From Pantoea wallisii (GTDB lineage Bacteria > Pseudomonadota > Gammaproteobacteria > Enterobacterales > Enterobacteriaceae), in assembly GCF_002095485.1 (NCBI RefSeq), contig NZ_MLFS01000004.1, positions 1-64,000 of the forward strand: a DNA stretch of 64,000 bases, in the 5' to 3' direction. The notes beneath the pieces were generated by a model. The model did not search any database. It saw only the letters and a program-made list of their open reading frames with translations, and was not told the DNA's origin. Each line of letters begins with the position of its first letter. The stretch's first letter is position 1. The translations under genes and the position numbers were made by a program. This document shows, one piece after another, positions 1 through 64,000 of this stretch.

Positions 1-125
1 TGGGGGCGAATATTACTGCCGTGCCTTTAGAGCGTCAATCCCTTTTCCCGAAAATCCGCCCGATCGCCTGGAAAGCAAGCAGCGCCTTAAAAAACAGCGC
101 TGGCTTAATAAGTTTCAGGCACAAA

Positions 126-1820
126 TTATAGCGGCTTCGCGGTGGCTGTTGTCGCCGGCGCCTGGCACCAGTTATTCGCGGCTTTAATACCGCCATCTGG
201 CGAACTGTAACCCAGGCAGCCCAGAATGGTATCAAACAGCTCAACATGACGATGCGTTTTGCCTACGCGCTGCTGCGCCTGTAAACGCTCAAAGTTGCTG
301 CGATTGGTAGGGTCCTCCAGGTACTTATCCGAAGCCCACACCATCATCGGCACGCGGAACTGCTCCGGCGGTGCCATCTCACGCGGCGTACCGTGCAGAT
401 GCATATTCTCGCTAATCGACTCACCGTGGTCGGCGGCGTAAAACACCAGCGCCTTCTTATCCCGTAGCTGATCCAGCACGCTATCCAGCATGGTATCAAC
501 GTACAAAATTGAGTTGTCATAAGCGTTAATCAGCTGCGCTTTACTGCACGTCTCATCAACGCCCATACACTCTGGCTGGTAGCGTGCAAAACTACGCGGA
601 TAGCGCTGCGAATAGAGATAATGCGACCCTTTGGTATGCAGCACAACCAGATGCTTGCCTTTCGGGAAACGCTGCAGCGAAGCCTGCAGTTCCGGCACCA
701 GCAGCATATCGTCGACCGCTTTACCCTGGTTACGCTTCTCAGAACCGATCTGCTCGCGGAACGAGAAATTATTTACATCGGCATTATCGTAGAACCACAC
801 TTCGCTCTGCATGGCGAACAGCTCAGAGGTAAAACCAAGCTCTTTCATCACGGCAAAAATATTCTGCTCTTTCAGCGTACGACCTGGATTATCCATGGTG
901 CCGCCCTCGCGCACGAACATACAGCGCAGCGACAGCTTGGTCGCGGTATCACAGGATTCGCCACGGAACGCCACCAGGTTCTTCTCTTTTGACAGCTTCG
1001 GCGTGGTGTCGCGATCGTAGCCCAGCATCCCCATATGATCCCAGCGCGTGGTCTCGCCAATCACAAACACTACGTACGTATCATCAATGCCCGGCGGTGC
1101 GATATAGGTAAATTTCTTCGCCGGATCGAGCAGCTCCTGGCTATCCAGCTTCTCATCGACCTTTGTCCACGCAAACAGCCCCAGCGCGGCAATCCAGTTT
1201 GACGGCAGATAGGAGTGCGCCACCACACCACCATAGCTCGGCAGATCGATATTGGTGATCTCTTCGTTCGCCTTTTGCAGCTTATCGAAGTAGCGAATCG
1301 GCAGCCACACCAGCGCCACACTCAGCACCATGATCACCAGCGGCTTCAGGCGCTGTCCCGGGGTTTTCAACTGTTCAATCAGCGTCAGGCGCAACGTATT
1401 GCGCCAAATCAGTAACAGCGGCAGTGCACTGACCAGCACCATCCACAGGATAAAATGCAGGCCAATCACCTCTTTCGACAGATCGATATCGGTGGTCATG
1501 ACTGAAGCCACAATGCCGTAGCCAATGACAACGTTAAAGAACGCCATGTAATAGGCTGCCGCAACTGAGATGACTACCAGCAGGCTGGCGATGACGCGAT
1601 AAAACCAGCGCCCACCCAACGAAAGCAGGCGCATAAGGAAGAAGGTGAGCAAGACCGCAGCGGTCACTTCCGCCATAGCGGAAAGCCAGTTTGAGACGGT
1701 GGAGTGCGTAAGGAAACCATCAAAGCGGCGATAGAATATCGGTAAATTCAACAATATACCGAGGTAGAGCGACAGCCAAAGCGAGAGCTTCTGCTGCGTT
1801 AAGCTTTTAATATAATTCAT
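126..1820 (-). CDS. eptB: Kdo(2)-lipid A phosphoethanolamine transferase EptB
   Basis: Inner-membrane enzyme that transfers phosphoethanolamine from phosphatidylethanolamine to the outer Kdo residue of the lipopolysaccharide core. The 564-residue protein is close to E. coli EptB (about 563). The N-terminal 180 residues hold about five hydrophobic segments (near 10-30, 45-67, 75-97, 118-139 and 158-175), followed by a periplasmic sulfatase-fold domain. The metal/phospho-intermediate motif GETTRWDHMG starts at residue 255, which makes Thr257 the expected catalytic residue; a DHGES motif lies further on. The family assignment rests on the whole-length match. EptB rather than EptA/EptC is chosen from the N-terminal and middle sequence. 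In E. coli it is also near the tag/yiaD region, as here in a looser sense. Confidence 0.9.
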   Translation of the reverse strand: MNYIKSLTQQKLSLWLSLYLGILLNLPIFYRRFDGFLTHSTVSNWLSAMAEVTAAVLLTFFLMRLLSLGGRWFYRVIASLLVVISVAAAYYMAFFNVVIGYGIVASVMTTDIDLSKEVIGLHFILWMVLVSALPLLLIWRNTLRLTLIEQLKTPGQRLKPLVIMVLSVALVWLPIRYFDKLQKANEEITNIDLPSYGGVVAHSYLPSNWIAALGLFAWTKVDEKLDSQELLDPAKKFTYIAPPGIDDTYVVFVIGETTRWDHMGMLGYDRDTTPKLSKEKNLVAFRGESCDTATKLSLRCMFVREGGTMDNPGRTLKEQNIFAVMKELGFTSELFAMQSEVWFYDNADVNNFSFREQIGSEKRNQGKAVDDMLLVPELQASLQRFPKGKHLVVLHTKGSHYLYSQRYPRSFARYQPECMGVDETCSKAQLINAYDNSILYVDTMLDSVLDQLRDKKALVFYAADHGESISENMHLHGTPREMAPPEQFRVPMMVWASDKYLEDPTNRSNFERLQAQQRVGKTHRHVELFDTILGCLGYSSPDGGIKAANNWCQAPATTATAKPL

Positions 1821-2050
1821 CTAAATTTCTGTTCCCGACCTGGTGCCGATGTTTCAACCACAGTTGTGACTATATAAAGACAGCAAGGTTCGCTTTCAGA
1901 GTGGAAAAGCGTGACGTATCGAGCAGGATCGGGACGAATCTGAACCGAAAAAACTACGATGCCGCACAAAGCGCAGCAGTAGAACATTTAACCAATGGTA
2001 AGACCAGAAAATTCTTTAGCTCAAATGGATGGAGGATTTTTCTGAAACGC

Positions 2051-2074
2051 AAAAAGGCCCCCGCAGGAGCCTTT
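2051..2074 (-). terminator. Rho-independent terminator of ohr
   Basis: Read on the minus strand, AAAGGC pairs with GCCTTT around a loop and is followed by a run of T. It lies just after the ohr stop codon. Confidence 0.6.
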
Positions 2075-2091
2075 ATCACGCATCACCAACC

Positions 2092-2520
2092 TTAGTTGAT
2101 AATATTCAGCGTCACATCAATGTTGCCGCGCGTCGCGTTTGAGTACGGGCATACAATGTGTGCTGCATCTACCAGCTTCTGCGCTTCTGCTGCATCCATC
2201 TCTGGCAGGTGGATATTCAGTTTGGCTTCAATACCGAAACCGGTCGGAATTGGACCGATACCGACTTCACCTTCAATCCATGCATCTTTTGGCATTGCGA
2301 TCTTGTCACGACCGGCAACGAACTTCATCGCGCCAAGGAAGCAGGCAGAATAACCGGCTGCAAACAGCTGCTCGGGGTTGGTGGCCTCACCGCCTGCGCC
2401 GCCCATCTCTTTCGGCACGCCCAGTTTCACGTCCAGCACATTGTCAGAAGAAGTAGCACGACCATCACGGCCGCCGGTGGCTTTGGCTTTTGCGGTGTAA
2501 ACAACTTTCTCTAAAGACAT
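2092..2520 (-). CDS. ohr: Organic hydroperoxide resistance protein, OsmC/Ohr family
   Basis: Thiol peroxidase that reduces organic hydroperoxides in the cytoplasm, normally using lipoylated proteins as electron donor. At 142 residues it has the usual Ohr length. The two redox cysteines are visible: Cys60 in GYSACFLGA and Cys124 in [11 protein letters not shown], the latter being the typical Ohr signature around the second cysteine. The N-terminus ([21 protein letters not shown]) is also typical of Ohr rather than OsmC. It lies directly downstream of a MarR-family gene with the OhrR cysteine, on the same strand, as in many ohrR-ohr loci. A GCGCGC palindrome precedes it. Confidence 0.92.
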
Positions 2521-2541
2521 GATAACCTCACTATTCGCTAT

Positions 2542-2556
2542 ATAATCGCGCGCTAT
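2542..2556. promoter_or_regulatory. Candidate OhrR operator upstream of ohr
   Basis: Near-palindrome ATAATCGCGCGCTAT lies 22 bases upstream of the ohr start. It shares the core TAGCGCGC with a second site upstream of ohrR (3097-3106). Assignment to OhrR is inference from position and from the repeated core. Confidence 0.5.
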
Positions 2557-2616
2557 CTATAAAGCGCAAGGGTAAACTTCACTGACCGGACGCCGCTTTC
2601 GCGACATCCCGTATAC

Positions 2617-3081
2617 TTAACTGCTGCGATTCAGGCTGGCACGCAGATCGTCCAGCTGCTGTTTCAGCGCCACCATCGTGTCGAGATCGCACGCGGTCGC
2701 GCACTGTACCGCATCAGGAATGCTGGCAGCTTTTGCCTGCAGCGCACGTCCTTCATCAGTCAGCGTCACAATCACCAGCCGCTCATCCTGACGCGAACGC
2801 TGGCGACGTAACAAGCCTGCACTCTCCAGACGTTTCAACAGCGGCGTCAGCGTGGCCGAATCCAGAAACAGGTGTTCACCAATTTCAGAAACCGTGACTT
2901 CATCCTGATTCCACAGCACCAGCATCACCAGATACTGCGGATAGGTAATCTCCAGCGGGGCAAGCAGCTGGCGATAGACTTTGTGCATAGCGAGATTCGC
3001 CGAATACAGCGCGAAACAGAGTTGCTGATCAACCCGAAGTAGCGTCTGCTGCACTTTTTTGTCATCTTGATTACTGTTCAT
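2617..3081 (-). CDS. ohrR: MarR-family peroxide-sensing repressor OhrR
   Basis: Dimeric winged-helix repressor that releases ohr when a cysteine is oxidised by organic peroxide. The ATG at 3079-3081 gives 154 residues. The longer reading frame starts at a TTG at 3117 and would run through the candidate operator, so the ATG is preferred. Cys22 in the stretch [24 protein letters not shown] is at the position of the reactive cysteine of the OhrR family. The winged helix follows with [38 protein letters not shown]. It is upstream of ohr, same strand, with a 96-base gap that contains a possible operator. Confidence 0.88.
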
Positions 3082-3096
3082 GGGACTTAATATAAA

Positions 3097-3106
3097 TAGC
3101 GCGCTA
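3097..3106. promoter_or_regulatory. Candidate OhrR operator between ohrR and the divergent hydrolase gene
   Basis: Perfect palindrome TAGCGCGCTA lies in the divergent promoter region, 15 bases from the ohrR start and 36 from the start of the hydrolase gene. The core is shared with the site before ohr. If bound by OhrR it would also be placed to affect the divergent gene. Confidence 0.5.
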
Positions 3107-3142
3107 GATAATTGCAAGCTACTTTTTACGGGAGAGTAGAAA

Positions 3143-3736
3143 ATGCGTGATTCACTGGAAGAGCAAGCGCGCCGTTATGCCACACAGGCGCATGCCGCTG
3201 CAGGTCAGCGTCGTAAATATACGGATGAACCCTATATCGTTCATCCGGCAGCGGTGGCTGAACTGGTCCGCAGCGTCACCGATGATGAAGAGATGATCGC
3301 CGCAGCCTGGCTACACGATACGGTAGAAGATACCCCAAGTACATTACAGGATATCGAAAGCCACTTTGGCCCGCGCGTTGCCGGGCTGGTTGATATGCTA
3401 ACCGATAGCGCCCAGCCACAGGCGAAAAACCGTGCCGCACGTAAACTGGCCCACTTTCGTCACACCGCTGACGCCTCGCCAGATGCGCAAACCATCAAAC
3501 TGGCTGACATCATTGATAACACGCGCGCCATCGTGCAGTTCGATCCCAATTTTGCCCGGGTCTATCTGGTGGAGAAGCAGATTCAGATTCAGTTATTAAA
3601 CCAGGGCGACAAGCGTCTGTGGCAGCAGGCGGATCACATTATCGCGCAGGGCATCAAACAGCTGGAACAGCCCCCGTACAGCGTACCCGAGAGCTGGTTT
3701 GTGAAACAGGCGGCAAAATACGGTGGATTAAGCTAA
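3143..3736 (+). CDS. HD-domain phosphohydrolase, MESH1-like small alarmone hydrolase
   Basis: Predicted stand-alone metal-dependent hydrolase related to the hydrolase half of SpoT and to animal MESH1, which remove the 3' pyrophosphate of (p)ppGpp. The 197 residues carry the HD-family ligands in order: His34 (YIVHP), His58-Asp59 ([12 protein letters not shown]), the following Glu62-Asp63 pair, and Asp122 (KLADIIDN). The spacing closely follows MESH1. No synthetase, TGS or ACT domain is present. The ATG is preceded by GGGAGAG. It is divergent from ohrR with about 60 bases between them. Substrate is inferred from family; activity on other nucleotides cannot be excluded. Confidence 0.75.
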
Positions 3737-3737
3737 T

Positions 3738-3762
3738 AAAAAACCCGCCACGCAGGCGGGTT
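3738..3762 (-). terminator. Rho-independent terminator of yiaG
   Basis: On the minus strand AACCCGCC/GGCGGGTT forms an 8-bp stem with a 5-base loop, followed by a run of six T. It lies 21 bases after the yiaG stop and also faces the end of the hydrolase gene. Confidence 0.75.
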
Positions 3763-3783
3763 ACAGAGAACCGTTAGCCGGTC

Positions 3784-4080
3784 TTACTCCAGCAGCTGGC
3801 GTCCCAGATACGGGTTAGCCTGCAGCAGTTTCATCAATTTACGTGCCGTAGCGGATGGGCGCGTGCGTTGCGCTTCCCAACTTTTCACTGACGAGACGCT
3901 CACCCCCATCACGCGGGCGAACTCATCCACCTGCATGCCGGTCATCTCGCGTAAACGCTGTGGCTCGGGAACTGAAACCGTGTTGAGTGCAATTTCTGAT
4001 ACGGAAGGCTGTGCATCACGTGTCAAAACAATTTGCTCAAGACTGCTGAGTAATTCGACCATTGGATCTTTTATTTCCAT
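3784..4080 (-). CDS. yiaG: HTH-type transcriptional regulator YiaG
   Basis: Small DNA-binding protein with a Cro/CI-type helix-turn-helix in its C-terminal half (VDEFARVMGVSVSSVKSWEAQRTRPSA). The 98 residues match the length and layout of E. coli YiaG, including the N-terminal MEIKDPMVELLSSLEQIV stretch. The start at 4080 is chosen over the longer frame because AAGGAGTT sits at the right distance upstream. The fold is that of HigA/NadS antitoxins, but no toxin gene is adjacent. In E. coli it lies beside yiaF, as here, although cspA is not seen next to it. Confidence 0.85.
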   Translation of the reverse strand: MEIKDPMVELLSSLEQIVLTRDAQPSVSEIALNTVSVPEPQRLREMTGMQVDEFARVMGVSVSSVKSWEAQRTRPSATARKLMKLLQANPYLGRQLLE

Positions 4081-4696
4081 AGAGAACTCCTTAAAACTCA
4101 CTATGAAGCACATGAAAGTAAAGAGGTAAGCGCCAGCAGGCGCTGAAACCTGGTCGTTTCAGGCTGTATCCCACAGCGGTTTATACGTTATGGTTATGAA
4201 ACCGTTACGGGACACAGCCTGTTGCACACTGCAAAAAGATGTCAGCGCAATGCAACAATTGACCGGGTTTCTAAGTATGGGTCAGTTCTCCGGTTTTGCC
4301 GGGTAAATCGTGATTATTTTTTCATCTTTTTTAAGTCAAATTCCGGCAATGGCAGTTAAGTCTCTGGAACATAAATAGTAAAGTGCGTTACCGGATCGCT
4401 TAAAAAGCGTTAACTATTAAGCAAAATTAGCGCCAACTTGTTATCTGCCTGATATTACATACAAAGTGACCCAATCTGCCGCTTACCGGCCGGACACTGC
4501 ATCATAACGCGGCAATGTTGCATCAATATGAAGCAAAACCGCGCGTGACGGCGGCAGTCAGGATTGTGATGCTGACCAGACTTAACTGCCCGCAGACCGC
4601 GACAGGCCGTTGTACACGCCCTGCCATTGCACTATTCTTTAGGACCATTCCCACCAAAGCACACTTTGCCATTTTGTCACGACAGGAGTTGAAAAC
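4081..4696. other. Long intergenic region between divergent yiaG and yiaF
   Basis: About 615 bases with no convincing coding frame. It must hold the promoters of yiaG (minus) and yiaF (plus). The 3' part is AT-rich in places (around 4310-4400). The short frame at 4515-4742 has no ribosome binding site or family look and overlaps the yiaF start. No cspA-type cold-shock gene was found, although cspA lies by yiaG in E. coli. A small RNA cannot be excluded. Confidence 0.5.
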
Positions 4697-5413
4697 ATGG
4701 CGTCAGGAATTTCCCGCATCTGGATGCGTACCGGCATGCTGATGGTTGGCGCGCTGGTCGTGCTGCAACTCACCGCCTGTGGCGATAAAGAGGGCGATCA
4801 GCGTAAAGCCTTTAATGATTTTCTGCAGAACACCGTTATGCGCAGCGGCGAGCATCTGCCAAGCCTGAGCGAAAATCAGAAGCAGACCTTCGGCAACTAT
4901 GCCAGCGACTACGCCATTTTGTATGGTTTCTCACAACAGGTGAACCAGGCCGTTGAGCAGGGTATGCGCCCGGTGGTTGATGAGCTGGCAGCCATCCGCG
5001 TGCCGCAGGATTATCTGACCCGCCGCGATAGCCTGCGTCAGGCCAGCGGTAACCTCAGCGTGCTGACGCAGCAGATTCAAAGCGCCAAAATGCAGGCCGA
5101 TAGCAGCAAAGCGACGCTGAAACAGCCGGACGATCTGAAAAAAGTGTACGACAGCGTCTATGCCAAAGTGGTCACACAGCCGGCCAGCACGCTGATTCCG
5201 CTGCTGCCGAAACTGCAGGCACTGAGTCAGACGGCCGTTCAGACCGGTGACTATCTGCAATCGCAGGGCGCACGCGTCAGCTTTAACGATGGCGGCGTAC
5301 AGTTCCCGACCCAAGAGCAGGCCACGCAGTACAACGCACTGATGACCGATCTCTCCGGCAACGCACAGGCACTAACCCAGGCGCAGAGTGCCGTACAGGG
5401 TGGGTTGCAGTAA
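4697..5413 (+). CDS. yiaF: DUF3053 lipoprotein YiaF
   Basis: Predicted lipoprotein of 238 residues and unknown function, matching E. coli YiaF. A short hydrophobic signal ends in the lipobox LTAC with the acylated cysteine at residue 28; the next residue is Gly, then Asp at +2, which in enterobacteria may favour retention in the inner membrane only if directly after Cys, so the final location is open. The body is helical and rich in Gln and Ser with no enzymatic motif. AGGAGTTGAAAAC precedes the ATG. A terminator follows directly. Confidence 0.82.
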   Translation: MASGISRIWMRTGMLMVGALVVLQLTACGDKEGDQRKAFNDFLQNTVMRSGEHLPSLSENQKQTFGNYASDYAILYGFSQQVNQAVEQGMRPVVDELAAIRVPQDYLTRRDSLRQASGNLSVLTQQIQSAKMQADSSKATLKQPDDLKKVYDSVYAKVVTQPASTLIPLLPKLQALSQTAVQTGDYLQSQGARVSFNDGGVQFPTQEQATQYNALMTDLSGNAQALTQAQSAVQGGLQ

Positions 5414-5421
5414 GATACACA

Positions 5422-5448
5422 ACGGGCAGTGACCTGCTGCCCGTTTTT
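5422..5448 (+). terminator. Rho-independent terminator of yiaF
   Basis: ACGGGCAG pairs with CTGCCCGT (8 bp, 7-base loop) and is followed by five T. It begins 8 bases after the yiaF stop codon. Confidence 0.85.
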
Positions 5449-5495
5449 CAGATTTTTGTCACTTCCTTACAGCTTCATTTTCTGTTCAGGCAGAG

Positions 5496-5734
5496 TGTGA
5501 TCTGGCGCATTTTCAACCAAAGATTGTTTGTGATCTAAGTCACATTTAAGAAACAAAACCGGGAATCGCAAAGGTGATATTCATCACATTTAACGGTTTG
5601 ATCCGCCTGGATTTTAGCCTTCGTTGCTTTCTTACACCCTTATTTTGTGATCGTCATCACCTTATAGCCCCCTGCCCACCCCAAATTAGCGTGATCTGCA
5701 TCACACTTGTTCAGGACTCTACGCAGCGTAATAA
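5496..5734 (+). promoter_or_regulatory. mtl operon promoter with about five CRP sites
   Basis: Five CRP-like sites (TGTGA-N6-TCACA) stand in a row: 5496-5511 (weak right half), 5529-5544 (TGTGATCTAAGTCACA, near perfect), 5573-5588, 5646-5661 and 5690-5705. Centre distances are about 33, 44, 73 and 44 bases. A possible -35 TTGTTC (5707-5712) and -10 TAATAA (5729-5734) would put the last CRP site near -42, the class II position. The E. coli mtl operon is also known for multiple CRP sites. The core promoter is inferred; the CRP sites are seen. Confidence 0.75.
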
Positions 5735-5845
5735 ACTAGTGCTAGAGTCCGCGTGCATACAGTAATGCCACGGCCCCCGCCGTAACGTCTCAACAAAAAC
5801 AAACGCGCTCTCTTATTGCAGCGCGTCTCAATAAGGGGTGGGTTT

Positions 5846-7779
5846 ATGTCTTCATCAGTCAAGGTCAAGGTCCAGAGCTTTGGTCGCTTTCTGAGTAATA
5901 TGGTGATGCCTAACATCGGGGCGTTTATCGCCTGGGGTATCATCACTGCACTGTTCATTCCAACCGGATGGATTCCTAACGAAACGCTGGCGAAACTCGT
6001 CGGTCCGATGATCACTTATCTGCTGCCGCTGCTGATCGGTTTTACCGGTGGTCGCCTGGTCGGTGGCGATCGCGGTGGCGTGGTCGGTGCTATCACAACC
6101 ATGGGCGTGATCGTCGGTGCCGATATGCCGATGTTCCTCGGCTCAATGATTGCCGGTCCGCTGGGCGGCTGGGCGATCAAATCGTTTGACCGCGCGGTTG
6201 ACGGTAAAATCAAAAGCGGCTTTGAGATGCTGGTTAACAACTTCTCGGCCGGTATTATCGGTATGCTGCTGGCGCTGCTGGCGTTCCTGGCTATCGGTCC
6301 GCTGGTAGAGGGTCTGTCGCACATTCTCGCCGCCGGCGTAAATCTGATGGTGCAGAACAACCTGCTGCCGCTGACCTCGATCTTTGTTGAACCGGCGAAA
6401 ATCCTGTTCCTCAATAACGCTATCAACCACGGCATCTTCTCACCACTGGGTATCCAGCAGGCGAGCGAAGCGGGCAAATCCATCTTCTTCCTGATTGAAG
6501 CGAACCCGGGCCCGGGCATGGGCGTGCTGGTGGCCTATATGATGTTTGGTCGCGGTAGCGCTAAACAGTCAGCCGGCGGTGCAGCCATCATCCACTTCCT
6601 CGGCGGTATTCACGAGATTTACTTCCCGTACGTGCTGATGGCACCGCGCCTGCTGCTGGCGGTTATCCTCGGCGGTATGACTGGCGTATTTACCCTGACC
6701 CTGCTGAACGGCGGTCTGGTTTCACCGGCCTCTCCGGGTTCAATCCTGGCCGTCCTGGCGATGACGCCAAAAGGCGCTTACTTCGCTAACATCGCTGCCA
6801 TCATTGCCGCCTTTGCTGTCTCCTTCGTGGTCTCTTCCATTCTGCTGAAAACCAGCAAAGTTAAAGAAGAGGATGATATCGAAGCGGCCACACAGCGCAT
6901 GCGTGACATGAAAGCGCAGTCCAAAGGTCAGGCCGTTGCGGGTTCGCCGATTGTTGCTGATGCCAATAGTGTTGAGGTCAGCCACGTACGTAAAATCATC
7001 GTGGCCTGTGATGCCGGCATGGGTTCAAGCGCCATGGGTGCAGGCGTACTGCGCAAGAAAGTACAGGATGCCGGCCTGATCAATATCTCCGTCACCAACA
7101 GCGCCATTAACTCGCTGCCGGGAGATGTTGATCTGGTGATCACCCACCGCGATCTGACCGAACGCGCGATGCGCCAGGCACCGCAGGCGCAGCATATCTC
7201 GTTGAACAACTTCCTCGACAGCGCGCTTTACAGCAATCTGACCGAGCGCCTGGTTGCCGTTAACCGCAGCGTAGCGCACCGTGAAACCGTGCAGACCGCG
7301 CTGGCTGACAGCTACGATGAAGGCAACGCGCACCTGTTTAAACTGGGTGCAGATAACGTGTTCCTTGGCCTGAGCGCCAGCAATAAAGAGCAGGCCATCC
7401 GCTTCGCCGGTGAGCAGCTGGTGAAAGGCGGTTACGTTCAGCCTGAGTACGTTGAAGCGATGCTGGAGCGTGAGAAGCTGACGCCAACCTACCTCGCGAA
7501 TCGATTGCCGTACCGCACGGCACTGTTGAAGCGAAAGACCGCGTGCTGAAAACCGGCGTTGTATTCTGTCAGTATCCGGCGGGCGTGCAGTTTGGCGATG
7601 AGCCTGATGAAATTGCGCGTCTGGTTATCGGTATCGCCGCACGCAATAACGAACACATTCAGGTCATCACCAGCCTGACCAACGCGCTGGACGACGACAG
7701 CGTGATTGAGAAGCTGGCGCACACCACCAGCGTGCAGGATGTGCTGGATCTGCTTTCGGGTAACGCTGCCAAAGCGTAA
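5846..7779 (+). CDS. mtlA: PTS mannitol-specific EIICBA MtlA (interrupted by a -1 frameshift)
   Basis: Takes up mannitol and phosphorylates it to mannitol-1-phosphate. It has an EIIC membrane domain (about residues 1-340), EIIB with phospho-cysteine Cys388 in CDAGMGSS, and C-terminal EIIA. The start ATG has AAGGGG upstream. The first frame stops at 7547-7549. From about 7496 the conserved sequence continues in another frame ([24 protein letters not shown]...), with the EIIA active His codon at 7516-7518. One missing G in CTCGCGAATCG would restore a 644-residue protein (E. coli 637). The frameshift is most likely a sequence error. If real, the protein would lose the EIIA active site. First gene of mtlADR. 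Confidence 0.9.
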
Positions 7780-7800
7780 TCCTACGTTTTAACTTCCCTG

Positions 7801-7846
7801 GGGCGGGCAAGCCCGTCCCCACTTTCCGGGGCGGACATGCCCGCCC
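7801..7846. repeat. Large hairpin between mtlA and mtlD
   Basis: GGGCGGGCA (7801-7809) pairs with TGCCCGCCC (7838-7846), and inside it GTCCCC pairs with GGGGCGGAC imperfectly. It lacks a strong T run, so an mRNA-stabilising or partially terminating intercistronic hairpin is more likely than a full terminator. Confidence 0.6.
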
Positions 7847-7873
7847 TTTCGTCATTTGATATGGGTCAAATTT

Positions 7874-9021
7874 ATGAAAGCGTTACATTTTGGAGCAGGT
7901 AACATCGGCCGCGGTTTTATCGGTAAGCTGCTGGCCGATGCCGGGATCGAACTGGTGTTTGCCGATGTGAATCAGGTGGTGCTGGATGCCCTGAACGCCC
8001 GTCATGAGTATCCGGTTCACGTGGTCGGCGAGCAGGCGAAAGTGGAAATCGTTAAAGGCGTCAGCGCCGTAAACAGCACCAGCGATGACATCATCACGCT
8101 GATCGCTGAGGTTGATATCGTTACCACGGCGGTTGGCCCGCAGATTCTGGAACGCATCGCCAGCGGTGTTGCAAAAGGTCTGGCCAAACGCAGCGATAAC
8201 GGTAATGTCCGTCCGCTGAATATTATCGCCTGTGAAAACATGGTGCGCGGCACCAGCCAGCTGAAACAGCACGTGCTGAAGGCGCTGCCGGAACAGTATC
8301 ACGCATGGGTTGAAGCGCATATCGGCTTCGTGGACTCTGCGGTTGACCGCATCGTACCGCCATCGGAAGCCGGCAGCAGCGATCCGCTGGAAGTCACGGT
8401 TGAAACCTTTAGCGAGTGGATCGTTGATAAAACCCAGTTCAAAGGCGAACTGCCTGATATTCCGGGCATGGAGCTGACAGACAACCTGATGGCCTCGTTG
8501 AGCGCAAGCTGTTCACGTTAAACACCGGCCACGCCATTACCGCCTATCTGGGCCAGCAGGTGGGCCACGCGACCATCCGCGAGGCCATTCTGGATCCAAA
8601 AATTCGTGCCGTAGTACAGGGTGCGATGCAGGAGAGCGGCGCGGTGCTGATTAAGCGCTACGGTTTCGATGCAGAGAAGCATGCGGCTTACATCCAGAAA
8701 ATCCTCACGCGCTTTGAAAATCCGTACCTGAAAGATGACGTGGAACGTGTCGGGCGCCAGCCGCTGCGTAAGCTCAGCGCAGGCGATCGTCTGATTAAAC
8801 CCACGCTGGGCACGCTGGAGTACAACCTGCCGCACGCCAGCCTGGTACAGGGTATCGCTGCTGCGATGCACTATCGCAGCGCAGCCGATCCGCAGGCGCA
8901 AGAGCTGGCCACTCTGATTGAGCAAAAAGGTCCGCAGGCCGCACTGGCTGAGATTTCGGGTCTTGATGCTAATAGCGAAGTGGTCACCTCAGTGGTGAGC
9001 ACTTACAACGCTATGGCATAA
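7874..9021 (+). CDS. mtlD: Mannitol-1-phosphate 5-dehydrogenase MtlD (interrupted by a -1 frameshift)
   Basis: Oxidises mannitol-1-phosphate to fructose-6-phosphate with NAD+. The nucleotide-binding motif GAGNIGRG is at residues 7-14. The start at 7874 (MKALHFGAG) is the family start; an upstream in-frame ATG at 7856 gives an atypical extension. Translation runs to [10 protein letters not shown] and then shifts: near 8495 one base is missing (GGCCTCGTTG, expected a Phe codon before Val-Glu-Arg-Lys). Downstream the other frame reads [19 protein letters not shown]... to 9021. Repaired, the protein has 382 residues, the E. coli length. Probable sequence error. Confidence 0.9.
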
Positions 9022-9046
9022 TGCGCGCCCTTTAGTGGTCAAAACC

Positions 9047-9068
9047 GGGCACGGAGTACACCGTGCCC
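9047..9068. repeat. Hairpin between mtlD and mtlR
   Basis: GGGCACGG pairs perfectly with CCGTGCCC around a 6-base loop. No T run follows, so it is probably an intercistronic mRNA hairpin, not a terminator. It ends 18 bases before the mtlR start. Confidence 0.55.
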
Positions 9069-9086
9069 GTCGACGGTAGCTGAACG

Positions 9087-9632
9087 ATGCAGGCAATAAT
9101 GGAAGAGAAGCAGGCTTTTGAAAACCGGGTGCTTGAGCGCCTGAACGCCGGTCGTTCGGTGAGAAGCTTCCTGATCGCCGCTGTCGAACTGCTGGCTGAA
9201 GCGGTGAATCTGCTGGTCTTGCAGGTATTTCGTAAAGACGATTACGCCGTGAAGTATGCGGTAGAGCCGCTGCTGCTTGGCGATGGCCCGCTGGGTGAAC
9301 TGCCGGTGCGTCTCAAACTGATCTACGGGCTCGGCGTCATCAATCGCCATGAATATGAAGATTGCGAGTTACTGCTGGCGCTGCGGGAAGAGCTAAACCA
9401 CGACACCAGCGAGTACCGGTTTACGGATGATGAAGTGCTTGGCCCGTTTGGCGAGCTGCACTGCGTTACCGCCTGGCCGCCCCGCCCCGATTTTACCGGC
9501 GATGATGATCAGCTGCGCGCCATGCAGCAGCAGCGTTATCTGCAGATGGTTCGCTCGACCATGGTGCTCTCACTGACCGAGCTGATTTCGCGCATCTCCC
9601 ATAAGCAGGCGTTTAAAAAGCCGGCGCTATAA
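9087..9632 (+). CDS. mtlR: Mannitol operon repressor MtlR
   Basis: Represses the mannitol operon in E. coli. The MtlR family has no classical helix-turn-helix. The 181 residues align with E. coli MtlR from its residue 18 onward (MQATMEQTQAFENRVLERLNAG there, MQAIMEEKQAFENRVLERLNAG here). E. coli has about 17 more N-terminal residues, but here an in-frame TGA stands at 9081-9083, so the short form is forced. Met5 (9099) is an alternative start with AGG in front. Third gene of mtlADR, 65 bases after mtlD. Confidence 0.9.
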   Translation: MQAIMEEKQAFENRVLERLNAGRSVRSFLIAAVELLAEAVNLLVLQVFRKDDYAVKYAVEPLLLGDGPLGELPVRLKLIYGLGVINRHEYEDCELLLALREELNHDTSEYRFTDDEVLGPFGELHCVTAWPPRPDFTGDDDQLRAMQQQRYLQMVRSTMVLSLTELISRISHKQAFKKPAL

Positions 9633-9768
9633 GCCACTCTGTTAGCAGGATATCGACGCCTGTCCGATGCGGCATAGCGGTACGCGTTTTATCTGCGCTC
9701 AGCGCTGTACTGCAAAGTCGCCCTGATTTCATGTATCCTTTGCCTGTTTTCCTTAACGAGTTTCCCCG

Positions 9769-10131
9769 ATGAAAGAACAAGAAAAAGCCGAAATCAAACG
9801 CCTCAGCGACCAGCTGGACGCGCTGAATCGCAAAGAACCGCAGCTGCTGGAAGCAGGCGATGCCGAAAAGCTCGGTGCGCTGCTGAAAGAGAAAGAGGTG
9901 CTGGTGCAGGAGATTGAGCGTCTGCGCAACGTGCGTGAGGTCAAGCTGAGCAAAGAGGCACAACAGCTGCAGAAGCTGCCATTCAGTCGTGAAATCACGA
10001 AAAAAGAGCAGGCCAACATGGGCGCGCTGAAGAAGAGCGTGCGCGGTCTGGTGGTGGTGCATCCAATGACCGCGCTGGGACGTGAGATGGGGCTGCAGGT
10101 GATGACCGGCTACGCAAAGCAGCCGTTCTGA
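9769..10131 (+). CDS. yibL: Ribosome-associated protein YibL
   Basis: Small, highly charged, coiled-coil protein reported to associate with ribosomes in E. coli; its exact role is not known. The 120 residues match E. coli YibL end to end, with the conserved C-terminal block [42 protein letters not shown]. It follows mtlR as in E. coli but has its own 136-base upstream gap, so it probably has its own promoter. Confidence 0.9.
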
Positions 10132-10136
10132 TTGCC

Positions 10137-11099
10137 TTACGCGGCGTGGGCCACGTCGCGTTTGTCTCCTGCCGCCTCTCGCACTTGCGCGATTAAGGTA
10201 TCCAGCAGTGCATAGCGACGGCGATACTCCGCGCGCTTTTTACTGGCTATCTCTTCCGGATCCTTACGCACCATATTTAACGGCAGCGTAAACAGCCCAT
10301 CGGCGCGCGCCTTACCGCCCAGCGAAAGCCAGAACTCACTGTAGCTGGCGAAGAATTTATCCCCTTTACTGTGACGATAGCGCAGGCTGCGGAACACGTG
10401 CGTGTCATCACCTACTGCGGTCATCGCCTGCACGCCGCACTGGTCAGCCAGTACAAACAATGCCTCCATCAGCAGACGTTTCGGGAACAATCCGTGCGCC
10501 GCTTTGGTCGCTTCACGGATAACGTCAGCAGGAATGTGTTTACGTGGGCCCTGCAAACCGCCAATGAATAGCGTGCGTTGCTGCTGTTGCTGGATAACCG
10601 AGAATGACAGTGAAGCAATGGTCATCGCCTGATAGCGCAGTATCAGCGTGATCTCCCCTTCGCGATCGTAGTACCCGGAACAGCAATCGATGACGAACTG
10701 CTCATCATTTTTGCCACAGAAACGGGCGAGAGGGTTATTCGCCGGGCTTAACAGCAGCTGACGGAGCGCAACGTTATCAAGCTGCTCCATCAACTGGTAG
10801 TGATCGAGAATTGCCTGCGCGCGCTGCGCCACGCTGAAACCGGCACTCAGATAGGGCCGGTGCGGTTTTGCCGGTAGCAGGCCCTGGCTCTTCATTAACG
10901 CTGGCAGAAATGAGAGCTGCGCTAACTGATTGAGGTAATGAGCGGTAGTCATCGGGAATACCACAGACCTTAAGGCAAATTTCAGCCGGAATCTTCTGCT
11001 ATCCCACAGCTTATTTGGGCGAAACGTACCCCGTATTAAAGGTACAAACAGCGCTACCGAAGAGCGGGTATTCGGCTCAGAGTGAGTGATTACAGACAT
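10137..11099 (-). CDS. VirK/YbjX family protein (DUF535)
   Basis: Cytoplasmic protein of 320 residues from the VirK/YbjX family, which has been tied to virulence and to resistance to antimicrobial peptides in Shigella and Salmonella, without a known biochemical activity. The family signature LSAGFSVAQRAQAILDHYQLME and the later block GLQGPRKHIPADVIREATKAAHGLFPKRLLMEAL are visible. It ends 5 bases from the yibL stop, tail to tail. No strong ribosome binding site is seen before the start, so the N-terminus is uncertain; an internal Met near residue 50 is possible. E. coli YbjX is of similar length but lies elsewhere. Confidence 0.78.
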   Translation of the reverse strand: MSVITHSEPNTRSSVALFVPLIRGTFRPNKLWDSRRFRLKFALRSVVFPMTTAHYLNQLAQLSFLPALMKSQGLLPAKPHRPYLSAGFSVAQRAQAILDHYQLMEQLDNVALRQLLLSPANNPLARFCGKNDEQFVIDCCSGYYDREGEITLILRYQAMTIASLSFSVIQQQQQRTLFIGGLQGPRKHIPADVIREATKAAHGLFPKRLLMEALFVLADQCGVQAMTAVGDDTHVFRSLRYRHSKGDKFFASYSEFWLSLGGKARADGLFTLPLNMVRKDPEEIASKKRAEYRRRYALLDTLIAQVREAAGDKRDVAHAA

Positions 11100-11292
11100 G
11101 GTTATTTTTACGTTGCGGGATAACAGGTGGCTACTGTATGCCCCGAATTATCAACGGCACGTTAATAACTGACGTAACAGATCCTCAGAGTATTTACTGT
11201 TTACTTTCGGTTTAGATTGCTGTTTACAGATAACTCCCGGACAGATAAGCCGGGGGAACGGTATCCTTGTTCATCCGGTGTGGGTTTATGGC

Positions 11293-11802
11293 TTATCTTT
11301 TATGTAACCGGGTAAACAATAATATTGTTAACCTATACAGAATAATTGTTACTATACCATCCAATAATAGTATTGCCATCATAATTGGCCGGGCATATTC
11401 AGCGTTCTCACCAACATCTGAAGGTATGAAATATAAAATCATCAGAAACAGAGTCAGAATGAATAGCGACTTAATAAGATTAGTAAAAACACTCATTGCA
11501 AGAGCTTGAAAAGAGTAGTCGGTATTCCTGAAAACCAACGATATCATAAAATCCAGTAATCCATAGATTAAAACGCAAGTTATTGCATAGGCATAAACGG
11601 TAACATAGAAGATCAACGTGTCGTAGGGCTCAGGATCTGTCCGGCCGTCAAAGGAAACGGTGATTTTTTCCGCTACCTCATATTTCACACTCTCCCAAAT
11701 AGCGTGAGAAATATATTCACTAACGGGTTGCTGTAAGAAGATAAATCCTGTTAACAGCAGTACAAATATTATCATCACAGACTTACGGACATGTTGTGCC
11801 AT
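11293..11802 (-). CDS. Predicted membrane immunity protein for the adjacent Tlde1-like toxin
   Basis: Unrecognised integral membrane protein of 169 residues. Hydrophobic segments are near 8-24, 63-87, 105-127 and 138-163. Between the first and second lies a charged stretch of about 40 residues, which would face the periplasm if the N-terminus is inside. The start at ATG 11802 is supported by GAGG nine bases upstream; a TTG at 11808 is less well placed. The gene starts inside the end of the upstream toxin-like gene (20-base overlap), so the two are translationally linked. Base composition is AT-rich like that gene and unlike the flanks. The immunity role is inference from position, coupling and topology. 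Confidence 0.5.
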   Translation of the reverse strand: MAQHVRKSVMIIFVLLLTGFIFLQQPVSEYISHAIWESVKYEVAEKITVSFDGRTDPEPYDTLIFYVTVYAYAITCVLIYGLLDFMISLVFRNTDYSFQALAMSVFTNLIKSLFILTLFLMILYFIPSDVGENAEYARPIMMAILLLDGIVTIILYRLTILLFTRLHKR

Positions 11803-12280
11803 TAGCAATCACCTCAATCGTTCCGTATGATTGTAATCCAGCCATGCCTGGAACCCAAATCTTACTTGTGCTTAATAAACTCTGTCTTATTCTTTGAAAA
11901 TCAGAATAGTATGGCAACGTTATACAGCCTTCAGAAATGCGCCCAGGGTGCAGGCGAAAATGACCTCTTTCAACACCTTTTATCCATGTATAATCATCTA
12001 TCTGATTATCATCATGGTATAAAGCAAACCACTCATCGTGGTTATTACCCGTCCATAAGTCTTTAACGTAATTCTTTAACTGGTTTAACTTACCGCCCAT
12101 TGCACGATCAACTATCCAATACTTACCCGGCGGAATAGGACCAAGATTACTGATATGAACGCATCCTCCATGGTTTCTGTATCCTCCCTGACCAGAAAAA
12201 GCCATAAATATACCAGCCCCCATAATTTTCAAAGGGGACCAGTGTGCATCATTAATTGTGAATATTCCTTCAACTGGCAT
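11783..12280 (-). CDS. Tlde1-like L,D-transpeptidase-fold toxin (DUF2778), predicted T6SS effector
   Basis: Predicted peptidoglycan-acting toxin of 165 residues. The C-terminal half holds the motif RLHPGRISEGCITLP, with His111 and Cys119 in the arrangement used by L,D-transpeptidase folds (H...SxGCI). An upstream block SGQGGYRNHGGCVHISNLGPIPPGKYWIVDR (residues 29-59) is typical of DUF2778 proteins, the family of Salmonella Tlde1, a type VI secretion effector that cuts tetrapeptide stems and exchanges D-amino acids. There is no signal peptide, which fits delivery by a secretion system. No T6SS structural gene, VgrG or PAAR is in the window. AT-rich, between ordinary housekeeping genes. Alternative: a phage or housekeeping L,D-transpeptidase relative. 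Confidence 0.65.
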   Translation of the reverse strand: MPVEGIFTINDAHWSPLKIMGAGIFMAFSGQGGYRNHGGCVHISNLGPIPPGKYWIVDRAMGGKLNQLKNYVKDLWTGNNHDEWFALYHDDNQIDDYTWIKGVERGHFRLHPGRISEGCITLPYYSDFQRIRQSLLSTSKIWVPGMAGLQSYGTIEVIANGTTCP

Positions 12281-12440
12281 AGCGGATTCCTTTCCATTAA
12301 TAAACCGTCATGACTATAAAGTAAATTATCAAAAAATGAAAAATAAAGAGAAGATCAGGAAGCTGGCTCACAAAAAATTGATGAAGTAATCAAATAAACA
12401 CTTTTTAATAAAAATATGCGTAGAAATTCTGTAACACAAT

Positions 12441-12477
12441 AAAAAACTCCCTGCCAGCTCAGCGCCAGCAGGGAGTT
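12441..12477 (-). terminator. Rho-independent terminator of sodA
   Basis: On the minus strand AACTCCCTGC pairs with GCAGGGAGTT (10 bp, 13-base loop) and a run of T follows. It lies about 60 bases after the sodA stop. Confidence 0.75.
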
Positions 12478-12539
12478 GATATTATCTGCGATTAACCGTG
12501 ACTCAATAGCAGCGGTGATCCGCAGTAGCCGTTCTGAAC

Positions 12540-13157
12540 TTATTTAGCCGATGCAAAACGCGCAGCAGCTTCGTCCCAGTTCACAACATTCCAGAAGGCT
12601 TTGATGTAGTCAGGACGTTTGTTCTGATACTTCAGGTAGTACGCATGTTCCCACACGTCCAGACCGATGATTGGGAAACCGGATGCGCCGGAGATAGCTT
12701 CACCCATCAGCGGGTTGTCCTGGTTAGCCGTTGAAACAACCGCCAGTTTGTCGCCTTTTTTCACCAGCCATGCCCAGCCAGAGCCGAAACGGGTCGCTGC
12801 CGCTTTCTCGAACTCTTCCTGGAATTTCTCGACGCTGCCGAAATCTTTTTCGATAGCTGCTTTCAGGTCGCCCTGCAGCGTGGTGCCGGTCTTCAGGCCT
12901 TTCCAGAACAGGCTGTGGTTAGCGTGACCGCCCGCGTTGTTACGCAGTGGGCCTTTTTTGTCTGCTGGCAGCTGATCCAGTTTGGTGATCAGTTCGTCAA
13001 CCGGCAGGTCTGCGAATTCAGTACCTTCCAGCGCAGCGTTAGCGTTGTTAACGTAGGTCTGGTGGTGTTTAGTGTGATGGATTTCCATCGTCTGCTTGTC
13101 GAAGTGCGGTTCCAGTGCGTCGTAGGCGTACGGCAGGGATGGCAGTGAATAACTCAT
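12540..13157 (-). CDS. sodA: Manganese superoxide dismutase SodA
   Basis: Cytoplasmic enzyme that turns superoxide into hydrogen peroxide and oxygen. The 205 residues match E. coli SodA (206). Metal ligands are seen at His27 ([12 protein letters not shown]), in [10 protein letters not shown], and in the [20 protein letters not shown] block with Asp and His. The [10 protein letters not shown] and [10 protein letters not shown] contexts are those of the manganese form. Start at 13157 ([18 protein letters not shown]) with GGAGAGGAAG upstream; a further ATG at 13172 has no family support. Single-gene unit with its own terminator. Confidence 0.95.
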
Positions 13158-13315
13158 GTTCTTCCTCTCCATTTAGTGTTTTGCAGCACAACCTTGCCGG
13201 CGTGCCGCGTAAGCAGTCGGATCATTATAGTTAAAATCATGATCCGTAAAAGGGTTATCAATGCCTTAGAAATGATAAGGGTTTGATCAATCTGGCAAAG
13301 CATGCGCACACAAGG

Positions 13316-14341
13316 CTACACCTTGTGGGTACTGGCGCGCAGCTTAAGCTGTACCGGCAACTCGTTAATGGCTGGTGGTTCATCACCATTCAGCGCTGCC
13401 AGTAGCCGTTTGCCCGCCGTGCGCCCCATCTCTTCATAGGGCAGTACAACGCTGGTGAGCGGCGGCGAGCAGACGGCTGCCAGTGGACCGCCGCCGATGC
13501 TGGCGATCGCCAGCTGGCTCGGCATCGAGATGCCTGCAGCATGGCAGGCCATCATGGCGCCGCAGGCTACCTCATCGCTGGTGCAGATCAGCACATCCAG
13601 CTCCGGCCAGGTGAGACGAATCTCCGCCAGCAAGCTGTGTCCGGCAGCAAAAGTGGGCATTTTAGGCGATGTCACCACGCGATGCGGTGCCTGATTGAGC
13701 GCCAGCATGCCGCTGTGCCAGCCGTTCAGCAGCTGGCGAAAAATGGTGTTGTTAGTCTGCGTACACAGCAGTCCCAGGTGACGGTAGCCGCGCTCGACCA
13801 GGCTTTGCACCAGCTGGCGAATCGCTTTGGCATAATCAACACCAATACTGATCCCGGCTGACTCCTGATGCACGCCACCGATATCCATGACCGGCAGCCC
13901 GGAGTTGCTCAGTAACCGGTGTGCCTCTGCGGCATTATCAAAATTGAAATGCACCATCGCTGCCGGGTTGTAGGAGAGCAGCATCTCAATCAGCTCGCTC
14001 TCCTCTGCCGCCGAGTGGTTGGCCTCAGCCAGCATCATGTTATAGCCCTGCGGCCGTAAAACTTCCTGTAGCGCTTCCGAGACAATCGCGCTGCCCGGCG
14101 TGGCAAACGACGGCACCACCATGGTGATCAGCCGCGAGGACGCCGACGCAAGGTTGCGCGCCTGAACATTCGGCACATAGGCCAGTTCAGTGACTGCTGC
14201 ATCGATTTTGGCGCGGATCTCAGGGGAAACTTTCTCCGGCATACGCAAGGCGCGCGACGCTGTCATGGCGCTCACACCGACCAAACGGGCAACATCAGCC
14301 AGCGTACTTTTGCCGGTACTGCGCCGTCGTTTTTCTGTCAT
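13316..14341 (-). CDS. LacI-family regulator of the adjacent PTS operon (GntR-like)
   Basis: Transcriptional repressor of 341 residues: an N-terminal LacI-type helix-turn-helix (TLADVARLVGVSAMTASRAL) and hinge, then a periplasmic-binding-protein-like sugar-sensing domain. The family look is that of gluconate regulators of the GntR (E. coli) subgroup. It is divergent from the PTS genes that start at 14637, and the shared 295-base region has two GTTA-GC-TAAC palindromes like GntR operators. It therefore probably controls the PTS operon and itself. The inducer is unknown. Confidence 0.82.
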   Translation of the reverse strand: MTEKRRRSTGKSTLADVARLVGVSAMTASRALRMPEKVSPEIRAKIDAAVTELAYVPNVQARNLASASSRLITMVVPSFATPGSAIVSEALQEVLRPQGYNMMLAEANHSAAEESELIEMLLSYNPAAMVHFNFDNAAEAHRLLSNSGLPVMDIGGVHQESAGISIGVDYAKAIRQLVQSLVERGYRHLGLLCTQTNNTIFRQLLNGWHSGMLALNQAPHRVVTSPKMPTFAAGHSLLAEIRLTWPELDVLICTSDEVACGAMMACHAAGISMPSQLAIASIGGGPLAAVCSPPLTSVVLPYEEMGRTAGKRLLAALNGDEPPAINELPVQLKLRASTHKV

Positions 14342-14510
14342 GCGTTCTCCTGTGTAACTTGCTACTCATGCCCGCACGCAGCTTAAAACCAAAAGAGTCA
14401 GCGCGCTATGTTAAAAACCACAGAATCGGTCATCGGCGACCCATGAGAAAGATTCCGCAAACGGCGAGCATGTCAGGGTGTTGCAACGCTGACAAACCCG
14501 GCGCTTGAAA

Positions 14511-14557
14511 ATGTTATCGCTAACACAGTTTTTAACAAGATTCGTGTTAGCGCTAAC
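14511..14557. promoter_or_regulatory. Two LacI/GntR-type operators before the PTS operon
   Basis: ATGTTATCGCTAACAC (14511-14526) and GTGTTAGCGCTAAC (14544-14557) are palindromes of the GntR class, about 31 bases apart centre to centre, or three helical turns. The spacing would let two dimers bind on the same face. They lie between the divergent regulator and the EIIA gene. Confidence 0.7.
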
Positions 14558-14636
14558 TTTTGCGACAAACATCACAGAAAAAAGGCGAGAAAATCACCTA
14601 AAGTGCATCGCATCAACGAATAAACAGGAATTACTG

Positions 14637-15077
14637 ATGCTCACTCAATGGCTGACGCCGCAACACATTCGCGTGGTTGATCAGGTTAACGATTGGCAGC
14701 ACGCCGTGCGCTTATCCGCCGAGCCTCTGCTGGCTGAAGGTGCCATCAGCCCGGCGTATCTTGATGCGATCTTCACCTCGCACGCTGAGCTGGGCCCCTA
14801 TTATGTGCTGGCCCCGGGCCTGGCGATGCCGCATGCACGTCCGGAACAGGGCGCACGCAAGAATGGCTTATCGCTGTTGCATGTAAAAAACGGCGTGAGC
14901 TTCGAAGCAGATGAAAACGATCCGGTATTTGTCGTGATCATGCTGTGTGCTGTATCCGGCGACGATCATATCCAAATGATCACCGCGCTGGCTGAAGTAT
15001 TCAGCGATGAAACCCGCCTGCAGCAGTTGCTGTCGGCTTCTACCCTGCCAGCAATTGAAGCTGTCATTCAACATTAA
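14637..15077 (+). CDS. PTS EIIA component, mannitol/fructose-type (UlaC/SgcA-like)
   Basis: Cytoplasmic phosphocarrier of 146 residues that receives phosphate from HPr and passes it to EIIB. The active histidine is His66 in LAPGLAMPHARPEQGA, the standard motif of this EIIA family. The start at 14637 (MLTQWLTPQHIRVVD) has AGGA upstream; the longer frame from 14505 would run through both operators and is rejected. First gene of a four-gene set EIIA-EIIB-EIIC-epimerase. Confidence 0.88.
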   Translation: MLTQWLTPQHIRVVDQVNDWQHAVRLSAEPLLAEGAISPAYLDAIFTSHAELGPYYVLAPGLAMPHARPEQGARKNGLSLLHVKNGVSFEADENDPVFVVIMLCAVSGDDHIQMITALAEVFSDETRLQQLLSASTLPAIEAVIQH

Positions 15078-15095
15078 TTACCAGAGAATCCGATA

Positions 15096-15362
15096 ATGAA
15101 AAAAGTACTGATTGTGTGTGGAAATGGTTTAGGTAGCAGCTTCATTGTTGAAATGAACGTGAAGAAAATCATTACTGAGTTAGGCAAAGAGGCGGAAGTG
15201 GGCCATACCGATTTAACTTCGGCAAAATCTGAAAAGGCCGATTTAATTATCAGCGCCAAAGATATAGCCGATCAATTATCCGGCCATAGCGCACAGGTAT
15301 TTGGCCTGAGCAACCTACTGGATAATGCAAAAATCAAAGAGATTTTGGCGGAACACCTGTAA
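15096..15362 (+). CDS. PTS EIIB component, ascorbate-type (UlaB/SgcB-like)
   Basis: Phosphocarrier of 88 residues with the active cysteine Cys8 in the N-terminal loop IVCGNGLGSS, the pattern of lactose/ascorbate-type EIIB proteins. It follows the EIIA gene by 18 bases and precedes the membrane component, so it is part of the same transcript. The substrate is set by EIIC. Confidence 0.88.
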   Translation: MKKVLIVCGNGLGSSFIVEMNVKKIITELGKEAEVGHTDLTSAKSEKADLIISAKDIADQLSGHSAQVFGLSNLLDNAKIKEILAEHL

Positions 15363-15393
15363 CAACCACATATTTGCTCGTATGGAGTAAGTT

Positions 15394-16653
15394 ATGCTGC
15401 AGTTTATTATAAAGGATGTTCTTGGAACACCCGCAATACTTGTCGGCCTTTTCTCCCTGATTGGTTTATTACTGCAAAAGAAACCGGTATCCGATGTTAT
15501 TTCCGGTACGCTGAAAACCATCATGGGCTTTGTTATTCTCATCGCCGGGGCCAATTTAATTGCGGCCACACTGACCATTTTCAGTCAGCTGTTTGAGCAC
15601 TCGTTCAGTATCCAGGGCGTGGTGCCGAATACCGATGCCATGGCGGCGCTGGCGCAGAAAAATTACGGCACCGAAACCGCCATGATCATGGTGTTCGGCA
15701 TGCTGGTGAATATCCTGCTGGCGCGCATTACGCCGCTGAAATACATCTTCCTGACCGGCCACCACACGCTGTATATGTCGGCCATGCTGGCAGTGATCTT
15801 GTCGGTAGGCGGCGTGCACGGCTTCTGGCTGGTGGTGATTGGTTCACTTATTCTCGGCACCATGATGGTGGTCTGCCCGGCAATTCTGCAGCCCTTTACG
15901 CGCAAAATCACCAACTCTGACGATCTGGCGCTGGGCCACTTTGGCTCTACCGGCTATCTGCTGGCGGCGCTGGTGGGTAAAGCGGTTGGCAAAGGCAGCC
16001 CATCCATTGAAGAGCTGAAGGTGCCGAAGACCCTCAACTTCCTGCGTGATTCATCGGTCGCTATCTCACTGACCATGATGATTCTGTTTATTGCGCTGGT
16101 GCTGGTGGCGGGCAAAGCCTTTACTGAAACCCTGAGCGGTGGCCAGAACTTCATCGTCTTCGCCATCATCCAGTCAATCACCTTTGCCGCAGGCGTTTAT
16201 ATCATCCTTGCCGGTGTACGTATGGTGATTGCTGAGATCGTCCCCGCGTTTAAAGGTATCGCCGATAAGTTAGTGCCGAATGCAAAACCGGCGCTGGACT
16301 GCCCGACCGTCTTCCCGTTCGCACCAAACGCGGTGATTATCGGCTTCCTGTGCAGCTTCGCCGCCGGTTTGATCAGCATGTTCCTGTGTCCGCTGTTTGG
16401 CCTCAGCGTGATTGTGCCGGGCCTGGTACCGCACTTCTTCTGCGGCGCAACGGCTGGCGTATACGGCAACATTACCGGCGGACGTCGCGGCGCCATTATT
16501 GGTTCCTTTGTACAGGGCCTGCTGATCTCCTTCCTGCCCGCTATTTTACTGCCGCTGATGGGCGACCTCGGTTTTGCCTCCACCACCTTTGGCGATGCGG
16601 ACTTCGGCATCGTCGGTATCGTGCTCGGCCATATTATTTCGCTCTTCCATTGA
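15394..16653 (+). CDS. PTS EIIC permease, ascorbate-type (UlaA/SgaT family)
   Basis: Integral membrane permease of 419 residues with about ten or more hydrophobic segments, the channel of a PTS of the ascorbate (SgaT/UlaA) family. The N-terminus MLQFIIKDVLGTPAILVGLFSLIGLLLQKKPVSDVISGTLKTIMGF is typical. The operon has no UlaD/E/F enzymes and no lactonase, so ascorbate is unlikely. The neighbouring AlsE-like epimerase suggests a ketose or pentitol-derived phosphate. Substrate unknown. Confidence 0.85.
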   Translation: MLQFIIKDVLGTPAILVGLFSLIGLLLQKKPVSDVISGTLKTIMGFVILIAGANLIAATLTIFSQLFEHSFSIQGVVPNTDAMAALAQKNYGTETAMIMVFGMLVNILLARITPLKYIFLTGHHTLYMSAMLAVILSVGGVHGFWLVVIGSLILGTMMVVCPAILQPFTRKITNSDDLALGHFGSTGYLLAALVGKAVGKGSPSIEELKVPKTLNFLRDSSVAISLTMMILFIALVLVAGKAFTETLSGGQNFIVFAIIQSITFAAGVYIILAGVRMVIAEIVPAFKGIADKLVPNAKPALDCPTVFPFAPNAVIIGFLCSFAAGLISMFLCPLFGLSVIVPGLVPHFFCGATAGVYGNITGGRRGAIIGSFVQGLLISFLPAILLPLMGDLGFASTTFGDADFGIVGIVLGHIISLFH

Positions 16654-16656
16654 TGT

Positions 16657-16690
16657 CAGACACAGCGTCCGGTAACGGGCGCTGTGTCTG
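16657..16690. repeat. Strong intercistronic hairpin between EIIC and epimerase genes
   Basis: CAGACACAGCG pairs with CGCTGTGTCTG (11 bp), extended by about three inner pairs with one G-U, closing on a 6-base loop. No T run follows. It sits four bases after the EIIC stop and directly before the epimerase ribosome binding site, so it may protect upstream mRNA or tune the last gene. Confidence 0.6.
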
Positions 16691-16707
16691 TAATGAGGAA
16701 ACACCCC

Positions 16708-17388
16708 ATGAACGCCCGATTTTCACCGTCATTAATGTGCATGGATCTGACCCGCTTCCGTGAGCAGATCGAAGCGATGAACCCTACCGCCGCGTTTTAC
16801 CATGTTGATATTATGGACGGCAGCTATGTGAAGAATATTACGCTGTCGCCGTTCTTTATTGAGAATCTGCGCAAAATCACCGACGTGCCGATCGATGTGC
16901 ATTTAATGGTGAATCATCCGGAAGATATTATTCCGATGTGCATTGACGCCGGCGCCGATGTTATTAGTTTCCATCCGGAAACCGCCAACAATAAAATATT
17001 CCGCCTGCTGACGCAGATTAAAGATGCCGGCCGCCGCTGTGGGGTAGTGTTGAATCCCGCGACGCCCGCAGAAACTATTCGTGAATATGCGCATCTGCTG
17101 GATAAGGTGACGGTCATGTCGGTCGATCCCGGTTTCGCCGGCCAGAAATTTATTCCGGAGACGCTGAATAAGATTCGCCAGCTTATCGCCATGCGTAAAG
17201 AGCACGGCTATCACTATCTGACCGAGATTGATGGTTCATGTAATGCAAAAACGTTTAAACAGATCGCTGCGTCTGGCGTTGATGTATTTATTGTCGGCAC
17301 CTCGGGTCTCTTTAATCTGCACGATGATGTCGCGCAGGCCTGGCAGAAGATGGAGAGCATTTTCGCCACGGAAACCGCAGCTGCGTGA
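16708..17388 (+). CDS. Ribulose-phosphate 3-epimerase family protein, AlsE-like
   Basis: TIM-barrel epimerase of 226 residues. It begins SPSLMCMDL and has the metal/substrate motifs YHVDIMDG, VDVHLMVNHPED, VDPGFAGQKFIPE and EIDGSCN, shared with E. coli AlsE (D-allulose-6-phosphate 3-epimerase) more closely than with Rpe; the SLMCMDL start and the GTSGLFN block are AlsE-like. The start at 16708 has GAGGA upstream; the longer frame from 16684 overlaps the hairpin. Last gene of the PTS operon, so it probably acts on the phosphorylated product of that transporter. The actual sugar is not known. Confidence 0.8.
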   Translation: MNARFSPSLMCMDLTRFREQIEAMNPTAAFYHVDIMDGSYVKNITLSPFFIENLRKITDVPIDVHLMVNHPEDIIPMCIDAGADVISFHPETANNKIFRLLTQIKDAGRRCGVVLNPATPAETIREYAHLLDKVTVMSVDPGFAGQKFIPETLNKIRQLIAMRKEHGYHYLTEIDGSCNAKTFKQIAASGVDVFIVGTSGLFNLHDDVAQAWQKMESIFATETAAA

Positions 17389-17424
17389 GGTTGTCAGGTG
17401 CGTATGCGCAGCGATTAATATCCA

Positions 17425-17448
17425 GGTGCGCATCAATGCGCACCCTAC
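17425..17448 (-). repeat. Short palindromic repeat, copy 1
   Basis: GGTGCGCAT-CA-ATGCGCACC followed by CTAC. On the minus strand it reads GTAGG then the palindrome. It is the same element, inverted, as that at 60833-60856. Located between the epimerase and the aminotransferase genes (convergent ends). Confidence 0.65.
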
Positions 17449-17488
17449 ATGTTCTGTACCGGAACGCCATTCATCGCGACCGGATGCA

Positions 17489-18829
17489 CTACCGCCCTAA
17501 CTCTGTCAGTGACTTATCCAGCGCGCCCACCAGCCAGTCGATATCGCTTAACTGGAACGCCAGAGGTGGGCGCAGCTTCAGCACATTACCATAAGGGCCG
17601 GCTACCGAGGTCAGCACATGGTGTTCGCGCAGCTTCTCAATCACATCCAGCGCCAGCGCTTTATCCGGCGTTTTACTGGCGCGATCCTGTACCAGCTCAA
17701 AACCAATAAACAGCCCGGCTCCGCGTACATCGCCGATGCACTCATGCCGCGACATCAGCGCCTGCAGCTCGGCCAGCAGCTGCGCCCCTACCACGCGGCT
17801 GTGCTCCTGCAGGCCCTCTTCTTTAATCACGGACAACACCGCCTGCGCAGCCGCCATCGCCACCGGGTTGCCGCCAAACGTATTGAAGTAAGGGATGGCA
17901 TCGCTGAACGCGGCCAGCACATGGCTTTTTGCCAGCAGCCCCGAAACCGGAATGCCGTTGCCCATTGGCTTGCCGGTGGTGATCACATCCGGTACTACGC
18001 CATGGCGGGCAAAGCCCCAGAAGGTATCACCGGTGCGGGCGAAGCCTGGCTGCACTTCATCGGCGATGAAAATGCCGCCGTTGGCGTGCACCACATCAAC
18101 TGCTTTTTGCAGGAAACCGCGCGGATTCGGCAGGACGCCATCGGAAGAGAAGATCGAATCAGCAAGGAAGCCGGCAAATTTAATGCCGTGCGCGTGCATG
18201 TCGTTAATCTGCTTCTGGATCTCGCTGGCAAACCACTCACTAAGGTCGGGCGCAGCCACGCGATACGCGTCCGGTGGCGGCACTAATCGCGTGGTGGCGG
18301 CCAGTGGCTGGCCACTGCCCAGCGCCGGTGATGCGCCGGAGGTGAGATCGCTGGTGCCGTGATAGGCCTCCTGCGACACAATAATACCGGTGCCGCCACT
18401 AAAAGCACGCGCCACGCGAATCGCCAGATCGTTCGCCTCTGACCCGGTGCACATATACATGGCGCGGTCGATAGCCTCCGGCGTGGTCGCCAGCAGCGCT
18501 TCGCTGTAATCAAGAATACGCTCATGCAGATAGCGGGTATGCGTGTTCAGCATCTTCATCTGCTGCGTGACCGCATCAATAACTGCCGGATGGCAGTGCC
18601 CAATACTTGCCACGTTGTTATACACATCAAGATACTTATTACCCGCCGCATCCCACAGATACTGCCCTTCACCCCGAACCAGATGTACCGGCTTGCGGTA
18701 AAACAGACGGTAGGACTCACCCAATATGTGGCTGCGCTTCTCCGTTAGCTGTCGGGTAGCCGCGTCCAGACCTTCAGCATCTTCAGCACGAAAACTGTTG
18801 GTATCCATGATGGTGGATCGTGTCGCCAT
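17489..18829 (-). CDS. Class III PLP-dependent aminotransferase
   Basis: Cytoplasmic pyridoxal-phosphate enzyme of 446 residues from the class III (omega) aminotransferase family. Visible motifs are the cofactor-binding GSEANDLAIRVAR, the IADEVQPGFARTGDTFWGF block with the Asp that holds the pyridine nitrogen, and the Schiff-base lysine in VITTGKPMGNGIP. The sequence style is that of the branch including alanine-glyoxylate aminotransferase 2 and ethanolamine-phosphate phospho-lyase. Start with GGGAG seven bases upstream. Divergent from a DeoR-type regulator, which likely controls it. Substrate unknown. Confidence 0.82.
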   Translation of the reverse strand: MATRSTIMDTNSFRAEDAEGLDAATRQLTEKRSHILGESYRLFYRKPVHLVRGEGQYLWDAAGNKYLDVYNNVASIGHCHPAVIDAVTQQMKMLNTHTRYLHERILDYSEALLATTPEAIDRAMYMCTGSEANDLAIRVARAFSGGTGIIVSQEAYHGTSDLTSGASPALGSGQPLAATTRLVPPPDAYRVAAPDLSEWFASEIQKQINDMHAHGIKFAGFLADSIFSSDGVLPNPRGFLQKAVDVVHANGGIFIADEVQPGFARTGDTFWGFARHGVVPDVITTGKPMGNGIPVSGLLAKSHVLAAFSDAIPYFNTFGGNPVAMAAAQAVLSVIKEEGLQEHSRVVGAQLLAELQALMSRHECIGDVRGAGLFIGFELVQDRASKTPDKALALDVIEKLREHHVLTSVAGPYGNVLKLRPPLAFQLSDIDWLVGALDKSLTELGR

Positions 18830-18907
18830 GGGAACTCCCGTTGCCAGGTTAAAAGGGGGTGTTAAAGGACAGCACTCTCATTATCATGCCTGCCCCGCCG
18901 ACAAAAG

Positions 18908-18939
18908 CAACCAAATACACAAATACAACCAAATACACA
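18908..18939. promoter_or_regulatory. Direct repeats, candidate DeoR-family operator
   Basis: Two exact copies of CAACCAAATACAC at 18908-18920 and 18927-18939, 19 bases apart. Tandem repeats of this kind are common operators of DeoR-family proteins. They lie in the divergent region between the aminotransferase and the DeoR-type gene. Confidence 0.65.
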
Positions 18940-19000
18940 TGACGCCCGTATGACACTTCGGTAAGCTTAAGCACCAGCCAGAGACACCCGGGGAGACATC

Positions 19001-19777
19001 ATGCTGCAGGAAACCCGTTTACACCGCATTCGCGCGCTGCTGAACACGCAGCATCAGGTCAGCACTGAGCGCATCATCAACGAGCTGGGCGTTTCCCGGG
19101 AGACGGCGCGGCGTGACATCATTACACTGGAAGCGCAGGGATTTGCCCGACGCGTTCATGGTGGCGTAGTGGCACCTGAAAGCCAGCCGGAGCCGCCCTT
19201 GCAGGTACGTCGTAACGCACAGGCACGGGAGAAACGCGCCATCGCCGCAGCAGCGGTGCAGCATTTGCAGCCCGGTCAGACACTCTTTTTGGATGCCGGC
19301 ACCACAACGACCCTGCTGGCGGAAGCGCTGCGCAGCATGTCCGGCCTGACCATTATCACTAACAGCCTGCAGGCGGCGCTGGCCCTCAGTGCGGCGGAAG
19401 AGCATGAGTCGCTGAACAATCAGGTGATGTTACTGGGCGGCGTAATGATGGCGGGCGCACAGCAGACGCGCGGTGAGATTACCGTAGGGGAAATTTACCG
19501 CTATCGCGCCGACATTGCGCTGTTATCACCGGTAGGGATTGATGCGGAAAGCGGCGCCAGCAGTTTTCACCCCCATGAAGCGGCGATTGCCCGCGCCATG
19601 GTGCAGCAGGCCAGCCGCACCTTTTTACTGGCGGATCACAGCAAGCTTGGCGTTGTCAGCCGCACGGTGTATGCACCCGTGGGTGATATCGATCTGCTGA
19701 TTTGCGATGGCGGTGCGGCAAAAACGGGTGCGCTGGACGCCCTGCAGCAGGCACTGCCGCAGGTACAGGTGGTTTAG
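19001..19777 (+). CDS. DeoR/GlpR-family transcriptional regulator
   Basis: Repressor of 258 residues. The N-terminal winged helix ([35 protein letters not shown]) carries the DeoR signature, and the C-terminal sensor domain has the sugar-phosphate isomerase-like motif [13 protein letters not shown] and the LLADHSKLG block. It is divergent from the class III aminotransferase with direct repeats between them, so it probably controls that gene and itself. It overlaps the end of fdhD by four bases, tail to tail. Effector unknown. Confidence 0.85.
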
Positions 19778-20598
19778 CGCAAACGCTGTGGGTGGCTGTA
19801 TACCGTTGCACGCCCGGGTTTACTGAATCCAACCAGCGTCAGGTTACAGCGCTGTGCCACTTCAACAGCGAGCTGTGTGGCCGCAGAGACGGCAAACAGA
19901 ATCTCTACACCACACATGGCAGATTTTTGCACCATCTCATAGCTGGCGCGGCTGGAGACCAGCACCGCGCCCTGCTGCCACGCTTGCTGACTGCGCCAGC
20001 CTAGCAGTTTATCCAGCGCCACATGGCGCCCGACATCTTCGCAGCCGCCCTGTAGCTCGCCCTGCGGCGACATCCAGGCCGCCGCATGCGTACAGCCGGT
20101 CAGGTTGCCGATGGGCTGATAATCACGCAGCTGTGCCAGGCCCGCATCCAGCTGCGCCAAATCGAACGTCTGGCTAAACGGCAACGGCGTGAGCGGCTTA
20201 CCGATTTGATCGAGCTGCTCAACGCCGCATACGCCGCAGCCGGTGCGTCCGGCCATGGCACGGCGCTGCTCTTTCAGCGCCATAAAGCGGCGGCTGGAGA
20301 GCTCAATCTGCACTTCGATACCGTTACAGCCCGGCACGATATCCATGCCATAAATCTCTTCAGGTTTCTCAATAATGCCCTCTGAGAGCGAGAAACCGAG
20401 CGCAAAAGCGTTCAGATCGTTCGGCGTGGCCATCATCACCACGTGTGAGATGCCGTTATACACCAGCGCCACCGGCACTTCCTGCGCCAGCCAGTCCTGC
20501 TCTGCCTGCGCCAGTTCGCGGCGCTGCCACACCTGCGCCTGCGTCGCACCTGAGATCTCACTCACATTACTGTGAGTTTCCTGCCCTTTCGCTTTCAC
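19774..20598 (-). CDS. fdhD: Formate dehydrogenase sulfurtransferase FdhD
   Basis: Transfers sulfur from IscS to the molybdenum cofactor of formate dehydrogenases, which is needed for their activity. With the GTG start at 20598 the protein has 274 residues and its first 20 residues line up without gaps with E. coli FdhD; GAGG stands at a suitable distance. The ATG at 20625 would add nine atypical residues. The sulfur-relay cysteines are Cys121 and Cys124 ([12 protein letters not shown]), the same numbers as in E. coli. It is divergent from fdoG, its client, as in E. coli. Confidence 0.93.
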
Positions 20599-20754
20599 TT
20601 TTGTCGCCTCGCATAACAACCACATTAAAGTAGTGGTAATATCTGGTCGCTATTGTCGCAATCTTAGTTGGGTCATTGTGCACGCCGGCCCGGCGCCCCG
20701 CAAAATAAAAAAATGCAGTAACACACCTTAGTAATGTCGACTCAAGGATTAACC

Positions 20755-23700
20755 ATGAACGTCAGCCGAAGAAAATTCTTCAAAATCTGTGCTGGCGGTA
20801 TGGCAGGAACAACGGCAGCGATGCTTGGCTTTACGCCGGAAGTCGCGCTGGCGGAAACGCGGCAGTACAAATTGCTGCGCGCTCGTGAAACCCGTAATAC
20901 CTGTACGTACTGCTCAGTGGGCTGTGGTCTGTTGATGTACAGCCTCGGCGATGGCGCGAAAAACGCCAAAGAGACCATTTTTCATATCGAGGGGGATCCG
21001 GATCATCCGGTAAGCCGCGGCGCACTCTGCCCGAAAGGCGCAGGCCTGCTCGATTTTGTTCACAGCGAAAGCCGTCTGAAATACCCGGAATACCGCGCGC
21101 CAGGCTCAGATAAATGGCAGCGTATCAGCTGGGACGATGCGTTTGACCGCATCGCTAAGCTGATGAAAGCCGACCGCGATGCAAACTTCGTGGCGCAGAA
21201 TGATAAGGGCACCACGGTTAACCGCTGGCTCTCCACCGGCATGCTGTGTGCGTCGGCCTCCAGCAATGAAACCGGTTATCTGACCCAGAAATTTACCCGA
21301 TCGCTCGGCATGTTAGCGGTCGACAACCAGGCGCGCGTTTGACACGGACCAACGGTAGCAAGTCTTGCTCCAACATTTGGTCGCGGTGCGATGACCAACC
21401 ACTGGGTCGATATCCGTAATGCCAACCTGATCGTTGTGATGGGCGGGAACGCCGCTGAAGCGCATCCTGTGGGTTTCCGCTGGGCGATGGAAGCTAAAAT
21501 TCACAACAAAGCCAAACTGATTGTTATCGATCCGCGCTTTACGCGTACGGCATCGGTGGCGGACTTTTACACGCCGATTCGCTCCGGTACTGACATCACC
21601 TTCCTGTCAGGCGTACTGCTGTGGCTGATTCAGAATGACAAGATCCAGCACGAATATGTGCAGGCGTACACCAACGCCAGCCTGATTGTGCGCGAGGATT
21701 TTCACTTTGAAGATGGCCTGTTTAGCGGCTATGACGCGGAAAACCGTAAATATGACAAGACCAGCTGGAACTATGAGCTGGGCGACGACGGCTTCGCTAA
21801 ACGTGACGAGACGCTCACGCACCCGCGCTGCGTCTGGAACCTGCTGAAGCAGCACGTCAGTCGTTATACGCCGGAAATCGTCGAGCGCATCTGCGGCACG
21901 CCAAAAGCGGACTTCCTGCACGTCTGCGAACTGATTGGTGAAACCAGCGCGCGCGATCGCACTACCTCGTTCCTGTATGCGCTGGGCTGGACGCAGCACT
22001 CCGTCGGGGCACAGAACATCCGTACCATGGCGATGATTCAGCTGCTGCTCGGTAACATGGGGATGGCGGGCGGCGGCGTGAACGCCCTGCGCGGCCACTC
22101 CAATATTCAGGGATTAACCGATCTCGGCCTGCTGTCGCAGAGCCTGACCGGGTACATGACGCTGCCGTCTGAGAAACAGGCCGATCTGCAAACCTATCTC
22201 ACGGCGAATACGCCGAAAGCGCTGTTGCCAGGCCAGGTCAATTACTGGAGCAACTACCCGAAATTCTTCGTCAGCATGATGAAAGCCTTCTACGGCGATA
22301 AAGCGCAGGCGGAGAACAGCTGGGGCTTTGACTGGTTGCCGAAGTGGGACAAAGGTTACGACGTCCTGCAGTACTTCGAGATGATGTCGCAGGGCAAAGT
22401 GAATGGCTACCTCTGCCAGGGCTTTAACCCGGTGGCTTCGTTCCCAAACAAACGGAAAGTGATCGCCTCGCTGTCGAAGCTCAAGTTCCTTGTCACTATC
22501 GACCCGCTAAACACCGAAACCGCGACGTTCTGGGAAGATCACGGCGAGTTCAACGACGTTGATCCGGCACAGATTCAGACTGAAGTGTTCCGTCTGCCGT
22601 CAACCTGCTTTGCTGAAGAGAACGGTTCTATCGTGAACTCCGGCCGCTGGCTGCAGTGGCACTTCAAAGGCCAGGATGCGCCGGGCGAAGCGCTGAACGA
22701 TGGCGAAATCCTTGCCGGCATCTATCTGCGTCTGCGTGAGATGTACGCACGCGAAGGCGGTGCGCTGCCTGAGCAGGTGCTGAATATGAGCTGGAACTAT
22801 CTGACACCGGAAAACCCGGCGCCGGAAGAGGTCGCGATGGAGAGCAACGGCAAGGCGCTGGCGGATATCTTTGATGATAAAGGCACCCTGCTGGTGAAAA
22901 AAGGCCAGCAGCTCAGTACCTTTGCCCATCTGAAAGATGACGGCAGTACCAGTAGCGGCTGCTGGATCTTCGCCGGCAGCTGGACGCCAGAGGGTAACCA
23001 GATGGCGCGGCGTGATAACACCGATCCCACCGGGCTGGGCAACACGCTGAACTGGAGCTGGGCGTGGCCGCTCAACCGCCGCATTCTCTACAACCGTGCC
23101 TCGGCGGACCCGCAAGGCAATCCGTGGGATCCAAAGCGTCAGATCCTCAAGTGGGATGGCAGCAAATGGGGCGGCATGGACGTGCCGGACTACAGCGCCG
23201 CCGCGCCAGGCAGCAATGTGGGTCCGTTCATCATGCAGCCTGAAGGCATGGGTCGCCTGTTTGCGCTCGATAAAATGGCCGAAGGTCCGTTCCCGGAACA
23301 CTACGAGCCGTTTGAGACGCCGCTTGGCACCAACCCGCTGCACCCGAACGTGATCTCCAACCCGGCAGCACGCGTGTTTAAGGACGATCTGGCGGCAATG
23401 GGTAAAGCGGAGCAGTTCCCGTACGTCGGCACCACCTATCGCCTGACCGAGCATTTCCACTACTGGACCAAACACGCACGGCTCAACGCCATTGCGCAGC
23501 CGGAACAGTTTATTGAAATCGGTGAGAAGCTGGCGAACAAGCTGGGAATTGCACAGGGCGATACGGTGAAAGTGAGCTCGAATCGCGGCTATATCAAAGC
23601 CAAAGCGGTAGTGACTAAGCGTATCCGTCCGCTGCAGGTGGATGGCAAAACCATCGACACCATCGGCATCCCGATTCACTGGGGTTATCAGGGCGTAGCG

Positions 23701-23802
23701 AAAAAAGGCTTTATCGCCAACACCCTGACGCCGTTTGTCGGTGACGCCAACACGCAAACGCCAGAGTTTAAGGCGTTCCTGGTTAACGTTGAGAAGGTGT
23801 AA
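20755..23802 (+). CDS. fdoG: Formate dehydrogenase-O alpha subunit FdoG, selenoprotein
   Basis: Periplasmic catalytic subunit that oxidises formate to CO2, with bis-MGD molybdenum, one 4Fe-4S cluster and selenocysteine. The Tat signal MNVSRRKFFKICAGG begins at 20755; the upstream ATG at 20734 adds seven residues and is not needed. The cluster motif CTYCSVGCG follows the cleaved signal. The in-frame TGA at 21340-21342 is codon 196, in VDNQARV-U-HGPT, identical in position to E. coli Sec196, and is followed by a SECIS hairpin. The rest reads through to 1,015 residues (E. coli 1,016). It is therefore one gene, not two fragments. Head of fdoGHI-fdhE. Confidence 0.96.
21340..21380 (+). promoter_or_regulatory. 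UGA (Sec) codon and bacterial SECIS element of fdoG
   Basis: TGA at 21340 is followed 11 bases later by the SECIS stem: GG, bulged T56, AGCA pair with TGCT and CC (21354-21371), leaving a 5-base apical loop AGTCT. A bulged U and a GU in the loop are the features that SelB needs. Position and sequence match the E. coli fdnG/fdoG SECIS. Confidence 0.9.
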
Positions 23803-23814
23803 CGGAGAACGAAT

Positions 23815-24714
23815 ATGGCTTATCAATCACAAGACATTATCCGCCGCTCCGCCACCAATGGCGTGACGCCGCCGCCGCAGGCGCGTGACCATCAGCAGGA
23901 GGTGGCGAAGCTGATCGACGTCACCACCTGTATTGGCTGCAAGGCGTGTCAGGTGGCGTGTTCGGAGTGGAACGACATTCGCGATGAGGTCGGTCATAAC
24001 GTTGGGGTGTACGACAACCCGGCGGATTTGACCGCCAAATCCTGGACGGTGATGCGCTTCTCGGAGGTAGAGGAGAACGGCAAGCTGGAGTGGCTGATCC
24101 GCAAAGATGGCTGCATGCACTGCGCCGATCCGGGTTGCCTCAAGGCTTGTCCGTCAGAAGGCGCGATCATTCAGTACGCGAACGGTATCGTCGATTTTCA
24201 GTCGGAACAGTGCATTGGCTGCGGCTACTGCATTGCCGGCTGCCCGTTCGACGTGCCGCGTCTGAATAAAGAGGACAACCGCGTGTACAAATGCACGCTG
24301 TGCGTCGATCGCGTCAACGTCGGTCAGGAACCGGCCTGCGTGAAAACCTGCCCGACCGGCGCGATCCATTTCGGCAGCAAAAGCGATATGCAGGCGCTGG
24401 CGGCGGAGCGCGTCACCGAGCTGAATACGCGCGGTTATGCCAATGCCGGCCTGTACGATCCAGAGGGCGTGGGCGGAACGCACGTCATGTACGTGCTGCA
24501 TCATGCCAACAAGCCGCAGCTCTATCACGGCTTGCCGGATAACCCGAGCATCAGCCCGGCGGTGACGTTCTGGAAAGGGATCTGGAAACCGCTGGCGGCG
24601 ATTGGCTTCGCTGCCACCTTTGCGGCTTCGGTGTTCCACTATGTCGGTGTCGGTCCGAACCGGGTGGAAGAGGATGAGGATGAGAACCTGCATGAAAAAG
24701 AGGAGCGCGAGTAA
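23815..24714 (+). CDS. fdoH: Formate dehydrogenase-O iron-sulfur (beta) subunit FdoH
   Basis: Carries electrons from FdoG to the membrane cytochrome through four 4Fe-4S clusters. The 299 residues hold four ferredoxin-like cysteine groups: [44 protein letters not shown] and [22 protein letters not shown] single C-terminal hydrophobic helix ([29 protein letters not shown]) anchors it on the periplasmic side. It starts 12 bases after fdoG, with GGAG upstream, and its TAA overlaps the fdoI ATG by one base. Confidence 0.95.
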
Positions 24715-25355
24715 TGAAAAAACGCGATCGTCTGGTGCGCTATAGCGCGCCGGAACGCATCAATCACTGGATTGTGGCGTTCTGTTTTGTGCTGGCCGCG
24801 CTGAGCGGGCTGGGTTTCTTCTTCCCGTCCTTTAACTGGCTGATGCATGTGCTTGGCACTCCCCAGCTGGCGCGCATCCTGCATCCGTTTGTCGGGGTTG
24901 TGATGTTTGCTGCCTTTATCATCATGTTCTTACGCTACTGGAAGCATAACCTGATCAATCGCGAAGACCTGGTGTGGGCGAAGAATATCCACAAAATCGT
25001 GCGTAACGAGGAGGTGGGCGATACCGGCAAATACAACTTCGGGCAGAAGTGTGTGTTTTGGGCTGCTATTATCAGCTTAGTCTTGCTGCTGGTGAGTGGC
25101 ATTGTCATCTGGCGTCCTTACTTTGCCGGTGCCTTTGCCATCCCGCTGATTCGCGCCGCGCTGGTGGTGCATTCGGTCTCAGCTGTGGCACTGATCGTGG
25201 TGATTATGGTGCACATCTATGCGGCCCTGTGGGTCAAAGGCACCATTACCGCCATGGTTGAGGGCTGGGTGCCCGCCGCGTGGGCGAAGAAGCATCACCC
25301 ACGCTGGTATCGCGAGCAGCGCCAACGCCACACACAACAGGAAAAACGTCCCTGA
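24714..25355 (+). CDS. fdoI: Formate dehydrogenase-O cytochrome b556 (gamma) subunit FdoI
   Basis: Integral membrane di-heme cytochrome b that passes electrons from FdoH to quinone. The 213 residues form four hydrophobic segments, and histidines that can bind heme are in [23 protein letters not shown] and [21 protein letters not shown]. Length matches E. coli FdoI (211). Overlaps fdoH by one base and fdhE by one base, so all four genes are tightly coupled. Confidence 0.95.
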
Positions 25356-26281
25356 TGAGTATTCGCATCATCCCGCAGGACCAGCTGGAGAGAGGCGAAA
25401 AGCGTACGGCGGAACAGGTTCCGCCGTTACTTTTCCCCCGGCTGAAAAATCTGTATAGCCGCCGGGCGGCACGCTTGCGTGAGCTGGCGGCGAAGAATCC
25501 GCTGGGCGACTACCTGCGTTTTGCCGCTGTCATCGCGCAGGCGCAGGAGATCGTACTGTATGACCATCCGTTACAGCTGGATCTGCATGCACGCCTGTCT
25601 GAGAGCGCTGCCCAGGGCAAACCACCGCTGGATATTCACACTTACCCACGCGATGCGCACTGGCAGCGTTTGCTGCATTCGCTGATCGCTGAGCTTAAGC
25701 CAGAGATGAGCGGCCAGGCGCTGGCGGTGCTGGAGAACCTGGAGAAAGCCTCTTCGACCGAGCTGGAGAGCCTTGCCAGCGCCCTGCTGGAGGGCGAATT
25801 TGCCCAGGTCAGCAGTGATAAATCGCCGTTTATCTGGGCAGCGCTATCGATCTACTGGGCGCAGATGGCGGCACTGATTCCAGGCAAAGCGCGTGCTGAA
25901 TATGGCGAGCATCGCCAGTTCTGTCCGGTCTGCGCCAGCGTGCCGGTCACCAGCGTGGTACACATGGATGTGGGCCAGCAGGGCCTGCGCTATCTGCACT
26001 GCAATCTGTGCGAGAGCGAATGGTATGTGGTGCGCAGCAAGTGCTCCAACTGCGAACAGACGGGCGATCTGCACTACTGGTCGCTGGATAGTGAACAGGC
26101 CGCGGTGAAAGCAGAGAGCTGCGGCGACTGCGGTACCTACCTGAAGATGCTTTATCAGGAGAAAGATCCGGCCGTTGAGCCGGTGGCCGATGATCTGGCC
26201 TCGCTGGTGCTGGATGCGCGCATGGAGCAGGAGGGATTTGCGCGCAGCAGCCTGAATCCGTTTATGTTCCCCGGCGATTAA
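25355..26281 (+). CDS. fdhE: Formate dehydrogenase accessory protein FdhE
   Basis: Cytoplasmic factor needed for the assembly of respiratory formate dehydrogenases before their Tat export. The 308 residues end in a rubredoxin-like zinc/iron region with four CxxC pairs: [26 protein letters not shown] and ESCGDCGTY. The start at 25355 ([12 protein letters not shown]) overlaps the fdoI stop as TGATG; the longer frame from 25280 lies inside fdoI. Last gene of the fdo operon, as in E. coli. Confidence 0.93.
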
Positions 26282-26295
26282 CCGGCCATGAACGG

Positions 26296-26334
26296 CGCGC
26301 ATAAATGCGCGGTAAGAGGATGACCGTAGGGTCG
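26296..26334. repeat. Short palindromic repeat, degenerate copy
   Basis: CGCGCAT-AA-ATGCGCG (26296-26311 approx.) followed by GACCGTAGGGTCGCCAT. It shares the GTAGGGT box and the GCGCAT/ATGCGC palindrome with the elements at 17425 and 60833 but in a different order. It lies between fdhE and yibF. Confidence 0.45.
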
Positions 26335-26366
26335 CCATGCCACACTCATTCAACACGGAGGCTTCA

Positions 26367-26978
26367 ATGAAACTGATTGGCAGCTATACCAGCCCGTTTG
26401 TGCGCAAAATTTCGGTGATCCTGCTGGAAAAGGGCCAGGTGTTCGAATTCGTCAACCACTCTCCGTGGGATGATGAGAGCCACGTGCCGCAGTACAATCC
26501 GCTGGGCAAAGTGCCGGCGCTGATCGACGATCGGCAGCTCACCTGGTTTGACTCCTCCATCATTGCGCAGGTCATTGAGCTGCGTGGTGAAGCGCCTGCG
26601 CTGCTGCCCACCGATGCGCTGCACGCGCTTCAGGTGCGCCAGCTGGAGAAACTGGCCGATGGCATCAATGACGCCGCCGTGATGATTGTGCGTGAACAGC
26701 TGCGCCCGGGCGATCAACAGTCAGAAGAGGTGTTGCTGCGCAACCGGGAAAAAATCCAGCGCGGGCTGGATGCGCTTGAGACTGCAGCGGCACAGGGTGA
26801 ACTGCTCAACAGCGGCACGCTCAACCTGGCTGACATCGCCACCGGCTGCATGATTGGCTACCTTAACTTCCGCCGCGTGCTGCCTAACTGGTGCGTCAAT
26901 CGCCCGGCGCTGGTCAAACTGGCGGAGACCCTGTTTGAGCGGGAGAGCTTTGCCCGTACCGTTCCGCCCGCCAGCTAA
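26367..26978 (+). CDS. yibF: Glutathione S-transferase family protein YibF
   Basis: Cytoplasmic GST-fold protein of 203 residues (E. coli YibF 202). The thioredoxin-like N-terminal domain starts [23 protein letters not shown], with [10 protein letters not shown] and [10 protein letters not shown] for glutathione binding, then a helical C-terminal domain. The substrate is not known. The start at 26367 has GGAGG upstream (CACGGAGGCTTCA). It stands directly before selA, eight bases away, as in E. coli. Confidence 0.9.
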
Positions 26979-26986
26979 GTTACCTG

Positions 26987-28366
26987 ATGAAAAACCTCTA
27001 CAGCCAGTTACCCGCCATTGATAACCTGCTGCGCGATCCGGCGCTGCAAACTCTCCTCACCGATGCCGGCACCGCGTTAACCACGCGCCAGCTGCGCGCC
27101 ATGCAGCAGGAGGCGCGTGAGCATATCCGGCTGCACCAGACCCTGCCTGACTGGCATGCAAACTGGCCGCAGGAAGCACAGCGCCGCGTGCAGCAACAGC
27201 AGCAGAGCGCGCTGCGACCGGTGTTCAACCTGACCGGTACCGTGCTGCACACCAACCTTGGCCGTGCTCAGCTCAGTGAACATGCTATTGCGGCAGTTGA
27301 CGCCTGTCTGCGTCAGCCGGTCACGCTGGAGTATGCGCTGGACGATGCCACTCGCGGTCACCGCGATCGCGCTGTGAGCAAGCTGCTGTGCGAACTGACC
27401 GGCGCCGAAGCGGCCTGCATTGTTAACAATAATGCCGCGGCGGTGCTACTGATGCTGGCCAGCCTGGCGCCCGGGCGCGAGGTGATTGTTTCACGCGGCG
27501 AGCTGGTGGAGATCGGCGGTGCCTTCCGTATCCCGGACGTGATGCGTCAGGCGGGCTGCCAGCTGGTAGAGGTCGGCACCACCAACCGCACGCACGTTAA
27601 AGATTATCAAGGCGCCATCGGCGAACAGACCGGCCTGCTGATGAAGGTGCACACCAGCAATTACCACATCGAGGGTTTTACCCATGCGGTGACAGAGCAG
27701 GAGCTGGTCACGCTGGGCGAAGCGCATCAATTGCCGGTGATCACCGATCTCGGCAGCGGCTCCCTGATCGACATGACTGCTTACGGGCTGCCCGCCGAAC
27801 CGATGCCGCAGCAGCTAATTGCGGCCGGTGTCAGCCTGGTCAGCTTCTCCGGCGACAAACTGCTTGGCGGCCCGCAGGCGGGGATTATCGTCGGCAAACA
27901 GGCGCTGATCGACCAGCTGCAGCTGCATCCGCTCAAGCGCGCGCTGCGCGTGGACAAAATGACGCTGGCCGCGCTGGAAGCCACGCTGCAACTCTATCGC
28001 CAGCCGGAAACACTGCAGGAAGCGCTGCCAACGCTGCGCCAGCTGACGCGCAGCTCGCACGCGATTCTGCAACAGGCCGAGCGGCTGATGCCGGCGCTTG
28101 AACAGACGTATGGTGGTGAATTTTCGCTGGCGATTGCTGCCTGTTCATCGCAAATCGGCAGCGGTTCGCTACCGGTCGAACGTCTGCCCAGCTTCGCGAT
28201 TACCTTCGCGCCGCATAACGGCCATGGCGGCCAGCTTAATGCGCTGGCGCAGCGCTGGCGTCACCTGCCGCGCCCGGTAATTGGGCGGATTCAGGAGGGC
28301 AAGCTGTGGCTGGATTTACGCTGTCTTGAGGATGAAGCCGCCCTGATTCGGACGCTGGTACCATGA
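26987..28366 (+). CDS. selA: L-seryl-tRNA(Sec) selenium transferase SelA
   Basis: Pyridoxal-phosphate enzyme, a large ring-shaped complex, that turns seryl-tRNA(Sec) into selenocysteyl-tRNA(Sec) using selenophosphate. The 459 residues (E. coli 463) carry the cofactor lysine Lys291 in [15 protein letters not shown], and the conserved [14 protein letters not shown] block near residue 81. It overlaps selB by four bases (ATGA). The enzyme serves FdoG in this window and uses the tRNA encoded at 44345. Confidence 0.96.
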
Positions 28367-30216
28367 TTATTGCTACCGCCGGACATGTCGATCACGGTAA
28401 AACGGCGCTGTTACAGGCGTTAACCGGTATCAATGCCGATCGCCTGCCCGAAGAGAAACGGCGCGGCATGACCATCGATCTCGGCTATGCCTACTGGCCA
28501 CAGCCGGATGGCCGCGTTATTGGCTTTATTGATGTGCCGGGCCATGAGAAATTTCTCGCTAACATGCTGGCCGGCATTGGCGGCATCCATCATGCACTGC
28601 TGGTGGTGGCCTGCGATGACGGTGTGATGCCGCAGACGCGCGAGCATCTGCAGCTGCTGAGCCTGGCCGGCCAGCCTCCCCTTAGCGTGGCGCTCACTAA
28701 GGCCGACCGCGTTGATGCTGCCCGCCTTGCTGAGGTGCAACAGCAGGTGGCGCAACTCACGCAGCAGCTCGGCTGGCCCGCGGCGCCGCAGTTTGTGACC
28801 AGCAGCCATACCCAACAGGGCATTGACGCACTGCGCCAGCATCTTTGCCGCCTGGCCGAGCCGGTGTTTAACTTGCAGCAGCGCTTTCGGCTGGCGATCG
28901 ATCGCGCCTTTACGCTGAAAGGTACCGGCCTGGTAGTGACCGGCACGGCGCTGGGCGGTGACGTGCAGGTGGGTGATACGCTGTGGTTAAGCCGCCTCAG
29001 CATACCGGTACGCGTGCGGGCGCTGCATGCACAGAACCAGACGGTGACGCGCGCGCAGGCCGGTGAACGCATTGCGCTGAACATTGCGGGTGAGGTCGAA
29101 AAAGCGCAGATAGCACGCGGTGACTGGCTGCTGGCCCAGGCGCCGCCGGAAGGTACGCAGCGGCTAACCGTAGCGCTGCGGCTGCTGCAACCGCTGAAAA
29201 ACGCCTCCCAGCCGGTACATATCCACCACGCCGCCAGCCACGTCACCGGCCGTTTAACTTTACTGGATGACGCGCTGGCTGAGCTGGTACTGAACGAACC
29301 GCTGTGGCTGGCAGAGAACGATCGGCTCATTATCCGTGACAGTAACGCACAACAGACGCTGGGCGGCGGCCGCGTCCTGCTGCTCGACAGTAAAAAACGC
29401 GGCAAGCGTCAGCCGGACTATCTCGCCTGGCTGCGCACCCTGGCCGCCGCGACAGACGATCGCGCCAGTTTGCAGGGCTATCTCAGCCAGCAGCCCGCGC
29501 AGTATGACGAGCTCGGCTGGGCGCGTCAGCTCACGCCAGCAGCGCTCGATGATTTGCTGACGGACATCGCTCCGGTGCGGCTTGGTAACCAGCTGATCGG
29601 TACTGCACAAGCCGCCGGCTGGCAGCTGCGGATACAGGAGGCGCTGGCCCACTTTCATCAGCACCATCCGGAGCAGCCGGGTATCGGTCACGATCGTCTG
29701 CGCCGCGTCGCCCTGCCCAATCAACCTGCTGCGCTGATAGTGGCGTTGATTGATCAGATGCTGGCGCAGGGCATATTGCAGCAGAAAAATGGCTGGCTGC
29801 ACCTGCCGGACTTTGAACCTCGCTTCAATCCACAGGAAGAGACGCTGTGGCAGCAGGTGGCACCCCTGTTTGCCGGGCAGCCGCTGTGGGTGCGCGATAT
29901 CGCTGAAGCCGTACAGCAGGATGAAGCCGCCGTGCGCAGCCTGCTGCTGACCGCCGCGCGTCTTGGGCACATTACCGCGATCGTGCGCGATCGCTACTAC
30001 CGCAGCGACCAGATCCAGATCTTCGCCGATCTGATTCGCCAGCGTGCCGCTCAGGGTGGCAGCACCAGCGCCGCCGATTTTCGTAACCAACTGGGTACCG
30101 GGCGCAAAGTAGCGGTACAGATTCTGGAGTTCTTTGACCGCAGCGGCTTTACCCGCCGGCGCGGTAACGATCACCTGCTGCGCGATGACCGTCTCTTCAC
30201 CGCTTCTGCCACCTGA
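28363..30216 (+). CDS. selB: Selenocysteine-specific elongation factor SelB
   Basis: GTPase that brings Sec-tRNA(Sec) to the ribosome at UGA codons with a SECIS element. The 617 residues (E. coli 614) start with the G1 motif GHVDHGKT (residues 7-14), then DVPGHEKF and TKAD for GTP binding. EF-Tu-like domains follow, and the C-terminal third forms the winged helices that hold the SECIS RNA. ATGA overlap with selA makes a two-gene unit. Confidence 0.96.
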
Positions 30217-30325
30217 ATACCTTCGCGTTGCCTCGCAGTTATCGCTGTAACTGCGCTGCAACGCACATTCCCCGTTGTACAAAAATGTGCCAGGATGTAA
30301 GAAATACTCTTACATTTGGTGAGCA

Positions 30326-30616
30326 ATGATGGCACGTACCATGACAATCGATTTAGGTGATGAACTGCGCGAGTTTGTTGAATCTCTGGTGGCATCCGGT
30401 GACTACCGGACGCAAAGCGAAGTGGTGCGGGAATCCCTGCGCCTGCTGCGCGAAAAGCAGGCGGCGTCGAAACTGGAGAATTTAAGGAAATTGATCAAGG
30501 AGGGGATGGAGAGTGGAGAACCCATTCCCTGGGACGTAGACGATTTTCTACGGAGAGCGAAAGCCAGGGTAGGCATTTATGAAAAAAGAAATCGTGATAA
30601 CACCGAGAGCGAGTGA
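30326..30616 (+). CDS. ParD-family antitoxin
   Basis: Predicted ribbon-helix-helix antitoxin of 96 residues. The N-terminal MARTMTIDLGDELREFVESLVASGDYRTQSEVVRESLRLLREKQ is the standard ParD DNA-binding region, and the C-terminal tail would wrap the toxin. Two ATG codons in tandem (30326, 30329) are possible starts. It overlaps the toxin gene by 38 bases. TACATTTGGTG upstream gives a modest ribosome binding site. It would repress its own operon. Confidence 0.82.
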   Translation: MMARTMTIDLGDELREFVESLVASGDYRTQSEVVRESLRLLREKQAASKLENLRKLIKEGMESGEPIPWDVDDFLRRAKARVGIYEKRNRDNTESE

Positions 30617-30887
30617 AGACTTGCTGACCATCTGGCTTTATGGATGCTGGAACTTTGGTGAACCTCAGGCTGATCGCTATGCCTTGAAAATAAATACATT
30701 ATTTTCCAGCCTCCAGGTAAATAACCTGGGACGACGCCGCATAGATTATGGCCGTGATTTTTACTCCATTATCCACAGCGAACATATCATCATTTACCGC
30801 GTTGAACCTGAGCAGATCATCATTGTTCGTATTCTGCATCATTCTCAGGATTATTCATCCCATATCACCTGGGACACCTCGCTTTAA
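30579..30887 (+). CDS. ParE/RelE-family toxin
   Basis: Predicted type II toxin of 102 residues with the RelE/ParE fold. Family features are ITPRASEDLLTIWLYGCWNFGEPQADRYALKI at the start, GRRRIDYGRDFYSIIHSEHIIIYRVE in the middle, and IVRILHHSQDY at the end, where ParE proteins commonly carry a conserved basic and His-containing patch. ParE toxins poison gyrase. It follows and overlaps the ParD gene. Intact, so the pair may be active. Confidence 0.82.
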   Translation: MKKEIVITPRASEDLLTIWLYGCWNFGEPQADRYALKINTLFSSLQVNNLGRRRIDYGRDFYSIIHSEHIIIYRVEPEQIIIVRILHHSQDYSSHITWDTSL

Positions 30888-30892
30888 AAAGC

Positions 30893-30918
30893 AAAAAGGG
30901 ACGATTTCTCGTCCCTTT
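30893..30918 (-). terminator. Rho-independent terminator of glyS
   Basis: GGGACGA pairs with TCGTCCC around a 4-base loop, extended by AAA/TTT. On the minus strand the stem is followed by TTTTTGCTTTTT. It also stands at the end of the parE gene on the plus strand but with a weak T run there. Confidence 0.75.
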
Positions 30919-30944
30919 GGCTCTGGTTTACATCAGCGCATCGC

Positions 30945-33014
30945 TTACTGCAGCAGTGAAATATCCGCTACCTGCAGGAACAGCTGACGCAGTTGCGCCA
31001 GCAGCGTCAGGCGGTTGACGCGTACCGCTTCGTCGTCAGCGTTAACCATCACGTTATCGAAGAAGTTATCAACCGCTTCGCGCAGCTGTGCCAGCTCTTC
31101 CAGCGCATCCTGATAGCGGCCTTCAGCGAAATAGGGCTGCAGCTTGTCACCAAGGGCCGTGACGAAGGTCGCCAGCTGAATCTCGGCGTTCTCTTTCAGC
31201 AGCGAAGCCTGCACGCTGTCATTCAGGGTCTCCGTGGCTTTTGCCAGGATGTTTGACACGCGCTTATTGGCGGCAGCCAGCGACGAGGCCGCTTCCAGCG
31301 TACGGAAGTGCGATACCGCTTTCATGCGTGCATCGAAATCGGCCGGACGGGTTGGACGACGTGCCAGTACCGCCTGGATGGTATCGACGCTGTGGCCCTC
31401 TTCCTGATACCAGGCGCGGAAACGGCCCAGCATAAAGTCGATCACCTCATCAACCACCTTCGCATTGCTCAGCTTGCTGCCGTAGAGACGCACTGCTTCT
31501 TCGGTCAGGGTTTGCAGATCGAGCGGCAGGTTCTTCTCAACGATAATGCGCAGCACGCCCAGCGCAGCACGGCGCAGCGCGAACGGATCTTTATCGCCTT
31601 TCGGATGCTGACCAATACCGAAGATGCCCGCAAGAGTATCCATCTTGTCAGCAATCGCGACGGCACAGGCGACCGGACTGGAAGGCAGATCGTCGCCGGC
31701 AAAGCGCGGCTGATACTGCTCGTTCAGCGCAACCGCAACATCCTCAGCTTCGCCGTCGTGGCGCGCATAGTGCATGCCCATCACGCCCTGGGTATCGGTG
31801 AACTCAAACACCATGTTGGTCATCAGGTCACACTTCGAGAGCAAGCCCGCACGCGTGGCGTGATTCACATCTGCACCAATCTGCGCGGCAATCCAGCCAG
31901 CCAGCGCCTGAATGCGATCGGTCTTGTCACGCAGCGTGCCCAGCTCCTTCTGGAACAGCACGGTTTCGAGGCGCGGCAGATTGTCTTCCAGACGCTTTTT
32001 ACGGTCGGTGTTGAAGAAGAATTCGGCATCGGCCAGGCGCGGACGCACCACCTTTTCGTTACCGGCGATGATCTGCTGCGGATCGCGGGATTCGATGTTG
32101 GTCACGAAGATGAAGTGCGGCAGCAGCTTGCCGTCTGCGGCATACACCGGGAAGTACTTCTGGTCACCTTTCATGGTGTATACCAGCGCTTCTGCCGGTA
32201 CCGCCAGGAACTTCTCTTCAAATTTCGCGGTGAGCACCACCGGCCACTCTACCAGCGAGGCGACCTCTTCCAGCAGGCTGTCGCTCAGATCGGCGATACC
32301 GCCCAGCTGCTGCGCCGCGGCTTCCGCATCGGCTTTGATTTTGGCTTTACGCGTCGCGAAATCAGCCACCACTTTACCGCGCTCCAGCAACAGCTGCGGA
32401 TACTGGTCTGCGTGATCAAGGGCAAATTCCTGCTCGCCCATAAAGCGGTGACCGCGAATGACGCGATCGGACGAAATGCCCAGAATGGTTGCCGGAATCA
32501 GCTCGTCGCCCAGCAGCAGCGTCACGGTGTGCACCGGACGGACAAACTGCACGTCGCTGGCGCCCCAGCGCATCAGTTTTGGAATCGGCAGCTTGCTCAG
32601 CGTGGTGGCGACCATCGCAGGCAGCAGTACCTGGGCGCTCTCGCCTTTTACTGCGGCACGATGCACCAGCCATTCGCCTTTATCGGTGCTCAGGCGTTCG
32701 GCCTGCTCAACGGTGATGCCGTTACCGCGCGCCCAGCCTTCAGCCGCTTTGGTTGGCTTGCCGTCTGCATCAAACGCCGCCGCAATGGCCGGGCCGCGTT
32801 TTTCAATTTCGCGATCCGGCTGGGCTGCAGCCAGCGCGGCGACTTTCAGTGCCAGACGGCGCGGAGCAGCAAACCAGCTCACCTCGCCGTGTGCCAGGCC
32901 GGCGCTATCCAGCTCTGCAGTAAAGTGCGCGGCAAAGGCTTCCGCCAGGCTGCGCAGCGCTTTCGGAGGCAACTCTTCGGTGCCAATTTCCACCAGGAAA
33001 GTTTTATCGGTCAT
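30945..33014 (-). CDS. glyS: Glycine-tRNA ligase beta subunit GlyS
   Basis: Beta subunit of the bacterial alpha2beta2 glycyl-tRNA synthetase; it binds and helps charge tRNA(Gly). The 689 residues equal the E. coli length and start with [29 protein letters not shown]-terminal DALR-type anticodon-binding region includes [19 protein letters not shown]. It follows glyQ by 9 bases and has its own terminator. A large frame on the other strand inside this gene is a composition artefact. Confidence 0.96.
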
Positions 33015-33023
33015 GGCTGCCTC

Positions 33024-33935
33024 TTACTTGTTACGGTTGCACATTGGGAAACCGAGCGCCTCACGGGACGCATAATAGGCTTCAGCCACGGCTTTCGTCA
33101 GGGTACGGATACGCAGAATGTAGCGCTGGCGCTCAGTCACGGAGATCGCCTTGCGCGCGTCCAGCAGGTTAAAGCTGTGCGCCGCTTTCAGAATGCGCTC
33201 ATAGGCCGGCAGCGGCAGAGGTTTCTCCAGCGCCAGCAGCTGCTGCGCTTCCTTCTCATACTGCTCGAAGCAGCTGAAGAGGAATTCCACGTCTGCATAT
33301 TCAAAGTTGTAGGTGGATTGCTCCACTTCGTTCTGGTGGAACACATCGCCGTAGGTGGTTTTACCAAACGGACCGTCGCTCCAGGTCAGATCGTAGACGC
33401 TGTCCACGCCCTGAATATACATCGCCAGGCGCTCCAGACCGTAGGTGATCTCACCGGTGACCGGCTTGCACTCAAGGCCGCCAACCTGCTGGAAATAGGT
33501 GAACTGCGTCACTTCCATGCCGTTCAGCCACACTTCCCAGCCCAATCCCCAGGCACCCAGCGTTGGGTTTTCCCAGTTATCTTCCACGAAGCGGATGTCG
33601 TGCACGGTGGGATCGATACCCAGCTCTTTCAGCGAACCAAGGTACAGCTCCTGAAGGTTGTCCGGGTTCGGCTTGATCACCACCTGGAACTGGTAATAGT
33701 GCTGTAAACGGTTTGGGTTTTCACCGTAGCGGCCATCGGTTGGACGGCGTGAAGGCTGCACATACGCGCTGGCCATTGGCTCAGGCCCGATAGCGCGCAG
33801 GCATGTCATAGGGTGTGAAGTGCCAGCGCCCACTTCCATGTCCAGCGGTTGAACAATGGTGCAGCCCTGGCGCGCCCAGTAATCCTGCAAGGTCAGGATC
33901 AGGCCCTGAAAGGTCTTGGTATCAAACTTTTGCAT
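33024..33935 (-). CDS. glyQ: Glycine-tRNA ligase alpha subunit GlyQ
   Basis: Catalytic alpha subunit of glycyl-tRNA synthetase; it activates glycine with ATP. The 303 residues match E. coli GlyQ and include the opening [53 protein letters not shown]. It is first in the glyQ-glyS operon and divergent from wecH, as in E. coli. Confidence 0.97.
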
Positions 33936-34135
33936 GTTGAGTACGCGATACGGGTCGATTAAAAAAGAGTGCGACAGTATACCCTTTGACCGCGCATTGT
34001 GCAGCCGGAAATCCTGCTGGCAGGCCGCACGGTTGTGCTGCGCTTAACAGAGTGATCTGAATTACCCGCTGATATGTTGTTGGCGGGCGACGCAGTAGCT
34101 ACGCTTCCTTCGCACTCAGTACGTACGAGGAAGAC

Positions 34136-35130
34136 ATGTCGCAAAAAATTAGCTGGATAGATAACTTACGCGCGATTGCCTGCCTGATGGTAATCGTCAT
34201 TCACACGACCACCTGGTATATCACCGGACCGATGGCAGTGACGGGCATCACCTGGGATATAACGAATGTCATGAACTCCGCTTCACGCGTCTGTGTGCCG
34301 CTGTTTTTCATGATTTCAGGTTATCTGTTCTTTGGGGAGCGCAGCGCGCAGGGGCGGCACCTGCTGCGCATTGTGCTGTGCCTGCTGTTCTATAGCGCAG
34401 TGGCACTGGCCTATATCACCTGGCTGACGCCAATCAGCGAAGGACGATCGCTGATTAAACTGCTGCAGAAGCCGGTGTTCTACCACCTGTGGTTCTTCTT
34501 TGCCATTATCGGTATCTACCTGCTTTCACCGCTGATTCAGGTGAAAAGCGTGCAGCCGCGCTATGTGGTGCTGCTGGTATTGGTGCTGGCGGTGCTCGCC
34601 AACCCCAATACCGTCAGCCAGTCGCTGGGGCCCTTTCACTGGCTGCCGGTGAACCTGTATGTTAGCGGCGACACGATCTATTACCTGCTGTATGCGCTGC
34701 TGGGCCGTGCGATTGGCTGCATGGATACTGATAAACGCGGCGTTAGCTGGCTGGCCGGTTTTGGCTTTATCGCCTGCGTAGCGGGCATTGCGCTGGGTAC
34801 AAAACAGCTGCTGAAAATCAACGGTGCTTTCAACGATACCTGGTATCTCTACTGCGGCCCGCTGGTGTTCATCGCGGCGATCAGCCTGCTGGTGCTCAGT
34901 AAAAATGTGCTTAATCACCGCCCGCTCCCCGGGCTGGCGACAATTTCACGCTACTCCCTGCCCATCTATGGTTTCCACGCGCTGTTTATCCACTATCTGC
35001 GCACGCATCACTACGACGATATGTCGCGTCCGTGGCTGGATCTGCATGGGTGTTCGGCGTGACGCTGGCGGGCAGTTTACTGCTGGCAGTGATTTTAAAA
35101 CGGGTGGATAAGCATCATCTGGTGAGCTGA
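34136..35130 (+). CDS. wecH: O-acetyltransferase WecH (interrupted by a -1 frameshift)
   Basis: Integral membrane acyltransferase-3 family enzyme that O-acetylates enterobacterial common antigen. About ten hydrophobic segments; the family motif is near the N-terminus ([20 protein letters not shown], with the conserved His). The first frame ends at 35062 after WLDLHGCSA. At about 35044 one G is missing (CTGCATGG, expected CTGGCATGG). The next frame then reads [27 protein letters not shown] to 35130. Repaired length is 331 residues, exactly that of E. coli WecH. AGGAAGAC precedes the start. Likely a sequence error. Divergent from glyQ, 3' end overlapping the GlxA-type gene. Confidence 0.88.
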
Positions 35131-36047
35131 TCGTCCCAGCGCTGACGCGCCCGGCGTAGCTGGCGCGCCGAGGAGAAGCCGGCCGCCAGTGCCGCCTTCT
35201 CTGCCGCCTCCCCCTGTTGCTGGCGCTGACGTGCAATCACCAGCCGCAGCTGCTCATGGTATTCACGTACGCTGATGCCAAGATGCTGACGGAACAGCCG
35301 TGTGAGATGGCGTTCGCTAACGTGCGCCCGCTCCGCCAGCGCAGTGAGGGACCAGTCATGTTCAGGATGCGCAATCATCGCATCCTGAGCCCGATGAATG
35401 GCGGGATGCAGGTGATTACGATAGCGCAACCATGGCGACAGCTGCGGATCGTCGCCGGATCGGCGGAACCACACCACCATCTCCCGCGCCACCGTTAACG
35501 CCTGACGCGATCCGCACAGGCGATTGATCAGATGCAGCGCCAGATCGATGCCGGCGGTGATACCTGCACTGGTCCAGATACCGCGATCTTCTACGAAAAC
35601 ACGATTATCTTTCACAATCGCCGCGGGCGCCGCCGCTTTGAGACGCGGCAGTACATCGTGGTGCGTGGTGCAGGCAACGCCATCCAGCAATCCCGCCTGT
35701 GCGGAGAGCAGCGTACCCGAGCAGATGCACACCAGCGTAATGCGCTGCGAATGAATAGCGTAGTGTTGCTGGCGCAGCCAGACACGCGCCGTAGCGGCCG
35801 CCCCGGTATCAAACCAGACGCGCGAGTCAAACACGCCCGGCACCACCAGCAGACTGTTGTCAGGCAGATGCTCAGGCAGCGGCGCAATATCCGCGAGGGT
35901 CATGCCGGTAGAGCAGCGCACCTGCGGCTGCGGACCGATGTAGTGCAGGGCAAAGTGCCCGTCGGCCAGCTGCAGCGTCTCCGCCGGGCCGGTGAGATCC
36001 AGCGCCATCACGCCGGGCAAGACGAGGAAATAGACGGACTGGGGCAT
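35115..36047 (-). CDS. GlxA-family transcriptional regulator (DJ-1/PfpI plus AraC)
   Basis: Regulator of 310 residues in two parts: an N-terminal DJ-1/PfpI-like domain (about 1-190, with the nucleophile-elbow VCICSGTLLSAQAGLLDG) and a C-terminal AraC helix-turn-helix pair (WSLTALAERAHVSERHLTRLFRQHLGISVREYHEQLRL). The GlxA family often controls amine, carnitine or arginine catabolism. No target operon is adjacent. Its last 16 bases overlap the end of wecH, tail to tail. Confidence 0.82.
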   Translation of the reverse strand: MPQSVYFLVLPGVMALDLTGPAETLQLADGHFALHYIGPQPQVRCSTGMTLADIAPLPEHLPDNSLLVVPGVFDSRVWFDTGAAATARVWLRQQHYAIHSQRITLVCICSGTLLSAQAGLLDGVACTTHHDVLPRLKAAAPAAIVKDNRVFVEDRGIWTSAGITAGIDLALHLINRLCGSRQALTVAREMVVWFRRSGDDPQLSPWLRYRNHLHPAIHRAQDAMIAHPEHDWSLTALAERAHVSERHLTRLFRQHLGISVREYHEQLRLVIARQRQQQGEAAEKAALAAGFSSARQLRRARQRWDDQLTR

Positions 36048-36159
36048 GTCGGGCTCCTGCGAAAGAGGCGGTTTACAGCGCTTACCTTAAACGGCTTCGC
36101 GCCATCTTACCCCAGAAACAGGCACCTTTACGCCCTCATCCGGCCATCAGCCAGCCAAA

Positions 36160-37602
36160 TCAGGACATCAGCGGCAGCAACTGCTGATAGAGACGCGCAA
36201 AGGTTTCCCGCCGTGGCTGATACGCCTGATGCCGCGTCGCGTCCGGTTGATGACGCTGCACCCGCTCCGGCGTCGGCCATGCGCTGGCGGGATAAATCGC
36301 CTGCTGCGCCAGCCTTGCCGCGCCCAGCGCCGGGCCCACTTCGCCGCCGTGACTGTAATCAAGGGTTAATCCGCTGATGTCCGCCAGCATCTGGCGCCAA
36401 CAGGCACTGCGCGCGCCACCGCCGATCAGCATGACGGTGTCAGGTTGTACACCGCACTCATGCACCGCATCCATCCCCTCCGCCAGGGCAAAACCGACGC
36501 CCTCAAGCACCGCACGCGCCAGCTCGGGCCGGCCATGCTGGTGCGTCAGGCCAAAAAACGCGCCCTGCGCCTGCGGGTTGTTGTGCGGTGTGCGTTCGCC
36601 GGAGAGATAGGGCAAAAACCAGACGGGTGCTGCATCCGCCCGCGCTTTTTCCGCTTCTGCCAGCAGGTGCGGCACATCGTCGCAGCCGGTCAGGGCGGCG
36701 GCCCAGTCAAGGCAAGAGGCCGCGCTGAGCATCACTGACATCAGATGCCAGCGCTGCGGCAGCGCATGACAGAAACTGTGCACCGCGCGCTGCGGATTAC
36801 TGAGATAGCCTTCGCTGACCAGAAAATAGACGCCTGAAGTGCCCAGCGACAACATGCCCTGACCCGGTTCAACCATCCCTACCCCAACCGCGCCTGCGGC
36901 GTTGTCGCCACCGCCTGCCACCAGCGGCACGGGCTGCATGCCCCAGCGCGCGGCGATATCCGGCTGCAGCGTCCCCGTGATCTCACTGCCTTCAAACAGT
37001 TGTGGCATGTGCCGGCGTGCCAGCCCGCAGGCGTCCAGCATGGTATCGCTCCAGTCGCGCTGCGCCACATCCAGCCACATTGTTCCGGCCGCGTCCGACA
37101 TATCAGTGGCGAAATCACCGCTCATGCGCCAGCGCAGGTAATCTTTCGGCAGCAATACTTTTGCCACCTGCGCAAACACGTCGGGCTCATGCTGTTTTAC
37201 CCACAGCAGTTTGGGTGCGGTAAAGCCCGGCATCATCAGGTTGCCGGTAATCTGCCGTGAATCAGGTACGCGCGTTTCCAGCTCACGGCACTGCGCTTCG
37301 CTGCGTCCATCGTTCCATAAAATGGCCGGACGCAGCACGCAGTGACGATCGTCCAGCAGGGTGGCACCGTGCATCTGCCCACTCAACCCCAGCGCTTTCA
37401 CCGCGCTCAGATCGTGTTGCTGCGCCAGCGCCTGCATGGCGTTATCGGTAGCCTGCCACCAGCTTTCCGGGTCCTGCTCGCTCCATAACGGCTGCGGACG
37501 TGACACCTGAAGCGGTGCGCTGGTACTGGCTTTCACCTGCCCGTGCGCATCCAGCAGCACCACTTTTACGCCGGAGGTGCCCAAATCAATCCCGATAACC
37601 AT
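36160..37602 (-). CDS. xylB: Xylulokinase XylB
   Basis: Phosphorylates D-xylulose to xylulose-5-phosphate with ATP. The 480 residues (E. coli 484) have the FGGY-kinase fold: MVIGIDLGTSGVKVVLLDAHG at the start for phosphate binding, the LSGQMHGATLLD substrate region, and the C-terminal VMLIGGGARSACWRQMLADISG adenosine motif. It follows xylA by 17 bases, so both are co-transcribed away from the xylA/xylF promoter region. Confidence 0.95.
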   Translation of the reverse strand: MVIGIDLGTSGVKVVLLDAHGQVKASTSAPLQVSRPQPLWSEQDPESWWQATDNAMQALAQQHDLSAVKALGLSGQMHGATLLDDRHCVLRPAILWNDGRSEAQCRELETRVPDSRQITGNLMMPGFTAPKLLWVKQHEPDVFAQVAKVLLPKDYLRWRMSGDFATDMSDAAGTMWLDVAQRDWSDTMLDACGLARRHMPQLFEGSEITGTLQPDIAARWGMQPVPLVAGGGDNAAGAVGVGMVEPGQGMLSLGTSGVYFLVSEGYLSNPQRAVHSFCHALPQRWHLMSVMLSAASCLDWAAALTGCDDVPHLLAEAEKARADAAPVWFLPYLSGERTPHNNPQAQGAFFGLTHQHGRPELARAVLEGVGFALAEGMDAVHECGVQPDTVMLIGGGARSACWRQMLADISGLTLDYSHGGEVGPALGAARLAQQAIYPASAWPTPERVQRHQPDATRHQAYQPRRETFARLYQQLLPLMS

Positions 37603-37619
37603 GCCATGCTCCTGATGGG

Positions 37620-38942
37620 TTAAAAGTCGTACAGATAGTGATTAACCAGATTTTCCAGCTGCTCCTGGCGTCCGCTATGGTGCTGCGGATTGAGCTGCTG
37701 CTGCTGAGCATGCGCTGCCAGCGAGGCAAGTGAAAACTCGCCTTTCAGAATTTGCTGGCCGAACTCACCATTCCAGCCGCTATAACGCTGCGCCACACGC
37801 TTATCCAGCTCGCCTTCGCTGACAATGCGCGCCGCCACTTTCAGCGCCAGCGCCAGCGTATCCATCGCGCCGATATGACCGTAGAACAGATCGTATTTAT
37901 CGGTGCTCTGACGACGCACTTTGGCATCAAAGTTCAGCCCGCCAGTCGTGAAGCCGCCGGCCTTAAGGATCTCATACATGACCAGCGCGTTCTCCTCCAC
38001 GCTGTTCGGGAACTGATCGGTGTCCCAGCCGCACTGGCTATCCCCGCGGTTGGCATCGACCGAGCCGAAAATGCCCAGCGCAATCGCTGTCGCAATTTCA
38101 TGGTGGAAGGAGTGCCCCGCCAGCGTGGCGTGGTTGGCCTCCACGTTCACCTTGATCTCCTTTTCCAGCCCGAACTGCTTAAGGAAACCGTACACCGTCG
38201 CCACGTCGTAATCGTACTGATGTTTTGTGGGTTCCTGCGGCTTCGGCTCAATCAGCAGCATGCCCTGGAAACCGATTTTGTGCTTATGCTCGACCACCAT
38301 CTGCATGAAGCGGCCGATCTGCTCGCGCTCCTGGCGCAGGTCGGTATTTAGCAGCGTTTCGTAACCCTCCCGGCCGCCCCACAGCACATAATTCTCTCCG
38401 CCCAGCGTCTGCGTTGCCTGCATGGCGCTGCACACCTGGCTGGCGGCCCAGGCAAAAATCTCCGGGTCCGGGCTGGTGGCGGCACCTGCCGCATAGCGCG
38501 GATGGGTAAAGCAGTTGGCCGTGCCCCACAGCAGTTTGACGCCGGTCTCCTGCTGTTTCTCCAGCAGTTTATCGGTCATGACAGCCAGGTTCTCCCGATA
38601 GCTGTGCAGCGAATCGCCCTCCGGCGAGACATCCACATCATGGAAGCAGTAATAGGGCACGTTCAGCTTGTAGAAAAATTCAAAAGCTACATCCGCTTTC
38701 TGCTTCGCCAGCTGGAGTGCATCGCCGTTTTTCTGCCAGGGGCGATCAAACGCGCCAACGCCAAACATATCCGCACCGTTCCAGCAGAAGGTGTGCCAGT
38801 AGCAGGCAGCAAAGCGCAAGTGCTCCGCCATGGTTTTCCCCAGAATCACCTCTTCCGGATTGTAGTGACGAAACGCCAGTGCATTCGTGGTTTTGGCCCC
38901 TTCATAGCGAACGCGCTCAAGCTGGTCGAAATAAGCGTGCAT
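37620..38942 (-). CDS. xylA: Xylose isomerase XylA
   Basis: Converts D-xylose to D-xylulose with divalent metal ions. The 440 residues have the same length as E. coli XylA. Metal-ligand motifs [28 protein letters not shown] and [15 protein letters not shown] are visible, as is the [10 protein letters not shown] active-site region. First gene of xylAB, divergent from xylFGH. Confidence 0.96.
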
Positions 38943-39296
38943 GTTTTGCTCCTTAGCATCAGACCTGGATGGTCAGCAGTGAAGCGTTATTTTGCGGATG
39001 CGCTGGCGTCCGGCTCAATTACGATATTTCACACTCAACGTAAGATAATTATTATTTGTGCGCCCGCTCGCAAAACGCTGTAATAAATTTCATTGCGCAC
39101 TGCGACGCACAGGAATTGCAACCGCTGATTTATCGCAACTGAAAATATCGATCGCGCTCAAAGAATCATAAATAAACAAAAAAACGTAATAGCAGGATAA
39201 AAATCAGTAATTGATGTTGGCGCAGAGTCAGGTCAACAATTCATCCGCCTGGTGCATAGCCTTACAACGACAATAGCCTCAACCTACAGGATGACC
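38943..39296. promoter_or_regulatory. Divergent xylA/xylF control region
   Basis: About 350 AT-richer bases hold both xyl promoters. Expected ligands are XylR and CRP. Two similar boxes, ATTGCAAC (39115-39122) and ATCGCAAC (39132-39139), 17 bases apart, are candidates for half-sites of a XylR direct-repeat operator. No clear CRP site was seen by eye. Assignment is tentative. Confidence 0.45.
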
Positions 39297-40292
39297 ATGA
39301 TGAAAATGAAAATCACGCTGTTAGCACTCAGTGCTGCGCTGGCCCTGTTCAGCCATGCCAGCCTGGCGAAAGAAGTGAAAATCGGTATGGCGATCGATGA
39401 TTTACGTCTGGAGCGCTGGCAGAAAGACCGCGACATTTTTGTTAAGCAGGCGGAAGCATCAGGCGCGAAAGTATTTGTTCAGTCCGCCAATGGCAATGAA
39501 GAGACGCAAATCTCACAGATTGAAAATATGATCAACCGCGGCGTCGATGTGCTGGTCATCATTCCTTACAACGGTCAGGTATTGAGTAACGTGGTTGCAG
39601 AAGCGAAACGTGAAGGCATTAAAGTGCTGGCCTATGACCGTATGATAAATAATGCCGATATCGATTTTTATATCTCTTTTGATAATGAAAAAGTCGGTGA
39701 GCTTCAGGCAGAAAGTATTGTTAAGCAGGTACCTAAAGGTAACTACTTTTTAATGGGCGGATCGCCGGTTGATAATAATGCCCGCCTGTTCCGTGCGGGC
39801 CAGATGAAGGTGCTCAAGCCCTACATTGATAACGGCGCGATTAAAGTGGTCGGCGATCAGTGGGTTGATGCCTGGCTACCGGAAAACGCGCTAAAAATTA
39901 TGGAGAACGCCCTCACGGCGAACAGCAACCATATTGACGCCGTGGTTGCCTCAAACGATGCGACTGCCGGCGGCGCTATTCAGGCCCTGAGCGCGCAGGG
40001 GCTGGCGGGTAAAGTCGCCATTTCCGGACAGGACGCGGACCTCGCCGCCATCAAGCGCATCATGAGCGGCACGCAGACCATGACGGTCTACAAACCAATA
40101 ACCGAACTCGCCACCGAAGCAGCGAAGATCGCGGTTGAGCTGGGGGAGGGTCAAACGCCGGCCAGCAACAGCAAACTCAATAACGGCCTGAAAGATGTGC
40201 CGTCGCGCCTGCTGAAGCCGATCCCGGTTAACAAGGACAACATCGAAAGCACCGTAGTGAAAGACGGTTTCCATAAACAGAGCGACCTCTAA
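39297..40292 (+). CDS. xylF: D-xylose-binding periplasmic protein XylF
   Basis: Periplasmic receptor of the xylose ABC transporter. The 331 residues start with a signal peptide ending SLA before [11 protein letters not shown], then follow E. coli XylF nearly throughout ([43 protein letters not shown]). The start is placed at 39297 because AGGAT lies at a suitable distance; 39300 gives the E. coli length of 330. The ATG at 39291 is too near the Shine-Dalgarno. First gene of xylFGH. Confidence 0.95.
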
Positions 40293-40318
40293 GCGCCACC
40301 ACGCGCGGGAGCACACCG

Positions 40319-41839
40319 ATGCTGCTGGAAATGAATAACATCACCAAGCGTTTCGGCGCAGTGAAAGCGCTGGATGACGTGAGCCTGCGGCTGGAAGCCG
40401 GTGAAGTGCTGTCGCTGTGCGGCGAAAATGGTTCAGGCAAATCGACGCTGATGAAAATCCTGTGCGGACTCTATCCGCACGGTGAATTTGAGGGCGAGAT
40501 CCGCTTTGCTGGCGAACGTCTCCAGGCGCAGACCATCCGCGATATGGAGCGCAAAGGGATCGTGATTATTCACCAGGAGCTGGCGCTGGTGCGGCAGCTC
40601 ACGGTGATGGAGAATATTTTTCTCGGTGCCGAACTGGGCCGCTTTGGCCTGGTGGATGATGAGACCATGACGCTGCGCTGCCAGCAGTTGCTGGAGCGGG
40701 TCAGGCTTAACGTACGGCCTGATACCCGCGTGGGCGAGCTTGGCTTAGGGCAGCAGCAGCTGGTGGAGATCGCACGAGCGCTGAACAAGCAGGTGCGGAT
40801 ACTGATTCTGGATGAACCCACTTCGTCGCTTACCGGGCAGGAGACTGAGGTGCTGCTGAGCATCATCACCAATCTGCGCGAACACGGTATCGCCTGCATC
40901 TACATCTCGCACAAGCTCAACGAAGTAAAGGCCATCTCCGACACGATCTGTGTCATTCGCGATGGGCAGCATATTGCCACGCGCCCGGCCGCCGGACTGA
41001 ACGAGGATGACATCATCACCATGATGGTGGGCCGTGAACTGACTGCGCTCTATCCGCATCAGCCGCATGAGATTGGCGAGACGGTGCTGAAAGTCGAAAA
41101 CCTTACGGCCTGGCATCCGGTCAATCGCCATGTGCGCCGGGTGAATAATGTGTCGTTCAGCCTGAAGCGCGGCGAGATTCTCGGTATTGCCGGGCTGGTC
41201 GGCGCCGGAAGAACGGAAACGGTGCAGTGTCTCTCGGGCGTCTGGCCCGGCCGCTGGCAGGGCGATATCTGGATCAACGGCCAGGCAGTGCAGATTGCGG
41301 ATTGCCGGGCAGCGATTGCCCACGGTATCGCGATGGTGCCTGAAGACCGCAAGAGAGATGGCATCGTACCGCTGATGAGCGTAGGCAAAAACATCACGCT
41401 GGCCGCGCTCGATCGCTACACCCACCGCCTCTCCACGCTGGACGACGCGCAGGAGCAGCACGCCATCAACGATGCCATACGCCGCCTGCGCGTTAAAACT
41501 TCCTCCCCCGAGCTGGCGATTGGCCGGCTGAGCGGCGGGAATCAGCAAAAAGCGATTCTGGCGAAGTGTCTGCTGCTTAACCCGCAAATCCTCATCCTCG
41601 ACGAACCCACGCGCGGCATTGATGTCGGGGCTCGCCAGGAGATTTATCTGCTGATCAACGCACTGGTGCAGCAGGGCATCGCGGTGATCGTCATCTCATC
41701 CGAACTGCCTGAAGTGCTGGGCCTGAGCGATCGCGTGTTAGTGATGCATGAAGGGCAAATCAAAGCCGATCTGATTAACGATAACCTGACTCAGGAGCAG
41801 GTCATGGAAGCTGCCCTGCGGAGCGAACATTATGCTTAA
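40319..41839 (+). CDS. xylG: Xylose ABC transporter ATP-binding protein XylG
   Basis: Supplies energy for xylose uptake. The 506 residues hold two fused ABC domains, as in all sugar ABC proteins of this type. Domain 1 has Walker [10 protein letters not shown] with Lys41 and [10 protein letters not shown]; domain 2 has GLVGAGRTE and [15 protein letters not shown] followed by [14 protein letters not shown]. It overlaps the xylH start by 8 bases. Confidence 0.95.
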
Positions 41840-43013
41840 AACCGAAAGTACCCAAAGCCTGCCCGGTACGCCGGGCAAGCCATCGCCAGGCAAGTTTCCC
41901 CGCATCAACCTGCAAGTGCTGGTGATGCTGGGCGCGATTGTGCTGCTTGCCCTGTTCTTTACCTGGACCACCGATGGTGCGTGGCTCAGCCCGCGTAATG
42001 TCTCGAACCTACTGCGCCAGACGGCAATCACCGGGATTCTCGCGGTCGGTATGGTGTTTGTCATTATCTCGGCGGAGATCGATCTCTCCGTCGGCTCAAT
42101 GATGGGCCTGCTGGGCGGCGCAGCGGCGATTTTTGATGTCTGGCTCGGCTGGCCGCTGCCGCTGACGATCGTGGTGACGCTGGTGCTGGGCCTGCTGCTG
42201 GGGACCTGGAATGGCTGGTGGGTGGCGTACCGCAAAGTGCCCTCCTTTATCGTTACGCTGGCGGGCATGCTGGCGTTCCGCGGCATTCTGGTGGGTATCA
42301 CTGACGGCACGACGGTTGCCCCGACTACGCCAGCCATGTCGCAGATTGGCCAAAGCTATCTGCCTGGCGGGGTTGGATTTGGTTTCGGCATCGCCGGCCT
42401 GGCGCTGTTTATCGTCTGGCAATGGCGCCTGGTTCGCCGCCGTCAGCAGCTGGGCTTGTCGCAGGCTGCCGTCAGCAGTACGGTCGCACGGCAGGCTATC
42501 ACCGCCGTGCTGGTGCTGGGGGCTATCTGGCTGCTGAACGATTATCGCGGCGTGCCTACGCCGGTTCTGCTGCTGGCGCTGCTGCTGCTTGGGGGCATGT
42601 TTATCGCGACCCGCACCGCCTTTGGACGGCGCATCTACGCCATCGGCGGTAACCTTGATGCAGCACGCCTTTCAGGGATCAACGTGGCGCGAACCAAGCT
42701 GGCGGTGTTCGCCATCAACGGCGTAATGGTGGCGATCGCCGGGCTGATCCTGAGTTCCCGTCTCGGCGCGGGTTCACCTTCGGCGGGTAACATTGCTGAG
42801 CTGGACGCCATTGCCGCCTGCGTCATTGGCGGCACCAGCCTGGCGGGCGGCGTTGGTTCAGTGGCAGGCGCGGTGCTGGGCGCGTTTATCATGGCTTCGC
42901 TGGATAACGGCATGAGCATGATGGATGTACCGACCTTCTGGCAGTACATCGTTAAAGGAACCATTTTGCTGCTGGCGGTGTGGATGGATACGGCGACGCG
43001 TCGTCGGGTATAA
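41832..43013 (+). CDS. xylH: Xylose ABC transporter permease XylH
   Basis: Membrane channel of the xylose transporter, 393 residues (E. coli also 393) with about ten hydrophobic segments. The [32 protein letters not shown] region and the C-terminal [39 protein letters not shown] are typical of the RbsC/XylH permease family. Ends the xylFGH operon; xylR follows 93 bases later with its own promoter region. Confidence 0.95.
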
Positions 43014-43106
43014 CCGCGTGGCCGATCACAAAGTGGCGCAAACAATTTCTGACGCCTTTTCCGCCATGCTATGCAATGCGCAAAAGGTTTAACGGAGCGC
43101 GCCACT

Positions 43107-44284
43107 ATGCATGAAAAACGTTACCGCATTACGCTGCTATTCAATGCCAACAAAGTCTACGATCGCCAGGTGGTAGAGGGCGTTGGCGAATATTTGCAGG
43201 CTTCGCAAACTGACTGGGATATCTTCATTGAAGAGGATTTCCGCTGCCGCATAGAGAATATCCGCGAATGGCTCGGTGACGGCGTGATCGCCGATTATGA
43301 CGACGGTTCGATTGAGCGCTTGCTGAGTAAAGTACCGGTGCCGATTGTCGGCGTCGGCGGCTCTTATCACCATGAGCAGGACTATCCACCGGTGCACTAT
43401 ATCGCCACCGATAACGCGGCCCTGGTCGAGAGCGCTTTCCTGCATCTGAAAGAGAAAGGCATTAACCGTTTTGCGTTTTATGGCCTGCCCGCCGCCAGCG
43501 GGAAACGCTGGGCGCAGGAGCGCGAGCACGCTTTTCGCCAGCTGGTGATGCGGGAGCGCTATCAGGGCGTGGTGTATCAGGGCATGGAAACCGCACCGGA
43601 GAACTGGCAGCACGCGCAAAACCGGCTGGCCGACTGGCTGCAAACGCTGCCGCCACAAACCGGCATTATTGCCGTCACCGATGCCGCGCGCGCCATTTGC
43701 TGCAGGCGTGCGAGCACCTGAAAATCCCGGTACCGGAGAAGCTCAGCGTAATTGGTATCGATAATGAAGAGCTGACGCGCTATCTCTCCCGCGTGGCGCT
43801 CTCTTCCGTGGCGCAGGGTACGCGCCAGATGGGTTATCAGGCCGCCAAGCTGCTGCATCGCCTGCTGGATCAGCAAACCTTACCGCTGCAGCGCATTCTG
43901 GTGCCGCCCGTCAAAGTAATTGCCCGCCGCTCAACCGATTTCCGCTCGCTACGCGACCCGGCGGTGATTCAGGCGATGCATTACATCCGCTTTAACGCCT
44001 GTAAAGGCATCAAGGTTGAGCAGGTGCTGGATGCAATCGGGATGTCCCGCTCCAACCTGGAGAAGCGCTTCCGCGACGAAACCGGTGACACCATTCATGC
44101 CATGATCCACCGCGAAAAACTGGAGAAGGCGCGCGAACTGCTGGCCTGCTCTTCACTGAATATCAATGAGATTTCGCAGATGTGCGGCTATCCTTCACTG
44201 CAATACTTCTATTCGGTGTTTAAGAAAAGCTATTTGACCACGCCGAAGGAGTATCGCCAGCATCACGGCGAGAACGTGCAGTAA
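43107..44284 (+). CDS. xylR: Xylose operon activator XylR (interrupted by a -1 frameshift)
   Basis: AraC-type activator with a LacI-like xylose-binding N-terminal domain (about 1-270) and a C-terminal double helix-turn-helix ([39 protein letters not shown]). The start at 43107 ([23 protein letters not shown]) equals E. coli. The first frame stops at 43721. At about 43685 one C is missing (GATGCCGCGCG, expected GATGCCCGCGCG), after which the sequence is in the next frame as [41 protein letters not shown]. Repaired length 392 residues, the E. coli value. Probable sequence error. Confidence 0.9.
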
Positions 44285-44344
44285 CCTACACTTGAGATCA
44301 AGATTTTACGGTGATTTGCCGCTATACTGCGCGGCATCTTCAAA

Positions 44345-44439
44345 GGAAGATCGTCGTCTCCGGTGAGGCGGCCGGATTTCAAATCCGGTTGGGGCCGCCA
44401 GCGGTCCCGGGCAGGTTCGACTCCTGTGATCTTCCGCCA
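44345..44439 (+). tRNA. selC: Selenocysteine tRNA (anticodon TCA)
   Basis: A 95-base tRNA with an extra-long acceptor stem and a long variable arm, matching E. coli selC nearly base for base. The acceptor starts GGAAGATC and pairs with GATCTTCC before the encoded GCCA tail. The anticodon loop TTTCAAA is closed by CCGGA/TCCGG; the anticodon TCA is at 44379-44381. It reads the UGA in fdoG. In other enterobacteria selC is a frequent insertion point for islands; no integrase follows here. Confidence 0.97.
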
Positions 44440-44516
44440 CTTATCTCCCTGCACTCCCCTGACTTTATTCGTTAAACTCCCCCTGACTGACCCATCTCAC
44501 ACGGAGAGGAAACGCG

Positions 44517-45554
44517 ATGACGCAGCACTGGTGGAAGGATTTTCACGACCGCGATGATCGCTGGCAGGGCCTGGCGCTTCACGCCGCCGCATCGCCTTCG
44601 GCGGCAACCACGCTGGAAATGCGCAGCGGCCATCACGGCCGGATGGCGTTATATCTGCAGGATGAGCCTCTCTTCTGGGCGACCACCCTGCTCGATCACT
44701 CAGGCGTCTGGCTGGTGTTTAACGCTGACCATAAACACCAGCACAACTTGTTACCGCCGATCACCTCTCAGGACATAGAGCATCTTTGCCGTAAAGCACC
44801 GCACGACAGGGAACGCGAATGGTGCCGCTACTTTGCTCGCCGGTTAACCGATACCGGGCATCCCTTGCTGCCCGGCCAGCGCTGCCTGCTCAGGCCGATG
44901 CTGCCGGCGAAACATACAGCGGCACACGCGAACTCACCAGTGCAAGCCATCACGGACTGGCGCTTCCAGTCTCCTGACAGTCGCGGCAATCTGGCTTTTA
45001 ACTGGAGGCTATACGGTGAGGATTTTCCCGATCTGCGCCAGCCTGAATACGTGACTTTCGTTGACTGGTGGTTTGGCGGCGATCAATTGTTGCCGCGTTA
45101 CGCCATCGAGCCTGATTCCGGGCGTTTAAAATGGTGGCGCAAGAAGTGTCGTGAAGGCACCCTGCCGCCTATTCTGGTGTGGCATGTTGCCGGGCTCGCG
45201 TCGTTTGTTATCCTTGATGGTCACTACCGATTACAGGCCGCGATTGAAGAGCAGATTGCTCCGCAATTTGTGGTGCTCAGCGAACTCAGTGAAAGAGTCA
45301 TCGCCCCTACAGCAGCGCACGAGGCGAAGATCACGCAGGCGCTGGAAGCGCAGCTGAGGAAAAATCCGCATGGTAAAATTGATGGCATCAACCAGACGTT
45401 GATTGATCTCTATGATACGCGGTATCACTATGCATCCACGCACAGCCGCGCGGTATTAGGCAACGGCGATGCGTGGGCACGGCAGGTCAGTACTTACCTG
45501 CGACACCATCAGGCCGATGCGTTGCTCGATAAGATCCTCGCCCGGCTTGAGTAA
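44517..45554 (+). CDS. Hypothetical protein with a ParB/sulfiredoxin-like motif
   Basis: Unrecognised protein of 345 residues. Near residues 216-240 it reads LPPILVWHVAGLASFVILDGHYRLQAAIEE: the DGHYR at 234-238 followed by a helix is like the ParB-type (DGxHR) nucleotide-binding box. The rest is rich in Trp, His and Arg without a signal peptide or membrane segment. AGAGGAAACGCG precedes the start. It lies 77 bases downstream of selC and directly before an AraC-type gene. Function unknown; fold by motif only. Confidence 0.5.
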   Translation: MTQHWWKDFHDRDDRWQGLALHAAASPSAATTLEMRSGHHGRMALYLQDEPLFWATTLLDHSGVWLVFNADHKHQHNLLPPITSQDIEHLCRKAPHDREREWCRYFARRLTDTGHPLLPGQRCLLRPMLPAKHTAAHANSPVQAITDWRFQSPDSRGNLAFNWRLYGEDFPDLRQPEYVTFVDWWFGGDQLLPRYAIEPDSGRLKWWRKKCREGTLPPILVWHVAGLASFVILDGHYRLQAAIEEQIAPQFVVLSELSERVIAPTAAHEAKITQALEAQLRKNPHGKIDGINQTLIDLYDTRYHYASTHSRAVLGNGDAWARQVSTYLRHHQADALLDKILARLE

Positions 45555-45586
45555 ACCGCAATCCGCCATCAACGTGGAATGTCTCT

Positions 45587-46450
45587 ATGCTCATCCATCC
45601 CTCCGATAACATTCCCTTCTCTGGCGATGCCCGTAGAGATGCCTTGCGCCACCGCTTAATGGCCCCTGATGCCCCAAAAGTGATTGCCGTGGCGTTATCC
45701 AAAGAGCTGAACGGTGAGCGTCGTACGCATCGCCACGCCGCGGGCCAGCTCTACTGCCTGAAGCAAGGTTTGATGACGGTGAATACGCCGTCGGGCATAT
45801 TTGCCAATCCGCCGCGCCTGGTGGGTTGGATTCCGCCGTGGTTTGAACACGCTATTGTCGGGCCGGGCCGCGTACTGGGCTGGACGGTATTAATAGACGA
45901 AGCGCTGGCAGCGCCGCTGCCAGATCGCCCGGTTCTGCTCTCATGTCCGGACGTACTGGAGCCGCTGGCTGAACGGCTGGCGACGCTCGATCCCGACTGC
46001 TGGAGCAGCGAACGTTATCATCGTCTCGGTCAGGTCTTTCTCGACGAGCTGTACGAATCGACCCAGCAGGCATTGACGTTGCCGCTGCCGGAAGAGCCAC
46101 GTTTGCGCCAGATCGCCTGTTTACTGATGGATGATCCCTCTGATGCGCGTACCGGGCCAGAACTGGCGCGCTGGGCCGGTCTGAGCCCGCGTAGCCTGAG
46201 CCGCCACTGGTCGATCGCCACCGGTATGAGCCTGAGCAAATATCGGCAGATGTCGCGGCTGCTGAAGTCGCTGGAGGCGCTGGCGGCGGGCAAAAGCGTG
46301 CAGCAGGTGGCCTGGCAGGTCGGCTTTGATAGCGTAAGCAGCTACATCAGCGCCTTCCGGGCGGCATTCGGCTCTACGCCAGGCAAATATTTTACTGTGA
46401 CAGCCGACGCGGCGGATGCAGTAGCAGCAGACTCGCCGGGCCATCAATAG
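45587..46450 (+). CDS. AraC-family transcriptional regulator with cupin N-terminus
   Basis: Regulator of 287 residues. The N-terminal half has a cupin-like block (RRTHRHAAGQLYCLKQGLMTVNTPSGIFANPPRLVGWIPPWFEHAI), the sensor fold of small-ligand AraC proteins. The C-terminal half has the helix-turn-helix (ARTGPELARWAGLSPRSLSRHWSIATGMSLSKYRQM...VQQVAWQVGFDSVSSYISAFRAAFGSTPGKYF). Its 3' end overlaps a convergent AraC gene by 59 bases. Targets unknown. Confidence 0.82.
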   Translation: MLIHPSDNIPFSGDARRDALRHRLMAPDAPKVIAVALSKELNGERRTHRHAAGQLYCLKQGLMTVNTPSGIFANPPRLVGWIPPWFEHAIVGPGRVLGWTVLIDEALAAPLPDRPVLLSCPDVLEPLAERLATLDPDCWSSERYHRLGQVFLDELYESTQQALTLPLPEEPRLRQIACLLMDDPSDARTGPELARWAGLSPRSLSRHWSIATGMSLSKYRQMSRLLKSLEALAAGKSVQQVAWQVGFDSVSSYISAFRAAFGSTPGKYFTVTADAADAVAADSPGHQ

Positions 46451-46790
46451 GCGGCAGGCTGTGCTGATACTTGCGACGAAACGCGCCTGGCGGCAGATCG
46501 AAAACGCGCCGGAACGTGCGGCAGTAGGTCTGTTGTGAATCAAAGCCAAACTGCAGCGCAATCTGCATCAGCGAGGTATTGCTGTTCAGCAACGTAATCA
46601 CCGAGGCAGTGAGTTTGCGCTCGCGGATATAGGTACCGAGCGCCACGCCGGTATAGCTGCGAAACAGCCGCTGCAGGTGCCATTGCGAATATCCGGCGCG
46701 TCGCGCCACCGTTTCCAGAATCAGCTTTTGTTCAATGTTCGCCTCAATCCACATCATCAGCTGATGCATAAAGGCTGCATGTATATCCAT
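46392..46790 (-). CDS. Short AraC-family regulator (SoxS/MarA/Rob-like)
   Basis: Small regulator of 132 residues that is little more than an AraC double helix-turn-helix: ILETVARRAGYSQWHLQRLFRSYTGVALGTYIRERKLTASVITLLNSNTSLMQIALQFGFDSQQTYCRTFRRVFDLPPGAFRR. It looks like SoxS/MarA/Rob but is followed by a short tail. The start at 46790 is chosen because AGGAGGAACG stands just upstream. It overlaps the end of the other AraC gene, tail to tail. Which stress or compound it reports cannot be told. Confidence 0.8.
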   Translation of the reverse strand: MDIHAAFMHQLMMWIEANIEQKLILETVARRAGYSQWHLQRLFRSYTGVALGTYIRERKLTASVITLLNSNTSLMQIALQFGFDSQQTYCRTFRRVFDLPPGAFRRKYQHSLPPIDGPASLLLLHPPRRLSQ

Positions 46791-46988
46791 CGTTCCTCCT
46801 GATGCCGTGCGTGCCACTGATGCCGGATTATAAAAAGCGCAGCATTGGCTATGTTCCTGCTAAAAGCCAATAAATAGCGATAACTCGCCAATTTATGCGC
46901 TGCCATTCAGCATGTCGTATCGGTCGCTTGCGGTCATATCATGTAATATTGTAAGTTACATGAATACACCCATTGAGGAGCAATAACC

Positions 46989-47366
46989 ATGAATTCGCTA
47001 ATAACGCCGGATGTCTGGATCTGTCTGAGCATTGCGCTGGCTTCCGCCAGCATCTCCATGACCCTGACGCAAACCGAGCTGTTTGCCGGCCTGCGTGCCT
47101 GGACCGCCAGACTCCATCCGATGGTGGGCCACTTATTTCACTGCTTCTACTGCCTGAGCCATTGGGTGGTTTTTGCGGGCATGCTGATCTATCGTCCGTA
47201 CCTGCTGCACAGCGGCATCACGGTGATCGACTGGGTGATGACCGCGTTCATCACCCTAACCATTACCACCTTTATCAATGGATTGCTGTTTAAGGTGTTT
47301 CAGGCGGCGGTCACCACGCACGCGATGAAGCACAACGCGCAGATTACTCTGCAGAAGCAGGATTGA
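46989..47366 (+). CDS. Small membrane protein of the DUF1360 type
   Basis: Membrane protein of 125 residues with a helix near 8-28, one near 50-68 (FHCFYCLSHWVVFAGMLIY) and one near 76-104. The CFYCLSHW motif with its two cysteines is the recurrent mark of this family, whose role is unknown; some members lie in sporulation or phage genes. TTGAGGAGCAATAACC upstream is a good ribosome binding site. No signal peptide for secretion. Ends 6 bases from the convergent Rrf2-type gene. Confidence 0.6.
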   Translation: MNSLITPDVWICLSIALASASISMTLTQTELFAGLRAWTARLHPMVGHLFHCFYCLSHWVVFAGMLIYRPYLLHSGITVIDWVMTAFITLTITTFINGLLFKVFQAAVTTHAMKHNAQITLQKQD

Positions 47367-47371
47367 GGCCG

Positions 47372-47836
47372 CTATTCGCTACAGCCCGGCAAGGTTTCCG
47401 GATTCAGACCGAGGTGGGCCATCTTTTGCAGGTAATCGTCGGCGATATCCGCCACGGTAATCTGGCTGAAGCGCTGAAGCAGCAGCGCTTCAGCCTCATT
47501 GAGTGCCTGATCGAGCCGCGCATCCACCGCGTGCTCTACCAGGCAGGGCGAAGGTTCTGCTGCGGGACCGATGCTGAACAGCGCTGGCGAGCCAATCGCC
47601 TGATAAACATCAAACAGGGTGATGTCGCGCAGACTGGTGCTCAGCTCCCAGCCGCCGCCGTGACCTTTCTCCGACACCAGATAGCCCTTATCACGCAGGC
47701 CCGACATCATGCGCCGCACGACCACCGGGTTAGTGCATAACATTTTCGCCAGCGCCTCTGAGGTCGCGCGCTTAACGTGGCGATCAAGGTGGATAAGCGC
47801 GTGCAGCGAGCGGGACATGCGGTTGTCACGTGGCAT
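47372..47836 (-). CDS. Rrf2-family transcriptional regulator (YwnA-like)
   Basis: Winged-helix regulator of 154 residues in the Rrf2 family: MSRSLHALIHLDRH at the start, the ATSEALAKMLCTNPVVVRRMMSGLRDKGYLVSEKGHGGGW helix-turn-helix and wing. It lacks the three-cysteine cluster that binds iron-sulfur in IscR/NsrR; the cysteines present (in LCTNP, SPCLVEH, PGCSE) are not in that pattern. It fits the YwnA-like group. Upstream lies a decayed membrane-protein reading frame, possibly its former target. Confidence 0.8.
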   Translation of the reverse strand: MPRDNRMSRSLHALIHLDRHVKRATSEALAKMLCTNPVVVRRMMSGLRDKGYLVSEKGHGGGWELSTSLRDITLFDVYQAIGSPALFSIGPAAEPSPCLVEHAVDARLDQALNEAEALLLQRFSQITVADIADDYLQKMAHLGLNPETLPGCSE

Positions 47837-47890
47837 GAAGGTTTCCTCTGAAATTCACGCCACTGTAGCAAACCGCAGCTGCGGCAACAA

Positions 47891-48150
47891 TTATCCGGGC
47901 AGATCGCCGGCAACGCGTTGCTTACTCATCAGCATCGACAGCGGCGCTGCCGTCATCAGGAAATTTATCACCCTATAAGCCACGGCGCCGCCCAAAATGG
48001 CCGCGAGGCAGAACAGAGAGAGTGAGCTGACCGATCGCCGCCACAGCGGCCAGCAGGTCGGTCAGCACACCTGCGCCCGTGCCGAACGGCAAAATGCACG
48101 CCGCCATGCCCGGCACAAACACCGTCAGCGGCAGTGTCGCAAGAGAGGGA
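47891..48150 (-). pseudogene. Decayed fragment of a membrane protein
   Basis: On the minus strand one frame reads ATLPLTVFVPGMAACILPFGTGAGVLTDLLAAVAAIGQLTLS and then, after a shift near 48025, another reads LFCLAAILGGAVAYRVINFLMTAAPLSMLMSKQRVAGDLPG to a stop at 47891. Both are hydrophobic and plausible as one protein end. No start and no longer gene are seen upstream, where the esterase gene ends at 48185. Looks like the 3' remnant of a transporter gene. The family is not recognised. Confidence 0.45.
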
Positions 48151-48184
48151 CAGGGATAATGAACGGCCGGTTACACGCGTTCCT

Positions 48185-49105
48185 TTAACCCTGCTTCACC
48201 AGGCTGCTTTGCCAGTCGCTGAATAATGTTAGCCAGTTCTTTGCCGGGATGTTTTGCTGGATACCGGTACCAAACCCGTGACCGCCCTGCTGGAACAGGT
48301 GCATCTCAACCTTCACCTTCTGTTTACGTAGCGCTTCAAACATGCGCAGCGTGTTTTGCGGCGAAGCCGTCCCGTCATTCAGCGCCTGTACCAGGAAAGT
48401 GGGCGGCGTTTTCGCGCTAACGCGGTCTTCCTGGGAGTTCTGCGCAATAACCTGCGCACTGACGGATTTACCGTACAGCGCCGCACGGGTGCCGGGATGC
48501 GTTACGCCGTCCTTTAGCGACACCACCGGATAGATAAGCGCACTGAAATCCGGCCGGGCCGAAACCGCATCCTGCGCATCAGCTGGCGCGTAGTTTGTTT
48601 CATCCGGATTGTTACTCAGATTGGCTGCCAGGAAAGCGCCAGCGGAAAAGCCCATCACGCCGATGCGATCGGGCTCAACCTTGTAACGGGCGGCGTCGGC
48701 ACGGATCAGACGCATGGCGCGCTGCACATCGGCAAAGGCGTGAGTGCGGTTTTCATCTGTGCCGCCGTGCGGCAGGCGGTAAAGTAAAACAAATGACGCA
48801 TAGCCATGCTGACTAAGCACCTTCGCCACATCCAGCCCTTCACGGTCTTTCATAATATAAGAAAAACCCCCGCCGGGAATGATTAGCACCGCCGAATGAT
48901 TATTTTTACCGGCGGCCGGAACATAAATCATTTCTGGTGAATCAACATTTGTGACGGCCCGGTTATTTACCGCCGGGTTCTTACTAAAGTTAATAAATTT
49001 ATTATTTCCTGACATTTCTTGTGGCCAGATCGGAATTTCCTGATTGGCAAAGGCAGCCGGTAGCCATAGCGCAACCAGCAGGGCAGCAAAACGCGGAAAA
49101 CACAT
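48185..49105 (-). CDS. Secreted alpha/beta hydrolase, acetyl-esterase-like
   Basis: Predicted exported esterase of 306 residues. With the ATG at 49105 the protein opens with a signal peptide (MCFPRFAALLVALWLPAAFA before NQE); the longer frame from 49222 has no such signal. The oxyanion-hole motif LIIPGGGFSYI, the nucleophile elbow GVMGFSAGAFLA with serine, and the late QQGGHGFGTG with His fit an alpha/beta hydrolase of the acetyl- or acetylxylan-esterase type. Substrate unknown; in a plant-associated enterobacterium a cell-wall sugar ester is possible. Stands alone. Confidence 0.72.
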   Translation of the reverse strand: MCFPRFAALLVALWLPAAFANQEIPIWPQEMSGNNKFINFSKNPAVNNRAVTNVDSPEMIYVPAAGKNNHSAVLIIPGGGFSYIMKDREGLDVAKVLSQHGYASFVLLYRLPHGGTDENRTHAFADVQRAMRLIRADAARYKVEPDRIGVMGFSAGAFLAANLSNNPDETNYAPADAQDAVSARPDFSALIYPVVSLKDGVTHPGTRAALYGKSVSAQVIAQNSQEDRVSAKTPPTFLVQALNDGTASPQNTLRMFEALRKQKVKVEMHLFQQGGHGFGTGIQQNIPAKNWLTLFSDWQSSLVKQG

Positions 49106-49361
49106 CACACGCACTCCAGTTCCTGAGTAAAAACAGCGACAAAAGCCAAATCTTACGCAAAAGATTTTTCTGGCCACGGTACACTTACCCACGAGATATC
49201 GAAAAAAGCAGTTAAATAACAATTATCCTTAACAGTAGCAAATAATAATAAGGAATCGCAGTCAATATAATACCGGGCCAGTAAAAATTAGACTTTTCTC
49301 ATGTTTACGTTAACAAGGCCGTATGTTATAAGTGAATTTTAAACTATAAGAATCTGTGACC

Positions 49362-50495
49362 ATGGGAATTTACTGGATCATAAGTCTTAGCCTGACTTTC
49401 GTCGCTATTGTCGAAATCATGTTAAGTAAAAATGAAAACACAGCACAAATCAGGACATGGCTTTATTTTGTTGCCGTAATAGTACTTATTACTTTCTGCG
49501 GTATTCGTGGCCTGGGAACCGGCCTCGATGACTTCCAGTATCGCGATTTTTATGCACAGTTTATCGATAAAATTATCATCGAAGGTTTCTGGCGCGCCGT
49601 TATCGAGTTTCGTTATGAACCGATGATTTATGCGATCGCCGGTGCCACGCGCATATTCACTGCGAATCCGGATATCTTCCTGTTCGTCTTTGCAGTCATT
49701 GCCGTTGGCGTTAACGCGCACTATTTCCGTAAGCTCACGCCGCTGCCACTGGTGGCACTGGCGGTCTACTCGGCGCACCTGTTTATCAACAAAGACATGA
49801 ACCAGATCCGCTTTGGCTTGTGCTCTGCGTTCCTGATGGGCTTTGTGTATCACATGTCGCGCCGCAGCAAATCGGGCATGTTCACCACGTTTATCCTGTC
49901 CTTTATCAGCCACGCCACCGCCATCGTTTCAATTCTGATTCCGCTGGCGATGATCGTCCGAAAAAATAAGTACATCCCGATTGCTATCGTGGTGGCCAGC
50001 CTGCCGCTGGCGTTTATGGGCAGTTCAGCTCTCATCACTGCGCTCTCCAGCCATCTTGGTTCACTGGGCGACAGGGCAATGGGCTATGCCGATGTTGACT
50101 CACGCCAGGAGCAGGGCATCCTGACGCTCTCTAACCTGAAGAATATCGGCTTCGTCTTTATCTTCAGCTATATGCTGCTGAGCGACAAAATTAAGAACTT
50201 CGATGCGGAAAAGTTTAATACTTATTACATTCTGGTGATCACTTTTGCCATTGGTAGTGGGCTGAGGATGGCGCTGCAGGATTACGCTTCAGGTGGTCGT
50301 CTGGCGAACTACCTGCTGCAGGTTGAGCCGGTGCTTATTTCGCTGTGTATCTGGGAAACCAAAAAGCTGATGAAGGTGGCGGCCACCGCTGTCACCATTC
50401 TGATGGTGCTGTACTATCTCTACTACAACACCATATCCAGCAAGCAGTCGATTGTCGGCTATGAAGTTTCACGTACTTTCCAGCTGTTCAAATAG
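49362..50495 (+). CDS. EpsG-family polysaccharide membrane protein
   Basis: Integral membrane protein of 377 residues with about ten hydrophobic segments. The sequence FCGIRGLGTGLDDFQYRDFY and FRYEPMIYAI near residues 45-95 is typical of the EpsG family, thought to be polymerases or exporters of exopolysaccharide. No glycosyltransferase, flippase or export gene is near, unlike in exopolysaccharide operons. The 5' flank is AT-rich. The start at 49362 has only a weak ribosome binding site; GTG at 49356 is possible. A terminator follows. Confidence 0.72.
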   Translation: MGIYWIISLSLTFVAIVEIMLSKNENTAQIRTWLYFVAVIVLITFCGIRGLGTGLDDFQYRDFYAQFIDKIIIEGFWRAVIEFRYEPMIYAIAGATRIFTANPDIFLFVFAVIAVGVNAHYFRKLTPLPLVALAVYSAHLFINKDMNQIRFGLCSAFLMGFVYHMSRRSKSGMFTTFILSFISHATAIVSILIPLAMIVRKNKYIPIAIVVASLPLAFMGSSALITALSSHLGSLGDRAMGYADVDSRQEQGILTLSNLKNIGFVFIFSYMLLSDKIKNFDAEKFNTYYILVITFAIGSGLRMALQDYASGGRLANYLLQVEPVLISLCIWETKKLMKVAATAVTILMVLYYLYYNTISSKQSIVGYEVSRTFQLFK

Positions 50496-50503
50496 GTCCG
50501 GTT

Positions 50504-50533
50504 AAAACGCCAGCTACAGAGCTGGCGTTTTTT
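50504..50533 (+). terminator. Rho-independent terminator of the EpsG-like gene
   Basis: AACGCCAGCT pairs with AGCTGGCGTT (10 bp, 4-base loop) followed by a run of six T. It starts just after the stop at 50495. Confidence 0.88.
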
Positions 50534-50739
50534 CGATTTATAAGCCTGACAACACATTTTCCAGGGAAATTCCGAATCATCCTCTGGTCCTGACGATCGC
50601 TTGATTTTTGCTGCTTTTAAACCTCTAATAGACACCGTTCGCTGCGCGGACATCAGGCAGTAAGATTGTTCTTAATAATCCACACGAAGTCTTTCATGAC
50701 TTTCTATGGCGCGACGTCACTTAATGAAAGAATGCTGAC

Positions 50740-51774
50740 ATGAATGAAAAAAATAACTTTGACATTGTAAGGTTCTCGCTTGCCTTTATCGTAATGCTGG
50801 TGCATTCCGCTGAGGTCACGAGAAACGCAGATATCCGCTTCCTTGCGCATTTTTTAAATAGTGATTTTGCCGTAAAAGGATTTTTCGCAATAAGTGGATT
50901 CCTTATTGCAAAAAGTTACTTAAGAAGTAAATCGCTTACATCCTATTTTATTAAGCGTGCACAACGTATTTTACCGGCTTATATATTTGTCATCCTGATG
51001 TGTTTCACCATTGGCCTCTGTCTCACCACGCTGCCGCTGATGGATTTCCTGAAAAATAAAGAGACGCTGAAATATCTGGTTGCCAATTTTACCTTCCTGA
51101 ACTTCATTCAGCCTTCACTGCCTGGCGTATTTACGCACAATCCTAACCAGCCGCTGGATGGTTCGCTGTGGACTATCAAGGCGGAGCTGACGCTCTATGT
51201 GCTGCTGCCCTTTATTGTGCCGCTGTTGAAGAGAAGTCCGATGAAAGTGTGGGGGGCAATTTTTGTTATCTCCTGCGCGTGGTTCTTCTACTTCACCTCT
51301 ATTTACAGTGGGCCAAAGGCCGATACGCTGGCGAAGCAGTTTGTTGCGCTCTCCTCCTACTTCTTCTTCGGCAGCCTGCTGGCGGTACATAAGCCTGCCT
51401 TCGACCGTCTGAAGGAGATCACCATCGTTTCCCTGGTGGTGTTCCTGCTGTTTAAGAGCACGGATTATGCGTTTATCGTTGAGCCGGTGGCGTTTTCATC
51501 CGTGGTGATTCTGTTCTGCACCAGCCTGTGCAAAGAGATCAAAATCAGCCAGTACGGCGACCTCTCTTACGGCATGTATTTGTATCACTGGCCGATTATT
51601 CAGGTCCTGCAGCATTTCGGCGTGTTTGATACCAATGCCTGGCTCGGCGTGCTGATGGTGATTGTGCTGACGCTGGTGCTGGCGTATCTCTCCTGGCATC
51701 TGCTGGAGAGCCGCTTCCTCAAGCGCGCCCACCATGCCCAGCCACCGATTGTGCCCAGCGTAGCGCGCGATTGA
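50740..51774 (+). CDS. Acyltransferase-3 family protein (OafA/YrhL type)
   Basis: Integral membrane acyltransferase of 344 residues with about ten hydrophobic segments. The N-terminal FDIVRFSLAFIVMLVHSAEV with a conserved His and the later FFAISGFLIAKSYL and RRAQRILPAY-like blocks are the family marks, as is the closing LLESRFLKR. Such proteins O-acylate surface polysaccharides. It follows the EpsG-like gene but beyond a terminator and with its own 200-base upstream region. Target not known. Confidence 0.85.
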   Translation: MNEKNNFDIVRFSLAFIVMLVHSAEVTRNADIRFLAHFLNSDFAVKGFFAISGFLIAKSYLRSKSLTSYFIKRAQRILPAYIFVILMCFTIGLCLTTLPLMDFLKNKETLKYLVANFTFLNFIQPSLPGVFTHNPNQPLDGSLWTIKAELTLYVLLPFIVPLLKRSPMKVWGAIFVISCAWFFYFTSIYSGPKADTLAKQFVALSSYFFFGSLLAVHKPAFDRLKEITIVSLVVFLLFKSTDYAFIVEPVAFSSVVILFCTSLCKEIKISQYGDLSYGMYLYHWPIIQVLQHFGVFDTNAWLGVLMVIVLTLVLAYLSWHLLESRFLKRAHHAQPPIVPSVARD

Positions 51775-51782
51775 ATAATCAG

Positions 51783-51802
51783 GTCGCTGCGGGGCGACTT
51801 TT
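51783..51802 (+). terminator. Weak terminator after the acyltransferase gene
   Basis: GTCGC pairs with GCGAC around a 6-base loop, followed by TTTT. It lies between convergent genes. Confidence 0.45.
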
Positions 51803-51816
51803 CAGAAACAGAAGTG

Positions 51817-52809
51817 TCAGATGGTTGCGCCCATCGACAGGCGATAGTGCAGGTTAACCTGCTCGATGGTCGGCTGCTGACGGATTTTTTTCAGGATGAT
51901 CTCCGTAGCAACTTTGCCCATCTCAAAACGCGGTGTGATTACGCTGGCCAGCCGTGGCGTGGTCGCCTGACCAATATCCAGGCCATGAAAACCGGCAATC
52001 GCCAGCGCGTGTGGCACCGCAATCCCTGCCGCCTGGCACTCCTGCAGTACGCCCACCGCTAAATCATCATTGGTGCACAGAATCGCATCCATTTGCGGGT
52101 AGAGCTGGCGCGCCAGCGTCATCATGCCGGTGCCAATCGATACCGATGAAACCTTATTCGGCACGATACGCCCTGCGGACAATCCGGCCGCTTCTACCGC
52201 CGCGCAGTAGCCGGCATAACGCTGCTCGTCGCGATGATCGGACATCGCGCCAAAATAGATAACACGCTGCTTGCCGCTCGCCAGCAGCATCGCTGTCATG
52301 TCATAACCCGCGCGATAGTTATCAAAACCGACATTGATGCGCCCGCGCGCGTCGGTCATTCCCATCACTTCCGCCACCGGAATATTCGCGGCATTCAGGT
52401 ACTTCTCCGCACGTACGGTGTGCACCGATTCGGTCAGGATCAACCCTTTGATATCACATGCCAGTACGGTGGCGATCTGCTCCTCTTCGCGCTGCGCGTT
52501 GTAGTCGTAATTCACCACCAGCGTTTGGTAGCCGTGCGCGCCCGTCACCGACTCGATACCGGCCAGCAGATCGGCAAAAATTTGATTATTAAAGGAGGGG
52601 ATTAACACGCCGATGCGCGGCGGGCTCTGTCTGGCGGCGGTTGTGCCGTGATGCTCTGCAACATAACCGATTTCTGCGATCACGCTGGCAATCTTCTGCG
52701 CCGTTTCGCTTTTGACCTTTTCCGGCGTGCGTAAATAGCGGCTCACCGTCATTTTGGTGACGCCCGCCAGCGTGGCGATATCATCCAAAGTAATGCGCTG
52801 CGTTTTCAT
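51817..52809 (-). CDS. LacI-family transcriptional regulator (GntR/IdnR-like)
   Basis: Repressor of 330 residues with the LacI helix-turn-helix at the start (ITLDDIATLAGVTKMTVSRYLRTPEKVKSETAQKI) and a sugar-sensing domain after it. The sequence style resembles gluconate/idonate regulators. No sugar operon is beside it: the neighbours are an acyltransferase (convergent) and a ROK regulator. The target cannot be told. Confidence 0.82.
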   Translation of the reverse strand: MKTQRITLDDIATLAGVTKMTVSRYLRTPEKVKSETAQKIASVIAEIGYVAEHHGTTAARQSPPRIGVLIPSFNNQIFADLLAGIESVTGAHGYQTLVVNYDYNAQREEEQIATVLACDIKGLILTESVHTVRAEKYLNAANIPVAEVMGMTDARGRINVGFDNYRAGYDMTAMLLASGKQRVIYFGAMSDHRDEQRYAGYCAAVEAAGLSAGRIVPNKVSSVSIGTGMMTLARQLYPQMDAILCTNDDLAVGVLQECQAAGIAVPHALAIAGFHGLDIGQATTPRLASVITPRFEMGKVATEIILKKIRQQPTIEQVNLHYRLSMGATI

Positions 52810-52893
52810 TGCGTTGTCCGCAAAGAGGGCCCGTGAATCAACGTATTATGCCCAATTGCCGCGCGCCAGTCAGCCGTACCGCAGCAGATCCCT

Positions 52894-54027
52894 TTAATGC
52901 GTCGGTCGTTCATACTGCTCAACCACCGCCAGCGCTAAGCCGTTCGCCGGATCGATGCGCTGTGGCAGGAAGTGCAGCGCGGTGTGAGCAAAGGTAAAAG
53001 CCAGCGTTGTTGCCTGTGCGCTCTGCTGTACCGCCTGAACAAACGCCGGCTGCGCGTTCCACGGCCCATCGATAATGATGCTGGCCGGATTGATCAGCTG
53101 CATCACCTGGCTCAGGGCGTGGCCGAGGTGAGTGCCCGCTTCCGTCATCACCGCACGCACGATCTCTGGTTCGTTGTCACAATTTTGCCAGCGCAGGCCG
53201 GATTTGCGCCGCCCCAGCTGCTGCTGGATCGCCGGCAGGCTGACCAGCGTTTCCAGACAGCCATTACGTCCGCATTTACACGGTGCGCCGTTGTTCTGTA
53301 CGGCCAGATGCCCGATCTCGCCGGCGGTCCAGCTGTGACCGGTGAACACTTCACCCTGCTCCACCAGCGCGCCGCCAAGGCCTTCGGCAATACGCAGATA
53401 GAAATGGCTTTGTGCTTTGTTCAACTCCAGATGCTGTACGGCCAGTAGCGCCGCTGCTTTGACGTTATTCATGATACGCAGCGGCAACTCCACGCTGTTC
53501 AGCAGCGGCGTCAGCACATCCACATCCCGCCAGCCAAGGTGCGCCGAAAAGTGCACCCGGCCACGTAGCGGATCGATAATGCCGGGAAAACCAATCGCCA
53601 CGCCAAGCAGCTCCGGGTGGGCCGCACGCAGCGTCTGGCACACTTCAGCCAGCTCGTGCAGTAAGGTGTCAGGATCGGTGGTTTCCGTGCGCCAGGTTTG
53701 TTCGGCAATCACCTGCGAGAAGTAGTCACAGACGCGCCAGTGGATGGCCTGACGCTCAACCATAATCCCGGCGCTTTTCAGTTTTTCCGGACGCAGTGAA
53801 ATTTCGATTTTGGGCCGGCCAGCCGCAGCGACGCTCACCGGGCCAAGCTCGCGGATCAGCCCCTGCGCCAGCAGGTCGTCAACAATTAGGGAAACGGTGT
53901 TTTTACTGAGATCGAGCGCCAGCGCCAGATCCTGCCGCGAGGTGATACGGATGCCACGCAGTTGCGTCATTACCCGCTTAAGGTTGTTCAGTCGAAGTAC
54001 CGCTGGGCCTTTACCGGCTGCTTTCAT
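52894..54027 (-). CDS. ROK-family transcriptional regulator (NagC/Mlc-like)
   Basis: Regulator of 377 residues: an N-terminal winged helix (ITSRQDLALALDLSKNTVSLIVDDLLAQGLIREL) fused to a ROK sugar-kinase-like domain with the zinc-binding CKCGRNGCLE and HSWTAGEIGHLAV motifs. It resembles NagC/Mlc. ATG at 54027 with GAGGG upstream is preferred; a TTG at 54045 is less likely. It lies head-to-tail behind dnaC and ahead of the LacI gene. Its targets are not seen here. Confidence 0.82.
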   Translation of the reverse strand: MKAAGKGPAVLRLNNLKRVMTQLRGIRITSRQDLALALDLSKNTVSLIVDDLLAQGLIRELGPVSVAAAGRPKIEISLRPEKLKSAGIMVERQAIHWRVCDYFSQVIAEQTWRTETTDPDTLLHELAEVCQTLRAAHPELLGVAIGFPGIIDPLRGRVHFSAHLGWRDVDVLTPLLNSVELPLRIMNNVKAAALLAVQHLELNKAQSHFYLRIAEGLGGALVEQGEVFTGHSWTAGEIGHLAVQNNGAPCKCGRNGCLETLVSLPAIQQQLGRRKSGLRWQNCDNEPEIVRAVMTEAGTHLGHALSQVMQLINPASIIIDGPWNAQPAFVQAVQQSAQATTLAFTFAHTALHFLPQRIDPANGLALAVVEQYERPTH

Positions 54028-54127
54028 CGCACCCTCACCTGACAAAGAGTTAAGAGTGTAAGTTTAGCAGCCTGGCGCCCGGGCCAATCGTCGGCTGAAT
54101 CGAGGTTTTTAGCGATTGAGCAGAATA

Positions 54128-54868
54128 TTAATACTCATCGCCGCGTACGCGGCTGCGGTAGCTATCCCAGTCAAAACGCACCCACAGGCTATTACCCAAC
54201 CGCATGCGGTCCATTACACGCTCACCCAGTAGCGCATTCATTCCCGCCGGATCGAGGTTCGAAAGCATACCGGTCGGGCGTTTTGATGACGAACGGCGGT
54301 CAACAATCTGGTTGATGATCACTTTTTCATAGCGCGATTCGCTCTGCATCCCGATCTCATCGATCACCAGCAGATCAACATGACTGAGATCCTGCAGCAG
54401 CCGCTCTTCGGTCAGATCGCTGCCGCCGCTAAAGGTGCCTTTCATGCTCGACATCAAATCGGCCACCGTGACAATCAGCACGCTCTTACCGCGTATAATC
54501 AGGTCGTTGCCGATCGCCGCCGCCAGATGATTTTTTCCGGTGCCGGGACGGCCCGAGAACACAAAGCTGGCGATGCTGTTATCAAACCCGGCCGCGTATT
54601 CGCGCGCCAGCGCCAGCGCTTTACGCTGGCCGTCATTTTCAACGCGGTAGTTATCGAATGAGCAGTTCATGTGCAGCTCACGAATACCGGAGCGCCCCAT
54701 AATGCGCTGCATCTTCATGGCGCGGTTTTCACGCACAATCGCTTCCGAGCGCAGGCGGCCCTGCTCCTGATTCCATGCCAGCAGCTCTTCACCGTTTTTG
54801 AATTTCGGCTTCACATCGGCGGGCATAAACTTTTTCAGGCGATTGAAAAGATCATTCGGCGTTTTCAT
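54128..54868 (-). CDS. dnaC: Replicative helicase loader DnaC
   Basis: AAA+ ATPase that loads the DnaB helicase at the origin and at restart sites. The 246 residues (E. coli 245) have the N-terminal DnaB-binding region, then Walker A GRPGTGKN at residues 106-113, Walker B DLLVIDEIG, and the C-terminal RVMDRMRLGNSLWVRFDWDSYRSRV. The start ATG shares its A with the dnaT stop (TGATG), so the two genes are coupled; a GTG three bases earlier is also possible. In E. coli dnaTC is elsewhere, which shows rearrangement. Confidence 0.95.
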   Translation of the reverse strand: MKTPNDLFNRLKKFMPADVKPKFKNGEELLAWNQEQGRLRSEAIVRENRAMKMQRIMGRSGIRELHMNCSFDNYRVENDGQRKALALAREYAAGFDNSIASFVFSGRPGTGKNHLAAAIGNDLIIRGKSVLIVTVADLMSSMKGTFSGGSDLTEERLLQDLSHVDLLVIDEIGMQSESRYEKVIINQIVDRRSSSKRPTGMLSNLDPAGMNALLGERVMDRMRLGNSLWVRFDWDSYRSRVRGDEY

Positions 54869-55404
54869 CACTCACCTCGAAATCCATCGGGAATATCGTA
54901 ATCAGTATTACTGACCTGGGTGATATCGCGCTTCGGCTGACCGCCGTTAGCGGCGCGATTCATCTGTACGCTACGCGCCAGTTTCTGCTGCCACTGCACA
55001 TGGTGGAACAGGCGGCCTTCGGCCTGCCAGTAGGCAACAAAGGTGGCGAGCTCCGCTGCGGTGACCGGCTCGCTCAGCGCCACACCCCAGATGGCAGCCT
55101 GGCGCTGAAAATCGTTATCCGGCTGCCAACCCTGATACATGGCAAATTTGCCTGCTGGCGTGGCGATCGGTGGCGCATCGTTGTGGAACAGGCTGTCATC
55201 CAGCGAGACGTCATTGGGCTGCTGCGCTGCCGCTTCCAGCGCCAGTAACTGCGCCAGACGCTGCGGCGTCAGCGCATAAAAAGCGGGCGCATTGTTGTGC
55301 AGCACCGCCAGCGTGCCGTTATCGGCCTGCTGCAAAGTCGCGAGCGGATCGTGGCAAAAGCTATCCAGCCCGATCAGCGTTGAAGATAAGATTTTAACTG
55401 ACAT
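54868..55404 (-). CDS. dnaT: Primosomal protein DnaT (protein i)
   Basis: Part of the PriA-PriB-DnaT-DnaC restart primosome that reloads DnaB at stalled forks. The 178 residues match E. coli DnaT (179) with [22 protein letters not shown] and the PTP-like C-terminal [39 protein letters not shown]. Start at 55404 ([14 protein letters not shown]) with AGGTTTC upstream; the longer frame adds seven atypical residues. It forms a tight operon with dnaC. Confidence 0.94.
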
Positions 55405-55505
55405 GAGAAACCTGACGTTGAGCAACCTGGCGCGCCGATCAGCCCGGCGCTAAGCGGTCAGTGTACCTGTTTTAGCACCGGGGATCGCCATAAATGGATG
55501 AGGAA

Positions 55506-56183
55506 TTAACGTGGCGCGGAGTAGCTCAGATCCGGCGTTGCCCCGGTAACGCTGCGTGCTGCGCGGACGGCGCTCCGCTGCGGGCGGGTTTGCCACACAT
55601 AGCGCACGGAAGCGAGCAGGCACAGGCTGTAACCAAACAGTTCGCTACCCTCTTCAGCCATATTTTTCACTACCCGGTTATAGCCATCCAGCATCAGGTG
55701 CTGCCACAGCTGATGCATGCCAAACAGGCGGGAAAAGACCAGAACGGCCAGCAATCCGGCGGCCATCATCTGCCAGCTGCGGTGCTGCAGCAGCGCGGCC
55801 AGACCGGGCAGAATCTGACGCGGCTGACGCAGCGCCAGAGCAAAGCATGCTGCCGTGGTGGCCAGCGCAAACCAGACCCATGCACCGTGCTGCACCAGAT
55901 CAAACAGAAAATCCATCTCCCGAATCAGCATGCAGCTATAAAAGCCGCCGATCAGAATCAGCGCGCTGCGTTGTTGCGGGCGCTGTGCCGCCGTGAAGAA
56001 AAACAGCGCAGCAATCAGCGCCAGCATCCCTTCCTGCGTAGCTTCCGTGAATGAGGTTTCGTGCAGCGCATCGTTCATCCAGTTGACGTCGATGTAAACC
56101 ATCGCCATGCAAAAAACGAGTACGATTCCACTGATGAAGAAGGCCGCTAATTCACGGCTAATAAGAGTAATATTTTCGCGCAT
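55506..56183 (-). CDS. Uncharacterised membrane protein
   Basis: Unrecognised inner-membrane protein of 225 residues with about six hydrophobic segments: near 10-32, 50-68, 72-90, 102-118, 138-155 and 180-195. Charged loops include EMDFLFDLVQHGAW and LDGYNRVVKNMAEEGSELFGYS. No catalytic motif was found. Weak ribosome binding site; the upstream 80 bases are AT-rich. It is on the same strand as dnaTC but separated by about 100 bases. Role unknown. Confidence 0.55.
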   Translation of the reverse strand: MRENITLISRELAAFFISGIVLVFCMAMVYIDVNWMNDALHETSFTEATQEGMLALIAALFFFTAAQRPQQRSALILIGGFYSCMLIREMDFLFDLVQHGAWVWFALATTAACFALALRQPRQILPGLAALLQHRSWQMMAAGLLAVLVFSRLFGMHQLWQHLMLDGYNRVVKNMAEEGSELFGYSLCLLASVRYVWQTRPQRSAVRAARSVTGATPDLSYSAPR

Positions 56184-56263
56184 AATGTTACCAAAAGAAG
56201 AAATATAATTAGCGCGCTTATTATATTTTGCTTTGCTGCGGTAACTTCGCTTTTCATGCCGAT

Positions 56264-56956
56264 TCAGAAGCTGGCGCTCACGCCCAGACTGTAAATCAGC
56301 TGTTCACCGCTGCTTTCTGCGCCGCTTTGGGCAAAGGAAGCGAATGCCGCCATATTCTGGCCGATGGGCAGATTCGCCCCAACGCTGACATCCACCCAGT
56401 TACTTTCGCGGTTTCCATCATCTGGCCGGTCACGCATCGGCGCCGGGCTGATGTCATTGAGCTGGTGGCTATAGCTCACCTGCGCCCAGGGGGATATCCA
56501 GCCCAGCGCGGAGTCCATGCGCCAGCCCACCGAGGCAATGTGTGCGGCGTTGTTGCTATCGACCCATTCACACTTCGGGCAGCTTAGCCGTGAATCATCC
56601 ACTGCAAATTGCGCAACCGGCCCGGTACTGAGTGCCGCACTCATTGGCATGGACCAGCCGGCGGAGTAGCGACTCACTAACGGCCCGTTGCCGACGCTGG
56701 CGGTTTCGTTGTGCACAATCATTCTGCCGTCGCCCGGCGGATTGAGCGCAGCATCTAACAGGCTGACCTCAGGGTTTTCCGTCACCATCAGGTGATTACT
56801 GGAAATTTTTTCAGCCAGTATCGCGTTGTAATCGGGCCCGTTGCTTTGACGCAGTTGATCCTGTGCGAAGCCGGGCGCGGCCACAAAAAGCAGCCACAAA
56901 CCGCCAAAAGCCAGCGCAAGATTGTGCTGGCCTGTCCGCTGACTTTTCTGCAACAT
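56264..56956 (-). CDS. Predicted outer-membrane beta-barrel protein, autotransporter-like C-terminus
   Basis: Exported protein of 230 residues. A signal peptide runs to about residue 31 (WLLFVAAPGFA before QDQL). The C-terminal half alternates polar and hydrophobic residues in strand-like blocks and ends in LIYSLGVSASF, a terminal Phe as used by the BAM machinery. This resembles the barrel of esterase-type autotransporters, but there is no room for a passenger or the full 12-strand barrel. ATG at 56956 with GGAG upstream. It may be a shortened autotransporter or a small outer-membrane protein. Function unknown. Confidence 0.55.
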   Translation of the reverse strand: MLQKSQRTGQHNLALAFGGLWLLFVAAPGFAQDQLRQSNGPDYNAILAEKISSNHLMVTENPEVSLLDAALNPPGDGRMIVHNETASVGNGPLVSRYSAGWSMPMSAALSTGPVAQFAVDDSRLSCPKCEWVDSNNAAHIASVGWRMDSALGWISPWAQVSYSHQLNDISPAPMRDRPDDGNRESNWVDVSVGANLPIGQNMAAFASFAQSGAESSGEQLIYSLGVSASF

Positions 56957-57098
56957 GAGTGACTCCTGACGAGCCGGAAAGGGAACGGGTGTGTAAGTTT
57001 TTGGTCTTTCCATTATCGGCACCCATTGATTAACTATTAATCGATTCCGCCATACGTCAAGGAAATAACAGCTTTTTTCATGCGACGGGAGGGATGCA

Positions 57099-57659
57099 AT
57101 GCAACGATGTGGCTGGGTAACCGCCGATCCGCTTTATCTGGCGTACCACGATATGGAGTGGGGCGTGCCGCAAACCGATAAGCGCGCCTTATTTGAGATG
57201 CTGTGTCTGGAGGGTCAGCAGGCGGGCCTTTCATGGATCACCGTACTGAAGAAACGTGAAAACTACCGTCGGGCGTTTCATGAATTCGATATCAGCGCAG
57301 TAGCACTGATGGATGAAGCGGACCTGATGCGGTTACTGCAGGATAGCGGCCTGATTCGTCATCGCGGCAAGCTGACGGCGATTATCGAAAACGCCAAAGC
57401 GACGCTGGCGCTGGAAGCAACCGGTGAAGACTTTTCGCGCTTTATCTGGTCATTTGTCGATAATCAGCCGATTTTGCACCATTATGCCGACTATAAACTG
57501 GCGCCAACGACCTCTGAGCCAGCAATAGCCCTGTCGAAAGCGCTCAAAAAACGTGGTTTTAAATTCGTCGGCCCGACAATCTGCCACTCCTTTTTACAGG
57601 CCTGCGGCCTGATTAACGATCATCAAACCAGCTGTTTCTGCCATCCTGATAATCTTTAA
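57099..57659 (+). CDS. tag: DNA-3-methyladenine glycosylase I Tag
   Basis: Removes 3-methyladenine from alkylated DNA. The 186 residues (E. coli 187) carry the zinc-snap ligands at Cys4, His17, His175 and Cys179, the same numbers as in E. coli Tag, and the FEMLCLEGQQAGLSWITVLKKRENYRRAF core. GACGGGAGGGATGCA gives a strong ribosome binding site. In E. coli tag also lies near yiaD. Confidence 0.95.
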   Translation: MQRCGWVTADPLYLAYHDMEWGVPQTDKRALFEMLCLEGQQAGLSWITVLKKRENYRRAFHEFDISAVALMDEADLMRLLQDSGLIRHRGKLTAIIENAKATLALEATGEDFSRFIWSFVDNQPILHHYADYKLAPTTSEPAIALSKALKKRGFKFVGPTICHSFLQACGLINDHQTSCFCHPDNL

Positions 57660-57769
57660 CGCAAAACTTTACACTTTAAGAGTGCGCCTCACGCTTTTTT
57701 CCATTATTGAACGGCATAATATTGCCGTTTTGGGGTGTTTTCCCCATTGGAATGTGTGAGGGATTTTGC

Positions 57770-58431
57770 ATGAAAAAGCGTGTATTGACGCTGGCCTTGT
57801 TATTAAGCGGCAGCGTAGCGCTGTCGGGTTGTACCACCAATCCTTATACCGGCGAATCGCAGGCGGGTAAATCAGGTATCGGCGCCGGCCTGGGCGCCAT
57901 GCTTGGCGCGGGCGTTGGCGTGCTCTCATCGTCGAAAAAAGATCGCGGCAAAGGTGCGCTGATTGGCGCTGCATCAGGTGCGGCACTCGGCGGCGGCGTT
58001 GGTTATTATATGGACGTGCAGGAGGCAAAACTGCGCGATAAAATGCGCGGTACCGGCGTCAGCGTGACGCGCCAGGGCGATAATATTGTTCTGAATATGC
58101 CGAATAACGTGACATTTGACTCCAGCAGCGCGAACCTGAAACCGGCTGGGCAAATACCCTGACAGGCGTCGCGATGGTGCTGAAAGAGTATCCAAAAACT
58201 GCAGTGAATGTGGTTGGCTTTACCGACAGCACCGGCACGCGGGCGCTGAATATGCGCCTGTCACAGCAGCGCGCCGAAAGCGTTGCCAGCGCGCTGGTAC
58301 TGCAGGGCGTGGCGCAGAATCGTTTGCGCACACAGGGCTCAGGACCGGATAATCCTGTCGCCAGCAACAGTACCGAAGCAGGCAAAGCGCAGAACCGCCG
58401 CGTCGAAATTACTCTCAGCCCGCTGGGATAA
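57770..58431 (+). CDS. yiaD: OmpA-family lipoprotein YiaD (interrupted by a -1 frameshift)
   Basis: Outer-membrane lipoprotein with an OmpA-like peptidoglycan-binding C-terminal domain. Lipobox LSGC gives Cys20; a glycine-rich, bacterial-IIb/glycine-zipper region follows (GIGAGLGAMLGAGVGVL, ALIGAASGAALGGGVGYYMDVQ). The first frame stops at 58162 after LKPAGQIP. Near 58149 one G is missing in GCTGGGCAAAT (expected GGGG), after which NTLTGVAMVLKEYPKTAVNVVGFTDSTG and the OmpA-domain end NRRVEITLSPLG follow to 58431. Repaired length 220 (E. coli 219). Probable sequence error. Terminator follows. Confidence 0.88.
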
Positions 58432-58438
58432 TCCTGTC

Positions 58439-58468
58439 GCCGGTCTGCTGTGACAGGCCGGCTTTTTT
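58439..58468 (+). terminator. Rho-independent terminator of yiaD
   Basis: GCCGG, U-G pair, CTG pair with CAG, G, CCGGC around a 6-base loop, followed by six T. It starts eight bases after the stop. Confidence 0.85.
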
Positions 58469-58560
58469 CCGCGCTTTTCCGCTATTACTGACGCTTTTCG
58501 CATCAGAAATCGCTCAAAAATCGCCGGGTAATAGAGCCGAAGATAACTTTATGCTAGCGT

Positions 58561-58575
58561 GATCAAAATTTGATC
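58561..58575. promoter_or_regulatory. Palindromic operator, probably autoregulatory
   Basis: GATCAAAATTTGATC is a 15-base palindrome with a central A, ending 14 bases before the start of the LacI-family gene at 58590. Position suggests autoregulation. Confidence 0.5.
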
Positions 58576-58589
58576 AGTGGAACACCATC

Positions 58590-59585
58590 ATGTCACTCAA
58601 AGCGATTGCCGCCGCGCTCGGCCTCTCTGTCACTACGGTGAGCCGTGCGCTTAATGGCTTTGATGATGTGGCTGAAGCCACGCGCAAACGTATTGAAGCC
58701 GAAGCGGACCGGCGCGGCTATCGCCCCAATGCGGCAGCACGCCGCTTAAAGACCGGCCGCGCCAATGCGGTGGGCCTGGTGTTCCCCGTGAGCAATGCCT
58801 CGTTGAATGACAGCTTCTACAGCGAAATGCTGTTGACGCTCGATCAGTGCCTGGCCCGGCATGAGATCGATCTGCTGCTGCTACCGGATAAAAACCCGGA
58901 CCAGCAGCGCAATCTGCTGCGTATGCTGCGCAGCGGTGCGCTTGATGCGCTGATTGTTACCCACACCACACCGCACGACCCGCGCCTGTTGCGCCTGCAG
59001 CAGAAGGGTTTCCGCTTTCTCACGCTTGGCCGCAGCCGCTTACCACAGCCCTACGCCTGGTTCGATTACGATAATCACGCCGGTACGCTGCTGGCCGCGC
59101 AGCACGCCCTGCAACAGGGTTATCAAAATCTGGCCTACCTTGGCGGTAATGAACTGAGCACCTACATTCTGGACCGTCGTCAGGGGTTTATGGATGCGCT
59201 GATGGCGCGCCCGCTGTCACAGCATATGGCTGCCCTGCCGCCGACACGCCGCTCAGGCTATCAGCAAACCCGCGCCTGGCTGGCGCAGGGCAGCATCCCG
59301 GATGCCATCATCACTGACAGCAGCCCGCTTGGCGAGGGTGCTGCGATCGCGCTGCAGCAGGCCGGGCGGCTGAGCGGCGCGCAGGCCATTGCGCTGTATG
59401 TCTACGATGGTCTGCCGCATGACTCCATTATCGATGAGCCGGTTAACGCCATTCTGCAATCATCCCAACAGCGTATCGGTGAGCGCGTGGCGGAGATGGT
59501 ACTGCAACTGCTGGATAATCAGCCGCCCGAACAACTCCAGACGCTGTGGCAGCCCATGCTGCGCCTCACTTCTGACGCACAATGA
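58590..59585 (+). CDS. LacI-family transcriptional regulator
   Basis: Repressor of 331 residues. LacI helix-turn-helix at the very start (MSLKAIAAALGLSVTTVSRALNGFDDVAEATRKRIEAEADRRGYRPNAAARRLKTGR) and sugar-binding domain after. It precedes a second LacI gene by 58 bases on the same strand, so both could be on one transcript. Its own sugar operon is not next to it; the kgu genes downstream have a better match to the second regulator. A 15-base palindrome lies just upstream. Confidence 0.8.
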   Translation: MSLKAIAAALGLSVTTVSRALNGFDDVAEATRKRIEAEADRRGYRPNAAARRLKTGRANAVGLVFPVSNASLNDSFYSEMLLTLDQCLARHEIDLLLLPDKNPDQQRNLLRMLRSGALDALIVTHTTPHDPRLLRLQQKGFRFLTLGRSRLPQPYAWFDYDNHAGTLLAAQHALQQGYQNLAYLGGNELSTYILDRRQGFMDALMARPLSQHMAALPPTRRSGYQQTRAWLAQGSIPDAIITDSSPLGEGAAIALQQAGRLSGAQAIALYVYDGLPHDSIIDEPVNAILQSSQQRIGERVAEMVLQLLDNQPPEQLQTLWQPMLRLTSDAQ

Positions 59586-59643
59586 TTGCGTGCACCCCGA
59601 GCTGTGATAGTCTTCGCCTGATGCAATTATTCAGGTGTACCCA

Positions 59644-60669
59644 ATGAAAACCAGGCCGCCACGAGCCACAATCAGTGACGTTGCCCGCACGGCAAAAACC
59701 GGTAAAACCAGCGTTTCCCGCTATCTTAATGGTGAAGTGCATCTGCTTTCGCCCGATCTCAAGGCCCGTATCGAACAGGCGATTGCTGAGCTGAATTATC
59801 GTCCAAGCCAGATGGCGCGTGGCCTGAAACGCGGGCGCACACGCCTGATCGGCCTGATTATTGCTGACATCACCAACCCCTACTCTGTCGATGTGTTGAG
59901 CGGTATCGAAGCCGCCTGCCGCGCGCGCGGCTTCACGCTGCTGATGTGTAACACCAACAATGAGGTCGATCTGGAGCAGCACTATCTGCAACTGCTGAGC
60001 AGCTACCAGGTTGAAGGCATTGTGGTGAACGCCGTCGGAATGCACGAAGCGGTGCTAAACCGGCTGCAGCAGTCGATGCTGCCGATGGTGCTGATTGACC
60101 GCAAGATCCCCGATTTTGACTGTGATGTTGTTGGCCTCAACAACCCGGAAGCGGCGCAGCTCGCTACGCAACACCTGCTGGATAACGGCTACGAAGCGTT
60201 ACTGTTCCTGAGCGAGCCGCTCGGCAGCGTTAACACGCGCCGGGAACGTCTGGCCGCGTTCTTCGCTACGATAAAAAATGCGCCCCGGGTGGTGGCCGAG
60301 AACGCTGAAGTCCCGCTGCATCAGCCGTTACCGCTGGAGACCGCGCTGCGTGCTTTTCATCAGCGCCATGCTGATAAACGTTGCGCAGTGATGGCCGCTA
60401 ACGGCGCGCTGACGTTACAGGTTGCGCGTGCACTTCAACGGCTGGATCTGCGCTGGGGCGAGAATATCGGCCTGCTCGGCTTTGACGAGCTGGAGTGGGC
60501 CGCGCTGGCCGGTGTGGGGATTACCACGCTGCAACAGCCAACGTGGCAAATTGGTTACGCCGCGCTGGAGCAGGTTATCGCCCGCATTGAAGGCAGCGAA
60601 CAGCCAATTCGCGAACAGGTTTTCTCCGGTGAACTGATCGTGCGCGGCTCCAGCCAGCCGCTGCGCTAA
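59644..60669 (+). CDS. ptxS: PtxS-like LacI-family regulator of 2-ketogluconate use
   Basis: Repressor of 341 residues. N-terminal helix-turn-helix ATISDVARTAKTGKTSVSRYLNGEVHLLSPDLKARIEQAI, with the SRYLNGE stretch of the PtxS group, then a sugar-binding domain with IADITNPYSVDVLSGIEAACRARGFTLLMCNTNN. It lies next to kguE-kguK-kguT with a palindrome TGGAACCGGTTCCA between, close to the PtxS site known in Pseudomonas (TGAAACCGGTTTCA). The expected inducer is 2-ketogluconate. ATG 59644 has AGGTG upstream; a GTG at 59635 is also in frame. Confidence 0.78.
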   Translation: MKTRPPRATISDVARTAKTGKTSVSRYLNGEVHLLSPDLKARIEQAIAELNYRPSQMARGLKRGRTRLIGLIIADITNPYSVDVLSGIEAACRARGFTLLMCNTNNEVDLEQHYLQLLSSYQVEGIVVNAVGMHEAVLNRLQQSMLPMVLIDRKIPDFDCDVVGLNNPEAAQLATQHLLDNGYEALLFLSEPLGSVNTRRERLAAFFATIKNAPRVVAENAEVPLHQPLPLETALRAFHQRHADKRCAVMAANGALTLQVARALQRLDLRWGENIGLLGFDELEWAALAGVGITTLQQPTWQIGYAALEQVIARIEGSEQPIREQVFSGELIVRGSSQPLR

Positions 60670-60731
60670 CTCCCCCCTTTCTGGTTCACTTCGTGAGCAG
60701 GATCATAAATCCGGACTCTGCTGCTTTCCTT

Positions 60732-60745
60732 TGGAACCGGTTCCA
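60732..60745. promoter_or_regulatory. PtxS-type operator of the kgu operon
   Basis: Perfect 14-base palindrome TGGAACCGGTTCCA between ptxS and kguE. It differs by one symmetric base pair from the PtxS operator of Pseudomonas. A -10-like TTATAT (about 60755) follows. Confidence 0.8.
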
Positions 60746-60832
60746 TTAAGCTTTTTATATCAAATTGTCGTGGGGTCGCGGATACGGTGCGGGATTCCTG
60801 GTCGCGGTGAAAGGCGATACGGCACAAATCCT

Positions 60833-60856
60833 GTAGGGTGCGCATTCATGCGCACC
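60833..60856 (+). repeat. Short palindromic repeat, copy 2
   Basis: GTAGG followed by GTGCGCAT-TC-ATGCGCAC. It is the same element as at 17425-17448 in opposite orientation, here in the leader between the kgu operator and kguE. Confidence 0.65.
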
Positions 60857-60914
60857 GGAAAGCGGCTCAGAATATTTGCGGGAGCGCCCGACACGCTCCC
60901 GCCGCGGAGAAATC

Positions 60915-61664
60915 ATGAAAAAACCGGAAATCATTGTGGTCACGGCCGCATACGGCACGCAGCAGGTGGCAGAACTGGGCGGCCAGGCGGCGCTGCTGCC
61001 GATCATCAAAGATGCTGGCGCGGATGGCGTGGAGATCCGCCGTGAGCTGTTCAGCGATACGGAACTCACCCAGTTGCACGCGCTCGGCCACTCGATTCGT
61101 CAGCATCAGCTGAGCGCCAGCTACTCAGTACCGGAAGCGCTGTGGCTGGAAGACGGTACGCTCAACCCGCGCCTGGCGCAGTACCTGCAGGAAGCGGAGC
61201 AGCTGGGCGCGCAGCGTCTGAAGCTGGCGCTCGGATATTTTGTTGATCTCTCTGACCGTCAGTTGGTTGAGGTGCTGGCTACCTCCGGCGTGACGCTGGT
61301 AGTGGAGAACGATCAGACGCCCGCCAGTAAACTCGCCCCGATGCTGCAATTTTTCCATCGCGCCTGCGATGCCGCCCTGCCGCTGGATATGACATTCGAT
61401 ATGGGCAACTGGCTCTGGACTGGCGAGGACGCTTTACAGGCGGCGGCGCAGCTCAGCCGATATGTGAGCTACATTCATGTTAAGGCCGCGGTTCCTCACG
61501 GTGACAGTTTCCGCGCTATCGCGCTGGACGATGCGGATGATCAGTGGCGCACGCTGCTGAATGCGCTGCCTGCCGATGCACCTCGTGGCATCGAATTCCC
61601 ACTGCAGGGCGATGATTTGCGGGCGGTTACGCGCCATTACGTTGACCTGCTGCGTGCGGTGTAA
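60915..61664 (+). CDS. kguE: 2-ketogluconate pathway epimerase/isomerase-like protein KguE
   Basis: TIM-barrel protein of 249 residues of the xylose-isomerase-like sugar phosphate isomerase/epimerase family. The sequence VVTAAYGTQQVAELGGQAALLPIIKDAGADGVEIRRELF and MTFDMGNWLWTGEDALQAA (a metal-ligand region) fit KguE of Pseudomonas. Its exact role in 2-ketogluconate use is not settled. GGAG precedes the ATG at 60915; the longer frame has no support. First of kguE-kguK-kguT. Confidence 0.8.
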   Translation: MKKPEIIVVTAAYGTQQVAELGGQAALLPIIKDAGADGVEIRRELFSDTELTQLHALGHSIRQHQLSASYSVPEALWLEDGTLNPRLAQYLQEAEQLGAQRLKLALGYFVDLSDRQLVEVLATSGVTLVVENDQTPASKLAPMLQFFHRACDAALPLDMTFDMGNWLWTGEDALQAAAQLSRYVSYIHVKAAVPHGDSFRAIALDDADDQWRTLLNALPADAPRGIEFPLQGDDLRAVTRHYVDLLRAV

Positions 61665-61674
61665 GGAGTTGAAC

Positions 61675-62622
61675 ATGCAACAATCTGCTCAGCTGGATGT
61701 GGTAACCATTGGCGAAGCGATGGCGATGTTTATCGCTCAGCAAACCGGCGATCTCGCTGCCGCTGAAAGCTTTGTAAAACGCATTGCCGGCGCTGAACTT
61801 AACGTGGCCATTGGACTGGCGCGCCTCGGTCTGCAGGTGGGCTGGGTCAGCCGCGTCGGCGATGACAGTTTTGGGCGCTTCACGCTACAGCAGCTGGCAA
61901 AAGAGGGCGTTGATCACCGCTGCGTAACCACTGACAGCCACTACCGTACCGGCTTTCAGCTTAAAGCCCGCGTCGAGGATGGCTCCGATCCGGAAGTAGA
62001 GTATTTCCGTAAAGGCTCTGCCGCCAGCCATCTCTCGCCTGACGATTTTAATGCTGACTACTTTGGCAGCGCGCGCCATCTGCACCTGAGCGGTGTGTCT
62101 GCCGCTCTTTCGGAGAGCTCTCTGGCGCTCTCTCAATACGCGGCCAAAGAGATGCGCGCCCGCGGCAAAACCATCTCTTTCGATCCTAACCTGCGCCCGG
62201 TGCTGTGGCGCAGCGAAGATGAGATGCGTAAGCAGCTGAATCTGCTGGCAGAATATGCCGACTGGGTGCTGCCGGGTGAAAAAGAGGGGTGGATTCTCAC
62301 CGGTTATCGCCAGCCAGAAGCCATCGCCGATTTCTATCTGGATAAAGGCGTGCGCGCCGTAGTGATTAAAACCGGCTGCGATGGCGCATGGTACAAAACC
62401 GCTGACGGTGAAAAGGGACTGATTGAGCCGATTCGTGTGGATAATGTCGTCGATACGGTCGGCGCAGGCGATGGTTTTGCCGTGGGCCTTATCAGCGGAT
62501 TGCTGGAGGGCAAATCGCTGCCGCAGGCGATTTTACGCGGTAACAGGATTGGCTCGCTGGCGATTCAGGTCGCCGGTGACAGTGAAGGGCTGCCGACGCG
62601 CGCCGCGCTCGGCGATTATTAA
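61675..62622 (+). CDS. kguK: 2-dehydrogluconokinase-like sugar kinase KguK (PfkB family)
   Basis: PfkB-type kinase of 315 residues. It phosphorylates 2-ketogluconate to 6-phospho-2-ketogluconate in the kgu pathway. The N-terminal GEAMAMFIAQQTGDLAAAESFVKRIAGAELNVAIGLARLG and the C-terminal catalytic DTVGAGDGFAVGLISGLLEG motif are visible, the Asp being the base. The start at 61675 has AAGGAG upstream. A longer frame from 61561 lies inside kguE. The kinase could also be a KdgK relative; neighbours favour KguK. Confidence 0.85.
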   Translation: MQQSAQLDVVTIGEAMAMFIAQQTGDLAAAESFVKRIAGAELNVAIGLARLGLQVGWVSRVGDDSFGRFTLQQLAKEGVDHRCVTTDSHYRTGFQLKARVEDGSDPEVEYFRKGSAASHLSPDDFNADYFGSARHLHLSGVSAALSESSLALSQYAAKEMRARGKTISFDPNLRPVLWRSEDEMRKQLNLLAEYADWVLPGEKEGWILTGYRQPEAIADFYLDKGVRAVVIKTGCDGAWYKTADGEKGLIEPIRVDNVVDTVGAGDGFAVGLISGLLEGKSLPQAILRGNRIGSLAIQVAGDSEGLPTRAALGDY

Positions 62623-62731
62623 TACAACCGCCAGGGTACGCTGATGCGCATCCGGTAAACATGGTCTCTGTAACCCTATTATTTCGAGGCACATCAACAG
62701 AATGTGCCCGCCTCAACCAGAGGAGTCACCC

Positions 62732-64000
62732 ATGAAATCGCAGACAATCGCGCCAAAACGCTGGTGGTATATCATGCCCATCGTGTTTATCACCTACAGT
62801 CTGGCGTATCTGGACCGGGCGAACTTTAGCTTCGCCTCTGCCGCAGGGATAAACGACGATCTCGGCATTACTAAAGGCATGTCATCGCTGCTGGGCGCCC
62901 TGTTCTTCCTTGGCTACTTCTTCTTCCAGATCCCCGGCGCGGTCTACGCCGAGCGCCGCAGCGTCAAGAAGCTGATCTTCTGGTGCCTGATCCTGTGGGG
63001 CGGCTGCGCCTCGCTGACCGGTATTGTCAGCAACATTCCAATGCTGGCGGCAATCCGTTTTGTACTGGGCGTGGTGGAAGCAGCAGTGATGCCGGCGATG
63101 CTGATCTACATCAGTAACTGGTTTACCAAATCTGAGCGCTCCCGCGCTAACACCTTCCTGATCCTTGGTAACCCGGTCACCGTGCTGTGGATGTCGGTGG
63201 TTTCTGGCTATCTGATCAACTCGTTCGGCTGGCGTGAGATGTTCATCATCGAAGGCTTCCCGGCGGTGATCTGGGCGATCGCCTGGTGGTTCCTGGTTCA
63301 GGATAAGCCGGCACAGGCCAAATGGATGAGCGATGAGGAGAAAGCGGCGCTGCAGGCGCAGCTGCAGAAAGAGCAGGAGAACATCAAAGCGGTGCGTAAC
63401 TACAGCGAGGCGTTTCGCAATCGCAACGTGATTATCCTCTGCCTGCAATATTTCGCCTGGAGCATCGGCGTGTATGGCTTCGTACTGTGGCTGCCGTCGA
63501 TTCTGCGTAATGGCACACAGATGGGCATGGTCGAGGCCGGCTGGCTGTCAGCGGTGCCCTATCTGGTGGCGACCATTGCGATGATTGTGGTGTCGTGGGC
63601 GTCGGACAAGACGCAAAACCGCAAACTGTTCGTCTGGCCGCTGCTGTTGATTGGTGCGCTGGCGTTCCTCGGTTCGTATCTGGTCGGCTCCAGCAACTTC
63701 TGGCTCTCTTATGCGTTGCTGGTGATCGCCGGCGGTGCGATGTATGCCCCTTATGGTCCCTTCTTCGCCATCATCCCGGAGATGCTGCCGCGCAACGTCT
63801 CGGGCGGTGCAATGGCGCTGATCAACAGTATGGGTGCGCTGGGTTCCTTCATCGGCTCGTGGATTGTAGGCTATCTTAATGGCGCGACCGGCAGCCCTGC
63901 CGCCTCTTACATCTTTATGGGTGCTGCGCTGCTGGCTTCGGTATGGCTGACGCTGATCGTCAAGCCGGCGGAGAACAAATCGCCGCCTTTTCCCGGCGCG
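62732..64000 (+). CDS. kguT: 2-ketogluconate transporter KguT, MFS family (3' end cut by window)
   Basis: Major facilitator transporter of the anion:cation symporter family. 423 residues are in the window, with no stop codon before the end. It opens RWWYIMPIVFITYSLAYLDRANFSFASAAG, the family signature, then has about twelve hydrophobic segments and EAAVMPAMLIYISNWFTKSERSRANTFLILGNP. AGAGGAG stands before the ATG at 62732. Third gene of the operon; a reductase gene (kguD or the related ghrB) would be expected downstream. Confidence 0.82.
   Translation, partial: MKSQTIAPKRWWYIMPIVFITYSLAYLDRANFSFASAAGINDDLGITKGMSSLLGALFFLGYFFFQIPGAVYAERRSVKKLIFWCLILWGGCASLTGIVSNIPMLAAIRFVLGVVEAAVMPAMLIYISNWFTKSERSRANTFLILGNPVTVLWMSVVSGYLINSFGWREMFIIEGFPAVIWAIAWWFLVQDKPAQAKWMSDEEKAALQAQLQKEQENIKAVRNYSEAFRNRNVIILCLQYFAWSIGVYGFVLWLPSILRNGTQMGMVEAGWLSAVPYLVATIAMIVVSWASDKTQNRKLFVWPLLLIGALAFLGSYLVGSSNFWLSYALLVIAGGAMYAPYGPFFAIIPEMLPRNVSGGAMALINSMGALGSFIGSWIVGYLNGATGSPAASYIFMGAALLASVWLTLIVKPAENKSPPFPGA

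Follow-up and report, generated by a model that had tools for sequence, protein, structure and literature searches.

A putative phosphotransferase route for D-allulose or a related ketose in Pantoea wallisii, pairing an ascorbate-family EIIC with an AlsE-like epimerase

Gene cluster and operator region

Our analysis of a 64,000-nucleotide stretch of Pantoea wallisii DNA (hereafter, the window) confirmed, from ORFs and Pfam families, the original prediction of a cluster at 13316-17388 in which a LacI-type regulator gene is divergent from genes for EIIA, EIIB, an EIIC of the ascorbate family and an epimerase similar to AlsE, while genes for a lactonase, a decarboxylase, UlaE or UlaF are absent from the cluster itself. 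The regulator (13316-14341, minus strand; Pfam LacI and Peripla_BP_3) is a GntR/IdnR-like protein of 341 amino acids and a probable repressor. On the plus strand lie the genes for a 146 amino acid EIIA (14637-15077; PTS_EIIA_2), an 88 amino acid EIIB (15096-15362; PTS_IIB), a 419 amino acid EIIC of the ascorbate/galactitol superfamily (15394-16653; EIIC-GAT, PF03611, 498 bits) and a 226 amino acid protein resembling the ketose-6-phosphate 3-epimerase AlsE (16708-17388; Ribul_P_3_epim, PF00834, 210 bits). The longest EIIA ORF begins at 14505, within the operators; the ATG at 14637 is the sensible start. The cluster and its operator pair recur across many Enterobacterales.

The two operators, predicted to stand three turns apart, are exact copies of GTTAnCGnTAAC whose centres are separated by 33 bp: operator 1, GTTATCGCTAAC, at 14513-14524, and operator 2, GTTAGCGCTAAC, at 14546-14557. 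These are the only exact matches in the window; allowing up to one mismatch, the pattern occurs 9 times against 0.83 expected, a number reached by none of 100 shuffles. Genome-wide, TGTTAnCGnTAAC is found at 6 distinct places (2 for the backwards-pattern control), namely the 2 in the cluster, 1 between genes reading as gntR and gntK, and 3 elsewhere. The pair is conserved in 42 of 47 EIIC loci (38 distinct upstream segments) with a spacing of 32-35 bp, close to the 32-bp spacing peak that an excerpt of PMC4052901 reports for LacI-family sites, and we counted this agreement in favor of the best explanation given below.

A CRP-like element (TGCGA-N6-TCACA, 14561-14576, plus strand), one mismatch away from TGTGA-N6-TCACA and putatively functional, follows operator 2. 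The form TGnGA-N6-TCAC is present just 3' of operator 2 in 37 of the 38 distinct segments (reversed control, 0), and the perfect CRP consensus at that place in 0/38. A possible -10 box, TAAAGT (14599-14604, plus strand), puts the center of the CRP-like element near -42; TATAGT, TAAAGT or TACAGT occupies this position in 28/38 upstream segments, and the TAAAGT candidate is absent from the output of the consensus promoter scan.

The best NCBIfam models for the regulator are those of GntR, all scoring below their cut-offs (NF052440, 238.4 bits, cut-off 400); scores for the GntR and IdnR equivalog models are 178.7 and 165.8 bits, with cut-offs of 433 and 500. Its recognition helix reads V-S-A-M-T-A-S-R, compared with V-T-K-M-T-V-S-R in GntR. 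The operator belongs to the class with a central CG (GntR/IdnR type), the same pattern standing at the genome's own gntR-gntK region. The cluster regulator thus shares with the gluconate repressors its LacI type and its operator, and differs from them in falling below both equivalog cut-offs and in having no adjoining gluconate genes.

Epimerase and EIIC families

The epimerase scores 363.7 bits against the AlsE model NF007266 (cut-off 271) and narrowly misses the Rpe equivalog TIGR01163 (211.0 bits, cut-off 212.6). The closest solved structure is 3CT7, named D-allulose-6-phosphate 3-epimerase (7.9e-76, compared with 1.3e-46 for the best Rpe). In a tree for which the program warned of long branches, the protein lies within an AlsE clade of 67 rows (support 100/99) to which E. 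coli AlsE belongs and outside which E. coli Rpe falls. Its own subclade, of 31 Enterobacterales epimerases, has support of 100/100, and 29 of these adjoin an EIIC of this type; the exceptions adjoin a fructose-type PTS only (L068) or a decayed copy (L066). The beta-8 loop (IVGTSGLFN), one residue longer than in Rpe, carries the GTSG of AlsE 3CT7 where Rpe has a gap, and the longer loop is found in every PTS-linked copy of the subclade that covers the region. Work by Chan et al. in 2008 reportedly showed that this loop sets the preference of AlsE for hexuloses over pentuloses. Clade membership, the AlsE cut-off and the longer loop thus uphold, at the level of family, the claim that the enzyme is AlsE-like; an ordinary Rpe paralogue is rejected as family membership by model scores and tree, though possible as activity. 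The tree also hinted that Priestia (L077) had recruited AlsE independently, a reading that we did not adopt; the AU test does not reject a grouping of this copy with those of the Enterobacterales in one clade (p 0.35). An ABC operon of the source genome encodes a further AlsE, so that the cluster is not the sole bearer of AlsE activity.

EIIC belongs to the UlaA superfamily (phmmer 3e-53 to UlaA 4RP8) at 30% identity, and a class-wide search of 369 genomes gave a 1e-100 match in one only, its own genome. It scores 596 bits against NF006919, 'PTS ascorbate transporter subunit IIC' (cut-off 380), 543 against NF009549 (cut-off 890) and 355 against NF007094 (cut-off 687). Of the 11 ascorbate contacts of UlaA, taken from an excerpt of PMC6048161, 5 are retained in this EIIC and 6 differ (Y87D, I136H, Q139Y, Q195F, I358V and M410D), the call at position 410, which is outside the phmmer alignment, depending on the multiple alignment. 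Judged by its residues, this EIIC is not a typical UlaA, and its pocket is altered.

Covariation of EIIC position 80 with the epimerase gene

The codons for Thr80-Asp81 of EIIC (15631-15636, plus strand) align to the ascorbate contacts Thr86-Tyr87 of UlaA. Position 80 is Thr in all 36 distinct EIICs that have the epimerase gene next downstream and in 1 other, and Asn or Ala in the remaining 42, none of which has the epimerase gene next; it is the only column of 418 that tracks the gene in this way. The switch occurs in parallel in two clades that have no epimerase. Recombination was considered and set aside as its source, since around codon 80 the sequences of one epimerase-less clade show no local rise in identity to those of the other. 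The pattern points to a transporter residue adapted to whether C3 epimerization is required. Tentatively, and at clearly less than even confidence, we propose that Thr80 sets which C3 epimer of a ketose enters: Thr would admit a 3R ketose (D-allulose or D-ribulose), and would therefore be accompanied by an AlsE-type epimerase, and Asn would admit a 3S ketose (D-fructose or D-xylulose), for which none is needed, stereoselectivity and enzyme content being gained and lost together.

In a sample of 295 genomes of the family, an AlsE-type enzyme is present in 14/14 genomes with a Thr80-type EIIC (13 linked, 1 elsewhere), and in 37 of the 273 genomes lacking this EIIC, a comparison group in which reduced genomes are included. 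Genomes with this EIIC and no linked epimerase have AlsE elsewhere in 6/9 cases versus those 37/273 (Fisher 0.0005, relatedness not corrected); this contrast counts little because 8 of these 9 genomes have an Asn-type EIIC and may import another sugar. The three without any AlsE (G215, G318 and G388) are Asn-type members of one genus. Epimerase-less genomes do not have a second AlsE significantly more often than epimerase-carrying ones (6/9 versus 4/13, Fisher 0.19).

Candidate substrates

From the order and families of the genes, the operator pair kept in relatives, the place of the epimerase in the AlsE clade and the changed EIIC pocket, we read the cluster as an inducible, catabolite-controlled PTS for a ketose that needs C3 inversion, most likely D-allulose (D-psicose), a reading that we hold at about even confidence. 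The original prediction, uptake of a ketose of the D-allulose kind or of a related sugar, draws support from the AlsE-type epimerase and the largely replaced ascorbate contacts. EIIA and EIIB would pass phosphate to the sugar in EIIC to yield D-allulose-6-phosphate, which the AlsE-like enzyme would invert at C3 to fructose-6-phosphate for glycolysis. The divergent LacI-type protein would bind both operators and block a CRP-activated promoter until released by the sugar or its phosphate. In favor of D-allulose we further counted the link between Thr80 and the epimerase gene, the presence of an AlsE-type enzyme in every sampled genome with a Thr80-type EIIC, and the neighborhoods, given below, with a fructose-type PTS or an ABC als operon. 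We counted against D-allulose the NCBIfam name 'ascorbate' for EIIC, the passing of the broader Rpe subfamily model PRK05581 by the epimerase (197.1, cut-off 165), the promiscuity of AlsE for ribulose-5-phosphate and the second AlsE in the genome.

Gene neighborhoods argue for a ketose over D-allose. A ROK/AlsK kinase and RpiB are absent from all 33 distinct PTS-epimerase loci (those with at least 5 kb of downstream DNA) within 6.5 kb downstream on the same strand; they belong to ABC-type alsE loci, where the ROK kinase is found in 21/21 and RpiB in 14/21. Since genes for the kinase and the allose-6-phosphate isomerase are missing 3' of the epimerase, a ketose is the likely substrate and D-allose is disfavored.

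The main counter-evidence to D-allulose is the presence of transketolase or transaldolase genes beside some relatives, because of which D-ribulose stays a candidate. A pentulose PTS would convert D-ribulose to ribulose-5-phosphate, and the AlsE-like enzyme, as a dedicated Rpe, would supply transketolase and transaldolase with xylulose-5-phosphate. A transketolase gene stands after the epimerase gene in L058, L060, L061, L062, L066 and L174, accompanied by a transaldolase gene in L058 and L066, and transketolase also comes next in 17/33 distinct cases among distant EIIC relatives; an epimerase together with these two enzymes would make a natural pentulose-5-phosphate route. However, the epimerase sits in the AlsE clade with the longer beta-8 loop, its score is just under the Rpe equivalog cut-off, an Rpe-like match already exists in the source genome and in 21 other scanned genomes with this EIIC, and 14 of the 33 PTS-epimerase loci also contain a fructose-type PTS as against 3 with transketolase; we therefore regard this route as unlikely. 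Next in likelihood, and likewise improbable, is another 3R ketose or derivative (a C3-epimeric heptulose, D-sorbose/D-tagatose or an unknown plant sugar) handled by the same uptake and epimerization chemistry: the EIIC pocket is new relative to UlaA and the wider EIIC subfamily has ties to transketolases, split ones included, so the ligand range may exceed hexuloses, but the surveyed loci have no further kinase, aldolase or isomerase for most such products. UlaE is of another enzyme family, and a true L-ascorbate or sugar-acid PTS, in line with the automatic label and the NF006919 score, is very improbable, the changed contacts, the absence of ulaG, ulaD, ulaE and ulaF (no linked ascorbate-6-phosphate catabolic genes in the cluster) and scores below the cut-offs of the ascorbate IIC, IIBC, IIA and IIB models NF009549, NF007094, NF007694 and NF007586 having led us to reject ascorbate as substrate.

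Known systems resemble the cluster in part. E. coli UlaABC, which transports L-ascorbate, shares the PF03611 superfamily and separate EIIA, EIIB and EIIC genes, whereas the cluster has a divergent EIIC sequence, a LacI-type regulator and no UlaDEFG. The E. coli als operon (D-allose ABC transporter, AlsE, AlsK) has a 3-epimerase of the same clade and longer loop, but the cluster has a PTS in place of ABC transporter and kinase, no adjoining RpiB/AlsI and a LacI/GntR-like regulator. Locus L025, which we take from its neighbors to be the Vpe-like PTS of E. coli, has a LacI regulator, EIIA, EIIB and a 61% identical EIIC, but no epimerase, and Asn-Glu at positions 86-87. Tetragenococcus, Levilactobacillus and Erwinia psidii have the epimerase type of the cluster beside a fructose-type PTS, and in Winslowiella an ABC als operon that encodes an AlsE of its own lies about 4-5 kb away from the cluster. 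As described in an excerpt of PMC6020474, a psicose locus of K. pneumoniae comprises a permease, a kinase and AlsE; D-allulose use (predicted for our cluster) and an AlsE-annotated gene are common to both, while permease and kinase stand there in place of a PTS. A cluster similar to that of Pantoea is also present in K. pneumoniae strain 176 (L024).

Extracts of published Biolog tables record D-psicose use for Erwinia teleogrylli (PMC4723187) and two Enterobacter species (PMC3728145), and a plus for column Pa with a minus for strain BM39 and column Pv (PMC3570286); in these extracts, no record is tied to a genome with this locus. For Leclercia, Kluyvera, Phytobacter and Tatumella, the matches listed held no usable D-psicose record.

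Automatic annotation labels this EIIC "ascorbate", and among the papers listed in the literature searched we saw none that gives D-allulose as the substrate of an ascorbate-family PTS. What is new is that, from relative to relative, the residue at EIIC position 80 varies together with the presence or absence of the epimerase gene, so that the identity of the substrate can be put to a direct test. The Thr/Asn switch would offer a one-residue test of how EIIC reads sugar stereochemistry, and a sequence rule to sort mislabelled "ascorbate" PTSs by substrate. If the D-allulose reading is true, many Enterobacterales would have a two-step PTS route for this sugar, now a low-calorie sweetener.

Gene order and distribution of the cluster

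The genes for EIIA, EIIB, EIIC and the epimerase lie on the plus strand between an aminotransferase-like gene (17489-18829) and the divergent gene of the LacI-type regulator (13316-14341, minus strand); a superoxide-dismutase-like gene (12540-13172), named by eye like the aminotransferase-like one, forms the other flank. A search of the species genomes collection with the epimerase gave 78 distinct loci from the best 80 of 83 matches. The order regulator-EIIA-EIIB-EIIC-epimerase recurs in Enterobacterales (Pantoea, Erwinia, Klebsiella, Kluyvera, Leclercia, Phytobacter, and Winslowiella), and the Tatumella copy is seemingly incomplete, as EIIA was not found and EIIB is short.

The genome of the window (G000; 4.65 Mb in 149 contigs) carries a second AlsE within an ABC operon. 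On its contig C37 (loci L132/L144), a second EIIC-GAT gene is accompanied by EIIB, a phosphofructokinase-type kinase and a class II aldolase, a group that looks like a tagatose-like route. In Klebsiella spallanzanii, locus L066 (7353-9713 and beyond) is a decayed second copy with paired operators and a remnant EIIA, whose epimerase frame is open and precedes transaldolase and transketolase matches. In Winslowiella arboricola (L070, 9056-12930), a nucleoside hydrolase and two LPMO-domain proteins are encoded between PTS-type and ABC-type AlsE clusters. Another locus, L025, is presumably the Vpe PTS, judging by its deoxyribose-type neighbours.

Paired operators and putative promoter

In the intergenic region, a pattern search located two exact sites of GTTAnCGnTAAC at a distance of 33 bp; the 64-kb window has no further exact site. 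A slightly longer form of the pattern has six sites in the whole genome, one of which sits between genes that by eye resemble gntR and gntK; the term "GntR-like operators" used in the original prediction is therefore fair, and this site makes cross-talk with GntR possible. Our survey upstream of EIIC covered 50 loci (the window, L024, L044-L072, and L167-L185), or 47 after setting aside L066, L068 and L072, which offer no EIIC to anchor on. Paired operators were present in 42/47, and single sites in L069 and L182 (both Thr at EIIC position 86 in UlaA numbering, with the epimerase) and in the epimerase-less L170, L178 and L180. Removal of four duplicates left 38 distinct upstream segments with an operator pair, spaced 32-35 bp apart. 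A literature survey of LacI-family sites (PMC4052901) places the peaks of spacing at 13, 22 and 32 bp, and notes that even palindromes carry a central CG.

Directly downstream of the operator pair lies a CRP-like element, TGCGA-N6-TCACA (14561-14576), approximately 42 bp ahead of the start expected from a TAAAGT box (14599-14604). We infer that the two elements belong to a promoter; the consensus promoter scan did not include a TAAAGT-box promoter among its results. Of the 38 segments, 37 contain the relaxed form TGnGA-N6-TCAC (0 in the reversed control) and 28 a TATAGT, TAAAGT or TACAGT box; none has the perfect CRP consensus.

EIIC position 86 and the epimerase gene

A study of UlaA lists T86, Y87, H135, I136, Q139, H194, Q195, D314, I358, F362 and M410 as L-ascorbate contacts (PMC6048161). 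The residues of the window's EIIC at these positions are, in order, T D H H Y H F D V F D; together with the hinge positions, this pattern recurs in 43 of 50 EIIC rows, including Priestia endophytica, in a first set of loci that counts some genomes twice. Position 86 (Thr80 of the window's EIIC) was one of 11 sites picked beforehand from that study, but the connection with the epimerase emerged from the data, and the association is a found one rather than a predicted one.

Among 79 distinct EIIC rows (L163, whose contig stops 3 bp downstream, was left out), Thr at position 86 goes with a downstream epimerase gene in 36, and no other residue does (0/79). The 42 non-Thr rows lacking the gene have Asn (41) or Ala (1), and one row, L155, has Thr without the gene, in a genome (G099) with a canonical als operon elsewhere. 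With L155 excluded, position 86 alone of 418 columns fully separates the two sets. An EIIC tree that omits columns 86-87 gives three changes for the residue and four for the epimerase. Across 200 random pairings, the three independent pairs were almost always concordant, an agreement that cannot reach significance (median sign test 0.25).

Two separate epimerase-less clades, one inside the window's own clade, share identical substitutions at positions 80, 82 and 157 (window numbering), with overlapping ones at 83. For the same loci (three of one clade, four of the other), no column of the regulator (338), EIIA (145) or EIIB (88) shows a new residue common to both clades. Recombination as the source of these parallel changes was rejected, as identity plots gave no sign of it.

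In a family sample of 295 genomes (E <= 1e-190 for EIIC; E <= 1e-60 for AlsE-type enzymes), the window-type EIIC occurs in 22 and an AlsE-type enzyme in 56. The latter is present in 14/14 Thr genomes (linked in 13), elsewhere in the genome in 5/8 Asn genomes, and in 37/273 genomes without this EIIC, a base that includes reduced genomes; the sampled genomes are related, and statistics on these counts ignore kinship.

Epimerase and candidate substrate

The epimerase passed the NCBIfam AlsE model (363.7; cut-off 271) and a broader Rpe subfamily model, and narrowly missed the Rpe equivalog (211.0; cut-off 212.6). Its closest solved relative is the allulose-6-phosphate epimerase 3CT7. In a tree of 85 rows, with several long branches flagged by the program, the Enterobacterales copies form one clade of 31 rows (support 100/100), nested in an AlsE clade of 67 rows (100/99), which includes E. 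coli AlsE and leaves E. coli Rpe outside. Within the smaller clade, 29 copies stand beside an EIIC of the window's type, that of Erwinia psidii (L068) has only a fructose-type PTS as neighbour, and L066 adjoins a decayed copy. Every clade copy whose loop is covered by the alignment, the truncated L041 and L072 being set aside, has an extra loop residue (GTSG or GASG). According to Chan et al. in 2008, such a residue reportedly makes AlsE favour hexulose-6-phosphates. In Enterococcus florum (L094, 2952-8669), genes clustering with mannose-type PTS components are followed by a zinc dehydrogenase, a SIS-domain protein and an AlsE-like epimerase.

The cluster would supply no more than transport, phosphorylation and C3 epimerisation, so one C3 inversion should separate the phosphorylated sugar from a central metabolite. 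The two simple cases would be D-allulose, leading to fructose-6-phosphate, and D-ribulose, leading to xylulose-5-phosphate. ABC-type loci carry a ROK kinase in 21/21 cases and RpiB in 14/21, and neither was found downstream in 33 distinct PTS loci with at least 5 kb of downstream sequence each, which argues for a ketose over allose.

Uptake of D-ribulose, with epimerisation to xylulose-5-phosphate, seems unlikely, and several neighbours speak for it: transketolase is encoded in 3/33 PTS loci and also in the two shorter loci L060 and L061, transaldolase in 1/33, and both in the decayed L066 copy. Transketolase also follows at least 17/33 distant EIICs with Asn-Glu or Ala-Glu at positions 86-87 (split in Salmonella and Niallia) and 0/10 Asn-Asp EIICs, counts that are lower bounds because many of these loci have only about 1.5 kb of downstream sequence. 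Split transketolase genes follow Asn-Glu-type EIICs in many Enterobacteriaceae (L209 5371-7148, Salmonella, where the EIIC bears an ascorbate label; L220-L231) and in Niallia (L206, 6399-8260). L201 and L203 (genomes G185 and G166) represent another kind of ABC-type alsE operon, which has a nucleoside hydrolase near a ROK kinase, and in L203 also a PfkB kinase and a periplasmic binding protein; it is possible that this type salvages psicofuranosyl or ordinary ribonucleosides.

A limited literature search found no published link of ascorbate-family PTSs to D-allulose; one study, which cites Chan et al. 2008, describes AlsE with a phosphatase converting fructose-6-phosphate to allulose (PMC9257026). 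A fructose-type PTS is present in 14 of the 33 PTS loci, and accompanies the epimerase without an ascorbate-type EIIC in Tetragenococcus, Levilactobacillus and Erwinia psidii. The epimerase clade, its loop and this accompanying PTS count for D-allulose, which we regard, with about even confidence, as the sugar that the cluster would take up.
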